From positions 1 through 64,000 of the forward strand of contig NZ_SMRQ01000007.1 in assembly GCF_004359965.1 (NCBI RefSeq): DNA of 64,000 nt. The letters are read 5' to 3'. Positions 1 to 64,000 of this stretch are shown piece by piece (the first letter of the stretch is position 1; each line of letters begins with the position of its first letter). The notes under the pieces were generated by a model. It was not told where the DNA came from. It was given only the letters and a program-made list of their open reading frames with translations, and searched no databases. Both the position numbers and the translations under genes were made by a program. The DNA is from Cognatilysobacter segetis (lineage in GTDB: Bacteria; Pseudomonadota; Gammaproteobacteria; Xanthomonadales; Xanthomonadaceae).

Positions 1-432
1 CAGCGCGGCCGACACTGTCGAACACATCGTGCGCGGCACCATGTACGGGCCGATGCGGCGAACGCCCTTGGTCTTGAGCAGCTCGCCCGTCTCGATCTGC
101 CACTGCGCCGAGCCGCCGCCCGACCCGGCGATCACGCCGGCGCGCGGGCTCTTGAGCACCTCGGGATCGAGGCCGGCATGCGCCACCGCGTCCATCGCCG
201 CGACGTACGAGTGGCCCGCCGCGTCGCCCATGAAGCGTCGCAGCTTTCGATCGATCAGCGCGTCCAGGTCGAGCGCGGGGTCGCCGGCCACGCGGCTGCG
301 AAGGCCGAGCTGTTCGTACTCGGGGATGAAGCGGATGCCCGAGCGGCCTTCGCGCAGCGAGGCCGACACCGTGTCGAGCTCGCGGCCGAGGCAGGAGGTC
401 AGGCCCATGCCGGTAACGACGACGCGATGCAT
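1..432 (-). CDS. fabB: 3-oxoacyl-ACP synthase I FabB (5' part only)
   Basis: Beta-ketoacyl-ACP synthase I elongates acyl chains in type II fatty acid synthesis and is needed with FabA for unsaturated fatty acids. The window holds the first 144 codons; the gene runs off the left edge, so the catalytic Cys and His residues cannot be checked. The N-terminus reads [16 protein letters not shown], the typical KAS start, and a GSGGGS glycine-rich stretch follows at about residue 105. The start ATG overlaps the fabA stop by one base (TGATG), so the two are translationally coupled. FabB rather than FabF is inferred from the fabA-fabB pairing that is standard in gammaproteobacteria. Confidence 0.93.
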   Translation of the reverse strand, partial: MHRVVVTGMGLTSCLGRELDTVSASLREGRSGIRFIPEYEQLGLRSRVAGDPALDLDALIDRKLRRFMGDAAGHSYVAAMDAVAHAGLDPEVLKSPRAGVIAGSGGGSAQWQIETGELLKTKGVRRIGPYMVPRTMCSTVSAAL

Positions 433-947
433 CAGAAACCCTCCACCGAGCTGAAGAGGCCCACGCGCAGGTCCTTCGCGACGTAGATCTCGCGCCCGTC
501 CACGTACGTGCGGCCGTCGGCGATCACCAGCGCGAGCCGGCCGCGCATCACGCGGCGGATGTCGATCTCGTAGCTGACGACCTTTGCTTCGGGCAGCACC
601 TGGCCACTGAACTTGACCTCGCCGACGCCGAGCGCGCGGCCGCGGCCGGGCTCGCCGAGCCAGGGCAGGTAGAAACCCGCGAGCTGCCACATGGCGTCGA
701 CGCCGAGGCAGCCCGGCATCACCGGGTCGCCGATGAAATGGCAGACGAAGAACCAGAGGTCCGGATGGATGTCGAGTTCCGCGCGGATGACGCCCTTGCC
801 GTTGCGGCCGCCGGTTTCCGAGATCTCGGTGATGCGGTCGAACATCAGCATCGGCGGGGCCGGCAGGCGTGCGTTGCCCGGGCCGAACATCTCGCCGCGT
901 GCGCAGGCGAGCAGCTGCTCGCGGTCGAAAGAAGAGGGACGAGTCAT
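432..947 (-). CDS. fabA: 3-hydroxydecanoyl-ACP dehydratase/isomerase FabA
   Basis: Dehydrates 3-hydroxydecanoyl-ACP and isomerises trans-2- to cis-3-decenoyl-ACP, the branch point for unsaturated fatty acids. The 171-residue product matches the family length. It carries the catalytic stretch [20 protein letters not shown], with the active-site His and, 14 residues on, the Asp. It continues with [11 protein letters not shown] and ends KDLRVGLF, as in E. coli FabA. I chose the ATG at 947 because the E. coli protein aligns from there; an in-frame ATG at 956 would add three residues and no Shine-Dalgarno sequence separates them. It is the first gene of a two-gene fabA-fabB operon. Confidence 0.96.
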
Positions 948-1080
948 CGGGGCCATGCGGGGGAAAGCCCGCGAGTCTAGCCGGTCGCCCGGGATCTTCG
1001 CAGTTCGCGGGCGTAGGGTCGGGGCGATGGGTCCATCCTGCCGCCATTCCGCGCCACCGATGTGAAACGCGCGCGAAGGC

Positions 1081-1109
1081 TTGGCGACGCCGCGCACGTC
1101 GCCTATACT
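1081..1109 (+). promoter_or_regulatory. sigma-70 promoter of tRNA-Val
   Basis: A -35-like TTGGCG (1081-1086) and a -10 TATACT (1104-1109) are separated by 17 bp and lie 12 bp before the first tRNA base. The spacing is ideal and the -10 differs from TATAAT at one position. Confidence 0.7.
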
Positions 1110-1121
1110 GCGCGCCCTCAC

Positions 1122-1196
1122 GGGCGGTTAGCTCAGCGGTAGAGCATTGCCTTCACACGGCAAGGGTCGCAGGTTCGAACCCTGCACCGCCCACCA
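1122..1196 (+). tRNA. tRNA-Val (CAC)
   Basis: A full cloverleaf can be folded. The acceptor GGGCGGT pairs with ACCGCCC, the D arm is GCTC..GAGC, the anticodon stem TTGCC/GGCAA holds loop TTCACAC (anticodon CAC, reading GUG), and the T arm is GCAGG TTCGAAC CCTGC. CCA is encoded at 1194-1196. It is a single-gene unit with its own promoter and a downstream hairpin. Confidence 0.97.
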
Positions 1197-1218
1197 GACA
1201 TCGACCCCGCGTCGCTCC

Positions 1219-1240
1219 GAAACCGCCTCCGGGCGGTTTC
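1219..1240 (+). terminator. hairpin terminator after tRNA-Val
   Basis: A 9-bp perfect stem, GAAACCGCC/GGCGGTTTC, with a TCCG loop, sits 22 bp after the tRNA. The T tract after it is weak (GTCGTT), so termination may be partial. The rest of 1241-1499 shows no gene; it holds one weak -24/-12-like element. Confidence 0.55.
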
Positions 1241-1277
1241 GTCGTTCCAGGGCCTGGCGGCGGGTCGAGGGCGCCGT

Positions 1278-1292
1278 TGGCACGGATGCTGC
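1278..1292 (+). promoter_or_regulatory. possible weak RpoN (-24/-12) element upstream of the response regulator
   Basis: TGGCAC, five bases, then CTGC: the -24 GG and -12 GC are correctly spaced, but the -12 half is CTGC rather than TTGC. It lies 208 bp before the regulator start. This could be autoregulation or chance in a GC-rich gap. Confidence 0.25.
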
Positions 1293-1499
1293 GAATCCGC
1301 GTCCGCACAGCGTCGCCGGACGCGGCCGCGAGCGGAAAAACCGCGCCGTTGCGCATGTTCGTCGTAATGCCTGCGTGACACCGGCGGGCAAGCGGCCGTG
1401 AAGCTTCTGCACGCGCCGGAAAGCGTTGCAGGCTCATACGCCGCGTTAACCGCGCGCGCTCTAGCCTGCCGGCCACTGCAGTCACGGACACCCCACGTC

Positions 1500-2846
1500 A
1501 TGGCCGACGCCCAGCCCTCCGTCCTCATCGTCGACGACGACATCCCGTTCGCGTCCGCCGCCGCCGATTTCGCGCGTGCCCACGGCTTCCAGGCGGCGAT
1601 CGCGCACTCGCTGGAGGAATCGCGGCGCGCCATGGGCCGGGGCATGAGCGACCTGACGATGCTGGACGTGACGCTGCCCGACGGCACCGCCTTCGACCTG
1701 CTCGACGAGCTCGACGCCGGCCAGCACAGCCGCATCGCGCTGATGACCGGCGAAGCGTCGGTGGAAAACGCGGCGCGTGCGGTCGGACTGCCGCTGCTGG
1801 ACTACCTGCTCAAGCCGCTGTGTCCGCAGCAGTTCGAATCGCTGCTGGACCAGGCCTCGTCCAGGACGCGCGCGCTCCGCGACACGCCGCCGCTGAAGGG
1901 GCTGGTCGGCCAGTGCGACGCGATCCGCCAGCTCTCCCACGACCTGCAGCGGGTCGCGCCGACGCGGGTCTCGGTGCTCATCACCGGCGAAAGCGGAACC
2001 GGCAAGGAACTCGTCGCGCGCGCCGTCCACGAGCACAGCCGGCGTCGCGGCAGCTTCGTCCCCGTGAACTGCGGCGCGATCGCGCCCGACCTGCTGGCCA
2101 GCCACCTGTTCGGTCACGAGCGCGGCAGCTTCACGGGCGCGCAGCAGCGGCATGTCGGCTTCTTCGAGCAGGCCCACCGCGGCACCCTGGTCCTCGATGA
2201 AATCACCGAGATGCCGCCGGCGCTGCAGGTCTACCTGCTGCGCGTGCTCGAGACCGGCGAGGTGACGCGCGTGGGCGGCAGCGAGAGCGTGCCGGTCGAC
2301 GTGCGCATCGTCGCCGCGACCAACCGCGATCCCGTGCAGTCCATCGAGCAGGGCCGACTGCGCGAGGATCTGTATTACCGCCTCGCGGACTTCGTGGTGG
2401 CACTGCCGCCGCTGCGGGCGCGCGGCAACGACGTGGTGCTGCTCGCGAATGTGTTTGTCGACCTGCTCAACGAGGAGCACGGCCAGCAGCGCCATCTCGC
2501 GCCGGATGCGGAACGCATGCTGCTGCGGCACGGCTGGCCGGGCAACGTCCGTGAACTGCGCAGCGTCGTCCAGCGCGCATACCTGCTCTCCGAGGGCCCG
2601 CTCGTGCACGTGCCAGCCCTCGGCCGGCGCGCCCTGCCCCTGCATCAGGACGAGAGCAGCATCGTGTTCCATGTCGGCATGAGCTATGCGGACGTGGAGC
2701 GCGAAATGCTGCTGAAGACGCTGGCGAAGGTCGAGGGCGACAAGACCGAGGCGGCGCGCGTGCTGGGCGTGAGCGTTCGCACGATCCACAACCAGCTCGC
2801 CCGCCTGTCCATCGCGGACGGCGAAGGCGCCGCGTCGCATGCATGA
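1500..2846 (+). CDS. sigma-54-dependent response regulator (NtrC family)
   Basis: A 448-residue bacterial enhancer-binding protein that would hydrolyse ATP to remodel sigma-54 RNA polymerase. The receiver domain (about 1-120) has the acidic pocket VDDD (12-14), phospho-acceptor D56 in MLDVTLPDG and a conserved K in LLKPL. The AAA+ domain has Walker A GESGTGKE, the sigma-54-contact loop as GSFTGA (family consensus GAFTGA) and Walker B LVLDEI. The C-terminus is a Fis-type helix-turn-helix ending VSVRTIHNQLARL. I took the ATG at 1500 because MADAQPSVLIVDDD is a normal receiver start. No histidine kinase gene is adjacent. The last codons overlap the next gene, and an RpoN promoter lies at 5074-5088, so the BON/prion-like gene is a plausible target. 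Confidence 0.93.
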   Translation: MADAQPSVLIVDDDIPFASAAADFARAHGFQAAIAHSLEESRRAMGRGMSDLTMLDVTLPDGTAFDLLDELDAGQHSRIALMTGEASVENAARAVGLPLLDYLLKPLCPQQFESLLDQASSRTRALRDTPPLKGLVGQCDAIRQLSHDLQRVAPTRVSVLITGESGTGKELVARAVHEHSRRRGSFVPVNCGAIAPDLLASHLFGHERGSFTGAQQRHVGFFEQAHRGTLVLDEITEMPPALQVYLLRVLETGEVTRVGGSESVPVDVRIVAATNRDPVQSIEQGRLREDLYYRLADFVVALPPLRARGNDVVLLANVFVDLLNEEHGQQRHLAPDAERMLLRHGWPGNVRELRSVVQRAYLLSEGPLVHVPALGRRALPLHQDESSIVFHVGMSYADVEREMLLKTLAKVEGDKTEAARVLGVSVRTIHNQLARLSIADGEGAASHA

Positions 2847-3066
2847 TGCTTTTCCGCCCGGCGCGCCGCGGCCGCCGCCGCACTACACCGGGCGCTGGCG
2901 GCACGACCTGTCGAACGAGGTCAACGCGGTGACGATGGCGACGTCCGCCGCACGCCACATGATCCAGATGGGCGATATCCCCGCGGCGATGATCAACCTC
3001 GCGCGTGCCGAGGATGCGGCGATGCGATGCATCGACCTGCTGCGCCACATGCCACCGTCGCCGTAG
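2839..3066 (+). CDS. 75-residue protein resembling an isolated histidine-kinase DHp/H-box helix
   Basis: I do not recognise a named family. The ATG lies 8 bp inside the regulator gene, so the two are co-translated. After a Pro-rich start, residues 19-70 read like the first dimerisation helix of a histidine kinase: an H-box WRHDLSNEVNA, then a long helix containing ARAEDAAMRCIDLLRHM, resembling the spacing seen in HisKA domains. There is no ATP-binding domain, no membrane segment and no signal peptide. The inferred role is a phosphotransfer or regulator-binding partner of the upstream response regulator. A chance resemblance of a helical hairpin cannot be excluded. Confidence 0.7.
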   Translation: MHDAFPPGAPRPPPHYTGRWRHDLSNEVNAVTMATSAARHMIQMGDIPAAMINLARAEDAAMRCIDLLRHMPPSP

Positions 3067-3095
3067 CGCGAAGGATCACGCGGTCGCAGACGAGA

Positions 3096-3121
3096 AAAAG
3101 GCCCGCCGAAGCGGGCCTTTT
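3096..3121. terminator. bidirectional terminator between convergent genes
   Basis: An 11-bp stem, AAAAGGCCCGC/GCGGGCCTTTT, with a CGAA loop. Flanking A and T runs make it a usable rho-independent terminator for the forward regulator pair (ending 3066) and the reverse BON gene (ending 3138). Confidence 0.85.
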
Positions 3122-3137
3122 CCGTTCAACGCATCGC

Positions 3138-4883
3138 TCAGTGCTGCGAGCTGCTGCTACCGGTGCTACCGGTGCTGCCGGTCGTGCCCGACGTGCCGGT
3201 GCTGCTGCCGGTACGGCCCGCGGCGGAGCCGCCGTCCTTCGATCGCGACTGCGACGATGCCCCGCCCGCCTGCCGGCTGGCGTCATCCGACTGCGAGGCG
3301 CTGGTCGACGATCCCGACGCCCCCGACGACTGCGACCCGCTCGACTGGCCGCCGCTCATCGCGTTCGACTCGCTGCTGCTGCCCGAACGTTGCGACGATC
3401 CGGACAGCGAGCTGCTGCCTGCCGACTGGGACGAACCCGACAGCGAGCTGCTGCCGCTCGACTGCGAGGTCGCGACGCGGATGCGGTTGTCGATGTCGCG
3501 AACACCGGCGCAGGACTCGGCGATGTCCTCGACGCGGTGCTTCATCCAGCGCTGCTCGACGGTGCCTTCCAGCACGATCTTCCCGCCTTCGGAGCGCACC
3601 TCGACATCGGAGACATCGATGTCGTGCGCATTCATCAGCCGCTCGTTGAGGTCGTCGACGATGCGCTCGTCCGAACGCACGTAGTTCTTCGGCCCGCGGC
3701 CGCGGAACGAGCGGTTCTGCGACTGGTCGTAGCCGAACATGCCACCCTGGGCGCCCTGCGCGAACTGGCCGCTCCCCGAGCCCTGGCCGAACTGCGTCTG
3801 GCTGTTGCCCTGGAAGCTCGACTGCGAACGGTTGGAGTAGCCGCCGTCGCCATAGCCGCGTCCGGAGCCGTACTGCGACTGGCTGGAACCGAACTGAGAC
3901 TGACCGGGCCCGAACTGCGACGCGCCGAAGCCACTGCCCTGCTGGCCGCGATGCTGTCCGCCGTACTGCTGCTGCGAACCGTACTGCTGCTGCGAGCCCT
4001 GGCTCATCTGCGTGCTGCCGTAGTCACCCTGGCCCCGCCAGCTGGCAAACTCGGACTCGTGCTGCGCGTAAGGGCTGTTGTAGCCGCCGTGCACGCCCGT
4101 CTGCGAGGCACCGAAGCCGCCGTGCAGCTCGCCGCGGTCGCGCGCGGACTCGCTCAGGTAGCTGCCGCCCTGCTGCCCGTAGTGCTGCCCGTAGCCGCCC
4201 TGGGAACCGTAGCCCGAGCTGCTTCCGTAGCCCTGCCCATAGGAGCGGCCGCCCGACCCCTGACTCTCGCCGCCGTACGCGCCGTAGCCCGGCGTGCGCC
4301 CGTACTGCTCACCGAAGCCCTGCGACTGGCCGTGCTGCGAGCCGCCCTGCGTGTGCGAGCCGTACCCCTGCGACGCCTGGCCCTGCGAGCCATAGCCCTG
4401 CCCGTAGGACTGCTGCGAGCCGTGCGACTGCGCGCCCTGTCCATAGCCGGACGAACCGTAGGCCTGCTGCCCCTGGCCGTACTGCTGCGACGACCCGTAC
4501 GACTGGCCACCGCCTTGCCCGTACGGCTGGCTCGACTGGCCGTACTGCGAGCTGCCATAGCCCTGCGACCCCTGCGACTGCCCGTACGCCGAACTGCCGT
4601 AGCCCTGCGACTGGCCGTACTGCGAGGCCTGCCCCTGCGGCTGCTGCGAGCCGTAGCCCTGCCCCATCGAACTCTGCTGGCCGTAATCGGACGTGCCGTA
4701 ATTGCTCTGCCCGTACTGGTTGCCACGGCTGTACATCTCGCCCTGGTTCATCTGGTTGGTGTAACCCGGCTCCCACTGCCCGCTTTCGCGACCCGCGCCC
4801 TGGCGCGAAGCCTGCGCGTTCTCCGACTGATAGCCCTGCTGGCGACCGCCGGACTGCTGGTTGCCCTGATCGTGCTGCTGCAT
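3138..4883 (-). CDS. prion-like (G/Q/S/Y-rich) BON-domain protein
   Basis: A 581-residue protein in three parts. Residues 1 to about 395 are low complexity, dominated by Gly, Gln, Ser and Tyr, with about 30 Tyr-Gly dipeptides in units such as GYGSS, QYGQS and SYGQG; few aliphatic residues occur. Residues 402-470 form a BON domain, beginning VRSDERIVDDLNERLM and including VEVRSEGGKIVLEGTVE and VRDIDNRIRV. The tail (471-581) is Ser/Gly/Thr-rich with repeats like GSSSLSGSSQ. No signal peptide or membrane segment is evident. The ATG at 4883 has a perfect AGGAGG six bases upstream. A GTG at 4997 with GGAGG eight bases upstream would add a helical 38-residue segment ending WFNDRRQD. The composition resembles eukaryotic FUS/EWS prion-like domains. 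Function is unknown; BON domains commonly bind membranes or act in envelope stress. A consensus RpoN promoter lies upstream. Confidence 0.85.
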   Translation of the reverse strand: MQQHDQGNQQSGGRQQGYQSENAQASRQGAGRESGQWEPGYTNQMNQGEMYSRGNQYGQSNYGTSDYGQQSSMGQGYGSQQPQGQASQYGQSQGYGSSAYGQSQGSQGYGSSQYGQSSQPYGQGGGQSYGSSQQYGQGQQAYGSSGYGQGAQSHGSQQSYGQGYGSQGQASQGYGSHTQGGSQHGQSQGFGEQYGRTPGYGAYGGESQGSGGRSYGQGYGSSSGYGSQGGYGQHYGQQGGSYLSESARDRGELHGGFGASQTGVHGGYNSPYAQHESEFASWRGQGDYGSTQMSQGSQQQYGSQQQYGGQHRGQQGSGFGASQFGPGQSQFGSSQSQYGSGRGYGDGGYSNRSQSSFQGNSQTQFGQGSGSGQFAQGAQGGMFGYDQSQNRSFRGRGPKNYVRSDERIVDDLNERLMNAHDIDVSDVEVRSEGGKIVLEGTVEQRWMKHRVEDIAESCAGVRDIDNRIRVATSQSSGSSSLSGSSQSAGSSSLSGSSQRSGSSSESNAMSGGQSSGSQSSGASGSSTSASQSDDASRQAGGASSQSRSKDGGSAAGRTGSSTGTSGTTGSTGSTGSSSSQH

Positions 4884-5073
4884 GTCTTGCCTCCTGTCGT
4901 TGAACCAGTTTCGACCTGCGTTAAACGCCTCGGCGCCAAGGCGAACCACATCGTTCGCAACCTCGCGCAACTGGCGTCCCAACTGTTGATCACCCACCGT
5001 GCAGTCCTCCGTTGTCGGCTCGTCGGCGTTCGTTTGCATCGACCGCCGCATCGATTGCGTCAGGAGGTAGTCC

Positions 5074-5088
5074 GCAAGTCGCGTGCCA
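5074..5088 (-). promoter_or_regulatory. RpoN (sigma-54) -24/-12 promoter
   Basis: The reverse strand reads TGGCACGCGACTTGC, an exact match to TGGCAC-N5-TTGC with correct GG/GC spacing. Transcription would start near 5062. The leader would be about 180 nt to the ATG at 4883 or about 65 nt to the alternative GTG at 4997. It points at the prion-like BON gene. The stretch 4884-5278 otherwise holds only this control region and the upstream region of the divergent lipoprotein gene. Confidence 0.8.
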
Positions 5089-5102
5089 ACCGGAAGCGCG
5101 GC

Positions 5103-5119
5103 TGTTGCGTGGCACAACA
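5103..5119. promoter_or_regulatory. palindrome, candidate activator-binding site
   Basis: TGTTGCG-TGG-CACAACA is a 17-bp dyad with one mismatch between arms. A second TGTTGCG lies at 5137-5143 and an inverted CGCAAC at 5164-5169. They sit about 40-110 bp upstream of the predicted RpoN start site, which suits enhancer sites for an NtrC-type activator, though the nearest is closer than usual. Confidence 0.45.
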
Positions 5120-5278
5120 ACCCGGTTCGATGAGGATGTTGCGTTGCCGGGAATATTTTTCAGCGCAACGATCGACGCGCCCAACGAGGTGATCACGCCC
5201 GTTTGACGCCGCGCTGCCTTAACGTCTGCGACGGTTATGCCCGGGCACACGCCCTCCCCTCACGAGCGAGAAAACCCC

Positions 5279-5632
5279 ATGAAGAAGATGCTCTTCGTCG
5301 CAGCCACGCTGCTGGCACTCACGGCCTGCAACCGCGATCAGCAGGCCGACCAGTCGGCCACGACCGACACGACCGCCCCGGCCGCCGCGCCGGCGACGGA
5401 CACGACCGGCACGATGCCGGCCACCGACACCACGGGTGCGGGCACGTCGGCCGACATGACCGGCACGCCGGCCACGGGCACCGACACCACCGGCACGACG
5501 GGCACCGACATGTCGGGCACGACGGGCACCACCGGTACGACGGGTACGGACACGGGTACCGGCACGACGCCGCCGACCAATACCGATACGAACCAGCAGA
5601 ACAACGGCAGCACCACGCCGCCGACGCCGTAA
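5279..5632 (+). CDS. small Thr/Gly-rich lipoprotein
   Basis: A 117-residue predicted lipoprotein. The signal peptide MKKMLFVAATLLALTAC ends in lipobox LTAC with lipidated C17. The mature part is nearly all Thr, Gly, Asp, Ala and Pro, with repeated TDTTGT and GTTGTTGTTGT blocks, so it is likely disordered. I chose the ATG at 5279 because it begins the signal peptide; an upstream in-frame start at 5237 would put hydrophilic residues ahead of it. The gene diverges from the prion-like BON gene and shares its taste for Thr/Gly/Ser repeats. Function is unknown. Confidence 0.8.
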   Translation: MKKMLFVAATLLALTACNRDQQADQSATTDTTAPAAAPATDTTGTMPATDTTGAGTSADMTGTPATGTDTTGTTGTDMSGTTGTTGTTGTDTGTGTTPPTNTDTNQQNNGSTTPPTP

Positions 5633-5663
5633 GCGAGGCGCGTCGACACCACGTCGACACTGG

Positions 5664-5689
5664 AACGGCGGCCTCGCGGCCGCCGTTTT
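5664..5689 (+). terminator. rho-independent terminator of the Thr/Gly-rich lipoprotein gene
   Basis: A 10-bp stem, AACGGCGGCC/GGCCGCCGTT, with a TCGC loop, followed by TTCTTGTGT. Confidence 0.85.
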
Positions 5690-5736
5690 CTTGTGTCTGC
5701 TCCATCAAACCCGCGCACCGAGCCGCGCGAGCGCGC

Positions 5737-8469
5737 CTACATCGGCAGCGGTTTGGCCTTCGCGATCATGCGCGCCGCCTCGTCGGGCATTCCTCGCTTC
5801 GCCGCGTCGGCGAGCGTGTAGCGCGCGGGGCTGCGCACACGCGACAGCTCGGCCCACGTGACCGGCACCGCCACCGGCGCACCCTTGCGCGCGCGCAGCG
5901 ACCAGCTCGCCACGCTGGTGGCGCCACGCCCGTTGCGCAGCCAGTCGATGAAGATGCGGCCGCGTCGCTTGGCCTTGCTCATGGTCGCGACGTAGCGATC
6001 GGGCGACTGCCGTTCCATCGCATCCGCGAAGGCTTCGCAGAAGCGGCGCACGGCGTCCCAGTCGGCCTCGGGCGCGAGCGGTGCCACCACGTGCACGCCC
6101 TTGCCACCCGAGAGCTTGGGAAACGAGTCGAGGCCCACGTCCAGCAGGCGGTCGCGCACGTCCCGGGCCGCCGCACGGATCTGCGGCCATTCGATCGAGG
6201 GGTCGGGATCGAGGTCGAACACGATGCGATCGGGCTGCTCGAGCGTCTCGATGCGCGAGCCCCAGGGATGGATCTCGAGCGCGTTCATCTGCACGAGCGA
6301 CATCAGGCCGGCCACGCTGTCGACGTAGAAGTACGTCGCCTCGTCGCCGTCGTTCTCGACCACCCGATACCGCTTTACTGCGTCGGTGAAGCCATGCTTC
6401 ACGTGCTTCTGGAAGAAGTGCTGGCCGTCGATGCCATCGGGACAGCGCACGATCGACAGCAGTCGCCCACCGATCTCCTCGAGCAGCATCGGCGCGACCG
6501 ACAGGTAATAGTTCCAGACGTCCTGCTTGGTGTAGCCCTCGTCGGGATACACGACGCGATCGGGACTGCTGAGTTGCGGCAGCGAGGACGTGTCGAGGTC
6601 GAATGCGGTGTGCGCGCGGCGCCTCGACACCGTCTTGCGCGCAGTAGTCGATTTCGACGCGGCGGAAGGTGTGGCCGCCTTGCGCGTCGACGACTTGGCC
6701 GCCGGGCGGGCCGCCTTCGTTGGCGCTTTTGCGGACGCCTTGCGCGCCTTTACAGCGCCCGGCTCGGGTTGCTCGAGCGCCTCGGGCGTCGCCGGCTTGT
6801 CGTCGCGGAGTCGATGGAACGAGGCCTGTCGCACGAGTCCCTCCTTGCCCCAGCCACGAAAGAACACTTCCACCACGAGGTCCGGTCGTACCCACTGGAT
6901 GCGACCCTTCGGCAGCGGCACGTGGCGCGGGATGTCCACCACCGGCTCGCCGACTTCCAGCGTTTTCAGCTGCTTCAGCAGGCCCAGCAGCATGTCGTTG
7001 TTCATGCCGGAGCCCACGCGGCCGGCATAGACGAGCGCGCCGTCCTTGTACTGGCCGAGCATCAGCGCGCCCAGGCCCTGCCGGCCGCCTTTGGGCGGCG
7101 TGTAACCGACCACCACGAAGTCGCGTGTCTCGGCCGTCTTGACCTTGAGCCACTGGTCCGACCGACCGTCGACATAACGGGACTCGGCGCGCTTGCTGAT
7201 GATGCCTTCCATGCCGCGCCCGCTCGCCGCCGCGAAGATCTCGGGGCCGCGGCCGACGATGTGCGTGCTGTAGAAGAACCGCGGGTCGGCGCCGTCAAGC
7301 AGCTTCTCCAGCAATGCCTTGCGTTCGACCAGCGGCACGTCCCGCAGGTCGTGCCCGTCGAGCGCCAGCAGGTCGAAAACCACGTAGCGCAGGCATCGGG
7401 CGTCCTTCTCCGACAACGCCTTCTGCAGCGCATTGAAATCGCTGTAGCCGGTGCGGTCGACGGCGATGAGCTCGCCGTCGAGCACCGCCGCCGCGCCGAG
7501 GCTCGCCAGCATGCGGATCAGCTCCGGCGCACGCTCGTTCCACGGGATCCCGTTGCGCGACCACAGCATCGGCGCGCGTCCGCTCTGACCCAGCAGGCGG
7601 TAGCCGTCCCACTTCCACTCGTGGATCCAGTCCTCGCCCGGCGGGGCTTTCTCCGCCGCGACCGTCAGCATCGGCTGCACGAACTCGCCCATCGGGAACT
7701 TGGCACCACCGGCAAGCTTCGCCGCCTGGCGCTTGAGCGTCCGCAGGTCGCGGGCGCCGGATTTGCCTGCCTTCGTCGTGCGCACGGCGCTAGTGCGCTT
7801 CGTCGCGCCGCGCTTCGCCGCGCTGGCGGCCTTGCCCGTGGCCTGCTTGCGTGCTTTCGGCATGGTCTCGTTTCCCGTATCGAATCCCCGTCCCGCGCGG
7901 ATCTCCAGTCCCTTCCTCGTCGACGCCCCGGGCGCGTCCGGCGGCGGCGCGGGAAGGTCGCCGATCAGGTCGTCGGCCTCCAGGTCGCCCGCGTATTCGT
8001 CGGTGCGCTTGAGCAGCATCCACTGCGCGCGACTGCCCTGCCGGTGCGTCCGGATCAGCGACCACCGGCCCTTGAGCCGCTGCCCCTCCAGCGTGAAGTC
8101 GATACGTCCCTTGCGGATCGACGCGTGCAGGTCGCCCTCGGGCGCCCAGGTGCCGTGGTCGAAGATCGCCATGTGTCCCGCGCCGTATTCGCCCTCCGGG
8201 ATCAGGCCCTCGAAGTGCGAGTACGTGAGTGGATGGTCTTCCGTCTCGACCGCCAACCGTTTCTCGCCGGGGCGGAACGACGGGCCGCGTGGCACGGCCC
8301 AGCTGCGCAGCACGCCGTCGATCTCGAGCCTGAAGTCGTAGTGACGCGCACGCGCATGGTGCAGCTGCACGACGAACGACAACGGCCCGCTACGGCGACG
8401 CGCGACGTCGCCCTTGGGCTCGGGCGTCTGCGAGAACCGCCGCTTGCGGTTGTATTCCTGCAGGCCCAT
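5737..8469 (-). CDS. ligD: multifunctional NHEJ DNA ligase LigD
   Basis: Repairs double-strand breaks by end processing and ligation together with Ku. The 910 residues carry three domains in the order phosphoesterase-ligase-polymerase, as in Pseudomonas LigD. The 3'-phosphoesterase (about 10-160) has QLHHARARHYDFRLE with metal ligands. The ATP-dependent ligase (about 255-540) has the adenylation motif KWDGYR with K286, and IISKRAESRYVDG. The primase-like polymerase (about 620-905) has VFDLDPDP with catalytic Asp near 752-754. Two Lys/Ala/Thr-rich linkers (about 205-250 and 565-620) separate the domains. The ATG at 8469 lies 3 bp after the ku stop, so ku-ligD form an operon. Confidence 0.97.
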   Translation of the reverse strand: MGLQEYNRKRRFSQTPEPKGDVARRRSGPLSFVVQLHHARARHYDFRLEIDGVLRSWAVPRGPSFRPGEKRLAVETEDHPLTYSHFEGLIPEGEYGAGHMAIFDHGTWAPEGDLHASIRKGRIDFTLEGQRLKGRWSLIRTHRQGSRAQWMLLKRTDEYAGDLEADDLIGDLPAPPPDAPGASTRKGLEIRAGRGFDTGNETMPKARKQATGKAASAAKRGATKRTSAVRTTKAGKSGARDLRTLKRQAAKLAGGAKFPMGEFVQPMLTVAAEKAPPGEDWIHEWKWDGYRLLGQSGRAPMLWSRNGIPWNERAPELIRMLASLGAAAVLDGELIAVDRTGYSDFNALQKALSEKDARCLRYVVFDLLALDGHDLRDVPLVERKALLEKLLDGADPRFFYSTHIVGRGPEIFAAASGRGMEGIISKRAESRYVDGRSDQWLKVKTAETRDFVVVGYTPPKGGRQGLGALMLGQYKDGALVYAGRVGSGMNNDMLLGLLKQLKTLEVGEPVVDIPRHVPLPKGRIQWVRPDLVVEVFFRGWGKEGLVRQASFHRLRDDKPATPEALEQPEPGAVKARKASAKAPTKAARPAAKSSTRKAATPSAASKSTTARKTVSRRRAHTAFDLDTSSLPQLSSPDRVVYPDEGYTKQDVWNYYLSVAPMLLEEIGGRLLSIVRCPDGIDGQHFFQKHVKHGFTDAVKRYRVVENDGDEATYFYVDSVAGLMSLVQMNALEIHPWGSRIETLEQPDRIVFDLDPDPSIEWPQIRAAARDVRDRLLDVGLDSFPKLSGGKGVHVVAPLAPEADWDAVRRFCEAFADAMERQSPDRYVATMSKAKRRGRIFIDWLRNGRGATSVASWSLRARKGAPVAVPVTWAELSRVRSPARYTLADAAKRGMPDEAARMIAKAKPLPM

Positions 8470-8472
8470 GCA

Positions 8473-9360
8473 TCAGGCCCGCTTGGTGGCGCGCTTCTTC
8501 GCCTTTGCGCCCGTCGACTTGCGTGCGCGCGTGGCCTTTTTCGCGGGCTTCGGCGTGCCACCGCCCTTCTTGTCCAGGCTCTTCTTGAGCAGCGACATGA
8601 AGTCGACGACGTTGGTCGCCGTCTCGGCGTCCTCGTCCTCCTTCTCCTCCTCCACGTGCGCGGTGTGCTTCTGCTTGATGCGCTCCTTGATCACCTGCGA
8701 CAGGCGCTCGCGGAATTCGTCCTTGTAGTCGGCCGGGCTGAATTCGTCGGTCATCGACTCCATCAGCATCTCCGCCATCTCCATCTCGCGGGGGGTCACA
8801 TGCCACGCGCGGGCGCTGCCCGAAGGGAGCTCGTATTCGGACGCCTCGACGACCTCCTGCGGGAAGCGCATCAGGATGAGCATCAGCGCGTCGTCCTGCG
8901 GGGCCAGCATGCAGAGGTATTCGCGCGTGCGAATCACTACGCGGCCGATGCCGACGCGGCCGTTCTTCTTGAGCACCTCGCGCAGCAGCACGTAGCCCTT
9001 TTCGGCCTTCTTTCCCGGCACCAGGATGTAAGGGCGCTCCAGGTAGGACAGCGGAATCGACTCGGCGTCGACGAACGACTCGATCGCAATCGTCTCGTGG
9101 TTCTCGGTCGCCGCGCGCTCGATGTCCTCCGGCTGGAGGATCACGTAGTTGTCCTTCGAGAACTCGTACGCCTTCACGATCTCCTTCCACGGCACTTCCT
9201 CGCCGGTTTCGGCGTTGACGCGCTCGTAGCGGATCGGCGAGTTGTCGCGCGCGTCGAGCATCCGGAAGTGGATGTCGGTACGGCGTTCGCCGGACATGAG
9301 CTGGATGGGGATGTTGAGCAGGCCGAACGAGATCGAGCCGGTCCAGATGGGCCTCGCCAT
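8473..9360 (-). CDS. ku: DNA end-binding protein Ku
   Basis: The homodimeric ring protein that binds broken DNA ends and recruits LigD. The 295-residue product starts MARPIWTGSISFGLLNIPI, the family's usual N-terminus, and contains PWKEIVKAYEF and GVEE-like acidic stretches before the core ends near residue 255. The last 40 residues are Lys/Arg/Ala-rich (ending GAKAKKRATKRA), a basic tail seen in some bacterial Ku proteins and probably binding DNA. It is the first gene of the ku-ligD operon and divergent from the ArsC-like gene. Confidence 0.96.
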   Translation of the reverse strand: MARPIWTGSISFGLLNIPIQLMSGERRTDIHFRMLDARDNSPIRYERVNAETGEEVPWKEIVKAYEFSKDNYVILQPEDIERAATENHETIAIESFVDAESIPLSYLERPYILVPGKKAEKGYVLLREVLKKNGRVGIGRVVIRTREYLCMLAPQDDALMLILMRFPQEVVEASEYELPSGSARAWHVTPREMEMAEMLMESMTDEFSPADYKDEFRERLSQVIKERIKQKHTAHVEEEKEDEDAETATNVVDFMSLLKKSLDKKGGGTPKPAKKATRARKSTGAKAKKRATKRA

Positions 9361-9463
9361 GCGGGCGTCTCCAACGGGTTTGCCGCACCGTCGCGCAGGC
9401 GGCGTACTCGCCGGGTGAAGCGGGCGCGCGATAATGCGCTCGCCGCCCATCCCAGGAAAACGC

Positions 9464-9832
9464 ATGTCGTCCGAGCGCCCGGTGCTGTTCCACAACAAGG
9501 CCAGTTGCTCCAAGTGCAGCGGGGCGCTCGCCCTGCTGCGCGAGCGCGGCATCGAGCCGGAGCTCGTCGACATCACGTTGACGCCCCTGTCGGCGTCGCG
9601 GCTTCGGGAGATCGCCGCCATGACCGGCGGCCCGGTGCGGAGCCTGCTACGTACCGGCGAGGCCGCCTACGAACGCCTCGGTCTCGCCGATCCCTCTCTC
9701 GACGACGACGCGCTCGTCGAGGCGATGGCAGCCCATCCCGAACTGGTGGAGCGGCCGCTGCTGGTGCACGGCGGACGGGCGGTGGTGGGCCGTCCGCCGG
9801 AACGCGTGCTTACGCTCTTCGACGCGTGCTGA
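9464..9832 (+). CDS. ArsC/Spx-family thioredoxin-fold protein (arsenate reductase-like)
   Basis: A 122-residue ArsC-family protein. The N-terminus VLFHNKASCSKCSGAL places a Cys at the ArsC active-site position, with a second Cys three residues on (CSKC), unlike the CSKSR of E. coli YfgD. The family features GIEPELVDI and RPLLVHGGRAVVGRPPE are present. The ATG at 9464 follows AGGAAAA. No other ars gene is near, so an arsenic role is doubtful; a general thiol oxidoreductase is equally possible. Confidence 0.85.
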   Translation: MSSERPVLFHNKASCSKCSGALALLRERGIEPELVDITLTPLSASRLREIAAMTGGPVRSLLRTGEAAYERLGLADPSLDDDALVEAMAAHPELVERPLLVHGGRAVVGRPPERVLTLFDAC

Positions 9833-9835
9833 GCG

Positions 9836-11455
9836 TCAGATGAGCTTGCTCGCACGGCGCGCCGCGACGCGCGGCGGCGGCGCGAACGAATCGCTGCGCG
9901 CATCCGCCCAGTACGCCTGGAACACGGCGTGGTCCGGCACGCCGCGGAGCAGCGCACCCGGCGCGAGGGAGTTGTAGATCGCCGCGAGCGAGCGCACCTC
10001 GACGGGCGATACGCGCCGCAGGATGTGCTCGGGTCCCAGCTCGCCGGGGTGCCGCAAGCCCGCGGCGCAGATCAGGTCGCGTAGCGCCTTCAACGTGTTC
10101 TCGTGGAAGTTGTGCACCCGCACCGCCTTGTCGGGCACGTCGAGCCCCCTCCAGCGCTTGGGATCCTGCGTCGCCACGCCGGTCGGGCAGCGGTCGGTGT
10201 GGCAGCTCTGCGCCTGGATACACCCGAGCGCGAACATGTAGCCGCGACCGGCGTTGCACCAGTCCGCGCCCATCGCCATGGTGCGCGCGATGTCGAAGCC
10301 GCTGATGATCTTGCCCGCCGCAGCGATGCGGATCCGGTCGCGCAGGCCGAGCCCGACCAGCGTGTTGTGCACCAGCATCAGCGCCTCGTGCATCGGTACG
10401 CCGACGTGGTCGATGAACTCGGCGGGCGCGGCACCCGTACCGCCTTCCGCACCGTCGACCACGATGAAGTCGGGCAAGAGGCCGGTTTCGTGCATCGCCT
10501 TGGCGATGCCGAACCATTCCCACGGATGCCCGATCGCGAGCTTGAAGCCCGTGGGCTTGCCACCCGACAGCGTGCGCAGCCGGTCGACGAACGCCAGCAG
10601 GCCCTTCGGCGTGTCGAACGTGGAGTGCCGCGCCGGCGACACACAGTCGACGCCGACCGGAACGCCGCGCGTGGCGGCGATCTCCGGCGTCACCTTCGCA
10701 CCCGGCAGCATGCCGCCGTGCCCCGGCTTCGCGCCCTGGGAGAGCTTGACCTCGACCATCTTCACCTGCGGATCGGCGGCCGCGGCGGCGAACTTCTCCT
10801 CGCTGAAACTCCCATCCTCGTTGCGGCAGCCGAAGTAGCCTGAAGCCACCTCCCACACCAGATCGCCGCCGAACTCGCGATGGTAGGGCGAGATCGAACC
10901 TTCGCCCGTATCGTGCGAAAAGCCGCCCATCTTCGCGCCGCAGTTGAGCGCGCGGATGGCGTTCGCCGACAGCGAGCCGAAGCTCATCGCCGAGATGTTG
11001 AACACGCTGGCGGAGTACGGCTGCGCGCGGCCCTCGCCGACGACGACGCGGAAGTCGTGCGGCATGTATTCCGACGGCTGCAGCGAATGGTTGATCCATT
11101 CGTAGTCCGGGCCGTAGACGTCCTGCAGCGAACCGAAGGGCCGGGTGTCGAGCACCGACTTGGCGCGCTGGTAGGCCAGTGCGCGCTGCTGCCGGGAGAA
11201 CGGCGTCTCCGCGGTATCGGCCTCGATGAAGTACTGCCGCATTTCGGGACCGATGGACTCGAGCCCGTAGCGGAAGTGCGCGAGCAGCGGATAGTTGCGA
11301 CGCAGCGTGCTGCGCGTCTGCAAGAGGTCCCAGGTGCCGAGCGCGGCGAACGGAAGCAGCACGGCCAGCACGATGCCGCCCTGCCCGAACGCGAGCACCG
11401 CGACCAGCGCGGCGAGGGTTGCCACCACCACGGCGATGTACAGCGCGTATCTCAT
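9836..11455 (-). CDS. membrane-anchored FMN-binding glutamate synthase-family protein
   Basis: The 539-residue product resembles the FMN/central domain of GltB without the glutaminase domain. Residues 1-45 form two hydrophobic segments that would anchor it in the inner membrane. The barrel contains NISAMSFGSLSANAI, GAKPGHGGMLPG, DGAEGGTGAAP and the cysteine cluster C-x5-C-x4-C (CIQAQSCHTDRC) that binds a [3Fe-4S] centre in glutamate synthases. The ATG at 11455 has GGAGG five bases upstream. No gltD partner lies nearby, so the electron donor and substrate are unknown; simple glutamate synthase activity is unlikely. Confidence 0.88.
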   Translation of the reverse strand: MRYALYIAVVVATLAALVAVLAFGQGGIVLAVLLPFAALGTWDLLQTRSTLRRNYPLLAHFRYGLESIGPEMRQYFIEADTAETPFSRQQRALAYQRAKSVLDTRPFGSLQDVYGPDYEWINHSLQPSEYMPHDFRVVVGEGRAQPYSASVFNISAMSFGSLSANAIRALNCGAKMGGFSHDTGEGSISPYHREFGGDLVWEVASGYFGCRNEDGSFSEEKFAAAAADPQVKMVEVKLSQGAKPGHGGMLPGAKVTPEIAATRGVPVGVDCVSPARHSTFDTPKGLLAFVDRLRTLSGGKPTGFKLAIGHPWEWFGIAKAMHETGLLPDFIVVDGAEGGTGAAPAEFIDHVGVPMHEALMLVHNTLVGLGLRDRIRIAAAGKIISGFDIARTMAMGADWCNAGRGYMFALGCIQAQSCHTDRCPTGVATQDPKRWRGLDVPDKAVRVHNFHENTLKALRDLICAAGLRHPGELGPEHILRRVSPVEVRSLAAIYNSLAPGALLRGVPDHAVFQAYWADARSDSFAPPPRVAARRASKLI

Positions 11456-11511
11456 GCGGCCTCCTCCGATTGCCCGAGCATACGCGGGCGGCTGGAGGGC
11501 GCCGTCGACGT

Positions 11512-11883
11512 TCAGGGGTCGCCGAGCGTCGCGTGCCAGTCCGCATACGGGGAGTCGCGCGCCAGCCGGCGCGTGAGGTCCGGCGAGCCGTCGCCCCACC
11601 AGACGGGCCCGCGTTCGCCCAGCGCCACCTTGGCCGCCTGCACGCGGCGACGCGCGCGCCGTTGCGCCGCGGCGTCGTTCTCCGCCAGTGCGCGACCGAC
11701 GTCGCGTCGTGCCTGCATCAACTCGTGGGTGAGACGCTCGCGAGTCGCATCGTCGAGCCTCGGATCGGCACGCCGCCACAACCGGCCGCGCACCACGATG
11801 TAACGGCCGTCGGGCGTGACCGGAGGCGTTCCGCCGCCCGACCGAACCGCCGCGCCCGATTCAGGCGGCGCTTTCCGGGGCAT
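11512..11883 (-). CDS. conserved protein of unknown function
   Basis: A product of about 123 residues with no signal peptide or membrane segment. The middle reads DGRYIVVRGRLWRRADPRLD, followed by a long Arg/Ala-rich helix and a C-terminus ERGPVWWGDGSPDLTRR...TPYADW-like. I recall similar uncharacterised proteins in other proteobacteria but no function. The start is uncertain: the ATG at 11883 overlaps the end of the upstream gene by 23 bp, and no better start follows before the conserved part. Confidence 0.65.
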   Translation of the reverse strand: MPRKAPPESGAAVRSGGGTPPVTPDGRYIVVRGRLWRRADPRLDDATRERLTHELMQARRDVGRALAENDAAAQRRARRRVQAAKVALGERGPVWWGDGSPDLTRRLARDSPYADWHATLGDP

Positions 11884-12154
11884 ACAGCAGGACCGATACG
11901 CCGTCGCGCTTGGCCTCCTCGAATGCCTGCCGCATCGCATCGCTGTAGCGCGACACATCGGGCGAAGCCGGCAGCTTCACCGCATCGAGGAACGTGCAGG
12001 ACTGGAAGCCGAGCCGGTCGAGCGCGAGCAGCGCGCCGTCGCGTGCGAGCGGGAGCTCGTCGTTGTCGATCAGGCACGCGCCGTTGAGCGTCGCGCCCTC
12101 GGGCGCGGCGTTGCAGGTCGGGCCCGCCGCCATGGAAAGCTTGAATACGTGCAT
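11861..12154 (-). CDS. 97-residue protein of unknown function
   Basis: A small soluble protein starting MHVFKLSMAAGPTC and containing GATLNGACLIDNDELPL and a C-terminal SVLLYAPESAA. It has three Cys but no recognisable motif. It overlaps the next reverse-strand gene (11512-11883) and probably forms a two-gene unit with it. Codon use is typical of the region. Confidence 0.6.
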   Translation of the reverse strand: MHVFKLSMAAGPTCNAAPEGATLNGACLIDNDELPLARDGALLALDRLGFQSCTFLDAVKLPASPDVSRYSDAMRQAFEEAKRDGVSVLLYAPESAA

Positions 12155-12234
12155 CGGCTGATTCCGGTCGCGCAAGTCGGGCGCCGATTGTCGTGCAGCG
12201 CACGCGCCGTCGCCACCCGAAGGCCGCGATCGGC

Positions 12235-12318
12235 TGGTGCCCGGAGCGGGACTCGAACCCGCACGACATGGTCGGGGGATTTTAAGTCCCCTGCGTCTAC
12301 CGGTTTCGCCATCCGGGC
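12235..12318 (-). tRNA. tRNA-Leu (TAA)
   Basis: Class II tRNA with a long variable arm. The acceptor GCCCGGA pairs with TCCGGGC, the anticodon stem-loop is GGGGA-CTTAAAA-TCCCC (anticodon TAA), the T arm is GCGGG/CCCGC and CCA is encoded. Confidence 0.97.
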
Positions 12319-12347
12319 AGGTGCGTAGCTTACGTCGCCGCCCGACC

Positions 12348-12380
12348 GCGCAAAAAGAAAACCCCGCATCGCTGCGGGGT
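12348..12380 (-). terminator. terminator between tRNA-Cys and tRNA-Leu
   Basis: On the reverse strand an 8-bp stem, ACCCCGCA/TGCGGGGT, with a 4-base loop is followed by TTTTCTTTTTG. It lies upstream of tRNA-Leu, so that tRNA needs read-through or its own promoter. Confidence 0.8.
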
Positions 12381-12388
12381 CTTCGATT

Positions 12389-12462
12389 TGGAGGCCGAGG
12401 TCGGAATTGAACCGGCGTACGCGGATTTGCAGTCCGCTGCATAACCACTCTGCCACCCGGCC
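12389..12462 (-). tRNA. tRNA-Cys (GCA)
   Basis: The acceptor GGCCGGG pairs with CTCGGCC (one G-T pair), the anticodon loop CTGCAAA carries GCA, and the 3' end TCCA is encoded with U73, the usual Cys identity base. Confidence 0.97.
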
Positions 12463-12507
12463 GGGAGGCGTCAAAGGCACTATCGAAGCGTGCCCCTGAA
12501 AAGACAA

Positions 12508-12525
12508 GACCCCGCGAGCGGGGTC
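12508..12525 (-). terminator. hairpin between tRNA-Gly and tRNA-Cys
   Basis: A 7-bp stem, GACCCCG/CGGGGTC, followed on the reverse strand by TTGTCTTTT. It is terminator-like, or a processing hairpin. Confidence 0.6.
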
Positions 12526-12562
12526 TGGTCAAACGGTTCCGATGCGCTGGCCCCGATGAATC

Positions 12563-12638
<76 letters not shown>

Positions 12639-12705
12639 GGAACAGGCTGCGCATTCTACGGGTGCAGCCGCCGGTGTCAACACCCGGATCGCGATCCGAC
12701 TGCGT

Positions 12706-13281
12706 TCAGCCGATGCCCGTTCGCGCATCGCGCGCCAGCACCGGCCATGCCGCGCGCAGGTACGCCCAGCCGGACCACAGGGTCAGCAGCGCGGCCACGG
12801 CCAGCATCCATTCACCGATCGAAAACACCGGCAGGCCGAGCCACGGATCCTGGTACAGCAGGCAGGTCAGCGCGACCATCTGGACGATCGTCTTGAACTT
12901 GCCGATCGACGCGACCTTCACCCGCGCGCGTTCACCGAGCTCGGCCATCCATTCACGCAGGGCCGAGACCGCGATCTCGCGTCCGATGATCACCGCCGCC
13001 CAGAGCGCCATCCAGCGCGTCGGATGGACCTGCACGATGAGCAGGAGCGCGACGGCCACCATGAGCTTGTCGGCGACGGGGTCGAGGAACGCGCCGAATG
13101 CGGAGTACTGGTCGTAGCGACGCGCGATCCAGCCGTCGAGCCAGTCGGTGATCGACGCGAAGGCGAAGACCGCGGCTGACGCGAAGGCCGTCCACTTGTA
13201 CGGAAGATAGAAGACCACCACCAGCACCGGGATCAGCACGATCCTGAGCAGCGTGAGGACGGTCGGAACGGTGATGCGCAT
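12706..13281 (-). CDS. pgsA: CDP-diacylglycerol-glycerol-3-phosphate 3-phosphatidyltransferase PgsA
   Basis: Makes phosphatidylglycerophosphate, the committed step to phosphatidylglycerol and cardiolipin, in the inner membrane. The 191-residue product has the CDP-alcohol phosphotransferase signature DG-x2-AR-x8-G-x3-D-x3-D, visible as LDGWIARRYDQYSAFGAFLD followed by PVADK. Four to five hydrophobic helices span the rest. The start lies 3 bp after the uvrC stop, the classic uvrC-pgsA arrangement, and the tRNA-Gly/Cys/Leu group follows. Confidence 0.97.
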   Translation of the reverse strand: MRITVPTVLTLLRIVLIPVLVVVFYLPYKWTAFASAAVFAFASITDWLDGWIARRYDQYSAFGAFLDPVADKLMVAVALLLIVQVHPTRWMALWAAVIIGREIAVSALREWMAELGERARVKVASIGKFKTIVQMVALTCLLYQDPWLGLPVFSIGEWMLAVAALLTLWSGWAYLRAAWPVLARDARTGIG

Positions 13282-13284
13282 GCG

Positions 13285-15180
13285 TTACTCCGCGCCGTCG
13301 GACGGCGCCAGCCCGTGCAGGGTGTCATAGATCCGTTGCGCGAGGGCCGCATTGACGCCCTCCACGCGCGCGATTTCCTCGACGCCCGCGGCCTTCAGGC
13401 CGCCGAGCCCGCCGAAATGCTTGAGCAGGGCGGCGCGGCGACGCGGGCCGATCCCCGCAATATCCTCCAGCCGGCTCGTCGTGCGGGCCTTCTGGCGCTT
13501 GCCACGATGCCCCGTGATCGCGAAACGGTGCGCCTCGTCACGTACCTGCTGGATGAGCTGCAGCGCCGGCGACTGCGCGCCCGGATGCAAGCAGCGGCCG
13601 TCGGGCAGCAGCAGGTCCTCGTCGCCGGGGCGGCGCTCGGGGCCCTTCGCCACGCCGACGATGCGCACGCCCTCCACGCCGAGCGCATCCAGCACCGCCC
13701 TCGCCTGCGCTACCTGCCCCGCGCCGCCGTCGATCAGCAGCACGTCGGGCAGGATCGCCGCGGCCGCCTGTTTTGCCCGCGCGGAGGGCGACGCGGGTTC
13801 CTCACTCGGCGCTGCCTCACGCGCTTCCATCGACCGCCGGAAGCGGCGGTGGATCGCCTGGTGCATCGCCGCGTAGTCGTCGCCCGGCGTGATGCCGGTG
13901 ATGTTGTAGCGACGGTACTGCGCGCGCACAGGGCCTTCGGCGTCGAACACGACGCAGGAGGCGACGGTCGCCTCGCCCATCGTGTGGGAGATGTCGAAAC
14001 ATTCGATGCGGCCCGGCATGTCGTCCATCGACAGCAGGTCGCGCAGGGATTCGACGCGTGCACGCTGCGCGGCCGCGCTCGTCATCTCGGACGCGAGCGC
14101 CATCTGCGCATTGCGACGCGCGATGTCCAGGTAGCCCGCCCGCTCGCCGCGCACGCTGCAGCGGATCTGCACCTTGCGCTCGCCGGACAGCGAAAACGCC
14201 TGCTCGAGAAGCTCGCGATCCGGGATGTCGCGGTCGATCACGATCTCGCGCGGCGGCGTCTTGTCGATGTAGTGCTGCGAGACGAATGCACCGAGCACCT
14301 CGTCGGGCTGGTCGCTGCCGTTGGTCTTCGGGAAGAACGCGCGCGTGCCGAGGTTGCGGCCGTCGCGGAAGGCCATCAGCACGACGCAGGCGTTCGCGCC
14401 CTGCATGGCGATCGCGAGCACGTCGAGATCCGCCGCGCGGCCATCGACGTACTGGCGCGCCTGCAGCGTGCGGATCGACGCGACCAGGTCGCGCAGGCGC
14501 GCAGCCTCCTCGAAGTCGAGGTTCGCGCTCGCCTCCTCCATGCCGCTCGCGAGTTCGTTGGTGAGCTCGTCGCTGCGGCCCTCCAGCATCATCGAGGCGC
14601 GCCGCACGCTGCGCGTGTACTCCTCGCGCGAGATCAGGTCGACGCAGGGTGCGCTGCATCGTCCGATCTGGAACTGCAGGCAGGGCCGCGAGCGGTTGCG
14701 GAACACCGTGTCCTCGCAACTGCGCAGCTTGAACAGCTTGTGGATGAGGTTGAGCGTCTCGCGCACCGCGCCGACGCTCGCATACGGCCCGAAATACTTG
14801 CCCTGCACCGCGCGCGGGCCGCGGTGCACGGCGATGCGCGGGTAGTCGTCGCCGGTGAGCAGGACGTACGGGTAGCTCTTGTCGTCGCGCAGCAGCACGT
14901 TGTAGCGCGGCTTGAGCGACTTGATCAGCTCGTTCTCGAGGATCAGCGCCTCGGCCTCGGTACGCGTGACCGTCACCTCGATGCGCGCGATCTGCGACAC
15001 CATCGACGCGATGCGCGCCGACTTGGGCGTGTTGTTGAAATAGCTTGAGACGCGGTTCTTCAGCGCGCTCGCCTTGCCGACGTAGAGCACAGCGTCGTCC
15101 GCCGCGATCATCCGGTAGACGCCGGGCGCGGTGCTCAGGTTGCGGACGAAGTCCTTCGCGTCGAAGGCGGTCGGCTTCAT
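13285..15180 (-). CDS. uvrC: excinuclease ABC subunit UvrC
   Basis: The dual-incision nuclease of nucleotide excision repair. The 631-residue product has the GIY-YIG nuclease (about 10-95; GVYRM and VLYVGKA), a run of Cys (RSCEDTVFRNRSRPCLQF) where some UvrC proteins bind an Fe-S cluster, the UVR motif around residue 200, the RNase H-like endonuclease with CFDISHTMGEATV, and C-terminal helix-hairpin-helix motifs (IAGIGPRRRAALLKHF). The ATG at 15180 gives MKPTAFDAKDF; an upstream in-frame start would add only 12 unlikely residues. Confidence 0.97.
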   Translation of the reverse strand: MKPTAFDAKDFVRNLSTAPGVYRMIAADDAVLYVGKASALKNRVSSYFNNTPKSARIASMVSQIARIEVTVTRTEAEALILENELIKSLKPRYNVLLRDDKSYPYVLLTGDDYPRIAVHRGPRAVQGKYFGPYASVGAVRETLNLIHKLFKLRSCEDTVFRNRSRPCLQFQIGRCSAPCVDLISREEYTRSVRRASMMLEGRSDELTNELASGMEEASANLDFEEAARLRDLVASIRTLQARQYVDGRAADLDVLAIAMQGANACVVLMAFRDGRNLGTRAFFPKTNGSDQPDEVLGAFVSQHYIDKTPPREIVIDRDIPDRELLEQAFSLSGERKVQIRCSVRGERAGYLDIARRNAQMALASEMTSAAAQRARVESLRDLLSMDDMPGRIECFDISHTMGEATVASCVVFDAEGPVRAQYRRYNITGITPGDDYAAMHQAIHRRFRRSMEAREAAPSEEPASPSARAKQAAAAILPDVLLIDGGAGQVAQARAVLDALGVEGVRIVGVAKGPERRPGDEDLLLPDGRCLHPGAQSPALQLIQQVRDEAHRFAITGHRGKRQKARTTSRLEDIAGIGPRRRAALLKHFGGLGGLKAAGVEEIARVEGVNAALAQRIYDTLHGLAPSDGAE

Positions 15181-15311
15181 CGGCCGACCGGCCTCGCGGC
15201 GGGGCGGGCACGGCATGCGGTCATGCGGAACGGGTCGGCGCGGGGGATGCGGCGATTATCCGGCAGCCGGGCGCAGGCGGTGAGAAGTCGCCGCCGGCGC
15301 CACCGCCGCGT

Positions 15312-16079
15312 TCAGCCGCGGATGCTGGCCAGGTGGCGCTCGGCACGCGCGAGGTCCTCGGGCGTGTCCACGCCCGGCGGAAACGGCGCGGGCGTCACCG
15401 CGACCGCGATCCGATGGCCCGCCTCCAGCACACGCAACTGCTCCAGCGACTCGATCGATTCCAGCCGCCCGGGCGGCATCGACGCGAACGCCTGCAGGAA
15501 GCCTGCCCGGTAGGCGTAGATGCCGATGTGGCGCAGCCAGGGGCCGTCCGGCGGCAGGACGTCGCGCGAGCGCGCGAACGCATCGCGCGGCCACGGGATC
15601 GGTGCGCGGCTGAAATACAGGGCGTGGCCGGTGGCATCGGCCACGACTTTCACCGCGTTCGGGTCGAGCAGCTGCTCGACGTCGTCGATGACCGCCGCGA
15701 GCGTGGCCATCGGTGCGCTCGACGCGTCGAGGAGTTCCGCCACCGCGCGGATCCCGGCGACCGGCGCGAACGGCTCGTCGCCCTGCAGGTTCACCACGAT
15801 CGTATCGTCGCCCCAGCCCGCCAGGCGCGCGCATTCCGCGAGGCGGTCGGTGCCCGAGGCGTGGTCGGCGGCCGTCATGGCGATGCGCACCGGGGTTCCG
15901 GACAGCGCGTCGGCGATGCGCGCATCGTCCGTCGCCACCCACACCTCGCGGGCGCCGGCCTCGAGCGCGCGGCGGGCGACGTGCAGCACCAGCGGCTCGC
16001 CGGCCAGCGGCCGCAACGGCTTGCCCGGCAGGCGCGTGGCCGCGTGGCGGGCCGGGATGGCGACGACGAAACCCGTCAT
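15312..16079 (-). CDS. kdsB: 3-deoxy-manno-octulosonate cytidylyltransferase KdsB
   Basis: Activates Kdo with CTP for lipopolysaccharide inner-core synthesis in the cytoplasm. The 255-residue product opens with the nucleotide-binding [15 protein letters not shown] and has [10 protein letters not shown] and [11 protein letters not shown], all family marks. The start ATG overlaps the lpxK stop by 4 bp (ATGA), so translation is coupled to lpxK. Confidence 0.97.
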
Positions 16080-17074
16080 TCGGGGCGTCTCCGGAAGCGT
16101 TCGATGCGGTCGAGCAGCGCCGCCCAGAACGCCTCGGGCAGTTCGGCGTCGACGGGCACCGCGTAACTGTTGTCGGGTGCGAAGGCCGCGCATTTCACCG
16201 CGTCCTTTTCGGTCATCAGCACCGGCAGCGGGCTGGTGAACGCGAGGTCCTCCGCCCGAAACACGTGGTGGTCGGGAAACGCATGCGGCACCACGGCGAT
16301 GCCCCGGGCCCGGAGCGTCCGGAAAAACCGCTCGGGGTCGCCGATGCCGGCCACCGCATGCACGCGTTGCCCCGCGAATGCAGCCAGCGGACGCGGGCGT
16401 CGCCCTTGCAGCGGCATCGCGTCGCCCGCGGTCACGCGCATCGGCCACTCACCGAAACCGGCTTCGCCCTGCGTGCCGTCGCCGACGTTCAGGACGTGGA
16501 AATCGCAGCGCGCGGCGCGTTCGACATCCTCGCGCAGGGGGCCGGCGGGCAGGAGCCGCCCGTTCCCGTAGCGGCGGTGCCCGTCGATGATCTCGATCTC
16601 GAGGTCGCGGGCGAGCCGGTAGTGCTGCAGGCCGTCGTCGCAGACCACGATGTCGCAGCCGGCCGCGGCCAGTGCCTTCGCGGCCGCCGCGCGGTCGGCA
16701 TCGACCCGCACGCGCGCGCCGGTGCGCCGTGCGATCAGCACCGGCTCGTCTCCCGCAATCGCCGCGGACGACTCGCCGTCGACCCAGAGCGCTTCGCGCC
16801 CTTCGCGGCCGTACCCGCGGGTCGCCACACCCGGCGTCCAGCCGGCCTCGCCCAGGCGGCGCACGAGCGCGACGGTGAACGGCGTCTTGCCCGTCCCGCC
16901 CGCCGTGATGTTCCCGACCACGACGACCGGCACGCCGGGGTGGCGCGCGCGCAGGAGCTTGCGCGAGTACATCGCTCGACGCAGCGCAGTCACGGCCCCG
17001 TACACCGGCTCCAGCGCGCGCGCGACGAGCGGCACGGGCGCATCGCCGTACCAGTGGCGCGGCGTGCGCGGCAT
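16076..17074 (-). CDS. lpxK: tetraacyldisaccharide 4'-kinase LpxK
   Basis: Phosphorylates the 4' position of the lipid A precursor. The 332-residue product has the P-loop [14 protein letters not shown] near residue 53, RGYGR, and [20 protein letters not shown] late in the protein. An N-terminal amphipathic stretch precedes the P-loop, as expected for this membrane-associated kinase. It overlaps msbA by 1 bp and kdsB by 4 bp. Confidence 0.97.
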
Positions 17075-18822
17075 CAGCCCGCCTCGCGGAACTGCATGCG
17101 GTGCAGGTGGGCGTAGAGGCCGCCGTGCGCGAGCAGTTCGGCGTGCGTGCCGCGCTCGACGATGCGGCCCTGGTCGAGCACAAGCACATGGTCGGCGTGT
17201 TCGATGGTCGACAGGCGGTGCGCGATCACCAGCGTGGTGCGGTCGGGCATCAGGCGCTCGAGCGCGTCCTGCACCAGCCGCTCGGACTCGGTGTCGAGCG
17301 CGGCCGTGGCCTCGTCGAGAATCAGGATCGGCGCGTCCTTCAGCATCGCGCGAGCGATCGCGAGCCGCTGCCGTTGCCCACCGGAGAGCCGCCCACCGCG
17401 CACGCCGATCGGCGTATGCGCACGCTCGGCCATGCGATCGACGAACTCGGCCGCGTTCGCGCCGGCGATCGCGGCATCGAGGCGATCGTCCGTGGCGTCG
17501 GCGAGCTCGCCGTACGCGACATTGGCGGCGATCGACCCGTCGAACAGCATGACCTGCTGCCCGACGAGTGCGATCTGGCGGCGCAGGTCGGCGAGCCGGT
17601 ATTCGTCAATGGGATGCCCGTCGAGCAGGATCTCGCCGGATTCGATGTCGTAGAAGCGCGGGATGAGCTTGATCAGCGTCGACTTGCCGCTGCCCGAGCG
17701 GCCGACGATCGCGGTGACCGTCCCCGGCCGCGCGACGAAGCTGATGTCCGAGAGTGCCGGCTGGGACTGGCCGGGATAGCGCGCGCCGACCCCGCGGAAC
17801 TCGATCTCGCCCCGCGCGCGCTCGAGCGGGCGGGTGCCGCTGTCGACCTCGTCGGGCAGGTCCAGCACCTCGAACAGGCGATCGGCGGAGGCGACGCCAC
17901 GCTGGAGCATGCCCTGCACGTTGGTGAGCTGCTTGATCGCCGGGATGATGGCCATCATCGACATCATCAGCGCGACGAAGCCGCCGGCGGTGAGTCGCCC
18001 TTCCGCGGCTTCATGGCCCGCGAGCACGAGCAGCGCAGCGAGCCCGATGGCGCCCATCAGCTGCACCATCGCCGACGAGATACTGCGGGTGGACTCGACC
18101 TTCAGCGCGAGCTTGAGGTAGCTGTCGGCCTGCGCGGAATAACGCGCGGTTTCCACGCCCTGCGCGCCGTAGACCTTCACTTCCTGGTGGTTGCCCAGCG
18201 ACTGGTCGGCGAGCTGCAGCAGCAGCGCCCCGCTCTCCTGGATGCGGTGGCCGATGCGCCGGTAGCGCCGACCGACCTTGTCCATGATCCAGCCCAGCGG
18301 CGGCGCGAGCACGAGGATCGCGAGCGTCACCTTCCAGCTCTGCAGCAACATGACGCCCAGCATCACGATGACCTGGAACGACTGCTGCAGCATCACCTTC
18401 AGCGCGTCGACCGCCGCGAGCGCGACCTGGTCGCTGTCCGAGCCCAGCCGCGTGAGCATCGACGGCACGGGCTCCGTGTCGAAGCGCAGGCCCGGCAGGC
18501 GCAGGTATTTGGACAGCACGTGCACGCGCAGGTCGCGCGCGATGCTCCGGCCGGCACGCGCCATCGCCATGTCGGTGATGTAGCCGGCGATGCCGCGGGC
18601 CACGAACAGACCGACGATCGCCAGCGGCAGCGTCCAGTCGAAGCGTGCCGACGGCGCCACGAAATTGCGGTCGATGATCGGCTGCATGAGGCGGGTGAAC
18701 TGGCCGCCGGCCGCGGCCTCGAGCGCCATGGCGACGAAGCCCACGCCCATCATCGTGCGATAGGGCCGTGCGAACTGCTGCAGGCGCCGGTACGTCGGCC
18801 AGGCCGAACGGTGCTCGGTCAC
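17074..18822 (-). CDS. msbA: lipid A export ABC transporter MsbA
   Basis: Flips core-lipid A across the inner membrane. The 582-residue half-transporter has six membrane helices (about 20-310) and a nucleotide-binding domain with Walker [10 protein letters not shown], signature [11 protein letters not shown] and Walker [13 protein letters not shown]. It starts with GTG (GTG ACC GAG CAC) in a GTGA overlap with exbD. Its place between lpxK and exbD fits lipid A biogenesis. Confidence 0.97.
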
Positions 18823-19253
18823 TTCGCGGCCGCCTTCTTCTCGGTCGGCGTGGCGACCGCCAGCAGGATGTGCCGGTAGCCGAGCTGGCCCAGCGCCTCC
18901 TGCGCGGTGATCACCGCCTGGTAGGGCGTGCGCGCATCGGCGCGCAGCATCACCGGGCGTTCGCGATCGCTGCCGCCGAGCTCGCCGATGGTCGACTTGA
19001 GCGATGCCAGATCGTCGCGGATGACCTCGCGGTCCTGGACGAAGTAACGGCCCTGCGCGTTCACCAGCACCACCAGCGGATCGCGTGCCTGCGCCGCCTC
19101 GCCGCCCGCCTTCGGCAGCTCGAGCTTCAATGCCGAGCGGCCCTCGAAGGTCGCCGTGACGACGAAGAAGATGACCAGCGTCAGGATGACGTCGATCAGG
19201 GGCACCAGGTTGATCTCCGGCTCGTCGACCGGTCGGTGCGCACCGATGCGCAT
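18819..19253 (-). CDS. exbD: biopolymer transport protein ExbD
   Basis: The TonB-motor subunit that couples the proton gradient to outer-membrane transport. The 144-residue product has one N-terminal membrane helix, INLVPLIDVILTLVIFFVV, with the conserved Asp that carries protons (LIDV), then a periplasmic domain. It overlaps exbB by 1 bp and msbA by 4 bp. No tonB lies in the window. Confidence 0.94.
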   Translation of the reverse strand: MRIGAHRPVDEPEINLVPLIDVILTLVIFFVVTATFEGRSALKLELPKAGGEAAQARDPLVVLVNAQGRYFVQDREVIRDDLASLKSTIGELGGSDRERPVMLRADARTPYQAVITAQEALGQLGYRHILLAVATPTEKKAAAK

Positions 19254-19882
19254 CAGGCGGCCTGCGGCACCGGCCGCGCGCTGCGGGACTCGACCACGTC
19301 CATCAGCGCGATCGCCTCGTGCTCCATCTCGACGATGTACTCGGCGATGCGGCCACGGAACCAGCGATGCGCTACCAGCGCGGGAATCGCCACGATCATG
19401 CCGGTGGCGGTGCAGACCAGCGCCTTGCCGATGCCGCCGGCGAGCTGGTTCACGTCACCGATGCCGTAGTCGAGGATGCCGAGGAACATCTGGATCATGC
19501 CGACGACGGTGCCGAACAGCCCCAGCAGCGGCCCTGCGGCGGCGATCGTGCCGAGCGAGTTGAGGTAGCGCTCCATCCGGTGCACGAGGTGGCGACCGAC
19601 GTCCTCGACACGCTCACGCATCACCTCGCGCGAGCGGGTGCGCATGTCGAGCACCGCGGCCAGCAGCGTGCCGAGCGGCGAGGTCTGTCGAAGCGATTCG
19701 ATGTGCGCGGGATCCAGGCTGCCGCGCGCGGCCCAGACGCGGACTTCGTCGCCCAGACGCGGCGGCATCACGCGGCTGCGGCGCAGCGCCCAGCTGCGCT
19801 CGACGATCAGCGCGAGCGCGAGGGCCGACAACATCAGCAGCGGGATCATCGGCCAGCCGCCGGCTTTCACGAGTTCGAGCAC
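19253..19882 (-). CDS. exbB: MotA/TolQ/ExbB proton channel protein ExbB
   Basis: Partner of ExbD in the inner-membrane motor. The 209-residue product has three hydrophobic segments, one near the N-terminus and two in the second half, including LGLFGTVVGMIQMF and LVCTATGMIVAIPALVAH. I chose the GTG at 19882 because GGAGG lies five to six bases upstream and VLELVKAGGWPMIPLL is the normal ExbB start; in-frame upstream sequence is low quality and reads into comEC. Confidence 0.94.
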   Translation of the reverse strand: MLELVKAGGWPMIPLLMLSALALALIVERSWALRRSRVMPPRLGDEVRVWAARGSLDPAHIESLRQTSPLGTLLAAVLDMRTRSREVMRERVEDVGRHLVHRMERYLNSLGTIAAAGPLLGLFGTVVGMIQMFLGILDYGIGDVNQLAGGIGKALVCTATGMIVAIPALVAHRWFRGRIAEYIVEMEHEAIALMDVVESRSARPVPQAA

Positions 19883-19899
19883 GTCCCCTCCGGAGGCGG

Positions 19900-22224
19900 T
19901 CAGTTGCGGCCGTAGGATAGCCCAGCGTCCGCACCGCTCCGCCGCGTCGCGTCCCACAACCGCGAAGCCGAGCCCCGTTGCGTCGAAACGTGCGGTCCGC
20001 CGGCGTCGAGCCGGAGGGTGACCGCGCCCGCGTCCGCGGTGTTCCAGAGCCGTGCGCCGGCGCCTGCCCAGCGTTGCGCCACGCCGCTGTCGGGGTGATG
20101 GAACCGGTTCGCGTGGCCTGTCGAGAACACCGCGTGGCGGGCGCCCGTCGCCCGGATGAACGCGCCGTCGGACGAATGCCGGCTGCCGTGGTGGGCCACG
20201 AAAACGACATCCGCGCGGATCGCCGCCGGGTCCTCCGCGAGCAGGCGCTCCTCGACGCGACCGCTGATGTCGCCGGTGAGCAACACGCTGCCGTGGCGCG
20301 CCTCGATGCGCAGCACGCAGCTGGAATCGTTGGCGAGGTACGGAAACTCGGGCGGTGGGTGGAGGAACACGAAGCGCACCCCGTCCCACCGCCACGTCTG
20401 CCCGGCGAGGCAGGGGCGTGCCCCGTCGACGCCGGCGCCGTCCGGCGCGAGCAGGTCGCCTCCGGGTGCTTCGCGGCGCACGCTCGGCAGCCCGCCTACG
20501 TGGTCGAGGTCGGCGTGGCTGACCACCAGCCGGTCGAGGCGCGCCAGCCCGCGTGCGTGCAGGACCGGCACCACGGAGCGCTCGCCGGCGTCAGAACCGT
20601 CCGGGACGGCGGGCCCCATGTCGTACAGCAGCGCGTGGCCATGGGTGCGGACGAGCACGGACAGACCCTGCCCCACGTCGATCGCCATCACCTCGACGTC
20701 GCCGGAAGCCGGCGCATGCCGGTCGGGCCAGAGCAGCGGCAGCCACAGGACCATCGCAAGCGCCCGCCCCGGCGTGCCGCGGGGCATCAGGCCCCAGCCG
20801 GCGCCGACCAGCGCCAGGGCCACCGCCACGGGCGCCGCTTCGGGCAGGTACCACAGCGACAGGGGCGTGGCGGCGAGGCGCTCGAACAGCGGCCATGCAA
20901 CGTCGAAACACCAGGAGGCCGCGCGCCATGCCGCCGCGCTCGCGGCCGGGTGAAGCGCGTCGAGCGCCACGCCCGCCACCGACAGCGGCGCGACCACGAG
21001 GCTCCACCACGGCACCGCCACCAGGTTGGCGACCGGCCCGGCCAGCGAGGCCTGCCCGAAGAGGACGACGGTCAGCGGCAGGAGGCCGATCGTCGCCACG
21101 CCCTGTGCCCGCAGCAGATCCCGCACCGGCGACCCGCCCGCGCGCGGCATGCACCACAACAGCCACGCAACACCGGCGAAGCTCAGCCAGAAACCCGCCG
21201 ACAGCACCGAGAGCGGGTCGACGAGCAGCATCGCGATCGCCGCCATCGCGAGCACCTGCGGCATCGCGATCGCGCGACGGGCGAGCTGCGCCATCGCGAC
21301 GACCGCGATCATCAGCAGCGTCCGTACCGTCGGCAGCGAAAAGCCCGACGCAGCCGCATATGCGATTGCCGCGACGGTGCCGATGACGGCAGCCGCCAGC
21401 CGCGCGGGTATCCGCCGACCGAGCGCGGGCACCAGCCACCACACGAGCCGCACCAGCAACGCGAAAGCACCCGCCACCATGCCGACGTGGAAGCCGCTGA
21501 TCGCGATCAGGTGCGTGAGGCCGTCCGCCCGCAGGCGCGTCCAGTCGTCATCGGTCAGCCCGCGCGTGTCGCCGAGGGCGAGCGCTCGGATGAAGCGCTC
21601 TCCGGGCGCGCCGATGGCCCGTTCGATCCGCGCGGCTTCGCGGTCGCGCCAGCCCTGCAGGCCCGCGGCGGGCGCAAGCCGTTCGCCGTCGAGCACGTAG
21701 CCGGTCGCGGCGATGCGGTCGGCGAACGCATGCATTTCCCCGTCCGATCCACCCGGGTTGCGCAGGCCGCGCGGCGCCCGCAGCCGCACCGCGAGTCGCC
21801 AGCGCTCGCCCGCATGCAGCACCGGCGCCTGTCGGCCCCGATCGGCGTACCAGGCGATGCGCACGGTGTGGCCGGCAATGGGCGGGCCGTCGTCCACGTC
21901 GAACAGGAACGCGGTCCGTCGCGCCTCCACGCGCGGCAGGCCGCTGATCGTCCCGGTGACGACGAGCTCGTGCCGAGGCGGCGACGCGGGCAGCTGCACC
22001 GACAGTGCGTACGCGGCGTGCAGGCCGGCGAGTCCGGCGCCGAGCAGCGCCGCGCCGGCCCAGCCTGCCTGCCGACGCCGGATAGCGATCGCGAAACCGG
22101 CCACGGCCAGCGCGACGGACACGGCGGCCGGCGCGACCCGCGGCGCGGCCAGTGTGGCGCACACGCCCGCCAGCAGCGCGAGCGCGGCGACCGGTGTGAT
22201 GAGCGGCGTCCCTGCCGCGCGCAT
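19900..22224 (-). CDS. comEC: DNA internalisation-related competence protein ComEC/Rec2
   Basis: Forms the inner-membrane channel for single-stranded DNA during natural transformation. The 774-residue product has an N-terminal OB-like DUF4131 region (about 50-180), a competence membrane domain with LTHLIAISGFHVGMVAG, and a C-terminal metallo-beta-lactamase-like domain (about 520-750) with IDVGQGLSVLVRT, SHADLDHVGG and VAHHGSRHS metal-binding motifs. The HADLDH motif is intact, so the nuclease-like domain may be active. Its ATG lies 6 bp after the lolD stop. Confidence 0.95.
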   Translation of the reverse strand: MRAAGTPLITPVAALALLAGVCATLAAPRVAPAAVSVALAVAGFAIAIRRRQAGWAGAALLGAGLAGLHAAYALSVQLPASPPRHELVVTGTISGLPRVEARRTAFLFDVDDGPPIAGHTVRIAWYADRGRQAPVLHAGERWRLAVRLRAPRGLRNPGGSDGEMHAFADRIAATGYVLDGERLAPAAGLQGWRDREAARIERAIGAPGERFIRALALGDTRGLTDDDWTRLRADGLTHLIAISGFHVGMVAGAFALLVRLVWWLVPALGRRIPARLAAAVIGTVAAIAYAAASGFSLPTVRTLLMIAVVAMAQLARRAIAMPQVLAMAAIAMLLVDPLSVLSAGFWLSFAGVAWLLWCMPRAGGSPVRDLLRAQGVATIGLLPLTVVLFGQASLAGPVANLVAVPWWSLVVAPLSVAGVALDALHPAASAAAWRAASWCFDVAWPLFERLAATPLSLWYLPEAAPVAVALALVGAGWGLMPRGTPGRALAMVLWLPLLWPDRHAPASGDVEVMAIDVGQGLSVLVRTHGHALLYDMGPAVPDGSDAGERSVVPVLHARGLARLDRLVVSHADLDHVGGLPSVRREAPGGDLLAPDGAGVDGARPCLAGQTWRWDGVRFVFLHPPPEFPYLANDSSCVLRIEARHGSVLLTGDISGRVEERLLAEDPAAIRADVVFVAHHGSRHSSDGAFIRATGARHAVFSTGHANRFHHPDSGVAQRWAGAGARLWNTADAGAVTLRLDAGGPHVSTQRGSASRLWDATRRSGADAGLSYGRN

Positions 22225-22230
22225 GCCGGA

Positions 22231-22938
22231 CTAGACCTCGTCCGGCGCGAGCTCGCGCAATCGCCCCTCGTGCAGTTCCAGCACGCGGTCGAGCTTGCGG
22301 GCGAGGCGGCGGTCGTGCGTCACCAGCACCAGGCTGGTCCGCTGGTCGCGATTGAGCGCCAGCATCAGGTCGAACACGGTGGCGGCCGTCTTCTCGTCGA
22401 GGTTGCCGGTGGGCTCGTCGCCCAGCACGCACCCGGGCCGATTCACCAGTGCGCGCGCGACGGCGGCGCGCTGGCGCTCGCCGCCCGACAGCTCACCGGG
22501 CTTGTGGTCGAGGCGATGCCCGAGGCCGACGGATTCGAGCAGCGCGGTAGCGCGCTTCTCCGCTTCCGCCACCGACACACCGCCCAGCACGACCGGCAGC
22601 ACCACGTTCTCGAGCGCGGTGAACTCGGGCAGCAGATGGTGGAACTGGTAGATGAAGCCCAGCGCGCGATTGCGCAGTCGGCCGCGCTCCGCGTCCGACA
22701 GCGCGCTCATGCGATGGCCGTCGACGTAGACCTCGCCCGACGTCGGGGTGTCCAGTCCGCCGAGCAGGTGCAGCAGCGTGCTCTTGCCGGCGCCGGATGC
22801 CCCGAGGATCGCGACCGTCTCGCCCTTGCGCACGCTCAGCTCGAGCCCGTCGAACACCGGCGTGCGCAACTTGCCTTCGGCGTATGTCTTGCCGAGCGCA
22901 CTCGCCCGGATGACAGCGTCGTCGGTGGGTTCATTCAT
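22231..22938 (-). CDS. lolD: lipoprotein-releasing ABC transporter ATPase LolD
   Basis: ATPase of the complex that extracts outer-membrane lipoproteins from the inner membrane. The 235-residue product has Walker [10 protein letters not shown], the Lol-type [15 protein letters not shown] after the Q-loop, signature [16 protein letters not shown] and Walker [13 protein letters not shown]. It overlaps the upstream permease gene by 8 bp. Confidence 0.96.
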
Positions 22939-24175
22939 AGCGGAGCGCCTCCGCCGGCGGCGTACGCGAGGCGCGCCAGGCCGGGTAAATCGTGGCGAGG
23001 AAGGCCATCACCAGCGCGATGCTCGCGATGATCGCGATGTCGCTCGGCTGCATGTCGGTCGGCAGGCCGGTGATGTAGTAGACGTCCTCCGGCAGAAGCT
23101 GCACGCCGAGCACGGACTCGATCGCATGCAGGATGTGTTCGAGATTGAGCGTCAGCACGATGCCGGTGATCACGCCCAGCACCGTGCCGATGACGCCGAT
23201 GAGAGTGCCCTGCACCATGAAGACCTGCATCACGCCGCGCGGCGTCAGCCCGAGCGTGCGCATGATGGCGATGTCCGCCTGCTTGTCGGTGACGAGCATC
23301 ACCTGCGACGACACCAGGTTGAACGCGCCCATCGCGATGATCAGCGACAGCAGGATCGCCATGATGGTCTTTTCCATCTTGAGCGCGCGGAACATGTTGG
23401 CGTTCTCGTCGGCCCACGAGCTCACGCGGTACGGGCCGCCGAGCGACAGCGCGAGGTCGCGCGCGACTTCCCAGGCCTGGTCCATGTCGTACAGGCGCAG
23501 CCGCACGCCGGTCACGCCCTCGCCCATGCGCTGCACGCGCTGCAGGTCCTGCATGTGCACGAAGGCCATGCCGCGGTCGTATTCGTTGTAGCCGGCCTCG
23601 AAGATGCCGCTGACGTGGAAGCGCTTCATCTGCGGCACCGCGCCCATCGGCGTGCTCAGCGCTTCGGACGTGATCATCACCACGTCGTCGCCCTGGCTCA
23701 CTCCCATCCAAACGGCGAGCTCGCGCCCGAGCACGATGTTGAACGAGCCGGGCTTCAGGTCGTCCAGGCGACCCTGCACCATCTTGGACGCGATCACGGA
23801 AACCTTCCGCTCTTCCGCCGGCAGGATGCCTCGCACGATCGCCGGCTGCTTGCGGGGCCCCGACAGCAGCGTCTGCGCCTCCACGTAGGGCGCCGCGCCG
23901 GCGACGCGCTTGTCGGCGGTCGCCTTCCGGATGGCGCCGTGCCAGTCGACGATCGGCTCGCCGTAACCGCTGACGGTGGCGTGCGCGACCATCTGCAGCA
24001 TTCGATCGCGGATCTCGCGCTGGAAGCCGCTCATCACCGCGAGCGTGGTGATCAGCGCGGCCACCCCAAGCGCGATCCCGAGGATCGACGCCAGCGAGAT
24101 GAAGGAGATGAAGCCGTTGCGGCGCTTGGCCCGCAGGTAGCGCAGGCCGATGGCGACGGGAATGGGTGTGAACAT
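22931..24175 (-). CDS. lipoprotein-releasing ABC transporter permease LolC/LolE family
   Basis: The permease of the Lol complex. The 414-residue product has one N-terminal membrane helix, a large periplasmic domain (about 50-265) and three C-terminal helices with the FtsX-type fold. LolC family marks include [19 protein letters not shown] and [18 protein letters not shown]. Only one permease gene is present, so it may work as a homodimer (LolF-like) instead of the LolC-LolE heterodimer of enteric bacteria. Confidence 0.93.
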
Positions 24176-24198
24176 GCGATGCCTGCCCGGTGGACCGG

Positions 24199-24645
24199 CT
24201 ATGGTGCCACCGGCCGTGTGGACGCGTCCGCACGGTGCGCGAGTCGCCACAGGCGCAGTTCACGGCGCAGCGGGGCGGCTACCGCGTCGGGCCACGCGAC
24301 TAGCCGACGGCGCCGGCCGTCCGATCGCCAGGCCATGCACGTCAACGGCCCCCTTGCGTCGAGGATGAACTCGTCGACCTTGGCGCCGTCCACGTGCACG
24401 CGGCCGTCGGCGCCGAACACCATGCCGACCGCCGGCGCTCGCAGGACCCGCCGGGCCAGGAGGCCGCCCCAGACGACGACGAGCGGCGCCAGCGACCACG
24501 CGGCCGCGGCCGGAAGGTTCGTCAGGAACAGCCCTGCCCCGCCGAGGAGCCCGATCAGTTGCAGTGCGGCGGCAAGTCTGCGCGAGGGCCGAAGCTCAAG
24601 GCGCAAGGTCGGCGATGCGATGGACCAGTTGCTGCGCGTCGTCAT
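24199..24645 (-). CDS. ygfX: YgfX-like membrane protein (CptA family)
   Basis: A product of about 148 residues with two adjacent membrane helices (about 25-70), then a basic cytoplasmic domain containing GRVHVDGAKVDEF. It overlaps the 3' end of sdhE by about 50 bp, the same pairing as sdhE-ygfX (cptB-cptA) in E. coli. YgfX was reported to affect cell division and shape as a toxin, but its main role may be linked to SdhE. The start is uncertain between ATGs at 24645 and 24660; identification rests mainly on topology and position. Confidence 0.72.
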   Translation of the reverse strand: MTTRSNWSIASPTLRLELRPSRRLAAALQLIGLLGGAGLFLTNLPAAAAWSLAPLVVVWGGLLARRVLRAPAVGMVFGADGRVHVDGAKVDEFILDARGPLTCMAWRSDGRRRRLVAWPDAVAAPLRRELRLWRLAHRADASTRPVAP

Positions 24646-24844
24646 CGTCGAGGCGGTCATGTCCGAGGAAGGCGCGCCAGAGCTTATCGTCCTCGGTCGC
24701 GAGCAACCGTCGGAAAACTTCCTTCTCCGTGTCGGACGACGACGCCCAGCACCGGTCGAGCCAGCGCTCGAGCAACTGGTCGAGCTCGCGCATGCCCCGG
24801 CGGCATCGCCAGCGCAGCGCCTTCAGTTCGACGTCCTGCGTCAT
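24596..24844 (-). CDS. sdhE: FAD assembly factor SdhE
   Basis: Promotes covalent attachment of FAD to SdhA. The 82-residue product is the right size and has the essential RGxxE motif (CRRGMRELD) and the helical context LDQLLERW and LLATEDDKLWRAFLGHD. I used the ATG at 24844 because the conserved protein begins there. It lies 204 bp after sdhB with no gene between and precedes ygfX. Confidence 0.93.
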   Translation of the reverse strand: MTQDVELKALRWRCRRGMRELDQLLERWLDRCWASSSDTEKEVFRRLLATEDDKLWRAFLGHDRLDDDDAQQLVHRIADLAP

Positions 24845-25048
24845 CGCGAGGCCTGCCAGCGCAAGTCCCAGTGCCAGCGCATGGCGAAGGCCGCGGCATT
24901 GCGGGTCGAGCACGGCTGTGCGAAACGCGAGACGCTGCGATCTCTCGGCAAGCGCCACGGTCCCACGGGCACGGGGCCGCGGACGCAGTCCCTCACGACC
25001 GCGATCGGAACGGTCGCGCAGCCGAACGCGCTCGCGTCCATGCCGGCG

Positions 25049-25831
25049 TCAGACGCGGCGCGCGAGCATCAGCTTCTTGATCTCGCCGATCGCGCGTGCC
25101 GGGTTCAGCCCCTTCGGGCAGGTGCGCGCGCAATTCATGATCGTGTGGCAACGGTAGAGCTTGAACGGATCCTCGAGGTCGTCCAGGCGCGCGCCGGTGT
25201 CCTCGTCGCGCGAGTCGACGATCCAGCGGTAGGCCTGCAACAGGATCGCCGGACCGAGGTACCGATCGCCGTTCCACCAGTAGCTCGGGCAGCTGGTCGA
25301 GCAGCAGGCGCACAGGATGCACTCGTAGAGGCCGTCGAGCTTCTTGCGGTCGTCCGGCGACTGCAGGCGCTCGCGATCGCTCGGCGTCGGGCTCTGTGTG
25401 CGCAGCCACGGCTTGATCGACGCGTACTGCGCGTAGAAATGCGTAAGGTCCGGAACCAGGTCCTTGACCACCGGCATGTGCGGCAGCGGATAGATCGCTA
25501 CCTCGCCGGTGCGGCAGTCGTCGATCGCCTTCGTGCAGGCGAGCGTGTTCGTACCGTCGATGTTCATCGCGCACGAGCCGCAGATGCCTTCGCGACAGGA
25601 GCGACGGAACGTCAGCGTCGGGTCGATCTCGTTCTTGATCTTGATCAGCGCGTCCAGAACCATCGGACCGCACGTCGCGAGGTCGACCTCGTACGTATCG
25701 ACGCGCGGATTTGCGTCGTCGTCCGGGTTCCAGCGGTAGACCTTGAAGACGCGCGGCTGCTTCGCGCCGCTGGCGGCGAAGTGACGGCCCTTCTGGATCT
25801 TCGAGTTCTTCGGGAGGCTGAATTCGGCCAT
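25049..25831 (-). CDS. sdhB: succinate dehydrogenase iron-sulfur subunit SdhB
   Basis: Carries electrons from SdhA to quinone. The 260-residue product has the [2Fe-2S] ligands [15 protein letters not shown] with a later TLAC, and the [4Fe-4S]/[3Fe-4S] ligands [16 protein letters not shown] and [12 protein letters not shown]. The ATG at 25831 gives [15 protein letters not shown]. It is the fourth structural gene of sdhCDAB. Confidence 0.97.
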
Positions 25832-25908
25832 GGCGGCTTCCGTGATTCGTGAACGTGATTCGGACCTGCCGACGGGCGAGCGCCCATCACGCAACCCGCG
25901 TCACGGCA

Positions 25909-27702
25909 TCAATAGACGCGCTTCTTCGGCGGCACCGGGGCGACGTCGTTGGTCAGCGTGTAGGCGTGGACGGGCCGGTAATCGATCCGCGTATTGCCCG
26001 CGTCGTCGATCCAGCACAGCGTGTGCTTCATCCAGTTGGCGTCGTCGCGTTCCGGGAAGTCCTCGCGCGCATGGGCGCCGCGCGACTCCGTGCGGTTCTC
26101 CGCCGACACGATCGTGACCAGCGCCTGGTCGAGAAGGTTGGCCAGCTCGAACGTCTCGATGAGGTCCGAATTCCAGACCAGCGAGCGGTCGCTGACGCGC
26201 ACGTCCGCGAACGACGCGTGGATGTCGCGCATCTTGCGCACGCCGTCGGCGAGCGTCTCGCCGGTGCGGAACACCGCGGCGTCGGCCTGCATCGTGCGCT
26301 GCATCCTGTCGCGGATCACCGAGGTCGGCGTGCCGCCATCGGCATTGCGCAGGGCATCCAGGCGCGACAGCGCCTTGTCGCAGGCGTCGGCCGGCAGCGG
26401 CGCGTGCGGCGCGTCACTACGGATCGTCTCGGCACAACGATTGGCCACTGCACGACCGAACACCACCAGGTCGAGCAGCGAGTTGGAGCCCAGGCGGTTC
26501 GCGCCGTGCACGGACACGCAGGCCGCCTCGCCAATGGCGTACAGGCCCGGCACGACCGCATCCGGATCGTCGCCGCGCAACTGCACGACCTCGCCGTGGA
26601 AATTGGTCGGGATGCCGCCCATGTTGTAGTGGACGGTCGGAATGACCGGAATCGGCTGCTTCTCGACGTCGACGCCGGCGAAGATGCGCGCGGATTCCGC
26701 GATGCCCGGCAGCTTCTCGTGGATGACCTCGGGGCCGAGGTGCGTGAGGTCGAGCAGGATGTGGTCGTGATGCTCGCCGACGCCGCGACCCTCGCGGATC
26801 TCCATCGTCATCGCGCGGCTCACCATGTCGCGCGGCGCCAGGTCCTTCACGCTCGGTGCGTAGCGCTCCATGAAGCGCTCGCCGTTGCTGTTGCGCAGGA
26901 TGCCGCCCTCGCCTCGCACGCCTTCCGTGATGAGGCAGCCGGCGCCGTAGATGCCGGTCGGGTGGAACTGCACGAATTCCATGTCCTGCATGCCGAGGCC
27001 GGCGCGCAGGACCATGCCGCCGCCGTCGCCCGTGCAGGTGTGGGCCGACGTCGCGCTGAAGTACGCGCGGCCATAGCCACCGGTCGCGAGCACGGTGCCG
27101 TGCGCGCGGAACAGATGCAGCGTGCCCGACGCCATGTCGAGCGCGAGCACGCCGCGGCAGACGCCGTCGGCATCCATGATCAGGTCGAGCGCGAAGTACT
27201 CGATGAAGAACTGCGCGTCGTGCGCCAGCGACTGCTGGTAGAGCGTGTGCAGGATCGCGTGGCCGGTGCGGTCGGCCGCCGCACAGGTGCGCTGCGCGGG
27301 CGGGCCTTCACCAAAGCGCGTGGTCATGCCGCCGAACGGGCGCTGGTAGATGCGGCCGTCCTCGGTGCGCGAGAACGGCACGCCGTAGTGTTCGAGCTCG
27401 ACGATCGCCGGGATCGCCTCGCGGCACATGTACTCGATCGCGTCCTGGTCGCCCAGCCAGTCGCTGCCCTTCACCGTGTCGAAGAAGTGGTAGCGCCAGT
27501 CGTCTTCGCCCATGTTCGCGAGCGCGGCGGCCACGCCGCCCTGCGCCGCCACCGTGTGCGAGCGCGTCGGGAACACCTTGGTGATGCAGGCGGTCTTCAG
27601 GCCCTTCTGGGCGAGGCCGAACGTGGCGCGCAGACCGGCGCCGCCGGCGCCGACGACGACCATGTCGAAGGTGTGTTCCTGGATGGGATAGGCAGCGGGC
27701 AT
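25909..27702 (-). CDS. sdhA: succinate dehydrogenase flavoprotein subunit SdhA
   Basis: Oxidises succinate to fumarate in the TCA cycle and respiratory chain. The 597-residue product has the FAD fold [15 protein letters not shown], the covalent-FAD region with [11 protein letters not shown], and catalytic elements [15 protein letters not shown] and NMGGIPTN. The gene lies between sdhD and sdhB with short gaps. Confidence 0.98.
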
Positions 27703-27718
27703 CGATGGATTCCGGAAA

Positions 27719-28126
27719 TCAGGCGCCGAGCATGACGCGCACGACGGCGAGGACGCTGGCGAGGCCCGCGATCCAGCACGCGAAGACGATGAAGAGCTGC
27801 AGCGCGGTGTAGCGCAGCGCCGTGTGGACGTAGTCCTCGACGATCACCTGCAGGCCGAGGCGCGCGTGCCAGAAGTTGGTGATCAGGAACGCGATCAGCA
27901 GCGTCGCGTTGACCGGGTGGCCGACGCGCGCGCGGACCGTCGCGAAATCCGCGCCCACCAGGGAAACGACCAGGCCCACCGCATAGAGTGCCAACAGGAC
28001 GAGCGCGATGGCGGTCACGCGCTGGACGACGAAATGGTGCGTGCCGTCCTTCGCGGAGCCGAGGCCGCGGGCGACCTTCAGAGGATGGCGCAGGGTCGGC
28101 GGTCGACGACCGGCATTCGTGCTCAT
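27719..28126 (-). CDS. sdhD: succinate dehydrogenase membrane anchor SdhD
   Basis: The 135-residue hydrophobic anchor has three helices. The second, [20 protein letters not shown], carries the His expected for haem b ligation and the DY pair near the quinone site. Its ATG overlaps the sdhC stop by 4 bp. Confidence 0.94.
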
Positions 28127-28518
28127 GCGGCACCCCACTTCTGCATCGCCAGCACCCAGATCACCGCGGTGAGCACGAGGCTGCCAACGATCGAGATCCA
28201 GGCGCTCCTGACGAAATCCGGCACGGCGACGGCGACGCCTACGTCCTGCAGCAGGTGACGGATGCCGTTGAGCAGGTGGTAGGCCAGCGCCCACGACCAG
28301 CCGAACATCAGGAGGAAGCCGAGCGGCGAGCGGGCGGCGTCGGTGAAATCGTCCCAGCTCTGCGCACCCCCGGCGAGGGCGACGAGGCCCCAGGCGATCA
28401 GCAGGCTGCCGAGCGAAAGGACGACTCCCGTCGCGCGATGCAGGATGGAGCTGACCATCTGCACCTGCCAGCGGTAGACCTGCAGGTGCGGTGACAACGG
28501 ACGTTCGCGGTACGCCAT
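28123..28518 (-). CDS. sdhC: succinate dehydrogenase cytochrome b556 subunit SdhC
   Basis: The 131-residue anchor has three helices and the family motifs RPLSPHLQVYRW, SILHRATGVVL and YHLLNGIRHLLQD with the haem His. I chose the ATG at 28518; an in-frame upstream ATG would add about a dozen residues without family similarity. Confidence 0.95.
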   Translation of the reverse strand: MAYRERPLSPHLQVYRWQVQMVSSILHRATGVVLSLGSLLIAWGLVALAGGAQSWDDFTDAARSPLGFLLMFGWSWALAYHLLNGIRHLLQDVGVAVAVPDFVRSAWISIVGSLVLTAVIWVLAMQKWGAA

Positions 28519-28568
28519 GCGGAGGCTCTCGTTCGGATGCGGCGCTGCCGCGGGCATTGCGGGCGACG

Positions 28569-28751
28569 CTAGAAATCGATGCAGCGGCCGTCCTTTTCCC
28601 AATCCCCGTAGCGCGTCGGCTCGGGACCGGGGCGCCCGCCGATCTCGCGCCGAAGCGGCTGCGCGGGGGTCGCAGGCGTGTCGCCGGAAAGCGGATTTTC
28701 CGGGGTTTCCTGCGGGGACTCGGGGGGCGTGTGGCCTATCATTCCAGCCAT
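28569..28751 (-). CDS. DUF1674 / SDHAF4-type succinate dehydrogenase assembly factor
   Basis: A 60-residue protein with a disordered Pro/Glu-rich first half and the C-terminal signature GPEPTRYGDWEKDGRCIDF, the DUF1674 motif shared with the mitochondrial SDHAF4 factor that chaperones flavinated SdhA. It sits 50 bp upstream of sdhC on the same strand, so the operon carries both an SDHAF4 homologue and SdhE. The ATG at 28751 is the only good start. Confidence 0.9.
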   Translation of the reverse strand: MAGMIGHTPPESPQETPENPLSGDTPATPAQPLRREIGGRPGPEPTRYGDWEKDGRCIDF

Positions 28752-28771
28752 CTAGCTTAAGTCCGGGCCCT

Positions 28772-29617
28772 ATGTCTGACAACCCGCAGTATGGAAACGC
28801 GGAAACCTTCGCGCTTCCCGGGCTACGCGCGATCGCACTCGTCGGACGCGATGCCGTGCCATTCGCGCAGGCGCAGTTCATGAACGACGTCGCCGCGCTC
28901 GCCGATGGCCATTGGCAGTGGAACGGCTGGCTCGACCCGAAGGGGCGCGTGCAGGCGCTGTTCGCGTTGCTGCGGGTCGACGCCGAAACACTCTGGCTGG
29001 TGACCACCGCGGACGACGCGTTCGACACGGCGCTTTCCCGTTTCATTTTCCGCAGCAAGGTGCGCATCGGCGCCCTGCCGCTGCAGACGTCGGGCGCGCT
29101 CCGCACGCCGGCCGCCGCGCGCGGCGCCACGTTCGCGCGCGACGGCGACTCGGTCGAGCTCGACCTGTCGGCCGATGGCGGCGCACGCACGCTGCGTTTG
29201 GCGCCCGGCTCAGCGCAGCCTTCGCCCGCGGGCGAGGCCGCCTGGTGGCGCCTCGACATCGTGCACGGCTGGCCCGCCGTTCCCGGCGCCAGGCTGGCCG
29301 ACTGGACGCCCCAGCAGCTGTCATTGCAGCGCCTGCACGCCTTCAGCGTGAAGAAGGGCTGCTATCCGGGCCAGGAAATCGTCGCGCGCACGCATTTCCT
29401 CGGGCGCGCCAAGCGCGGCCTCGCACGCGTACGTGCAGCAGGCGCGAAGGCCGGCGACGTCGTGCACGACGCGGGCGGTCGCGACGTCGGCGCGATCGTC
29501 GCCTGCGTCGGCGACGAGGCGCTCGCCGTACTGCCGCTCGAACCGGCCGACGCGAGCTACCGTCTCGGTGACGCCACCATCGATCGCCTCACGTTCGAGG
29601 ACGGGCTCTCACGCTGA
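28772..29617 (+). CDS. ygfZ: YgfZ/GcvT-family folate-binding protein
   Basis: Supports iron-sulfur cluster enzymes, probably through tetrahydrofolate. The 281-residue product has the signature KGCYPGQE (conserved Cys) and GWLDPKGRVQALF in the N-terminal domain. It diverges from the SDHAF4-sdh operon with only 20 bp between the start codons, which fits a role near an Fe-S enzyme and implies overlapping promoters. Confidence 0.93.
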   Translation: MSDNPQYGNAETFALPGLRAIALVGRDAVPFAQAQFMNDVAALADGHWQWNGWLDPKGRVQALFALLRVDAETLWLVTTADDAFDTALSRFIFRSKVRIGALPLQTSGALRTPAAARGATFARDGDSVELDLSADGGARTLRLAPGSAQPSPAGEAAWWRLDIVHGWPAVPGARLADWTPQQLSLQRLHAFSVKKGCYPGQEIVARTHFLGRAKRGLARVRAAGAKAGDVVHDAGGRDVGAIVACVGDEALAVLPLEPADASYRLGDATIDRLTFEDGLSR

Positions 29618-29698
29618 GGACGACGGGGTTCCGCTTCACCCGGGCCGTCCGCAGGGCTGCGCAGCCGGGTGCCGATACCGCGAGCTGCATGGCGTCCG

Positions 29699-31984
29699 TC
29701 AGGACGAGGCGTCGCGGCGCGCGAGCGTCGCGGCCGCCTCGACGATCTCGTCGTCACCGGGAATCACCAGGAACGCCGCCCCGGCGAGCGGCGTGTACGT
29801 GTCCGCGCCGACCACGCGCGCCAACCGCGTTTCGCCGAGCCCGCCTTCGACCAGCGCGGTGATGACGCCCTCGCCCACGCTGGCGCTGCGGCGTCCCTCG
29901 TCGACCACCAGCACGCGCCGGGCCGACCGCGCCTGCTCAACGATCCACGCGTCGTTGAGCGGCACGAGCCATCGCAGATCGACCACGCGGACCTTCCAGC
30001 CGTGCTGCGCCTCGATGCGCCGCGCGGCGCGCAGGCTCATCGGCACGCCGTTGCCGTACGTCACGATGACGAGGTCGTCGCCCTCGCCGTAGGCACGGCC
30101 CTCGCCCACCGCCATGGCCTCGCCCGGCGCAGGGAACTGCGTGAGCCACAGGCCGTCGCCCGGCTCGTACAGATCCTTGGTCATGTACAGCGCGATCGGC
30201 TCGAGGAAGATGCTCACGCGGCCATCGACCTTCGCCAGCGCCATCAGCGTGCGCAACATCGTCACGGCATCGTCGCCGCGCGAGGGACAACCCACAATCA
30301 GGCCCGGGATATCCCGCAACGCGGTGATCGAGTTGTCGTTGTGGAAGTGCCCGCCGAAGCCACGCTGGTAGCCCAAGCCCGCCATGCGCACGACCAGGGG
30401 ATTGCGGTACTGGTCGTTGCTGAAGAACTGCAGGCTCGACGCCTCGCCGCGGATCTGGTCGCCCGCGGTGTGGAAATACGCGAGGTACTGGATCTCGGGC
30501 ACCGGCAGCATGCCCATGTTCGCGAAGCCCTGTGCGAGGCCGAAGATCATCGTCTCGTCGAGCAGCGTATTGAACACGCGGCGCGGGCCAAGCGCCTTGT
30601 AGAGGCCCTTGGTCACCGTATAGACGCCGCCCTTCTGCGCGACGTCCTCGCCGAACAGCAAGGTCTCCGGATACTTCGCGAACAGGTCGTGCAGCGCGTT
30701 GTTGATCTGGATCGCGAGATGACGCGGCGGCTGGGCCTCCGGCAGCTTCGCCTCACCGCCGAACACGTCGGTGCGGCGCTGCGCGTAGTCCGTGCGCTCG
30801 GCTTCGGCCTTCACCGCCGCGGGCGTGTACGGCGCGAGCGGCGCGATCACCTCCTCCAGCGTCTGGATCTTCGGGCGGCGATCGGCTTCCTCCGCGGCGG
30901 CGAAGCACTTGCGTCGCGTCGACTCGTAGAGCTCGATCACCTCGTCCTTCGACATCAGGCCCGACTCCAGCGCGATGGCGGCGGACCGCAGCAACGGGTC
31001 GCTGGCCTCGACGGCGCACAGCTCCTCGATCGAGCGCCATTCGATCTCGAAGTCGGTGCCGGCATGGCCCATGATCCGCGTGGTCTTGAGGTGCAGGAAC
31101 GTCGGGCGCCGCGTGCGTCGGCAGTGCTCCACGGCGCGCTGCACGTCGCCGTAGCCGGACGCGAGGTCGAGGCCGTCGGCGAAGAAGTAATCGAGACCGG
31201 GCATCTGCTGGAAGCGGTTGGCGATCCAGCCAGTCGGCGTCTTGACCGAGATGCCGATGCCGTTGTCCTCGCAGACGAACAGCACGGGCGCCGGGAGCTT
31301 CTGGTAAGCGGTCCAGGCCGCGGCATTGAACGCCGTCTGCGCCGTCGCGTGGTTGGAGGACGCGTCGCCGAACGAGCAGATCGCGATCGAGTCGTCCGGA
31401 ATCGGCAGCGCGTGGCCGATACGGCGCGCGGTCTCGATCGCGATCGCGGTGCCGAGCGCCTTCGGCAGATGCGAGGCGATCGTCGACGTCTGCGGCAACA
31501 CCCACAACGGCTTGCTGCCCCATACCTTGTGGCGCCCACCGCTGGCCGGGTCTTCCGCGCTCGCGGCGAAGCTGAGCGCCGAATCCATGACCGGATCCAT
31601 GCCCGGAAGCTTGCGGAACCGCTCGGCCATGAAACCGCCGGAGCGGTAATGCAGGAACGCCGGATCGGTGTGGCGCGTCAGCCGCGCGACCATCGCGTTG
31701 CCCTCGTGCCCGCTGCTGCCGATTGTGTAGAAGACCTTGTTCTGCACGCGCAGCACGCGCGCCATCAGGTCCAGGTGGCGGCTGATCAGCTGCGACTCGA
31801 ACAACTCGCGGAAACCGCGCGCATCGAGTGCGCTGCCGTCCAGGATCGCTTCGGTCGGCGCGGGACGCGCGTCGGGCCGGCCGTCCCAGGCTGTTACGAA
31901 CTCGCTGAAATTGACGTCGCAGATCTCGGCGCGGTTGAGCCCTTTCATGCGGGCGGGAATCGGGTTCGGGAGCGTGGCGGCCAT
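29699..31984 (-). CDS. thiamine-dependent 2-oxoacid dehydrogenase E1, fused alpha-beta
   Basis: Decarboxylates a branched-chain or related 2-oxoacid and passes the acyl group to E2. The 761-residue product joins an alpha-like half (about 1-370) to a beta-like half (about 420-755). The TPP-binding segment is SFGDASSNHATAQTAFNAA followed by EDNGIG, so the usual GDG is GDA. The beta half has LLFGEDVAQKGGVYTVTKGL and PEIQYLAYFHTAGDQ. No E2 or E3 gene is nearby. Fusion at gene level is seen in some Xanthomonadaceae and Bacteroidetes. The substrate cannot be told from sequence. Confidence 0.92.
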   Translation of the reverse strand: MAATLPNPIPARMKGLNRAEICDVNFSEFVTAWDGRPDARPAPTEAILDGSALDARGFRELFESQLISRHLDLMARVLRVQNKVFYTIGSSGHEGNAMVARLTRHTDPAFLHYRSGGFMAERFRKLPGMDPVMDSALSFAASAEDPASGGRHKVWGSKPLWVLPQTSTIASHLPKALGTAIAIETARRIGHALPIPDDSIAICSFGDASSNHATAQTAFNAAAWTAYQKLPAPVLFVCEDNGIGISVKTPTGWIANRFQQMPGLDYFFADGLDLASGYGDVQRAVEHCRRTRRPTFLHLKTTRIMGHAGTDFEIEWRSIEELCAVEASDPLLRSAAIALESGLMSKDEVIELYESTRRKCFAAAEEADRRPKIQTLEEVIAPLAPYTPAAVKAEAERTDYAQRRTDVFGGEAKLPEAQPPRHLAIQINNALHDLFAKYPETLLFGEDVAQKGGVYTVTKGLYKALGPRRVFNTLLDETMIFGLAQGFANMGMLPVPEIQYLAYFHTAGDQIRGEASSLQFFSNDQYRNPLVVRMAGLGYQRGFGGHFHNDNSITALRDIPGLIVGCPSRGDDAVTMLRTLMALAKVDGRVSIFLEPIALYMTKDLYEPGDGLWLTQFPAPGEAMAVGEGRAYGEGDDLVIVTYGNGVPMSLRAARRIEAQHGWKVRVVDLRWLVPLNDAWIVEQARSARRVLVVDEGRRSASVGEGVITALVEGGLGETRLARVVGADTYTPLAGAAFLVIPGDDEIVEAAATLARRDASS

Positions 31985-32028
31985 GCGGTCATCCGGGCGG
32001 GTCGCGACCCGCCGTGCGTCGTGGGATA

Positions 32029-32670
32029 TCAGGAGGAATGTGCGATCAGCGCGGCGGCACGCGCATCGGGGTCGACCATCGCGACGAAGCCGGGCGTGGC
32101 GCGCACGCGGGACAGCCAGCGGCGCATCGCCGGGTAGTCGTCGAGCGACACGCCGCCGTGCGGCGCGACGTCGGTGTAGGCGAACAGGGCGATGTCGGCG
32201 ATGCCGTAGGCGTCACCGGTGAACCAGTCGTGCGATTGCAGGTGCCGCTCCATCACGCGCAGCGCATCGTGCGAGCGCTCGCGCAGGCGAGGCAGGTCCG
32301 CGCGGCGCGGCGAATCGGCCGGGGTCCAGCCGCAGATGAAGCGCGCGACCGCGATGTACGGCTCGTGGCTGTACTGCTCGAAGAACATCCAGCTCAGGGC
32401 CTGGGCGCGCTGCCAGGCATCGGCCGGCAGGTAGGGCGTGCCCTCCGCGAGCCAGCACAGGATCGCATTGGACTCGACGAGGACGCGCCCGTCGTCGAGT
32501 TCGAGCATCGGCACCTTGCCGTTGGGATTCTTCGCGAGGTACCCGGGCGTGCGTGTCGCGCCCGTGCTGCTGTCGGTCTCAACCCACCGGTACGGGCGGC
32601 CGAGTTGCTCGAGCAGCAACCGCACCTTGTGGCAATTGCCCGACGACGAAAAGCCGTTGACGGTGATCAC
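32029..32670 (-). CDS. glutathione S-transferase family protein
   Basis: A 213-residue GST. The thioredoxin-like domain begins ITVNGFSSSGNCHKVRLLLE, with the Ser/Asn active-site stretch, and has LVESNAILCWLAEGT; the C-terminal helical domain includes TGDAYGIADIALFAYTDV. It starts with GTG at 32670 in a GTGA overlap with the upstream acetyltransferase gene. Confidence 0.93.
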   Translation of the reverse strand: MITVNGFSSSGNCHKVRLLLEQLGRPYRWVETDSSTGATRTPGYLAKNPNGKVPMLELDDGRVLVESNAILCWLAEGTPYLPADAWQRAQALSWMFFEQYSHEPYIAVARFICGWTPADSPRRADLPRLRERSHDALRVMERHLQSHDWFTGDAYGIADIALFAYTDVAPHGGVSLDDYPAMRRWLSRVRATPGFVAMVDPDARAAALIAHSS

Positions 32671-33215
32671 GCCGCGGCCCCGCGACGCGCACGCCACTCG
32701 TCGCGCGTCTGGCTCCAGATGTCGATCTGGAACCTGTCGTGCGGCGGCTGGAACACGCCGCGCCCGCGGTTCGTCGCGCCGAGGCGCCTTGCGACGTTCT
32801 GCGACGCGGTATTGGCCACGTCGATCGAGTGGATGATCTCCGTCCAGCCGAGGTTGTCGAATGCCCAGTCCATGGCCGCCGCGCAGGCTTCCGTGGCGTA
32901 GCCCTTGCCCCAAGCGTCGGGATGCAGCGCGTACCCGACCTCCGTGCCCGGCCAACCCGCGGGCTGCCACGGGCCGGCCTGGCCCATCCAGAGACCCGTC
33001 GCCTTCTCTTCGATCGCGAACATGCCGAAACCCTGGAGTGCCCAAGCGCCCGGCATCTGCAGGAAGCGTCGCCAGGCGTCGCCCAGCACCAGCGGGCCGC
33101 CGATGTGGTGCGTCTCGGGTGCGGTGAACATTTCCGCGTAGCGCGGGAAGTCGTCCTGCCGCCACTGGCGCAGGATCAACCGCTCGGTTTCCAGGCGGGG
33201 GCCGTGCTCCGACAT
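32667..33215 (-). CDS. GNAT family N-acetyltransferase (RimJ/RimL type)
   Basis: A 182-residue acetyltransferase: LETERLILRQWRQDDF is the RimJ-like start, EVGYALHPDAWGKGYATEA is the acetyl-CoA-binding motif, and NTASQNVARRLGA follows. The substrate is unknown. Translationally coupled to the GST gene. Confidence 0.92.
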   Translation of the reverse strand: MSEHGPRLETERLILRQWRQDDFPRYAEMFTAPETHHIGGPLVLGDAWRRFLQMPGAWALQGFGMFAIEEKATGLWMGQAGPWQPAGWPGTEVGYALHPDAWGKGYATEACAAAMDWAFDNLGWTEIIHSIDVANTASQNVARRLGATNRGRGVFQPPHDRFQIDIWSQTRDEWRARRGAAA

Positions 33216-33316
33216 GCTCGCTTCCTCTGCTCGGCGACGCGTGCGTCGCGGACGATTCGAACGGCGCCGCACGCCGGCGCCGACTCGGGGACCGGCCGGG
33301 GGGCCGGCTCCGTCGA

Positions 33317-34480
33317 TCAGAACGCGTTGATGCCGGTCAGCTCCCGGCCCACGACGAGCTGGTGCACCGTTTCCGTACCTTCGTACGTGATCACGGACTC
33401 GAGGTTCAGCGCGTGGCGGATCGCGGCGTGCTCGGTGGTGATGCCGGCGCCGCCGAGGAGGTCGCGGCACTCGCGCGCGATGTCGATCGCCATCCGGCAG
33501 TTGTTCCACTTCGCCAGCGACACCTGCGTGGGCTGCATGGTGCCGGCATCCTTCAGGCGGCCGAGCTGCAGCACGAGCATCTGCGCGAGCGTGATGCGAC
33601 GCGCCATGTCGGCCATCTTGATCTGCGCGCTCTGCGTGGCGGCGACCGGCCGCCCGAACAGCATGCGCTCCTTCGTGTAGTTGACCACCTCGTCGAGACA
33701 GGCGATCGCGGCGCCGATCGGGCCCCAGGTGATGCCGTAGCGCGCCTGCGTGAGGCAGCCGAGCGGGCCCTTGAGACCCTTCACGTTCGGCAGGCGGTTC
33801 GCTTCCGGCACGCGCACGTTGTCGAAGAACAGGCCGCTGGTGACCGACGCGCGCAGCGACATCTTGTGCTTGATTTCCTGCGCCGCGAAGCCGGGCATGC
33901 CCTTCTCGATCACGAAGCCCTGGATGCCCTCGTCGGTCTGCGCCCAGACGATCGCGATGTCGGCGAGGTTGCCGTTGGTGATCCACATCTTGGAGCCGTT
34001 GAGGATCCAGTCGTCGCCGTCGCGGCGCGCGTTGGTCTTCATGTTGGCCGGGTCGGAGCCGCCGTGCGGCTCGGTCAGGCCGAAGCAGCCGATGACCTTG
34101 CCCGCGGCCATGTCCGGCAGCCAGCGCATGCGCTGCTCTTCGGTGCCGTAGGCGTAGATCGGGTACATGCAGAGCGAGCTCTGCACCGATACGAAGCTGC
34201 GGATGCCGCTATCGCCGCGCTCGAGTTCCTGGCAGATCAGGCCGTAGCTGACCGCGTTGAGGCCGGCGCAGCCGTACGTCTCCGGCAGCGAGGAGCCCAG
34301 CAGGCCCATCTCCGCGATCTCGGCGACCAGCTCGCGCGGAAAGCGGCCCTCGTCGAAGCATTCGCCGATGATCGGGATCACGCGCTCGTCGGTGAAGCGC
34401 GCCACGGTGTCCTGGACGGCACGCTCTTCTTCGGACAGGAGCGAACGGACGTCGTAGAGGTCGTACGGATTCAGGGCCAT
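33317..34480 (-). CDS. gcdH: glutaryl-CoA dehydrogenase-type acyl-CoA dehydrogenase
   Basis: Oxidatively decarboxylates glutaryl-CoA to crotonyl-CoA in lysine/tryptophan breakdown. The 387-residue product has SFVSVQSSLCMYPIYAYGTE and CFGLTEPHGGSDPANM, which fit the glutaryl-CoA dehydrogenase subgroup, and the catalytic Glu in TYEGTETVHQL near the end. The gene stands alone; 33216-33316 upstream of the GNAT gene holds only GC-rich inverted repeats. Confidence 0.9.
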   Translation of the reverse strand: MALNPYDLYDVRSLLSEEERAVQDTVARFTDERVIPIIGECFDEGRFPRELVAEIAEMGLLGSSLPETYGCAGLNAVSYGLICQELERGDSGIRSFVSVQSSLCMYPIYAYGTEEQRMRWLPDMAAGKVIGCFGLTEPHGGSDPANMKTNARRDGDDWILNGSKMWITNGNLADIAIVWAQTDEGIQGFVIEKGMPGFAAQEIKHKMSLRASVTSGLFFDNVRVPEANRLPNVKGLKGPLGCLTQARYGITWGPIGAAIACLDEVVNYTKERMLFGRPVAATQSAQIKMADMARRITLAQMLVLQLGRLKDAGTMQPTQVSLAKWNNCRMAIDIARECRDLLGGAGITTEHAAIRHALNLESVITYEGTETVHQLVVGRELTGINAF

Positions 34481-34570
34481 GGGGCAATTGGACGTTCGGG
34501 CGGCGGGAGCCCGGCATTGTAGGCCCCGTCACAAATCCTCGACACCCCGGCCGCCGTCCACGCAAAAAGA

Positions 34571-34592
34571 AAGGGCCGGTTGCCCGGCCCTT
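34571..34592 (-). terminator. terminator of the glycine-zipper gene
   Basis: A 9-bp stem, AAGGGCCGG/CCGGCCCTT, with a TTGC loop; on the reverse strand the T-rich CTTTCTTTTTG follows. Confidence 0.85.
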
Positions 34593-34612
34593 TCCGTGGT
34601 CGATCGCAGCGG

Positions 34613-35449
34613 TCAGCGCGACGCGACGGCAGTACCGGTCACCACGCGTCCGTCGACGACCGGCAGGCGCTCGCCCGGTCGCTCGTCCATGCGGACGGTG
34701 CGCTCGGCGCCCTCGTAGCGGTACGTCACGTCGTACCCGACGACGGCGTTGTCGGTGCCCACGCGGATGCGGCTGCCCGGGCGGCTGCCCATGCGCTGGG
34801 TGCCGACGGTGCCGTCGGGGCTGCGGTACGTGACCGTGTACCCGACCGTGCGCGAGCTCTGCGACGTGTCGGTCACCGTGTGGCACTGGCGATCGACGCG
34901 CTCGACCACGCGGCCGCCGACATGGTTGCGGTCGACGCGGTTGCCCACGAAGCCACCGCCCACCGCGCCGGCCACCGTGGCGAGCTTGCGGCCGTTGCCG
35001 CCGCCGACCTGGTTGCCGACGAGGCCGCCGATCAGCGCGCCGGCCACCGTGCCGCCGACGTTGCCGTCGCGCTCGGGAAGGCGGTCCTGCACCACGACGT
35101 CGTTGCAGACCTGGCGCGGCGAGCTCGTCGTGCTCGTCTCCTTCACCGGATCGACGTCGATCACCGACGCGTAGCGCGGGCTGGACTTGCGGACCGGATC
35201 CACGTCGACGACGTCGGCATACGCCATGCGCGGCGCGTCCGCGGCGGCGAACTGCGGCGCGGTCGGGGCGATCTGCGCCTGCAACGCGGTGGACGCGTCG
35301 AGCTGGGTGGCGCCCGCGGCGGCCTGCGGCGCGCGCATCGGCTGGAACGACTGCGCGGGTTCGTCGTGGTTGATGCTGTTGTAGGCCGCGACCGCGACGC
35401 CGCCGAGCAGCATCGAACCCAGGGCGACCGCAAGAATGTTCTTGTCCAT
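34613..35449 (-). CDS. glycine-zipper 2TM-domain envelope protein
   Basis: A 278-residue protein. An N-terminal hydrophobic segment (about 5-22) precedes a spacer with the near-repeat VVDVDPVRKSSPRYASVIDV. The glycine zipper GTVAGALIGGLVGNQVGGG...VAGAVGGGFVGN covers about 130-165, and a C-terminal region resembles two related beta units (VGYTVTYRSPDG and VGYDVTYRYEGA). The family is associated with the outer membrane or periplasm; the role is unknown. GGAGC precedes the ATG at 35449, and a strong terminator follows the gene. Confidence 0.85.
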   Translation of the reverse strand: MDKNILAVALGSMLLGGVAVAAYNSINHDEPAQSFQPMRAPQAAAGATQLDASTALQAQIAPTAPQFAAADAPRMAYADVVDVDPVRKSSPRYASVIDVDPVKETSTTSSPRQVCNDVVVQDRLPERDGNVGGTVAGALIGGLVGNQVGGGNGRKLATVAGAVGGGFVGNRVDRNHVGGRVVERVDRQCHTVTDTSQSSRTVGYTVTYRSPDGTVGTQRMGSRPGSRIRVGTDNAVVGYDVTYRYEGAERTVRMDERPGERLPVVDGRVVTGTAVASR

Positions 35450-35604
35450 GGAAAGCTCCACGCCAGACCCATCTGGCATGGACGGATTCGAGCACCGCGA
35501 TCCTGAACGGGCCCGGAGCGTCACCGGTCGATCACGCATTCGGTTCAGCGATCCGCACGCGGCGCTGCACGTGTCGCGTGCTAGCGTCCGTGCGCGAGGT
35601 GACC

Positions 35605-35817
35605 ATGACCCGATACCTGATCAAGCCGTTCATGCGCTGGGCGGAGAAGCTCCAGCATCCCACCCTGTTCCGCATCACGGCGCTGCTGTTCGTCGTCGAC
35701 ATGCTGGTGCCGGACATCGTCCCGTTCGCCGACGAGATCCTGCTCGGCCTCGCGACGATGCTGTTCGCCAACTGGAAGCGCAGGAAGGAGCTGCCACCCG
35801 TTTCGTCGCGCCGATGA
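35605..35817 (+). CDS. small membrane protein (DUF6116-like)
   Basis: A 70-residue protein with one or two hydrophobic helices, including LFRITALLFVVDMLVPDIVP and EILLGLATMLFANW, and a basic C-terminus. It resembles short DUF6116 proteins I associate with Xanthomonadales, but the match is from memory. GAGGTGACC precedes the ATG at 35605. The stop overlaps the tatD-like start by 4 bp. Confidence 0.75.
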   Translation: MTRYLIKPFMRWAEKLQHPTLFRITALLFVVDMLVPDIVPFADEILLGLATMLFANWKRRKELPPVSSRR

Positions 35818-36596
35818 TCGAGCTGGTGGACAGCCACGCGCACATCGACGTGGCCGAGTTCGATCCCGACCGCGAAGCGGTGGTCGAGCGCGCGCGCGTG
35901 GCCGGGGTGCGGCGACAGGTGGTGCCCGCCATACACGCCGACGGCTGGCCGGGCCTGCGCGACGCGTGCGCGCGCTTCGAGGGCCTGCATCCCGCTTACG
36001 GGCTCCATCCCGTCTACCTGGACCGGCACCGCGACGCGCACCTCGACCAACTGCGCGAATGGATCGAGCGCGAACGGCCGGTCGCGGTCGGCGAGTGCGG
36101 GCTCGACCACTTCGTCGAGGACCTGGACCCGGCGCGGCAGGCCGCCCTCTTCGACGCACAGCTGCGGATCGCGCGGGACTTCGACCTGCCGGTGATCGTG
36201 CATGCGCGCCACGCGGTCGACGCCGTGATCGCGGCGATCCGCCGGGTCGGCGCGCTGCGCGGCGTCGTGCACAGCTTCTCGGGAAGCCGGCAGCAGGCGG
36301 AAACCCTCTGGCGCGAGGGCTTCCTCGTGGGCCTGGGCGGACCGGTGACCTACCCGCGCGCGAACCGCCTGCGCACGCTCGCCGCGACGATGCCTCTTGA
36401 GTTCCTCGTGCTCGAGACCGATGCGCCCGACCAGCCGGATGCGGAGGCGCGCGGCGCGCGCAATGAACCCGCCCGCCTGGTCCGCGTGCTCGAGACGATC
36501 GCGACGCTGCGCGGCGTACCGGCGACGGACGTCGCGCGAGCGACGACCGCGAACGCCGAACGCGTTTTCCGCCTCAGGCCGTCGCCTTCGCCTTGA
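35814..36596 (+). CDS. TatD family metal-dependent hydrolase
   Basis: A 260-residue TIM-barrel nuclease/hydrolase. It has the metal site DSHAHID, VGECGLDH, VIVHARHAVDAV, GVVHSFSG and LETDAPDQPD, all family positions. Members act as 3'-5' exonucleases or deoxyribonucleases. It is coupled to the small membrane protein gene and its last 23 bp overlap the opposing tcdA gene. Confidence 0.93.
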   Translation: MIELVDSHAHIDVAEFDPDREAVVERARVAGVRRQVVPAIHADGWPGLRDACARFEGLHPAYGLHPVYLDRHRDAHLDQLREWIERERPVAVGECGLDHFVEDLDPARQAALFDAQLRIARDFDLPVIVHARHAVDAVIAAIRRVGALRGVVHSFSGSRQQAETLWREGFLVGLGGPVTYPRANRLRTLAATMPLEFLVLETDAPDQPDAEARGARNEPARLVRVLETIATLRGVPATDVARATTANAERVFRLRPSPSP

Positions 36597-37386
36597 GCAG
36601 GAGCTCGATCGCCTTGCCGGCCATCGCGAACGCGAACGCGCCGGTGAGGTGGGTGGCCGCGCCCAGGCCGCCGCCGCAATCCAGCTTCAGCCCGCCCTCG
36701 CCTTCGTTCGACGGGCGCACGCCGCAGACGCTGCCGTCGGACTGCGGATACCGCACGTTCTCCAGCGAGTAGACCGCCGGCACGCCGAAGTAGCGGTCCT
36801 TGTTGCGCGGAAAGTTGAATTCGCCGCGAAGTTTCTTACGCACCAGCGCGAGCATCGCGTCGTGCTCCGTCCGCGAAAGATCGCGCACGCGGACGAGCGT
36901 GGGATCGGTGCGTCCGCCCGCCGAGCCGCTGACCACGATCGGCAGCTTGCGGCGCCTGCACCACGCGATCATCTCGACCTTACTGCGGAAGCTGTCGCAC
37001 GCGTCGACCACGAGGTCCAGCTGCGCGTCCAGCTGCGTCTCCAGGTTCGTCGCGGTGACGAACGCCGGCACCGGCTCCACGTCCATCAAGGGATTGATGC
37101 GCTCGCAGCGCGCCGCCATGGCCGCGACCTTCGCGTGCCCGAAGGTGCCCTCCAATGCGGGCAACTGGCGGTTGACGTTCGAGACGCAGATGTCGTCGGC
37201 GTCGATCAGCCGGAGATACCCGACTGCCGAACGCGCGAGCGCTTCGGCGACCCACGAGCCCACGCCGCCGAGTCCGACGACGGCGACGCGGCAGCGCGAC
37301 AGGCGTTCGATGCTCCCCGTGCCGTAAAGGCGGTCGATTCCCGCGAAGCGCTCCGCCCAGGCGGGATCGAGGTTGTACGTCTGCAT
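36574..37386 (-). CDS. tcdA: tRNA threonylcarbamoyladenosine dehydratase TcdA
   Basis: Cyclises t6A37 to ct6A in ANN-decoding tRNAs using ATP. The 270-residue E1-like protein has the nucleotide-binding VVGLGGVGSWVAEALARS, the LIDADDICVSNVNRQLPAL loop and VDACDSFRSKV. It faces the tatD-like gene and overlaps it tail to tail by 23 bp. Confidence 0.93.
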   Translation of the reverse strand: MQTYNLDPAWAERFAGIDRLYGTGSIERLSRCRVAVVGLGGVGSWVAEALARSAVGYLRLIDADDICVSNVNRQLPALEGTFGHAKVAAMAARCERINPLMDVEPVPAFVTATNLETQLDAQLDLVVDACDSFRSKVEMIAWCRRRKLPIVVSGSAGGRTDPTLVRVRDLSRTEHDAMLALVRKKLRGEFNFPRNKDRYFGVPAVYSLENVRYPQSDGSVCGVRPSNEGEGGLKLDCGGGLGAATHLTGAFAFAMAGKAIELLLKAKATA

Positions 37387-37474
37387 CCCGGCATTCTAGG
37401 GGCTCGCGGCGTGACGACAGAGGCCCCCGAAGCTGCGTGGTAATGTCCGCCGACCCTTCCGCGGAACCCGGCCG

Positions 37475-37927
37475 ATGCCCGACGTGAACACCCCGCCGCC
37501 CAGCCCCGCCCGCCGTGGAAACGGCTCCCGCTACTTCTTCATGGCGCTGCTCGGCCTCGTGGTTGGCGTCGTCGCGAGCGTCATGATCATGCGCACGCTG
37601 GAGCAGCGCCGGGACCCGTACCCCGAAGCGGTCATGCACGTCATGTCGGCGCACATGCGCGCGCTGAAGGACAACGTGACGCAGAACCGCTGCGCGGCGA
37701 CCGACGTCATCCCGCACCTGCAGACGCTGCGCACGCTGGCCAACGACATCGAGCCGGCGTTCAAGGACATGCGCGAGGACGCGACGTTCGCGAAGCACGC
37801 GAGCGAGCTGCGCGCGACGGTGGACGCATCGCTCGCCAGCCCGCCGCTGAACTGCCCGGGCGTGCAGGCCGTGGCGGCGAAGATCGGTCGCGCCTGCGAG
37901 GACTGCCACCGCTATACCCACGAATAA
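37475..37927 (+). CDS. membrane-anchored cytochrome c'-like protein
   Basis: A 150-residue protein with an N-terminal membrane helix (about 21-40) and a periplasmic helical domain ending in one haem-binding motif, CEDCHRYTHE. A single CxxCH at the very C-terminus of a four-helix bundle is typical of cytochrome c'. The family often binds NO or other gases, but no partner genes are adjacent, so the role is open. Confidence 0.75.
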   Translation: MPDVNTPPPSPARRGNGSRYFFMALLGLVVGVVASVMIMRTLEQRRDPYPEAVMHVMSAHMRALKDNVTQNRCAATDVIPHLQTLRTLANDIEPAFKDMREDATFAKHASELRATVDASLASPPLNCPGVQAVAAKIGRACEDCHRYTHE

Positions 37928-38040
37928 ACGGTGTCGAACCCGCGGCTGAATGTCCGCCGCGCGTTTGATTCCGTGTTCACCGGAGCGCTCCCAGCATCGG
38001 CCCGCATGGCGACCACCCGGTCCGCCGAAGGGAGTACTCC

Positions 38041-38517
38041 ATGAACGTCCAGCCGCGCCTGATCGCCGTCGCCGCCGCCTCCGTCCTCGGCCTGTCGGCC
38101 TGTGCGACGACCTACCCCGGCAGCTATGCCGGCAGCCCGCCGCCCGTCTCCAGCAGCGGCGTCTGCTACGACTGCGGCACGGTTACGAGGATCGAGACCA
38201 CCGGTGTCGTCGGCACGCAGCGCAGCGGCACCACGGGTGCAGTGATCGGTGGCCTGGTGGGCGCGGCCGCCGGGCGTCAGATCGCCAACGACTCCAGCAC
38301 CGGCAAGCGCAACGTCGCCACCGTGGCGGGTGCGGCCGCGGGTGCGGCGGCGGGCGCGGCGATCGAACGCAACATGGGGACCGGCGGCACCGGCACCTAC
38401 AACGTCTATGTGCGCATGGACGATGGTCGCGAGACCGTCGTGAGCCAGACCGACCTGGGCGGCATCCGCGAGGGCACCCGCGTCCGCGTCTACAACGGCC
38501 GCGCCTGGGTGCGCTGA
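38041..38517 (+). CDS. glycine-zipper lipoprotein (SlyB/Pcp-like)
   Basis: A 158-residue outer-membrane-type lipoprotein. The signal peptide ends LGLSAC (C21). The zipper GAVIGGLVGAAAGRQIAND plus VAGAAAGAAAGAAIERN spans about 60-115, followed by a short domain YNVYVRMDDGRETVV. This is the second glycine-zipper protein in 4 kb. A terminator follows. Confidence 0.88.
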   Translation: MNVQPRLIAVAAASVLGLSACATTYPGSYAGSPPPVSSSGVCYDCGTVTRIETTGVVGTQRSGTTGAVIGGLVGAAAGRQIANDSSTGKRNVATVAGAAAGAAAGAAIERNMGTGGTGTYNVYVRMDDGRETVVSQTDLGGIREGTRVRVYNGRAWVR

Positions 38518-38540
38518 GCGACCCGCGTCACGCTTCGATG

Positions 38541-38566
38541 AACGGCCCCGCCTCGCGGGGCCGTTT
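38541..38566 (+). terminator. terminator of the glycine-zipper lipoprotein gene
   Basis: A 10-bp stem, AACGGCCCCG/CGGGGCCGTT, with a CCTCG loop and trailing TTC. Confidence 0.85.
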
Positions 38567-38681
38567 TCGTGTCCGGTTCCGTCCACAGGTTGCGTTTGGT
38601 GCGCTGCGGCATGCACCGGGCTGACCCGGGGGTTAACGTCGGCCGGGTCCACTCCGGACCCACCAGCCCCCGAGGTGCCGC

Positions 38682-39785
38682 ATGAACCGCCTGTCCCTCC
38701 TCGCCGCCGCCAGCGTCCTGCTGGGCGGTGTCGCGCTGAACGCCGCCGATGCGTCGGTCCAGTCCGCCCGCTTCAATCCCCTACGCGTGGCGCTGGTGGC
38801 GTCGTCGAACCAGTCGTCGTTCCTCGGGGCGGTGGATGTCGAGATCACCAACACGAGCAGCCGCAACGTGCGCGTGCCGGCCTGGGAACTGCCGGCGCAG
38901 TACCTGCAGTCGGACCTGTTCTCGGTGACCCGCGACGGCCGCGAAGTCGCCTACGAGGGCCCGATGATCAAGCGCGGCCTGCCGCAGGCGGCCGACTTCG
39001 TGATCCTGCGCCCGGGCCAGACGTACCGCACCCGCGTCGACCTGTCCGCGTTTTACGACCTCGGCAGCACCGGTGAGTACACGGTGACCTTCAAGGCGCC
39101 GCTGCAGCACGCCTCGCTGTCGGGCGGCGAGATGCTCATGGCGGCCAACGGCCTGCCGATGCTGGCGCAGAGCGCGGCGCTGAAGCTGTGGGTGGACGGC
39201 ATCGACCAGCTCGGCGGCAGCCGCACCCTAGCCGCGCGCAGCAAGCCCAGCACGGGCGCGACCGTCGTCAACGGCGTGTCGTACAAGAGCTGCTCCACGA
39301 CGCAGATCAACACCGCCGGCAGCGCGGTCAACGCGGCGCGCACATATTCGGAGAATGCGAAGGGCTACCTCAACGGCGGCACGGTCGGCGCGCGTTACAC
39401 GACGTGGTTCGGCTCGTACACCTCGTCGCGGTATTCGACCGCTCGCCAGCACTTCGTGAACATCGATTCGGCCATGGACCAGAACGCCGGCCAGGTCACG
39501 ATCAACTGCGGTTGCAACCAGAGCTACTACGCCTACGTCTATCCGACCCGGCCGTACGAGATCTTCGTGTGCAAGGCGTTCTGGTCGGCGCCGCTGACCG
39601 GCACGGATTCCAAGGGCGGCACGCTGATCCACGAGATGAGCCACTTCAACGTGACCGCGGGCACCGACGACCACGTCTATGGGCAGACCGGTGCGAAGAA
39701 CCTCGCGGCGTCGAACCCCGACCAGGCGCTCGACAACGCCGACAACCACGAGTACTTCGCCGAGAACACGCCGTCGCAGAACTGA
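38682..39785 (+). CDS. secreted M35-family peptidyl-Lys metalloendopeptidase
   Basis: A zinc protease of the aspzincin group that likely cuts before Lys. The 367-residue precursor has a signal peptide (about 1-25), an N-terminal beta domain with WELPAQYLQSDLFSV, and a C-terminal catalytic domain with HEMSHFNVTAGTDDHVYG: HExxH plus the GTxDxxYG motif that supplies the third zinc ligand. Four Cys in the catalytic half could form disulfides. M35 is mainly fungal; bacterial members occur in secreting soil bacteria such as Lysobacter and Aeromonas. It has its own terminator and no partner gene. Confidence 0.92.
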   Translation: MNRLSLLAAASVLLGGVALNAADASVQSARFNPLRVALVASSNQSSFLGAVDVEITNTSSRNVRVPAWELPAQYLQSDLFSVTRDGREVAYEGPMIKRGLPQAADFVILRPGQTYRTRVDLSAFYDLGSTGEYTVTFKAPLQHASLSGGEMLMAANGLPMLAQSAALKLWVDGIDQLGGSRTLAARSKPSTGATVVNGVSYKSCSTTQINTAGSAVNAARTYSENAKGYLNGGTVGARYTTWFGSYTSSRYSTARQHFVNIDSAMDQNAGQVTINCGCNQSYYAYVYPTRPYEIFVCKAFWSAPLTGTDSKGGTLIHEMSHFNVTAGTDDHVYGQTGAKNLAASNPDQALDNADNHEYFAENTPSQN

Positions 39786-39802
39786 TCTGCAGGGAGGCGT
39801 CG

Positions 39803-39828
39803 CGAAGCCCGGCTCCGGCCGGGCTTCG
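39803..39828 (+). terminator. terminator of the M35 protease gene
   Basis: An 11-bp stem, CGAAGCCCGGC/GCCGGGCTTCG, with a TCCG loop, followed by TCGTTT. Confidence 0.75.
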
Positions 39829-39890
39829 TCGTTTCGGCGACCGTGACGGCCGCTCGGGCAGAATCGCGGCGACCCCATCGGGAGCCACCC

Positions 39891-40400
39891 GTGTCCGACC
39901 TCAGCGCCGTCTGGTCCATCCTCGCCGTCCTCCTCGTCATCGTCGGCATCGCCGGCACGATCCTCCCGGCGCTTCCGGGTATTCCGCTCGTGTTCGGCGG
40001 CCTGCTCCTCGCGGCCTGGGCCGACGGCTTCCGCCACGTCGGCGGCTGGACGCTAGGCGTTCTGGCGCTGCTGACGCTGGCGTCGTTCGCGATCGACCTC
40101 CTCGCCACCGCGATGGGCGCAAAGCGCGTCGGCGCGAGCCGGCTGGCATTGCTGGGCGCCACGATCGGCGCGATCGCCGGTGTGTTCTTCGGCTTCATCG
40201 GCATCTTCATCGGGCCGTTCGTGGGCGCGGTGCTGGGCGAACTCGCCAATCGCCGGCGGCTCGCGGCGGCCGACATGGGCCATGCCGCGCGGGTCGGCGT
40301 CGGTACGTGGACGGGACTGCTGCTCGGCACGGTGCTCAAGCTGGTGCTCGCGTTCGCGATGGTCGGACTGTTCGCGGTGGTCTGGCTCGCGCAGGCCTGA
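39891..40400 (+). CDS. DUF456 membrane protein
   Basis: A 169-residue protein with about five hydrophobic helices and Gly/Pro motifs typical of DUF456 (GTILPALPGIPLVFGG; LGATIGAIAGVFFGFIGIFIGP). I chose the GTG at 39891 because GGGAG lies upstream and the hydrophobic start follows; a longer in-frame reading would add 16 polar residues. Function unknown. Confidence 0.85.
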   Translation: MSDLSAVWSILAVLLVIVGIAGTILPALPGIPLVFGGLLLAAWADGFRHVGGWTLGVLALLTLASFAIDLLATAMGAKRVGASRLALLGATIGAIAGVFFGFIGIFIGPFVGAVLGELANRRRLAAADMGHAARVGVGTWTGLLLGTVLKLVLAFAMVGLFAVVWLAQA

Positions 40401-40448
40401 CCGCGGCTTCACGCCCGCTTGCGCGGCCGCCGCCCACAGTCGCTTGCT

Positions 40449-41747
40449 ATGAAATTCCGACCGAACTGGAGCCGCCGCCGGATGATCTGGACTATCGCCC
40501 TGACGGCGCTGACCACGCTTGTCGTGGTCGTCATCGCGATGAACTTCGCGACGCCCGAGAAGAAGCTCGAGAGCCGCGTCATCCACAAGTATCCCAGCAC
40601 CGATCCGCAGTTCCTGCGCGAGATGGGCGTGATGCTCGGCCCCTCGATCGTGCCGGGCAACAAGGTGACGGTGCTGGAGGACGGCGACCAGATCTTCCCC
40701 GCGATGCTCGACGCGATCCGCGGCGCGAAGCAGACGGTGACGTTCGAGACGTACATCTGGTGGTCCGGCGAGATCGCGAAGCAGTTCAGCGCCGCGCTGT
40801 GCGAGCGCGCGCAGGCCGGTGTCGAGGTCAACGTCACCGTCGACTGGGCCGGCAGCATCAAGATGGACAGCGCGATGCTGGAACACATGCAGGAGTGCGG
40901 CGTGCGCATCGAGCGCTACCGCCCGCTGCACTGGTACAACCTCGGGCGCCTGAACAACCGCACCCACCGCAAGCTGCTGGTTGTGGACGGGCGCGTGGGC
41001 TTCACCGGCGGCGTCGGCATCGGCGACCCGTGGCTCGGCCATGCGCAGGATCCGGACCATTGGCACGACCTGCACTTCCGGATCGAGGGGCCCGTGGTCT
41101 CGCAGGTCCAGGCGGCGTTCAACGACAACTGGATCAAGACGACCGGTCGCGTGCTCAACGGGCCGACGTATTTCCCGGAAGTCGCGCCCGCCGGGGACAT
41201 GCGCGCGCACATGTTCATCGCCTCGCCGGCCGGCGGCAGCGAAAGCATGCACCTCATGTTCCTGATGGCGATCGCCTCCGCGACCCGGAGCATCGACGTC
41301 GAGGCGGCGTACTTCATCCCCGACCCGCTGCTGCGCGACGCGCTGATGGCCGCGCTCAAGCGTGGTGTGCACGTCCGCCTGCTGCTGCCCGGCCCCTACA
41401 TCGATTCGGAAACCGTCCGCATCGCGACCAAGAAAGAGTGGGGCCCGCTGCTCGCCGGCGGCGCGGAAATCCACCTGTACCAGCCCACGATGCTCCACGT
41501 GAAGCTGATGATCATCGACCGCTACATGGTGTCGCTGGGCTCGACCAACCTCGACCAGCGCAGCTTCCAGCTGAACGACGAGGCCAGCCTCAACGTCTAC
41601 GACCCGGCATTCGCCGAGGCGATGACCCAGGTGTTCGAACGCGACCTCCTCAAGACCAAGCCGTACACGTTCGAGATGTGGCGCAAGCGCCCGTTGAAGG
41701 AGAAGCTCTCCGAGCGCTTCATCATGCCGATCAAGTCCCAGCTGTAA
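40449..41747 (+). CDS. cardiolipin synthase-like phospholipase D protein
   Basis: A 432-residue PLD-superfamily enzyme with an N-terminal membrane helix (about 15-32) and two HKD motifs, THRKLLVVDGRVGFTGG and LHVKLMIIDRYMVSLGSTN. Bacterial cardiolipin synthases with this layout (ClsB-like) condense phosphatidylglycerol with another phospholipid. It precedes the MscS gene by 15 bp, so the two are likely co-transcribed. Confidence 0.9.
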   Translation: MKFRPNWSRRRMIWTIALTALTTLVVVVIAMNFATPEKKLESRVIHKYPSTDPQFLREMGVMLGPSIVPGNKVTVLEDGDQIFPAMLDAIRGAKQTVTFETYIWWSGEIAKQFSAALCERAQAGVEVNVTVDWAGSIKMDSAMLEHMQECGVRIERYRPLHWYNLGRLNNRTHRKLLVVDGRVGFTGGVGIGDPWLGHAQDPDHWHDLHFRIEGPVVSQVQAAFNDNWIKTTGRVLNGPTYFPEVAPAGDMRAHMFIASPAGGSESMHLMFLMAIASATRSIDVEAAYFIPDPLLRDALMAALKRGVHVRLLLPGPYIDSETVRIATKKEWGPLLAGGAEIHLYQPTMLHVKLMIIDRYMVSLGSTNLDQRSFQLNDEASLNVYDPAFAEAMTQVFERDLLKTKPYTFEMWRKRPLKEKLSERFIMPIKSQL

Positions 41748-41762
41748 CCGGGGTTGCGACAC

Positions 41763-43082
41763 GTGCCGATCCGCCGTCTCGCGGCCCTGCTGCTGGCCTG
41801 CGCCCTGTCGTGGCTCCCTGCCCTCGCCGCGGCGAAGGATGGCGCGTGGATCGCGCAGGCCGCCGGCGTCAAGGCAGCCGCGACACCGACGCGCAGCGAT
41901 ACGCAGCTCGCGCGCGCCGTGGCGGCGCGCGTGCACGCGGTGCCCGGCTTCAATTCCGTCACGGTCACCTCGTCCGGCGGCGTGGTGCGGCTCGAAGGGT
42001 CCGTCGGCGATCCCACCGACCGCGCGCATGCCGAGCAGATCGCCGCGCAGCAACCGGGCGTCGCCTCGGTCGACAACCGCCTGCAGATCGCCGGCGGCGT
42101 TCTCACGCGTTTGCAGCTCTCGCTTTCGCAGGTCTACGGCAAGCTGATCGGGCTGGTCGCGCGCCTGCCCCTCCTGCTGGTCGCGGCGCTCATCGTGCTG
42201 GTCGCCGGATGGATCGGCCGCGCGATCAGCCGGCGTATCCATCTGTCGCGCTTCAGCGCCAAGAACCCGTACATCGACTCGCTCGTCGCACGGCTGGTGA
42301 ACTGGCTCGTGCTGCTGATCGGGCTGCTCATCGCGCTCGACCTGCTGGAGGCGACCGCCGTGGTCGGCGCGGTACTCGGCTCGGCCGGCGTCGCGGGCAT
42401 CGCGATCGGCTTCGCCTTCCGCGACATCGCCGAGAACTACGTGGCGGGCATCCTGCTGAGCCTTCGTCGCGGTTTCGCGCCCGGCGACCACATCCTCGTC
42501 GACCGGTACGAGGGCAAGGTGGTGGCACTGACCTCGCGCTCGACGCTGCTCATGACCTTCGACGGCGTGCACGTCGCCGTCCCGAACGCGCTGGTGTTCA
42601 AGTCGGTGGTGAGCAACTTCACCCAGAACCCCAAGCGGCGCTTCGAGTTCACGATGGTCATCGACACCAACGAATCGGTCCGCGAAGCGCAGGACGTCGC
42701 GCTGGCCGCCATGCGGGACGTCGACGGCGTGATCGACGACCCGGCCACGGCATCGGCCGTCGACGGCTACCTCGCCGGCGGCATCCAGCTCAAGTTCTAC
42801 GGCTGGGTGAACCAGCGCGAGAGCGACCTCGGCAAGGTGCGCAGCGAGTCGCTCCGCGCGGTGAAGGCGGCGTTCGAGAAGGCGGAGATCGACGGCCCTC
42901 GCCCGGTGCGCTACATGTTCACCTCGCCACTGCCCCCGGCGGTGGCGCATCGGATCGGCATGGAGATCGCCGCGCCGGAACCGTCCGAGCCGGAGGGCTG
43001 CGGCGACACCTCGGTCAACCGCGACATCGACGCGCAGGTCGACGCCCAGCGCGCGGCGCACGACGACGAGAACCTGATCTAG
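41763..43082 (+). CDS. BON-domain mechanosensitive channel of the MscS family
   Basis: A 439-residue precursor. A signal peptide (about 1-25) leads to a periplasmic BON domain (about 45-110; VTVTSSGGVVRLEGSVGDPT and VASVDNRLQI), then three or more membrane helices and an MscS core with VLGSAGVAGIAIGFAFRDIAENYVAG-type pore helix and FAPGDHILVD. The N-terminal BON-MscS fusion would place the BON domain outside the inner membrane. The GTG at 41763 is preferred to TTG at 41754 because the GGGG Shine-Dalgarno-like bases abut the TTG. Confidence 0.88.
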   Translation: MPIRRLAALLLACALSWLPALAAAKDGAWIAQAAGVKAAATPTRSDTQLARAVAARVHAVPGFNSVTVTSSGGVVRLEGSVGDPTDRAHAEQIAAQQPGVASVDNRLQIAGGVLTRLQLSLSQVYGKLIGLVARLPLLLVAALIVLVAGWIGRAISRRIHLSRFSAKNPYIDSLVARLVNWLVLLIGLLIALDLLEATAVVGAVLGSAGVAGIAIGFAFRDIAENYVAGILLSLRRGFAPGDHILVDRYEGKVVALTSRSTLLMTFDGVHVAVPNALVFKSVVSNFTQNPKRRFEFTMVIDTNESVREAQDVALAAMRDVDGVIDDPATASAVDGYLAGGIQLKFYGWVNQRESDLGKVRSESLRAVKAAFEKAEIDGPRPVRYMFTSPLPPAVAHRIGMEIAAPEPSEPEGCGDTSVNRDIDAQVDAQRAAHDDENLI

Positions 43083-43146
43083 CGACGCGCCCGCTCGCAG
43101 CCGTTGCGACGCCCCGCCCGCACGATCGCCATCAAGGAGGACGGCC

Positions 43147-44103
43147 ATGCGACTGCGACGAATCCTTTCACTCGACGGCGGCGGCATCCGCGGCCTGGTC
43201 ACCTGCCGCTGGCTCACCGGCGTCGACCGCGCGCTGGCGTCCGCCGGAAAGCCGACGATCCCGCAGAGCTTCGATCTGCTGGCGGGCAGCTCGATCGGCG
43301 GGTTGATCGCCTGCGGCCTCGCGCTCGGGCATCCGCCCGAGGAACTGGCCGAGCTGTACCGCGCGCGGCGGCACGACATCTTCCCCGGCATGGCGCGGCG
43401 TTTGTGGTCACGGACGACGCGCTTCTTCGTCGACGGCCCGTCCGCGCCGCGCTACGACGGCCGCGGCCTCGAGGCGGTGCTGGCCGACGTATTCGGCGAC
43501 GCACGGCTCGGCGACTGCCGCGTACCCACGCTCGTGCCGAGCTACGATACGGTCAGCCGCAAACCGGTGATCTTCAAGAGCTTCAAGCCCGAGCACGCCG
43601 ACCTGCGCGTGCGCGACGTCTGCCGCGCCACCGCGGCCGCCCCCGCCTACTTCCCCGCGCATCCGCTGCGCGTGGAAGGCCACGACTGCGCGCTGATCGA
43701 CGGCGGCGTGGTCGCGAACAACCCGACCGCCTGCGCCATCGCCGAAGCGCTGCGGCGCGACGACAACGTCGACTGCACGCGCGACCTCGTGGTCGCATCG
43801 GTGGGAAGCGGCGAACGCACGCGGCCGATCGACGTGCGCGCGGCACGCGAGTGGGGCGCGCTGGAATGGGCCCTCCCGATCATCGACGTGCTGTTCGACG
43901 GCAATGCCGAATCGGTGGACTACATCGCGCAGTACGTCGTGGGCGACGCGTACTTCCGGTTGCAGGCGCCGCTGACGATCGGGCTCGACGACCTCGACGA
44001 CGTGAGCGACACCAACATCGCGGCGCTGGAGTCGCTGGCTGGCGGCCACCTGGCGCAGCCGGCGACGCAGGCTCTGCTGGCCGAGCTTGCGCGCCGGCTC
44101 TGA
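43147..44103 (+). CDS. patatin-like phospholipase
   Basis: A 318-residue acyl hydrolase with the oxyanion loop LSLDGGGIRGL, nucleophile motif GSSIGG and catalytic Asp in LIDGGVVANNP. There is no signal peptide, so it is cytosolic or secreted by a type III/IV-like route. AAGGAGG precedes the ATG. It is unrelated in position to any nucleotide cyclase. It follows two membrane-lipid or channel genes, so a lipid role is plausible. Confidence 0.92.
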   Translation: MRLRRILSLDGGGIRGLVTCRWLTGVDRALASAGKPTIPQSFDLLAGSSIGGLIACGLALGHPPEELAELYRARRHDIFPGMARRLWSRTTRFFVDGPSAPRYDGRGLEAVLADVFGDARLGDCRVPTLVPSYDTVSRKPVIFKSFKPEHADLRVRDVCRATAAAPAYFPAHPLRVEGHDCALIDGGVVANNPTACAIAEALRRDDNVDCTRDLVVASVGSGERTRPIDVRAAREWGALEWALPIIDVLFDGNAESVDYIAQYVVGDAYFRLQAPLTIGLDDLDDVSDTNIAALESLAGGHLAQPATQALLAELARRL

Positions 44104-44120
44104 CGCGGCGGCCGAAAACG

Positions 44121-44146
44121 ACGATGCCCGGCATACCGGGCATCGT
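44121..44146 (-). terminator. terminator of the fumarase gene
   Basis: An 11-bp stem, ACGATGCCCGG/CCGGGCATCGT, with a CATA loop. On the reverse strand CGTTTTCGG follows; in the forward direction there is no T tract. Confidence 0.75.
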
Positions 44147-44154
44147 CGGGATCG

Positions 44155-45741
44155 TCAGGCCGGCTCGACCACGACCGGGATCTTGCCGATGCGTGCCTGC
44201 CATTCGCGCGGGCCGGTGGCGTGCACCGACGTACCGTTCGAATCGACCGCAACCGTCACCGGCATGTCCTGCACGGTGAACTCGTAGATCGCTTCCATGC
44301 CCAGGTCCTCGAACGCGACCACGCGCGAGGCCTTGATCGCCTTCGACACGAGATATGCCGCGCCACCCACCGCCATCAGGTAGGCCGACTTGTGCTTGCG
44401 GATCGCCTCGATCGCGACCGGGCCGCGCTCGGCCTTGCCGACCATGCCGAGCAGGCCGGTTTCGCTGAGCACCTGCTCCGTGAACTTGTCCATGCGCGTG
44501 GCGGTGGTCGGGCCGGCGGGGCCGACGACTTCGTCGCGCACCGGATCGACCGGGCCGACGTAATAGATGAAACGGCCCGCGAGATTGACGGGCATCGTCT
44601 CGCCGCGGTTGAGCATGTCGACCATGCGCTTGTGCGCCGCGTCGCGACCGGTCAGCAGCTTCCCATTGAGCAGCAGCACCTCGCCGGGTTTCCAGCTCGC
44701 GACGTCCTCGCGCGTGATCGTGTCGAGGTTGACGCGGCGGCCTGCGCTTGCGTCGTACGTAAGCTGCGGCCAGTCCTCCAGCGACGGCGGCTCGAGATGC
44801 GCCGGGCCGGACCCGTCGAGCGTGAAGTGCGCATGGCGCGTCGCGGCGCAGTTCGGAATGATCGCGACCGGCAGGTTCGCGGCGTGCGTCGGGTAATCCT
44901 TGATCTTGACGTCGAGCACGGTGGTCAGCCCGCCGAGGCCCTGCGCGCCGATGCCGAGCGCATTGACCTTGTCGTAGAGCTCGAGGCGAAGCTCCTCGAT
45001 GCGGTTGCGCGGGCCGCGCGCGATGAGGTCCTGGATGTCGACCGGCTCCATCAGCACTTCCTTCGCGAGCTGCATCGCCTTTTCGGCGGTGCCGCCGATG
45101 CCGATGCCGAGCATGCCCGGCGGGCACCAGCCGGCGCCCATCGTCGGCACGGTCTTGAGCACCCAGTCGACAATGGAATCGGACGGATTGAGCATGGCGA
45201 ACTTCGACTTCGCCTCCGAGCCGCCGCCCTTCGCCGCGACGGTGACATGCACCGTGTTGCCCGGCACGAGCTTGGTGTGGATCACGGCTGGCGTGTTGTC
45301 GCGCGTGTTCGCGCGCTTGCCCGCGGGATCGGCAAGCACCGACGCGCGCAGCACGTTGTCGGGATTCAGATAGGCGCGACGCACGCCCTCGTTGACCATG
45401 TCCTCGACCGACATCGTCGCGCCGTCCCAGCGCACGTCCATGCCGACGTCGAGGAAGACGGTGACGATGCCCGTGTCCTGGCAGATCGGACGGCGGCCCT
45501 CGGCGCACATGCGCGAGTTGATGAGGATCTGCGCCATCGCATCGCGAGCGGCCGGCGACTGCTCGCGCTCGTACGCCGCGGTCAGCGCCTTGATGTAGTC
45601 GACCGGGTGGTAGTAGCTGATGTACTGCAGCGCGTCGGCGACGGACTGGATCAGGTCGTCCTGGCGGATGGCGACGGGCGCGGACGGCGCGTAGGAAGCG
45701 GAGTGGGACACGGCGGTCGCAGGTGGCGGAAAGTCCGCCAT
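44155..45741 (-). CDS. class I (iron-sulfur) fumarate hydratase
   Basis: Hydrates fumarate to malate in the TCA cycle. The 528-residue product matches FumA/FumB-type length and has the [4Fe-4S] Cys residues spread as RRPICQDTGIV, GAGWCPPGMLGIG and IIPNCAAT. The ATG at 45741 gives MADFPPPATAV. The gene lies alone between a patatin and a GGDEF-EAL gene. Confidence 0.95.
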   Translation of the reverse strand: MADFPPPATAVSHSASYAPSAPVAIRQDDLIQSVADALQYISYYHPVDYIKALTAAYEREQSPAARDAMAQILINSRMCAEGRRPICQDTGIVTVFLDVGMDVRWDGATMSVEDMVNEGVRRAYLNPDNVLRASVLADPAGKRANTRDNTPAVIHTKLVPGNTVHVTVAAKGGGSEAKSKFAMLNPSDSIVDWVLKTVPTMGAGWCPPGMLGIGIGGTAEKAMQLAKEVLMEPVDIQDLIARGPRNRIEELRLELYDKVNALGIGAQGLGGLTTVLDVKIKDYPTHAANLPVAIIPNCAATRHAHFTLDGSGPAHLEPPSLEDWPQLTYDASAGRRVNLDTITREDVASWKPGEVLLLNGKLLTGRDAAHKRMVDMLNRGETMPVNLAGRFIYYVGPVDPVRDEVVGPAGPTTATRMDKFTEQVLSETGLLGMVGKAERGPVAIEAIRKHKSAYLMAVGGAAYLVSKAIKASRVVAFEDLGMEAIYEFTVQDMPVTVAVDSNGTSVHATGPREWQARIGKIPVVVEPA

Positions 45742-45763
45742 TTTACCGCCCTGCCCGCCCGCG

Positions 45764-48700
45764 CTAGGCGCGGCGCGCCACGCTGGCCGGATCGCCGCCC
45801 CGCAGCAGCGCGGTCGCGGCGGTCGAACCCACCGGCGCGCTGAACAGCGTGCCCTGCAGGCCACTGCAGCCCCAGCGGGCGAGCAGTTCGCGGTGTGCGT
45901 CCGTCTCGACGCCCTTGGCGATCACCTCGCAGCCCAGGGCCGCGCCGGTGCGGCAGACAGCTTCGGCGATGCGCCGCGCGCGCTCGTTCTCGGGCAATGC
46001 CTCGACGACCGCGAGATCGAGCTTCAGCGCATCGAAGCCGAAGTCGATCAGCTGCGCCATGCTGGCCTGGCTGCTGGCGACGTCGTCCACGGCGACCTTC
46101 ACCCCCATGGCGCGCAGGTCTGCGACGAGGCCGCGCGCCGGCTCGCCCACGGCGAACAGTTGCTCGCCGCGGAATTCGATCTCGAGCCAGCGCGGCTCCA
46201 GCGTCGCCGCCGTGAGCGCGGCATCGACCTGCGCGAGCAGCCGCGCGGGGTCGAAGCGCGCCAGCGAGACGTTCACGGAAACCGGTAGCGGCGCCAGCCC
46301 GGCCTGCTGCCAGGCCGCGTTCTGCCGACAGGCCTTGCCCAGCACCCATTCGTCCATCTGGATGATCAGGCCGGTCTCCTCGGCGACCGTGAGGACCATT
46401 TCCGGCAGCAGCACCGTGCCATCCATGCGACGCCAGCGCAGCAGCGCCTCCACCGACGTGAACGCGCCGCTGCGCGCGTCGACGACGGGCTGGTAGTCGA
46501 TGACGAAGTCGTCCGCCGCCAGCGCGAGCCGCAGGTCGTTCTCGGTGCGCATGCGCGCTTCGGCGCGCTCGCCCATCAGGTCGGTGAAGTAGCTGTAGCG
46601 GCCGCGGCCCGTTTCCTTGACGTGGTAGAGGGCGGTGTCCGCCTGCTTCATGAGCGTGCGGGTGTCGCGCGCGTCCTGCGGGAACAGCGAGATGCCGACG
46701 CTCGCGCCGACGCGCAGCTCGTGGCCGTCGTGCACGATCGGATCCTGCACCGAACGGATCAGCTTCTCGGCCACGCGCGCGGCGTCGCGCGGGTCCGCCA
46801 GGCGCTGCAGCAGCAGCACGAACTCGTCGCCGCCCTGCCGGCTGACGGTGTCGTCCTCGCGCACGCATTCGCGCAGGCGGCGGGCGACTTCCTGCAGCAC
46901 CTTGTCGCCCACCGGGTGGCCGAGCGTGTCGTTGATGGGCTTGAACTTGTCGAGGTCGATGTAGAGCACCGCGCCGCGGTTGCCGCGCGCGACCTGCGCC
47001 AGCGCCTGCGTCAGGCGGTCGTGGAACAGCACGCGGTTGGGCAGGCCCGTGAGCGCATCGTGCTGCGCGGCGTGCGTGAGCGCCTGCGCCTGCTCGCGCG
47101 CCTCGCTCACGTCGCGCAGCAGCAGCACGCCGCCGATCGCGCGGCCTTCCGCGTCTCGCAACGGCGACGCCGATTCCTCGACCGCACGGCGCGCGCCGTC
47201 CGCCCGCAGCAGCTCGCGTTCGCCGTCGAGCCTCGCGGGCCGGCCCTGCCGCAGCGCGTCGTGCAGCACCGAGGGGCGCGTCGCGTCGGCGCCGGGCTCG
47301 ACCAGCCGGACGACGTCGTCGAGCGCGCGTCCGAGCGCGTCCTCGCGAGGCCAGCCGGTCAGCACCGTCGCCGCGGGATTGAAGGCGGTCACGTCGCCGG
47401 CGGGATCGACCACGACGAGCGCGTCGCTGATCGAATCCAGCGTCGCCTGCGCCTGTTCGCGCGCGGCGCGCGCGGCGGCTTCGAGCGCGCGATCGCGGCT
47501 GAGGTCGCGCAGCGTCACGACGGCGCGGCCGCCGTGCTCGCCGGGCATAGAACCCAGACGCAGTTCGACGGGGAAGTCGGAACCGTCGCGGCGCCGGCCG
47601 CGCAGTTGCGAAGTGCCGTCCTTCGCCGGGCCGGACTGCTCGCCGAGCCACTCGGCCAGCGGCGTGCCCACGAGGTCGGCGGACGTGGCGCCCAGCATCG
47701 CCTCCGCGGCGGCGTTGTGCAGCCGGATGCGACTGTCCGCGTCCAGCACCATGGTCGGTTCGGGCGAGGCATCGACCATCGCGCGCAGGTCGCGTTCGCC
47801 CTGACGCTTCCAGGTCACGTCGTCCGCGAGCAGGTGCAGCCCGGCGATCGCGCCGTCGAGTCCGAAATACGGTTCGAGCCGCAGGTCCAGCAGGCGGTCG
47901 CCGCGCTCGGCCTCCAGCCGCTGCGACGCGCCCGCCATCGCGCGTGCTGCGCTGGTGGCGATGCGTGCCGCGAAATCCGCGCCGAGCACGTCGCCCAGCA
48001 GCGCGCCTTCGACGCGGTCGCGCGGCAGGCCCGCCCAGCGCAGGTAGGCCTCGTTGGCGTGGCGATGGCGCAGGTCGCGGTCGAACGTGGCGACGAGCCC
48101 GGGGCTCTTCTCGGCGAGCGTGAGCAGGTGGCCGGTCGCGGCCCGCAGGCGCGCACGCACGCGGTCGCGCTGGTGGGCGAGCAGGCTGCCCAGCAGGCCC
48201 AGCGCGAGCATCGCCGCGGCGAGCGCGAGGGCCGCGGCGGGCGGCCATCCGCCCGCCATCGCCGACAACGCGCGCGGCGCGCGCACCGCGATCGCGAGCG
48301 TCGCGAGCGCCACGACCAGCGCCAGCGCGCCGAGCGTTCGCGGCCGGCCCGCGGCGGCCACGCCGACGAGCGCAAGTGCGAGCAACGGCACCAGCCGCGG
48401 CGATAGATACGCCAGCACCGCTGCGCCCGCGACGAGCGCGAGCGCCAGCATCAGCATCCGTCGCCGCGGGTCGGCGGCGAACGGATCGGGCGGATCGAGC
48501 GCGGCCAGCGTCAGCGCCGCCGCATACGCGGCCACGGCGCCGAGCACGGTCGCGATGGCGGCGGTCGACCACGCGTCCACGGCGGTCCAGCCCGCCTGCG
48601 ATGCGAGCCAGGCCACGCCGAAGCTTCCGGCGACCAGCGCGACGAGTGCCGCCGCCGACGCCGCGGGCTCATCCCATTCGTGCTGCGGCTGCAGGTGCGA

Positions 48701-49063
48701 GACCAGCATCCGCGTGCCGAACGCGGACGCCGCCAGCGCGGCGGCGAGCGCGACGCCGGGCATCGGGGCGATGCGCGCCGCGGCCAGTCCCGCGGCGATG
48801 CCGAGTGCGGGCATCAGCCAGCGCAGGTCCGCGCGGCCGGGCAACGGTCGCGCGAGCCACGCGCCCACCCAGCCGCCCAGCACGAGGCCGAGCACGCCGG
48901 GCGCGAGGACGCCCGGCAACCACCGCACCGCGATGGCGACGGCGATGCCGGCCGCGGCGGCGAATGCAATGGGCGCACGCAGCAGGCGCCCGGCTGCGAC
49001 CGAACGGCGCAGCGCCTCGGATGGGGCGCCAGGAAGATCGCGTTGCGGAGAAAGCTTGCCCAT
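45764..49063 (-). CDS. membrane PAS-GGDEF-EAL signalling protein with eroded EAL domain
   Basis: A 1099-residue inner-membrane protein. About 310 residues of hydrophobic helices are followed by PAS-like modules (about 320-430, 430-545, 560-690), a GGDEF domain (motif RQGGDEF near 741) and an EAL domain (from about 860). The diguanylate cyclase site is intact, with DLDKFKPINDTLGHPVGD and the inhibitory RxxD five residues before GGDEF (REDD). In the EAL domain, VEALLRW is kept, but ELTE reads EIEF, DDFGTG reads DDVASS and EGVE reads KGVE, so phosphodiesterase activity is doubtful. It probably makes or senses c-di-GMP. Confidence 0.92.
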   Translation of the reverse strand: MGKLSPQRDLPGAPSEALRRSVAAGRLLRAPIAFAAAAGIAVAIAVRWLPGVLAPGVLGLVLGGWVGAWLARPLPGRADLRWLMPALGIAAGLAAARIAPMPGVALAAALAASAFGTRMLVSHLQPQHEWDEPAASAAALVALVAGSFGVAWLASQAGWTAVDAWSTAAIATVLGAVAAYAAALTLAALDPPDPFAADPRRRMLMLALALVAGAAVLAYLSPRLVPLLALALVGVAAAGRPRTLGALALVVALATLAIAVRAPRALSAMAGGWPPAAALALAAAMLALGLLGSLLAHQRDRVRARLRAATGHLLTLAEKSPGLVATFDRDLRHRHANEAYLRWAGLPRDRVEGALLGDVLGADFAARIATSAARAMAGASQRLEAERGDRLLDLRLEPYFGLDGAIAGLHLLADDVTWKRQGERDLRAMVDASPEPTMVLDADSRIRLHNAAAEAMLGATSADLVGTPLAEWLGEQSGPAKDGTSQLRGRRRDGSDFPVELRLGSMPGEHGGRAVVTLRDLSRDRALEAAARAAREQAQATLDSISDALVVVDPAGDVTAFNPAATVLTGWPREDALGRALDDVVRLVEPGADATRPSVLHDALRQGRPARLDGERELLRADGARRAVEESASPLRDAEGRAIGGVLLLRDVSEAREQAQALTHAAQHDALTGLPNRVLFHDRLTQALAQVARGNRGAVLYIDLDKFKPINDTLGHPVGDKVLQEVARRLRECVREDDTVSRQGGDEFVLLLQRLADPRDAARVAEKLIRSVQDPIVHDGHELRVGASVGISLFPQDARDTRTLMKQADTALYHVKETGRGRYSYFTDLMGERAEARMRTENDLRLALAADDFVIDYQPVVDARSGAFTSVEALLRWRRMDGTVLLPEMVLTVAEETGLIIQMDEWVLGKACRQNAAWQQAGLAPLPVSVNVSLARFDPARLLAQVDAALTAATLEPRWLEIEFRGEQLFAVGEPARGLVADLRAMGVKVAVDDVASSQASMAQLIDFGFDALKLDLAVVEALPENERARRIAEAVCRTGAALGCEVIAKGVETDAHRELLARWGCSGLQGTLFSAPVGSTAATALLRGGDPASVARRA

Positions 49064-49243
49064 GCACCCCGTGACCGGACACGACGAAAAGCGTCACTCG
49101 CGTGGCGCTGACCGCATTCTGTGAACGTACCGGTGGAAGAAACTGTGCAGGGCGTGGCAGCTCCCCGACCGGAGGTGGCACGGATGTGCCGGGATGGGGC
49201 CCTGTTCACATCGCCGGAACCCCGCCGGATTTGAACTGCCCGG

Positions 49244-50410
49244 ATGAAACGACGCCCCCTCCTCGCCTCCGCCGCGCTGGGCCTGTTGCTCGCCGGCTGC
49301 CATCCCGGTGACGCCACGTCGGCCGCAGGCGCCACGAAACCGCCGCCGGCGTCGGCGCACGCGTCGACGGCCCTGCGCGTAACCCGCATCGCCGCCGGCC
49401 TCGAGCATCCCTGGAGCGTCGCGGTACTGCCGGACGGGCGCTTCCTGGTCACCGAGCGGCCCGGCCGGCTCCGCTACGTCGGCCGCGACGGGCGCATCTC
49501 CGCACCGGTGGCCGGCACGCCGAAGGTGTGGGCGGAGGGCCAGGGCGGCCTGCTCGACGTCGCACTGGCGCCCGACTTCGCGACCAGCCACCGCATCTAC
49601 CTGACCTATGCCGAGGCCGGTCCCGACGGTACCGCCGGCACGGCGGCGGGCTACGGTCGTCTCGACGGCGAACGGCTCAGCGATTTCCGCGTCATCTACC
49701 GCCAGCAACCGAAGCTCGAGGGGCCGAACCACTTCGGCTCGCGCATCGCCTTCGATCGCGACGGCCACGTCTTCATCAGCCAGGGCGAGCGCTTCCAGCG
49801 GATGCTGGCGCAGGACCTGACGAAGCTGCAGGGCAAGCTCGTGCGGCTGAACCTCGACGGCAGCGTGCCGGCCGACAATCCGTTCGTGGGCCGCAAGGAC
49901 GCACGCCCGGAAATCTGGAGCTACGGGCATCGCAACGTGCAGTCGCTCGCGACCGATCCGCGCACCGGGCGTCTGTGGGAAGCCGAGCACGGCCCGCGCG
50001 GCGGCGACGAGATCAACCTGCCGCAGCCGGGAAAGAACTACGGCTGGCCGATCGCGAGCCACGGCAAGGACTACTCGACGCCGTTCCCGTACCCGGAGAC
50101 CAAGGGCACCGACGTGCCCGGCATGGAATCGCCGTACCACGTGTGGATGAAATCGCCGGGCCTGTCGGGCATGGCGTTCTACACCGGGCACCCGCGGTCG
50201 AAATGGAACGACAGCCTGTTCCTCGGCGCCCTCGCCGACCGCTGCCTGATCCGCCTCAAGCTCGACGGCGACCGCATCGTGTCGGAGGAACGCCTGCTCG
50301 AGGACCGCAAGGCGCGCATCCGCGACGTGCGCGTGGGGCCCGACGGTGCCGTCTACGTACTGACCGACGACGAGAACGGCGAGCTGCTGCGCCTGGATCC
50401 GCCGGCCTGA
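49244..50410 (+). CDS. PQQ-dependent aldose sugar dehydrogenase (YliI-like) lipoprotein
   Basis: A 388-residue beta-propeller. The signal peptide ends LLLAGC (C19), so it is a lipoprotein. Family motifs are GLEHPWSVAVLPDGRFLVTERPGRL and WEAEHGPRGGDEINLPQPGKNYGWP. Related soluble aldose dehydrogenases oxidise sugars with PQQ and pass electrons to the respiratory chain. No PQQ synthesis gene is in the window. Confidence 0.92.
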   Translation: MKRRPLLASAALGLLLAGCHPGDATSAAGATKPPPASAHASTALRVTRIAAGLEHPWSVAVLPDGRFLVTERPGRLRYVGRDGRISAPVAGTPKVWAEGQGGLLDVALAPDFATSHRIYLTYAEAGPDGTAGTAAGYGRLDGERLSDFRVIYRQQPKLEGPNHFGSRIAFDRDGHVFISQGERFQRMLAQDLTKLQGKLVRLNLDGSVPADNPFVGRKDARPEIWSYGHRNVQSLATDPRTGRLWEAEHGPRGGDEINLPQPGKNYGWPIASHGKDYSTPFPYPETKGTDVPGMESPYHVWMKSPGLSGMAFYTGHPRSKWNDSLFLGALADRCLIRLKLDGDRIVSEERLLEDRKARIRDVRVGPDGAVYVLTDDENGELLRLDPPA

Positions 50411-50525
50411 CGTCGGAGGCGTGACGCCGCCCGCCGCCCACAGCGGCGCCGGGGTGTCAACGTCGACGCGGTTCCGGGCGGCGTCCACAATCGCCGGCCC
50501 GTAATCCGCACGACGCCGAACGCCC

Positions 50526-52874
50526 ATGCAGGACCGCAGCACCGCGCAGCACATCGCCCGCCGCATCGCCGAGGAGATCGGCGCGCAGGCGCGACAGGTC
50601 GAAGCGGCCGTCGCGCTGCTCGACGAAGGCGCGACCGTTCCCTTCATCGCGCGCTATCGCAAGGAAGTCACCGGCGGGCTCGACGACATCCAGCTGCGCG
50701 AGCTCGAGTCGCGACTGGCCTACCTGCGCGAACTGGAGGACCGCCGCGCGCAGGTGATCGCCAGCATCGAGGAACAGGGCAAGCTCACCGACGAGCTGCG
50801 GGCCGACCTGCTCGCCGCCGACAGCAAGGCGCGGCTGGAAGACCTCTACCTGCCGTACAAGCCCAAGCGCCGCACGCGTGCGCAGATCGCCCGCGAGGCC
50901 GGCCTGGAGCCGCTCGCCGACACGCTGCTGGCCGATCCCTCCCGATCGCCCGAGGCGGTGGCCGCCGCATATGTCGGTGCGGACAAGGGCGTCGCCGATT
51001 CGAAGGCCGCGCTCGACGGCGCACGCGCGATCCTCATGGAGCGCTGGGGCGAGGACGCGTCGCTGGTCGGCGAGCTGCGCGAGTGGCTGACGCAGAACGG
51101 CGTCATCCGCTCCAAGGTGATCGAAGGCAAGGAGAACGATGGCGCGAAGTACCGCGACTACTTCGACCATGCCGAGCCGCTGGCCAAGATCCCGTCGCAC
51201 CGCATGCTCGCGTTGCTGCGCGGGCGTCGCGAGGAATTCCTGCAGCTCGATCTCGACCCCGGCAAGGACGCGGACGCGGGGCACCTGCTCGCGACGGGTC
51301 GCGTCGCGAAGCACGCGGGCATCCGCAACGAGGGCCGCCCCGCCGATCAGTGGCTGATGGACTGCGCGCGCCTGACGTGGAAGGCGAAGCTGCACCTGCA
51401 CCTGATGCTCGACCTGATCGCGCAGGCGCGCGAGAAGGCCGAGGCCGAAGCGATCGACGTGTTCGGCGACAACCTCAAGGACCTGCTGCTGTCGGCGCCT
51501 GCCGGCCCGCGTGCCGTGCTGGGCCTCGATCCGGGCCTGCGCACCGGCGTGAAGGTCGCGGTCGTCGACGCCACCGGCAAGCTCGTTGCCACCGACACCA
51601 TCTATCCGCACGAGCCGCGACGCCAGTGGGACCAATCGCTGCACACCTTGCGGGCGTTGTGCACGAAGCACCGCGTCGAGCTGATCGCGATCGGCAACGG
51701 CACGGCGTCGCGCGAGACCGACAAGCTCGCGGGCGACCTCATCAAGCTCGCGCCGGAGCTCAAGCTCACCAAGATCGTGGTCAGCGAGGCCGGCGCGTCG
51801 GTGTATTCGGCCTCCGAAATCGCATCGCGCGAGTTCCCGGACGTGGACGTGTCGCTGCGTGGCGCGGTGTCGATCGCGCGACGCCTGCAGGATCCGCTCG
51901 CCGAGCTGGTCAAGATCGAGCCCAAGGCGATCGGCGTGGGCCAGTACCAGCACGACGTCGACCAGTACCGCCTGGCGCGCGCGCTCGACGCGAAGGTCGA
52001 GGACTGCGTGAACGCGGTCGGCGTGCACGTCAACACCGCGTCGGCCGCGCTGCTCGCCCGCGTGTCCGGGCTCAGCGCCACCGTCGCCGAGAACGTCGTC
52101 CGCCATCGCGACGCCAACGGCCCATTCCGGTCTCGCAAGGAGCTGCTGAAGGTGCCGCGCCTCGGCGACAAGACGTTTGAGCAGTGCGCGGGCTTCCTGC
52201 GCATCGCCGACGGCGACGAGCCGCTGGATGCGAGCTCCGTGCACCCCGAGGCGTATCCCGTCGTCGAACGCATCGTCGCGGCCACGGGCAAGCCGATCCG
52301 TGCGCTGCTCGGCGATGCGCCGTCGGTGCGCGGCCTGAAACCCGAGCAGTTCGCCGACGACCGTTTCGGCGTGCCGACGGTGCGCGACATCCTCAAGGAG
52401 CTCGAGAAGCCCGGCCGCGACCCGCGCCCCGAGTTCAAGGCCGCGCGCTTCGCCGACGGCGTCGAGGACATCAAGGACCTCAAGCCCGGCATGGTGCTGG
52501 AGGGCGTGGTGACCAACGTCGCCGCGTTCGGCGCGTTCGTCGACATCGGCGTGCACCAGGACGGCCTCGTGCACATCTCCGCGCTGTCGAGCACGTACGT
52601 GAAAGATCCGCGCGACGTGGTGAAGGTCGGCGACATCGTGAAGGTGCGCGTGCAGGAGGTGGACGTGCCGCGCAAGCGCATCGGCCTGACCTGCCGGCTC
52701 GACGACACCGCGCCGCGCGCGCCGCGCAGCGATCGCGACGGTGCGCGGCCGCCCGCCACGCCACCGGGCGCGCCCAACGATCGCGGTCGCGCGCCGCCGC
52801 AGGCGAAGCCGCAGCCGGCGTTCGGCAACAGTGCGCTGGCGGACGCGTTCGCGAAGGCGAAGAAGGCACCCTGA
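50526..52874 (+). CDS. tex: Tex family S1 RNA-binding transcription accessory protein
   Basis: A 782-residue protein with an N-terminal helix-turn-helix region, a YqgF-like domain with [20 protein letters not shown], a helix-hairpin-helix region with [14 protein letters not shown] and a C-terminal S1 domain ([21 protein letters not shown]). The last 50 residues are Pro/Arg/Ala-rich. Tex proteins bind nucleic acid and affect transcription and toxin expression. Confidence 0.95.
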
Positions 52875-52884
52875 ACGCGGCGCG

Positions 52885-53436
52885 TCAGAACAGGCCGGGC
52901 TGCGTCTCGGGCGGCGACGAGTAATCGAGCCGCCCGTCTACGATGCGCGCCGCGCCCGTGTACGGATGCGCCTGCACGCCCCCGCCGGACTGCAGGTGCA
53001 GCACCGTCCAGCCGCGCGACTTGAAGTCGTCCGAGATCAGCGAGCGGTGGCACCGCCACCACACGGCCTCCGCGCACATCACCGCCGTGCGCTTCGTCGT
53101 CGCCAGCGACGCGAGACGCTCGCGCGCGTGCCGGTAGGGCTGCGTCTCCATGTAGTCGGCATAGCCCCGGAAGGCCTCGTTGCGCCACGCGGTGTTGTGC
53201 GAGTCCCTGCGCGGGCGCCGGCGGCCGCCCAGCTCGCGCATCGGCACGTACTCGATGCCCGCCTTCGGCAGATCGACGGCCATCGCGTCGCTGTTGAACT
53301 GGGGGTGCCGACGCGAGCCGGCCAGCAGCCGCACGTCCGCGATCGCCTCGATCCCGCCCGCGTGCAGGATCGCGACGAACGCGTCCCACGGATGCGTCGA
53401 ATGGCCGACCGTCCACAGCGTGCCCGCGTGTTCCAT
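52885..53436 (-). CDS. DUF488 family protein
   Basis: A 183-residue protein: LWTVGHSTHPWDAFVAIL and AIADVRLLAGSRRHPQF near the start, CAEAVWWRCHRSLISD with conserved Cys and HR in the second half. DUF488 proteins are uncharacterised. It is convergent with tex, 10 bp apart, and its start is taken at the ATG at 53436. Confidence 0.88.
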   Translation of the reverse strand: MEHAGTLWTVGHSTHPWDAFVAILHAGGIEAIADVRLLAGSRRHPQFNSDAMAVDLPKAGIEYVPMRELGGRRRPRRDSHNTAWRNEAFRGYADYMETQPYRHARERLASLATTKRTAVMCAEAVWWRCHRSLISDDFKSRGWTVLHLQSGGGVQAHPYTGAARIVDGRLDYSSPPETQPGLF

Positions 53437-53515
53437 CGCGACAGGCTGCACGGCCCGCGATGAAGCGGCGTTGACGGCACTGCGCCTAGGCTGCGCCGTC
53501 CCAGGGAGACTTTTC

Positions 53516-55207
53516 ATGTCCGAGCAGACCACCGGCTTCGCGCGCACCGCCCAGATCCTGAAGTTCATGCTCAAGTACCGGAGCGCGGGCATCTTCAGCG
53601 GGCTGGACCAGGACGCGATGCTGCAGGACGTCGAGGCCGAGGCCGACCGGCAGGAAGCGCCGCACGGCCGGCCGGAGGAATTCGTCGACGATCTCGAGGC
53701 GCTCGGCCCCACGTTCATCAAGCTCGGCCAGGCGCTGTCGACGCGCCCGGACATGGTGCCGGGCGAGTACATGGCGGCGCTCGAGCGCATGCAGGACCGC
53801 GTACAGCCGCTGGACGTGGAGACCGTGCGCCAGGTGATCGAGGAGGAACTCGGCGTCGGCGTCGGCAAGGTGTTCACCGAATTCGACGCCGAGCCGCTGG
53901 GCAGCGCATCGCTGGGCCAGGTGCACCGCGCCGTGCTGCGCGACGGCCGCGAGGTCGCGGTGAAGGTGCAGCGGCCCGACGCCCTGGCGAGCGTCCGCAC
54001 CGACCTCGACGCGCTCCGCTCGATCGCCAGCAAGATCGACCGCGGCACCGACATGGGCCGCCGGCTGAAGTTCGGCGACTGGGTCAACGAATTCGGTCGC
54101 ACGCTGCTGGCCGAGCTCGACTACCGCCTGGAAGCCGAGAACCTGCAGCGCTTCGGCGAGCGACTGGAGGCCTATCCGCAGCTGGTGGTGCCGCGCCCGG
54201 TCTGGAGCCTGTGCGGCAAGCGCGTGCTGACGATGGACCTCGTCCGCGGCCGCAAGGTCACCGACATCACGGGCTTGCAGCGCACGGAGCTGCATCTCGC
54301 CGATCTCGCCGGCGCATTGCTCAAGGGCTACCTCGACCAGGCCTTCGTCAACGGCGAGATCCACGCCGATCCGCATCCCGGTAACCTGCTGCTGACCGAC
54401 GACGGCCGGCTCGCGATCTTCGATCTCGGGATGATCGCCCACGTGCCGCCCAAGCGCCGCGACCGGCTTCTGAAACTGCTGTTCGCGGCCGTCGACGGCC
54501 GTGGCGAGGACGTCGCCAACGAAGGCGTTTCCATCTCGACGCGGCTGGAGGACTTCGACGAGGAGCGCTACCAGCGCGAGGTCGGGCAGCTCGTCTCGCA
54601 GTACGCGGCGCGTTCCGGCGGCCGCACGGTGTCCGAGGGCCGGCTGGTGCTCGACCTCACGCGCATCGCCACCGCCTGCGGCCTGCGTACGCCGCCCGAA
54701 CTCAGCCTGCTCGGCAAGACGCTGCTGAACCTCGAGTCGATCTGCGACGCACTCGATCCGGACATGGACGCGAAGGACATCGTCCGCGACCACCTCGAGA
54801 ACGTGATGCGGCAGCGGCTGCGCAAGTCGCTCTCGCCGGCCGGCCTCGCCGGCGAGCTGATCGAGGTGGAGGGCCTCGTGCGCGAGGCGCCGCGCAAGAT
54901 CAGCAACCTGCTGACGCTGCTGTCGGAGAACCGCCTCCAGGTGCGGCTGGACGGGCTCGACGACTCCAAGCTCATGGAGAACATGCAGAAGATCGCCAAC
55001 CGGATCACGGTCGGCCTGATCATCGCCGCCCTGCTCGTGGCTTCGGCGCTGATGATGCGGGTCGACACGGGCACCCGCCTGTTCGGCTATCCGGCCGTCG
55101 CCATCGTCATGTTCATCATCGCGGCGCTGCTGGGGCTGTTCGTCGTCGGCAGCGTGCTGCTGACCGATCACAAGGCCCGTCCGAAAGAGGAACGCGGCCT
55201 CCACTGA
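53516..55207 (+). CDS. ABC1/UbiB-family atypical kinase
   Basis: A 563-residue UbiB-like protein. It has the KxGQ motif FIKLGQALSTRPDMVP, the Ala-rich loop LGSASLGQVH, catalytic HADPHPGNLL and DLGM, and two C-terminal membrane helices (about 495-555). UbiB proteins support ubiquinone synthesis, probably as ATPases that handle lipid intermediates. No ubi gene is adjacent, so this may be a paralogue. AGGGAGA precedes the ATG at 53516. Confidence 0.9.
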   Translation: MSEQTTGFARTAQILKFMLKYRSAGIFSGLDQDAMLQDVEAEADRQEAPHGRPEEFVDDLEALGPTFIKLGQALSTRPDMVPGEYMAALERMQDRVQPLDVETVRQVIEEELGVGVGKVFTEFDAEPLGSASLGQVHRAVLRDGREVAVKVQRPDALASVRTDLDALRSIASKIDRGTDMGRRLKFGDWVNEFGRTLLAELDYRLEAENLQRFGERLEAYPQLVVPRPVWSLCGKRVLTMDLVRGRKVTDITGLQRTELHLADLAGALLKGYLDQAFVNGEIHADPHPGNLLLTDDGRLAIFDLGMIAHVPPKRRDRLLKLLFAAVDGRGEDVANEGVSISTRLEDFDEERYQREVGQLVSQYAARSGGRTVSEGRLVLDLTRIATACGLRTPPELSLLGKTLLNLESICDALDPDMDAKDIVRDHLENVMRQRLRKSLSPAGLAGELIEVEGLVREAPRKISNLLTLLSENRLQVRLDGLDDSKLMENMQKIANRITVGLIIAALLVASALMMRVDTGTRLFGYPAVAIVMFIIAALLGLFVVGSVLLTDHKARPKEERGLH

Positions 55208-55330
55208 CGGTTCAGCCTGAATGGCCTGAACACCGGCCGCTTGCACGCGGATTTCACCGGGCTAACCTGTGCGGGAAGCTTCACCGGGACTGCACGTCCC
55301 TGAAGCGCCCGCTACCGGGGTTCCGTGCCC

Positions 55331-56101
55331 ATGCGTCTTTCCGTCGCCCTGGCTTCGGCCATCGCCTGCTTCCTGCCCGCCCTTTCGCCGGCCGAACCGA
55401 ACGTCACCATTCGCACGCCCGCCGTGCTGTCGCCGGTGCCCGCCGCGCCGAAGTCGCTGCAGCAGGCGCCGGCGTTGTCGCTGGCGTCGCAGCTGGCCGC
55501 GCTCGCGCCCGGTGCCGACCCTAAGGTCATCGACCTGGCGCTGAAGGCGCGCGAGTGCGCGATCGACAACGGCGATGCCACCGGCCAGGGCGAGAAGCTC
55601 GCCGTGATCGACTACTCGATGCCCTCGACGCAGAAGCGCCTGTGGATCTTCGACCTGAAGAGCCCGCGCGTGATCTACAACGAGTACGTGGCTCACGGCC
55701 AGGGCAGCGGCGAGAACTACGCGCGCGCCTTCTCGAACAACGACGGCAGCCACCAGACCAGCCTCGGCCTGTTCCGCACCGCCGAGACCTACGTCGGCAA
55801 CAACGGCTATTCGCTGCGCATGGACGGGCTCGACAAGGGCTTCAACGACAACGCCCGCTCGCGTGCGATCGTCATGCACGGCGCCTGGTACGTGGACGCC
55901 TCGATGGCCCGCAAGATGGGGCGCATCGGCCGCTCGCACGGCTGCCCGGCGGTGCGCGCCGACATCGCGCACGAGATCATCGACACGCTGAAGGGCGGCC
56001 AGTTCGTGTTCTCGTACTATCCGGACAACAAGTGGCTGCACGAGTCGCGCATCCTCGCCTGCGCGTCGCGGCACGACCGCACGATCGTCGCCAGCCGCTG
56101 A
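55331..56101 (+). CDS. murein L,D-transpeptidase catalytic domain protein (YkuD_2 type)
   Basis: A 256-residue exported protein. The signal peptide (about 1-22) is followed by a disordered Ala/Pro linker and a catalytic domain with MHGAWYVDASMARKMGRIGR and SHGCPAV, the His/Cys pair of the L,D-transpeptidase site. It may crosslink peptidoglycan or attach a partner; a lone GTG at 55325 is an alternative start. A hairpin follows. Confidence 0.9.
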   Translation: MRLSVALASAIACFLPALSPAEPNVTIRTPAVLSPVPAAPKSLQQAPALSLASQLAALAPGADPKVIDLALKARECAIDNGDATGQGEKLAVIDYSMPSTQKRLWIFDLKSPRVIYNEYVAHGQGSGENYARAFSNNDGSHQTSLGLFRTAETYVGNNGYSLRMDGLDKGFNDNARSRAIVMHGAWYVDASMARKMGRIGRSHGCPAVRADIAHEIIDTLKGGQFVFSYYPDNKWLHESRILACASRHDRTIVASR

Positions 56102-56124
56102 GGCGGTACAACGGCGACACAGCG

Positions 56125-56150
56125 ACGGCCGGGCGCTCACGCCCGGCCGT
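56125..56150 (+). terminator. hairpin after the L,D-transpeptidase gene
   Basis: An 11-bp stem, ACGGCCGGGCG/CGCCCGGCCGT, with a CTCA loop; only a short T-rich tail follows. Confidence 0.6.
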
Positions 56151-56162
56151 TATCGTTGGCGC

Positions 56163-57350
56163 ATGACGAACGCGCCTGCCCCACCGCCCCGTCGCCCGTT
56201 GCTCGCCGCGCTGTCGCGCCTGGAGGACGGCATCGACGCCGTCCGCGATCGCCTGCTGCCGCGCCGTCCCGGCCACATCGCGGCCTACCGCGGCTGGGGC
56301 GACGACGCACGCGTGGACCTGATCGGCCGGGTGCTGGCCGACGCGCCGCAGGGCGGCCCGGGCGAGAACGACTCGCGCTGGCGCAACCTGCGCCATTCGG
56401 TCCAGCGATTCACCACCGACGAGGTGCGACGGCAGGCACTGCGGCTGCGACTGGACGCCCACGACGCCTTGGCGGTCACTGACGGCGAGGGCTACTACGC
56501 CGCCACGCTGCCCGGCATGCGTGCGCCGGACGGGCTGTGGGGCGCGGCGACGGTGTCGCTCGACGACGGCCGCCTGGAGACGCCGCAGCCGGTGCTGTAC
56601 GTGCATGCGGACGCGGGCGTCGGCGTCATTTCGGACATCGACGACACGGTGCTCGACAGTTCGATCACCGACTGGAAGACGGCCGCCCAGCTCACCTTCC
56701 TGCACAACGCCCGCACTCGCAAACCGCTGGTGGGCGCCGCCCTGCTCTACCAGGCGCTGCAACAGGGCATGGACGGCCGCGGGCGCGTGCCGGTGTTCTA
56801 CGTGTCGAGCTCGCCCTGGAACCTGTACGACCTGCTCGAGGAGTTCATGGCGCTCAACGGCCTGCCACCCGGGCCGATGTGCCTGCGCGACCTAGGCCTG
56901 GACGCGGGGATGTTCATCAAGTCGCCCGGCCACGGGCACAAGCTCGAACGCGCGCGCCAGCTGATCGCGCGCTTCCCGCGGCTGCGCTGGGTGCTGCTGG
57001 GCGATTCCGGGCAGGCGGATGCCGAACTCTATGCCGAGGCCGCGCACGAATTCGGCGAGCGCATCGCCGCGATCTACATCCGCGACGTCGACCCCGACCG
57101 CGACTCCCCGCTCGATACCGCCGTCGATGCGCAGATCGCGCGCGTCGCCGGCACCCGCGTGCCGATGTTGCGCACGCGCGACAGCCGGGCGATCGCCGAC
57201 CACGCCGCGTCCATCGGCCTGATCCGCCCGGACTGGCTCGGCCCGATCGAGCGCGAGGTGATGCGCGACGCGGGCCGGCCGACCCTGGCCGAGGCCGCCA
57301 CCGAGGCGGCCGTGGCGGGCGAACGCGGCCCGGACGCGCCGGTCGGCTAA
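56163..57350 (+). CDS. App1-like phosphatase domain protein (DUF2183)
   Basis: A 395-residue protein with the HAD-like motif VISDIDDTVLDSSITD near residue 160 and the family stretch VFYVSSSPWNLYDLLEEF, which resemble yeast phosphatidate phosphatase App1. No signal peptide is seen. Substrate unknown; a phospholipid is the family guess. Confidence 0.88.
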   Translation: MTNAPAPPPRRPLLAALSRLEDGIDAVRDRLLPRRPGHIAAYRGWGDDARVDLIGRVLADAPQGGPGENDSRWRNLRHSVQRFTTDEVRRQALRLRLDAHDALAVTDGEGYYAATLPGMRAPDGLWGAATVSLDDGRLETPQPVLYVHADAGVGVISDIDDTVLDSSITDWKTAAQLTFLHNARTRKPLVGAALLYQALQQGMDGRGRVPVFYVSSSPWNLYDLLEEFMALNGLPPGPMCLRDLGLDAGMFIKSPGHGHKLERARQLIARFPRLRWVLLGDSGQADAELYAEAAHEFGERIAAIYIRDVDPDRDSPLDTAVDAQIARVAGTRVPMLRTRDSRAIADHAASIGLIRPDWLGPIEREVMRDAGRPTLAEAATEAAVAGERGPDAPVG

Positions 57351-57383
57351 AATCGCCGGCTCCCTTCGCTGCATTGCCTGCCG

Positions 57384-58178
57384 ATGTCCTCGCCTTTCGG
57401 CACCGAGACCGTGCTCGACGTCCGCCACTGGACGGACGCCTACTTCAGCTTCACCACCACCCGCGACGACGGCTTCCGTTTCGACAACGGGCAGTTCGTG
57501 ATGATCGGACTGGAGGTCGATGGCCGTCCGTTGATGCGCGCGTATTCGATCGCGAGCGCCAACTGGGAAGAGCAGCTCGAGTTCTTCAGCATCAAGGTGC
57601 AGAACGGCCCGCTGACCTCGCGCCTGCAGCACATCAGGCCGGGCGACACCGTGCTGATCGGCCGGAAGCCGACCGGCACCCTGCTGATCAGCGATCTGCA
57701 CCCCGGCCGCAATCTCTACCTGCTGGGCACCGGCACGGGTTTCGCGCCGTGGCTGTCGATCATCAAGGATCCGGAAACCTACGAGCGTTTCGAACGCGTG
57801 ATCCTGTGCCACGGCGTGCGCTCGGCGGCCGACCTCGCCTATCGGGACTACATCGTCAACGAGCTGCCGCGCCACGAGTTCCTCGGTGAGCAGATCGCGC
57901 AGAAGCTGCTGTATTACCCGGCGGTGTCGCGCGAGCCCTTCGACTTCGGCGGCCACGACCACCGCGGCCGCCTCACCGACCTGATGGCGAGCGGCGCGAT
58001 GATGGAGCAGCTCGGCATCGAGCCGCTCGACGCCGAACATGACCGCGCGATGATCTGCGGCAGCCCGCAGATGCTCGCCGATTTCCGCGCGCTGCTGGAT
58101 TCGCGCGGCTTCACCGCCGCGCCGCGCATCGGCACCGCCGGTCAGTACGTCTTCGAGCGCGCGTTCGTCGAGAAGTGA
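57384..58178 (+). CDS. fpr: ferredoxin-NADP reductase Fpr
   Basis: Transfers electrons between NADPH and ferredoxin or flavodoxin. The 264-residue product has the FAD motif RAYSIAS, the NADP loop LLGTGTGFAPWLSI and a C-terminal FVEK. Its stop ends exactly where the opposing GGDEF gene's stop begins (58178/58179). Confidence 0.94.
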   Translation: MSSPFGTETVLDVRHWTDAYFSFTTTRDDGFRFDNGQFVMIGLEVDGRPLMRAYSIASANWEEQLEFFSIKVQNGPLTSRLQHIRPGDTVLIGRKPTGTLLISDLHPGRNLYLLGTGTGFAPWLSIIKDPETYERFERVILCHGVRSAADLAYRDYIVNELPRHEFLGEQIAQKLLYYPAVSREPFDFGGHDHRGRLTDLMASGAMMEQLGIEPLDAEHDRAMICGSPQMLADFRALLDSRGFTAAPRIGTAGQYVFERAFVEK

Positions 58179-60176
58179 TCAGGCCGGCGTCGTCGCCGGC
58201 ATGCGTGCCGGCGTCGGCCCGTCGACCATCTCCAGCCGCACCTCGCCGCGCGCGCTGGCCGAGGCGAGATCGTGCACGAGCCCGGCGACGTCGGTGTCGG
58301 GTGCCACCTCGAGCACGCAGGTGGCGCAGTTGCGACCGCCGCCCTTGGACATGTACAGCGCGAGGTCGGCCACGTGCATCGCGTGCTGCCATTCGACGCC
58401 CGGGCGCAGCGGCGACATCACCGCGCCGATCGACACCGATATGCCGACCGCCTGCCCGCCGATGTCGATGGGACGCCCGGCAATGCACTGCATCACGCGG
58501 TCCGCGAGTGCGGACAGCGCATCGGCGCCCACGTCGGGCAGGATCAGCGCGAATTCCTCGCCGCCCCAGCGCACCACCGAGTCGTGCTGGCGCAGCAGCG
58601 CGCGCAGGCGGGTGGCCACCTCGACCAGCACGCGGTCGCCCGCTGCATGGCCCCAGGTGTCGTTGACGCGCTTGAAGAAGTCGATGTCGAGCAGCATCAG
58701 CCCCACCGGCGCGCCGCGGTGGCGCGCCATCGCGGCCTCGCACCAGCGCCGGTTCGCCGCGCCGGTCAGCGGATCGACCATCGATTGCTCCGACAGCACC
58801 GCGACGTCGTCCGACAGCCTGCGGTTGTCGGTGCGCACGCGCTTCATCCACCGCACCAGCGGCACCACCGCGAGTGCCAGCATCACCGCGAGCGCGGCCC
58901 ACAGGCGTTGCTGCCACGTGCGCGCCGACAGCTCGGCCTGCTTGATGCGGTTGGCCGCCGCGAGCCGGTCGATCGCGCGCTGGCGCGCCTGCGCGTCGTA
59001 GCGCTCCTGCATCTCCACGAGCGTCTTGTCGCGCTCCTGCCGGGTCAGCTCCTGCTGCAGGCTGGCCACCGTCTCCAGCGCCTCCAGCGCCTCGCGGTAG
59101 CGCCCGGCGAGCTTGTAGATGCCGACCAGTTCGCCGGTCATGCCGATCACGTCGCCGCCCGCGTGCAGGTGCTCGGCGATGTCCACCGCCTCCCGCACCA
59201 TTCGCAGCCCGCCCTCGACGTCGCCGAGGTGCGCCGTGGCCACGCCCGCGTTGGTCAGCGCATACGAGCGGCTGCGGCTGTCGCCGCTGGCGGCGGCGAG
59301 TCGTTCGGCCTGCTGTGCGTAGTCGAGCGCGCGGGCGTAGTCGTGCTCCATGAGCCAGTGGTCGGCGAGGTTCGACAGGCTGACCGCCTCGAACTCCTCC
59401 ATGCCGCGCTGGCCGCGCGACAAGCGGAGCGCCTCGTCGAGCGCGGCCGCCTGCAGCGCGCTCTTGCCTGCGCGTCCGAGCGCGTTGGCCTCGTTGAGGC
59501 GCAGCGACGCCATCGCGTAGGTGAAACCGATGCGGCGCGCGTCCGCGTAGGCACGTCGCGCGATGGTTTCGGCGCGGCCGTAGTCCGACAGGCTGGTGGT
59601 CATCGCGACCAGCAGGGCCTGCGCGCGCAGCCGGCCGGCCTCGTCGCCGGCCTTCTCGGCGAGGTCGGACGAGGCCAGCGCTTCGGCGATGCCGGCGGCG
59701 AAGTTGCCGCGGATGTTGTACAGCCGCGCCTGGGCGTAACGGAACGTCTGCGCGACGTCCGCCGACGATGCGGGCAGCGCGGCCTCGACATCGCGCAGCA
59801 GGCGCTCGGCCTCGTCGGGATCGCGCCGGGTCAGCGCGTCCTGCGCACGCAGCAGCGTGGCGTCGATCGCGCACGGCCGGCAGCGTTCGGCGCGCGCCAT
59901 GGCGTCCAGCTCCGCGAGCGCGCGGCTCGCCGCCGCCACCATCCCCGGTTGGCGCGAGCTGACGGCGAGCGTGGCGATCGCGACGTGGTAGCGCTCGCGT
60001 TGGGCGAGCGGCGCCGAGCTGCCCGGGCGGTCGCTGGCGGCCTCGAGTCGCTCGATCGCTTCCGCGGCCGAACGGAATCCGTGCTGGCGCTGGTCGCGCA
60101 GCACGTCGTCGACGCGTTCGCCGGCAATGGCGACGGCGGGCATGACCAGCAGAAGGACGAGCGCGGACGCTTTCAT
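58179..60176 (-). CDS. helical-repeat periplasmic-sensor GGDEF diguanylate cyclase
   Basis: A 665-residue protein. A signal peptide (about 1-18) leads to TPR-like helical repeats (about 40-395), a coiled coil, a membrane helix (about 420-440) and a GGDEF domain. The active site is RWGGEEFALIL (first G near 538) and the inhibitory RxxD is kept (RQHD, five residues before). It therefore probably makes c-di-GMP in response to a periplasmic partner bound by the repeats. Confidence 0.92.
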   Translation of the reverse strand: MKASALVLLLVMPAVAIAGERVDDVLRDQRQHGFRSAAEAIERLEAASDRPGSSAPLAQRERYHVAIATLAVSSRQPGMVAAASRALAELDAMARAERCRPCAIDATLLRAQDALTRRDPDEAERLLRDVEAALPASSADVAQTFRYAQARLYNIRGNFAAGIAEALASSDLAEKAGDEAGRLRAQALLVAMTTSLSDYGRAETIARRAYADARRIGFTYAMASLRLNEANALGRAGKSALQAAALDEALRLSRGQRGMEEFEAVSLSNLADHWLMEHDYARALDYAQQAERLAAASGDSRSRSYALTNAGVATAHLGDVEGGLRMVREAVDIAEHLHAGGDVIGMTGELVGIYKLAGRYREALEALETVASLQQELTRQERDKTLVEMQERYDAQARQRAIDRLAAANRIKQAELSARTWQQRLWAALAVMLALAVVPLVRWMKRVRTDNRRLSDDVAVLSEQSMVDPLTGAANRRWCEAAMARHRGAPVGLMLLDIDFFKRVNDTWGHAAGDRVLVEVATRLRALLRQHDSVVRWGGEEFALILPDVGADALSALADRVMQCIAGRPIDIGGQAVGISVSIGAVMSPLRPGVEWQHAMHVADLALYMSKGGGRNCATCVLEVAPDTDVAGLVHDLASASARGEVRLEMVDGPTPARMPATTPA

Positions 60177-60245
60177 GGAACGGCTATCGGCCCGGAAACG
60201 CCCGGCTTGAGCGCGGTGGCGCCGCCAACCTTGCGGTCGCCCGCG

Positions 60246-60761
60246 CTAGTGCGGGCCGCGTACCTCCATACGCTGCAGTTCGGGTTCGACGCGCGCGAGC
60301 GTCATCGAAAGCTGCCAGAAGAACAGGGCCACCACCGCCACGATGATCACCGCCCAGAACGCCCGCCGCCGATGCCAGGTATGGATCGGCGGCGCGAACG
60401 CCGCGAGTGCGAGCAACGCGCCCACGACGGTGATGGCGTCGAAGCTCGCACGCTGCCAGTAGCTTCCGCCCAGATGCAGCCACATGCCGAACTCGTCGAA
60501 CGTCAGCGCCAGGCCCACGCCGTAGAGCGCGGCCAGCAGGTCGAGCCGGCGCCCCGCGACGGGGGGCGCGAACAGCAGCACGGCGCCCACGAACGAGAGC
60601 AGGAAGATCCCGTAGTTCAGGTGGTGGACGTGGGTGCCGCCGAGATGCAGGTAAAGGTCGGGGATCGCCCTCTGCATGATCAGCAGCACCAGCAGGCGCG
60701 CGGAAGCGAACGCCACCACGAAGCTGGCGAGGACGATCCGCGGAAGGCGCCTTCTGCTCAT
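60246..60761 (-). CDS. polytopic membrane protein of unknown function
   Basis: A 171-residue protein with about five hydrophobic helices. A His cluster, LGGTHVHHLNYGIFLL, follows the first helix and FDEFGMWLHLGG lies in a later loop, suggesting metal or proton binding. I know no function. The ATG at 60761 is chosen because the hydrophobic start follows; a longer reading adds 58 unlikely residues. Confidence 0.75.
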   Translation of the reverse strand: MSRRRLPRIVLASFVVAFASARLLVLLIMQRAIPDLYLHLGGTHVHHLNYGIFLLSFVGAVLLFAPPVAGRRLDLLAALYGVGLALTFDEFGMWLHLGGSYWQRASFDAITVVGALLALAAFAPPIHTWHRRRAFWAVIIVAVVALFFWQLSMTLARVEPELQRMEVRGPH

Positions 60762-60769
60762 GGCCCTCG

Positions 60770-60819
60770 TCTTACGCCGAAACAGAGCCGCAGCTCTTAC
60801 GCCGAAACAGAGCCGCAGC
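60770..60819. repeat. 25-bp perfect tandem duplication
   Basis: Two identical 25-bp units lie end to end (60770-60794 and 60795-60819), each beginning TCTTACGCCGAAACAGAG. The first starts within 10 bp of the 5' end of the reverse-strand membrane-protein gene, so the repeat is in its leader or promoter region. A replication-slippage duplication is the simplest explanation. Confidence 0.9.
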
Positions 60820-60927
60820 GGACGCCGTGCCGCTCGCCGCGGGGGCTGCGGCCACCTCGCGCGGTTAACCTGCGCGGCGCTAGGGTCGCCGTCCGGTCCC
60901 GATGACGCGGCCACGGAGGCCAGGCGC

Positions 60928-61092
60928 ATGAACAAGCCCTACAGTCACGACGAGCTCGAGCAGAAACGGAACTACGAGGCCGGGCGCAAGGCCATGAAGC
61001 AGGCCGATCCGGAGCGGCAGCGGCACCCCGAGCCGCAGCATGCACCCCGCCCTGCCACCGGCAAGCGAAAGCCCGCCGAACGCCATCATTGA
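60928..61092 (+). CDS. 54-residue highly hydrophilic protein
   Basis: A small Lys/Arg/His/Pro-rich product (MNKPYSHDELEQKRNYEAG start, HH end) without hydrophobic segments. GGAGG-like bases precede the ATG. It resembles small uncharacterised proteins of Xanthomonadaceae; it might be a DNA- or RNA-binding accessory, but there is no direct sign. Confidence 0.6.
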   Translation: MNKPYSHDELEQKRNYEAGRKAMKQADPERQRHPEPQHAPRPATGKRKPAERHH

Positions 61093-61119
61093 CCGACGGC
61101 CAGTCCCCGGCGCCGTGGC

Positions 61120-62007
61120 TCAGGCCGCGGCCGCCGCTTCGCCGCGCAGCGCCGCCCGGTAGCGGCGGCTGCACGGCACGGTCGTGCCATCGTCCATGAC
61201 GATGCGTGCGTCGCCCGAGTCGATCGGTTCGATGCGGTCGATGCGGTCGAGGTTGACCATCCAGCTGCGGTGCACGCGCCGGAACCGCGTCGGGTCCAGC
61301 TTCTCCTCGATCTGCGCCATCGTGCAGCGCAGCGGGTAGTCGCGGCCCCGCACATGCAGGTTGACGTAGTTGCCGGCCGCCTGCAGCCACTCGATGTCGG
61401 CCGCCGGCACGAGGAATTCCTTGCCGAGCTTGCGTACCAGGAAGCGCTCCGGGCGGGCCGTCGAGTCGTTCGCCGGCGCATCGTCGGGCGGCGCGAGGAG
61501 GCTGGCCTCGCCCTGCAGGCGGCGCAGGAACAGGCGGTAGGCCTCGATGGTGAGCACGGTCGAGGCGAAGCCGCGCACGTCCTTGAGGTACTCGTAGGCG
61601 CCCTGCACGAGCCAGTTGCCGAAGTCGTAATCGCCGCCCACGGCGGCGTAGGCGGCCTCGCGCAGGGCGACCATGCCGGCGACGTGCAGCGCGGACCAGA
61701 CCACGCTGACCAAGGCGTATTCGCCCAGCCGCCGCTTCCAGCCGTCGAACTGGATCGGGCGGGCCCGGGTGAAGGCCACCACCAGCGGGACCAGCAACAG
61801 GCTGACGAGGTTGCTGCTGATCTCCCACACGGCCGGCTGCCACGGCTCGATCGCGAGGTGCACCCGGCGCACGTCCATGTTGACGGTGATGCTGTTGGCC
61901 ACCGCATTGACGAGGAACAGCCCGATCCAGAAGCCGTATTCGATCCACGGTCGCCAGGGCTGGAAGCGCGTCCAGTCGGACGCGGCGGGTCGGGTGGCCT
62001 CGTTCAT
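61120..62007 (-). CDS. membrane-bound LytTR-family transcription regulator
   Basis: A 295-residue protein with four N-terminal membrane helices (about 20-160) and a C-terminal LytTR DNA-binding domain (about 190-290; FLVPAADIEWLQAAGNYVNL and FRRVHRSWMVNLDRI). There is no receiver or kinase domain, so it is a one-component membrane regulator. It diverges from the acyltransferase-3 gene across a 153-bp intergenic region that may carry its LytTR site. Confidence 0.9.
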   Translation of the reverse strand: MNEATRPAASDWTRFQPWRPWIEYGFWIGLFLVNAVANSITVNMDVRRVHLAIEPWQPAVWEISSNLVSLLLVPLVVAFTRARPIQFDGWKRRLGEYALVSVVWSALHVAGMVALREAAYAAVGGDYDFGNWLVQGAYEYLKDVRGFASTVLTIEAYRLFLRRLQGEASLLAPPDDAPANDSTARPERFLVRKLGKEFLVPAADIEWLQAAGNYVNLHVRGRDYPLRCTMAQIEEKLDPTRFRRVHRSWMVNLDRIDRIEPIDSGDARIVMDDGTTVPCSRRYRAALRGEAAAAA

Positions 62008-62160
62008 CCGCGCATTGTCACCCGGCGCGCCGCAGCGGGCCGACGCGCCCGTCCCGCGGGTCCACCGCTCGTCCCCGGGACGCCCCGGGCGGTCACATCC
62101 GACGGCTTGCCGCGGACGACCGCGACGCAGGCTGGCTCACCGCCACTCCGGACCTCCGGC

Positions 62161-63342
62161 ATGACCCGACGCCACGACATCGACGCCCTGCGCGCCCTCG
62201 CCTTCGCGCTGCTCATCCTCTACCACTGGGGAATGCTGTACGTCGGCGACTGGGACTGGCACATCAAGAGCCCCCACACCACCGACTGGCTGCAGATCCC
62301 GATGCTGGCGGTGAACCGCTGGCGGATGTCGCTGATCTTCCTGATCTCCGGGGCATCCGCCGGCTTCCTGCTGGCACGCGGCGGCGGCCTGTCGTTCCTC
62401 GGCAAGCGCACGTGGCGCCTGCTGCTGCCGCTCGTGTTCGGGATGCTGGTGATCGTGCCGGTGCAGCCGTACGTGCAGGGCATCGGCACGGGCTACGTGA
62501 CGCCGGGCTACCTGGACTTCCTCGCCCGCTACTACCAGTTCCGCCCCTGGCCCGCGGGTGCGTTCGACGGCGACACCAGCGGCCTCACGTGGAACCACCT
62601 CTGGTACCTCGCCTACCTGTGGACGTACACGGTCGTGCTGGCGCTCGCCCTTCCGCTGCTGCGCTCGAACGGCGGCCTGTGGCTGCAACGCCGCCTGACG
62701 TGCCTGCGCGGATGGGCGCTGCTCCTGCTGCCCGCCCTTCCGATCGCGATCGAGACGGTCACCCTGCAGGGCCGCTTCGAGGACACAGGCGATCTCGTGC
62801 ACGACGGCTACCGCAACGCGCTCTACTTCACCGTCTTCCTCTACGGGTTCTGGCTCGCCCGCGACGTCGCGGTCTGGGACGAGCTGGCGCGGCTTCGCCG
62901 GCGTGCGCTCGGCTGGGCGGCGGGTCTGTGCGTCGCCTACCTCGGCCTCGCGCTGTCGCTGCCGGACGATCCGGGCACGGTCTGGCAGTCGATCGTGTGG
63001 ACGCTGCGCAGCTTCTACGTCTGGGCGGCCATCGCCGCGGTGCTCGGCTGGTCGAAGGCCTGGCTCGATCGCCCCTTCCCGTGGCTCGGCTGGGCCAACG
63101 AAGCCGTCTACCCGTGGTACGTACTGCACCAGAGCCTGATCGTGCTGCTCGCCTACTGGCTCATCCCGCTGCACCTGCCCGCCGGGCTCGAGGCGCTGGC
63201 CGTGCTGGCCGGCACCGTGGCCGGTTGCTGGCTGGGCTTCGCGCTGATCCGCCGACTGCCGCCGCTGCGGCCGCTGTTCGGGCTGAAATGGGCGCCGCGC
63301 GACGCCTCGCCGCGGCCGGCCGTCGCGCCGGTCGCCGCATGA
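62161..63342 (+). CDS. acyltransferase-3 family membrane protein
   Basis: A 393-residue polytopic protein with about ten helices. It begins RRHDIDALRALAFALLILYH, the acyltransferase-3 signature with the conserved His, and has SGASAGFLLARG. Members O-acetylate sugars or glucans. It is divergent from the LytTR regulator, a common arrangement for these families. Confidence 0.9.
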   Translation: MTRRHDIDALRALAFALLILYHWGMLYVGDWDWHIKSPHTTDWLQIPMLAVNRWRMSLIFLISGASAGFLLARGGGLSFLGKRTWRLLLPLVFGMLVIVPVQPYVQGIGTGYVTPGYLDFLARYYQFRPWPAGAFDGDTSGLTWNHLWYLAYLWTYTVVLALALPLLRSNGGLWLQRRLTCLRGWALLLLPALPIAIETVTLQGRFEDTGDLVHDGYRNALYFTVFLYGFWLARDVAVWDELARLRRRALGWAAGLCVAYLGLALSLPDDPGTVWQSIVWTLRSFYVWAAIAAVLGWSKAWLDRPFPWLGWANEAVYPWYVLHQSLIVLLAYWLIPLHLPAGLEALAVLAGTVAGCWLGFALIRRLPPLRPLFGLKWAPRDASPRPAVAPVAA

Positions 63343-63372
63343 AGCGACCGGCGCCCGCGAAACGTGCTGGCG

Positions 63373-64000
63373 CTACTTCGCGGACGGGATCCGCACGGGC
63401 TCGGCGAACGGTGAGATGCCGAGCGCCCGGTCGATCTCGGCGGGGTAATAGGCCGTCTCACCCTTGATCACCAGGGCGACCTTGCGCAGGTCGGCGATGT
63501 TCGCGGTCGGGTCGCCGTCCACGAGCACGAGGTCGGCGGTCCTGCCCGGCGCGATCACGCCGCGATCGGTGGCACGCGCGACGGTCGCGGCATTGAAGGT
63601 CGCCACCTGCAGCGCCTGCGACGGCGTCAGCCCGGCCTGCACGTAGAGCTCCAGCTCGCGCTGCAGCGTGAAGCCGGGCATCTCGTCGGTGCCCGCGAGG
63701 ATCGGCACGCCCGCCTTGTACAGGCGACCCACGAACTCGACCATCTTGTTGAAGGACTTGTCGTAGCGCTGGAACGTGGCGTCGTCCGGAATGTCCATCT
63801 CCGCGGCCATGCGGCTGCGCGTCACGTCGGGCGGCAGGTGGTCCGCGACCGGCGCGATGATCGGCGACATCGTGCCGTCGCGCTGGTGGATGAACTCGAA
63901 CGTCGCCAGCGTCGGATCGCTGGCGATCTTCTTCTCCGCCATCAGGCGGATGAAGTCCTGCACCGGCTGGCTGTCGAAGTCGAGGTCGGCCACCTTCTTC
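63373..64000 (-). CDS. amidohydrolase family protein (C-terminal part)
   Basis: The C-terminal 208 or so residues of an imidazolonepropionase-like amidohydrolase; the start lies beyond the right edge. GVPILAGTDEMPGFTLQREL contains the metal-binding Asp, and GVIAPGRTADLVLVDGDPTANIADL is the typical C-terminal beta-sandwich strand. The catalytic His pair near the N-terminus is not in the window. The substrate cannot be told. Confidence 0.88.
   Translation of the reverse strand, partial: KKVADLDFDSQPVQDFIRLMAEKKIASDPTLATFEFIHQRDGTMSPIIAPVADHLPPDVTRSRMAAEMDIPDDATFQRYDKSFNKMVEFVGRLYKAGVPILAGTDEMPGFTLQRELELYVQAGLTPSQALQVATFNAATVARATDRGVIAPGRTADLVLVDGDPTANIADLRKVALVIKGETAYYPAEIDRALGISPFAEPVRIPSAK

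Follow-up and report, generated by a model that had tools for sequence, protein, structure and literature searches.

A BON-domain protein of Cognatilysobacter segetis with an evenly tyrosine-patterned low-complexity domain and a sigma-54-type promoter: a candidate stress-induced condensate protein

Computational analysis of the window (the whole 64,000-nt stretch of Cognatilysobacter segetis DNA) revealed the gene of a 619-aa protein, hereafter BON-LCD, in which a conserved N-terminal helix, a Gly/Gln/Ser/Tyr low-complexity domain (LCD) with evenly spaced aromatic residues, a single BON domain and a Ser/Thr-rich tail follow one another. A sigma-54-type promoter precedes the gene, and a gene for a sigma-54-dependent response regulator lies nearby. 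On sequence grounds, BON-LCD qualifies well as a candidate bacterial condensate protein induced by stress. The explanation that we prefer, and to which we give roughly an even chance, is that of a cytoplasmic BON stress protein made on demand by the sigma-54 regulator, which would self-associate through tyrosine stickers, with its helix and BON domain as tethers. The protein is relevant to the question of whether Tyr-patterned prion-like domains serve bacteria in the way that they serve eukaryotes. The gene, its parts and the adjoining repeat are as follows.

3138–4997, minus strand: BON-LCD gene (619 aa), beginning with GTG and closed by a TGA stop; genus relatives conserve both the start and the helix
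5005–5010, minus strand: GGAGGA, ribosome-binding site for BON-LCD
4866–4997, minus strand: N-terminal amphipathic helix, aa 1–44, heptad-like (L6 L10 V13 V17 L20 A24 A27 W31)
3705–4862, minus strand: Gly/Gln/Ser/Tyr LCD, aa 46–431, with 38 Tyr, 11 Phe, 2 Trp and 30 Tyr-Gly
3471–3704, minus strand: lead-in GRGPKNYxRSDERI and BON domain (Pfam part 3471–3674)
3141–3470, minus strand: Ser/Thr-rich disordered tail with a C-terminal His common to many relatives
3096–3121, no strand assigned: perfect inverted repeat aaaaggcccgc-cgaa-gcgggcctttt, found by sequence inspection

The initial annotation had placed the gene at 3138–4883, which is correct in all but the start: translation begins at GTG 4997 on the minus strand, and the codon aligned to it is GTG in seven and ATG in one of eight genus sequences. 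The start at ATG 4883 was rejected because conserved residues extend upstream of it; this codon is internal to the conserved helix, and the AGGAGG that precedes it codes for two helix residues. Neither the N-terminal helix nor the sigma-54 promoter nor the regulator had been noticed in that account. The inverted repeat is probably a two-way terminator, to judge by its sequence, that separates the regulator operon from the BON-LCD gene.

The AlphaFold model of BON-LCD, built with 27 sequences, consists of a helix (aa 4–44), a stretch without structure (aa 49–434), a BON fold (about aa 435–512) and an unstructured tail. The pLDDT values are 72–89 per block over aa 1–40, below 50 over aa 49–280 and 282–434, where the LCD is predicted to be disordered, and 94–96 per block in the BON domain, for which an alpha-beta-beta-alpha-beta order is predicted (helix 443–456, strands 465–470 and 473–480, helix 483–495, strand 501–508). 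In the helix, W31 is invariant and L10, A14, G21 and M39 are nearly invariant among 21 sequences, and for the 18-residue stretch with the highest hydrophobic moment the shuffle p was 0.0014, computed with a provisional scale and uncorrected for the choice of this stretch. A BON domain followed by a Ser-rich tail, as described earlier, was confirmed: PF04972 scored 46.5 bits against a gathering cut-off of 27, Ser and Thr make up 52% of the tail, and in the whole protein nothing but BON matched Pfam at E ≤ 1.

BON-LCD shares a folded BON domain with OsmY, DolP/YraP and Kbp/YgaU, and only OsmY (E-value, 0.0019) and YraP (0.22) were matched among PDB sequences at E ≤ 1 in a phmmer search. The periplasmic BON proteins OsmY and DolP carry two BON domains, whereas BON-LCD has a single BON stretch by Pfam and, by inspection of its conserved N-terminus, neither the Sec signal peptide nor the lipobox of those proteins. 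It further differs from OsmY, DolP and Kbp in its N-terminal helix, its Tyr-patterned LCD of about 390 aa, its GRGPKNY lead-in and an RWMKH signature. Curli- and Fap-like proteins are compatible with a Gln/Gly/Ser/Tyr composition, and export of BON-LCD as a functional amyloid or adhesin of this kind into the biofilm matrix would fit it too; however, the absence of a signal peptide by inspection, the charged amphipathic N-terminus, the absence of a curli or Fap match in Pfam and the absence of a secretion family among ten other scanned ORFs of the window make this explanation very improbable. BON proteins often have disordered termini according to a review (PMC11747388), so that disorder in such proteins is itself already known.

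Two other BON-containing frames were observed. At G000:C34:34466-34774, the same genome also encodes a short additional GRGP-BON family member (open frame of 233–303 aa), and at 41754–43082 of the window a BON domain is joined to an MscS-type mechanosensitive channel, with long open frames overlapping on the opposite strand.

The first 395 residues counted in the initial annotation, which described them as almost entirely Gly, Gln, Ser and Tyr, contain 104 Gly, 86 Gln, 67 Ser and 38 Tyr; the bias is thus real, and its extent is 74.7%. The LCD also has 13 Arg, 15 Asp and Glu together and no Lys, and at 2.6% Asn an Asn bias is absent. The Tyr-Gly dipeptides, estimated earlier at about 30, number exactly 30 in these 395 residues and likewise 30 in aa 46–431, where the shuffle mean is 10.2, and the coefficient of variation of the gaps between aromatic residues is 0.47 versus 0.90 after shuffling, none of 500 shuffles being as even. 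The best 60 residues reached a PLAAC-like score of 51.4, calculated from provisional frequency tables and not with the program itself, and 13 control ORFs of the window, several of them not verified genes, ranged from −19 to 2 with the same tables. The LCD matched no Pfam family at E ≤ 1. Slippage of DNA repeats was rejected as its origin: tandem repeats in the DNA of the region are few and short, both codon families contribute to Ser, Tyr-Gly is written with seven hexamers, and GC3 is 0.90, which together indicate that the bias is maintained at the level of the protein.

BON-LCD resembles the FET proteins (FUS, EWSR1, TAF15) in being rich in Ser, Tyr, Gly and Gln, with many tyrosines (38). 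The likeness to this family that had been pointed out stands for composition and tyrosine patterning, with disorder predicted, and fails for RRM, RGG repeats and homology: no RRM was matched in Pfam at E ≤ 1, RGG repeats were not seen by inspection, and FUS was not matched among solved structures by phmmer at E ≤ 1, a test weakened by the composition filter. In contrast to the FET proteins, BON-LCD is bacterial, has a BON domain and a helix instead of RRM and RGG, and appears to be under sigma-54 control. By these sequence criteria it is a true BON protein, neither of the OsmY/DolP type nor a member of the FET family, and by analogy it may work like FET proteins. Clostridium botulinum Rho is reportedly a bacterial candidate prion-like protein. 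With the bacterial candidates treated in a proteome survey (PMC4606120), BON-LCD shares a predicted disordered domain of apparently prion-like composition, but it differs in its Gln/Tyr/Gly/Ser bias without Asn, its periodic Tyr-Gly, its BON partner and the 70% GC of the surrounding DNA. For prion-like domains, excerpts from the literature set out a stickers-and-spacers logic (PMC10850361) and mention 27 Tyr-to-Ser changes in the FUS domain (PMC11116469).

Matches to BON-LCD were found in 21 of 60 related genomes (own genome included, E ≤ 0.001), the weakest being barely more than a BON match. A class-wide search at E ≤ 1e-15 matched 5 of 229 genomes, again including its own, which makes close family members rare outside Lysobacteraceae. 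In a scan of named genomes at least 567 stretches were confirmed, of which the best 80 were kept; these are mostly from Lysobacteraceae and Burkholderia, and among the matches listed Lysobacter xinjiangensis and L. lacus are the nearest relatives.

Aromatic spacing was significantly even (p ≤ 0.05 against shuffles) in 14 of 16 orthologues. Among the best 80 of at least 567 stretches, where starts were assigned automatically, eight entries were unscorable and three helix-bearing ones were assigned by eye, it was so in 27 of 36 helix-bearing and 10 of 36 other relatives. A Gln-rich polar LCD (Gly, Ser, Gln and Tyr ≥ 60%, Gln ≥ 12%) was present in 8 of the 36 helix-bearing and 3 of the 36 other members of the same set, and in the linkers of the others Arg, and likewise Asp plus Glu, reach about 20%. 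With 27 against 8 of the 36 helix-bearing relatives, even aromatic spacing is commoner than FUS-like chemistry. The LCD had been interpreted as a prion-like domain fused to BON, a view that is not upheld: going by these sequences, BON-family members across Lysobacteraceae widely carry a disordered linker with patterned Tyr, and it is mainly the spacer chemistry that is unusual here. As the patterning recurs and the polar spacers are often replaced by Arg, Asp and Glu, the FUS-like composition represents one end of a family continuum and not a fusion.

Within the genus, mean conservation in the LCD is 0.58, with Arg (0.71) and Tyr (0.69) above and Ser (0.47) below it; the excess of Tyr over Ser is modest evidence, since aligners favour Tyr. 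Three islands with a 15-residue mean identity of at least 0.75 to five genus orthologues were found.

4665–4814, minus strand: conserved LCD island, aa 62–111
4077–4121, minus strand: conserved LCD island, aa 293–307, GGFGASQTGVHGGYN
3813–3845, minus strand: conserved LCD island, aa 385–395, GGYSNRSQSSF

These islands, together with the even spacing in 27 helix-bearing relatives, argue against an LCD that only spaces the helix from the BON domain and in which just length and solubility matter. Such an entropic linker would agree with the high variability of length and spacer chemistry between genera and with the nine of 36 scored helix-bearing relatives (best 80 of at least 567) that lack significantly even spacing; on balance we consider it improbable.

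Upstream of the BON-LCD gene, two putative control elements were identified.

5073–5089, minus strand: sigma-54 −24/−12 promoter TTGGCACGCGACTTGCG (GG-N10-GC), exact upstream of the orthologue in six of eight genus genomes
5193–5206, minus strand: candidate activator dyad TCAAACGGGCGTGA, upstream of the sigma-54 promoter

The sigma-54 consensus has GG-N10-GC within TGGCAC-N5-TTGC, and the site lies 75 nt ahead of the start codon of BON-LCD. In its own genome the pattern has eight matches versus three for the reversed control; genes read by eye without HMMs at these sites are BON-LCD, flgB, glnA, flhF and fliE, the last four being known sigma-54 targets, and at the remaining three of the eight the gene was not recognised. 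Pooled over the eight genus genomes, 91 matches stand against 61 reversed ones, and therefore the pattern alone proves little and the case for the promoter rests on position and conservation. At 59 further genus loci (not all of the 91 sites were read) more glnA, flgB, flgF, flhF, fliE and pilin genes and two KGG genes were seen, along with many sites without a recognisable gene. In one genus genome (G003) the regulator is missing, the promoter is degenerate and the dyad is intact; in another (G001), where the orthologue lies on a short contig downstream of the apparent end of a dehydrogenase gene, the site is absent.

Across the best 80 of at least 567 loci, the upstream or 5′ region contains 25 sense sites versus 2.24 expected from the rest, and none reversed. 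No more than 200 nt from the chosen start, a site is present in 18 of 33 loci with a flanking regulator homologue and in 3 of 47 without one, so that by the assigned starts the exact site is absent from 15 of the 33; the Fisher value of this association (3e-6) is inflated, as the loci are related and not independent. In its own genome rpoN has two matches, and several activators are present too.

In five genus members the dyad precedes the promoter by 103–128 nt. It occurs seven times in the eight genus genomes, five times at the BON-LCD promoter and twice elsewhere in its own genome, where no sigma-54-like site was found within 400 nt; three genus genomes lack it, and the reversed control gave no match. 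Because the dyad was discovered at the BON-LCD promoter, only its rarity elsewhere is informative. As a family-wide motif it was rejected, having not been found outside the genus.

The neighbouring genes include the following.

1500–2846, plus strand: sigma-54-dependent response regulator with receiver, AAA+ and Fis-type HTH (Pfam)
2839–3066, plus strand: 75-aa helical-hairpin protein, overlapping the regulator stop, with an H-box-like WxHxLxNExN
5279–5632, plus strand: divergent gene for a Thr/Gly-rich small lipoprotein, start ATG 5279 by inspection; LPAM_1 below its cut-off

Eleven of the 17 orthologue neighbourhoods, some of which lie on short contigs, include a homologue of the regulator, in variable orientation; two of the eleven come from another family of the order. 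Its best NCBIfam match, PrsR (TIGR02915), was rejected at 332 bits against a cut-off of 502.6. The regulator has the receiver-AAA+-HTH layout of NtrC-type regulators such as PrsR, but here the apparent target is a BON protein. In the 75-aa protein W-x-H and N-E-x-N are invariant among 12 aligned sequences, and its model has helices at 15–44 and 47–69 (mean pLDDT 87). It matched no Pfam family, and a fold search returned generic helical hairpins only (best E-value, 0.79). Since the fold search is uninformative, it is the H-box-like motif that points to a possible stand-alone histidine phosphotransfer (DHp-like) partner.

Further genes with a sigma-54 site in front were seen in relatives, where they encode KGG stress-motif proteins, a zinc dehydrogenase, a DUF4142 protein and a lipoprotein rich in Thr and Gly. 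This lipoprotein (locus L042) resembles the 5279–5632 neighbour, and the positions of the sites suggest a stress regulon around the BON-LCD gene. No exact site was found for the divergent lipoprotein gene itself or at two KGG genes read in the same genome. The occurrence of this promoter type before KGG stress proteins and a lipoprotein would suit the main rival explanation as well, namely that BON-LCD is a desiccation protectant of the hydrophilin/LEA type, whose disordered polar chain serves as a molecular shield and whose BON domain docks on membranes, the Tyr spacing being incidental. Its 21.6% Gly, its GRAVY of −1.22 and the LEA-like look of the charged relatives agree with such a role, but even Tyr-Gly spacing and conservation of Tyr are unexpected for a pure shield, and we regard this explanation as a serious contender that is nevertheless unlikely.

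Under the preferred explanation of an on-demand, self-associating BON stress protein, a signal would activate the adjacent response regulator, which would then switch on the BON-LCD gene from its dedicated −24/−12 promoter, and the protein would accumulate in the cytoplasm. The evenly spaced Tyr-Gly motifs and a few conserved Arg would act as stickers and Gln, Ser and Gly as soluble spacers, a layout from which we propose that the protein self-associates when concentrated or short of water, forming a reversible condensate or gel. Tethering by the helix may proceed via oligomerisation or membrane contact. Other BON proteins make phospholipid or envelope contact, and the BON domain would probably tether through the same. 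Condensation, tethering, regulator binding and the stress role are what we infer from the architecture, patterning and its conservation, promoter and regulator linkage obtained by computation.

A bolder version, speculative and in our judgement rather doubtful, is a two-component sigma-54 switch that makes a FUS-like scaffold for a membrane- or envelope-tethered stress condensate, with the Tyr-sticker grammar kept and the spacers retuned per genus between polar Gln/Ser and Arg/Asp/Glu; a C-terminal His, shared with certain KGG proteins that have this class of promoter, would then mark its clients or members.

Across the family, sticker spacing is often preserved while spacer chemistry changes, a natural series that, with named cultured relatives and a single candidate each for promoter and regulator, makes the use of such domains in bacteria open to direct tests. 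The answer could also show what an uncharacterised sigma-54 regulator and the cytoplasmic BON proteins do. In the literature searched, which covers few subscription journals, neither a description of the BON-LCD protein nor work that links BON domains to sigma-54, to phase separation or to KGG proteins was found; the paper listed for BON domains in Lysobacter is a soil survey, and no BON domain appeared among the matches listed on prion-like or low-complexity bacterial proteins or on Xanthomonas and RpoN.

Other features of the region were recorded as well. LigD adjoins the BON-LCD orthologue in six of seven other genus stretches, and the non-homologous end-joining pair LigD and Ku (5737–9621), which adjoins the BON-LCD gene here, is kept in several genus members. 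At 9810–11546 a 578-aa open frame without a Pfam match shows 55–65% identity in five fetched stretches; it may represent a conserved gene read in the wrong frame.

A C-terminal His is present in 42 of the 80 family members (best 80 of at least 567), compared with 22 of 577 other long ORFs from the same loci and the window. Its codon is CAC in 30 and CAT in 12 cases, and the stop codon is variable too. Of 30 KGG loci, 24 gave a row, with two lacking an assigned start set aside, one of which ends in HH; the protein ends in His in three of six with a sigma-54 site (L212, L219 and L168) and in one of 18 without. The residue is absent from the L042 lipoprotein and also terminates the L142 dehydrogenase.
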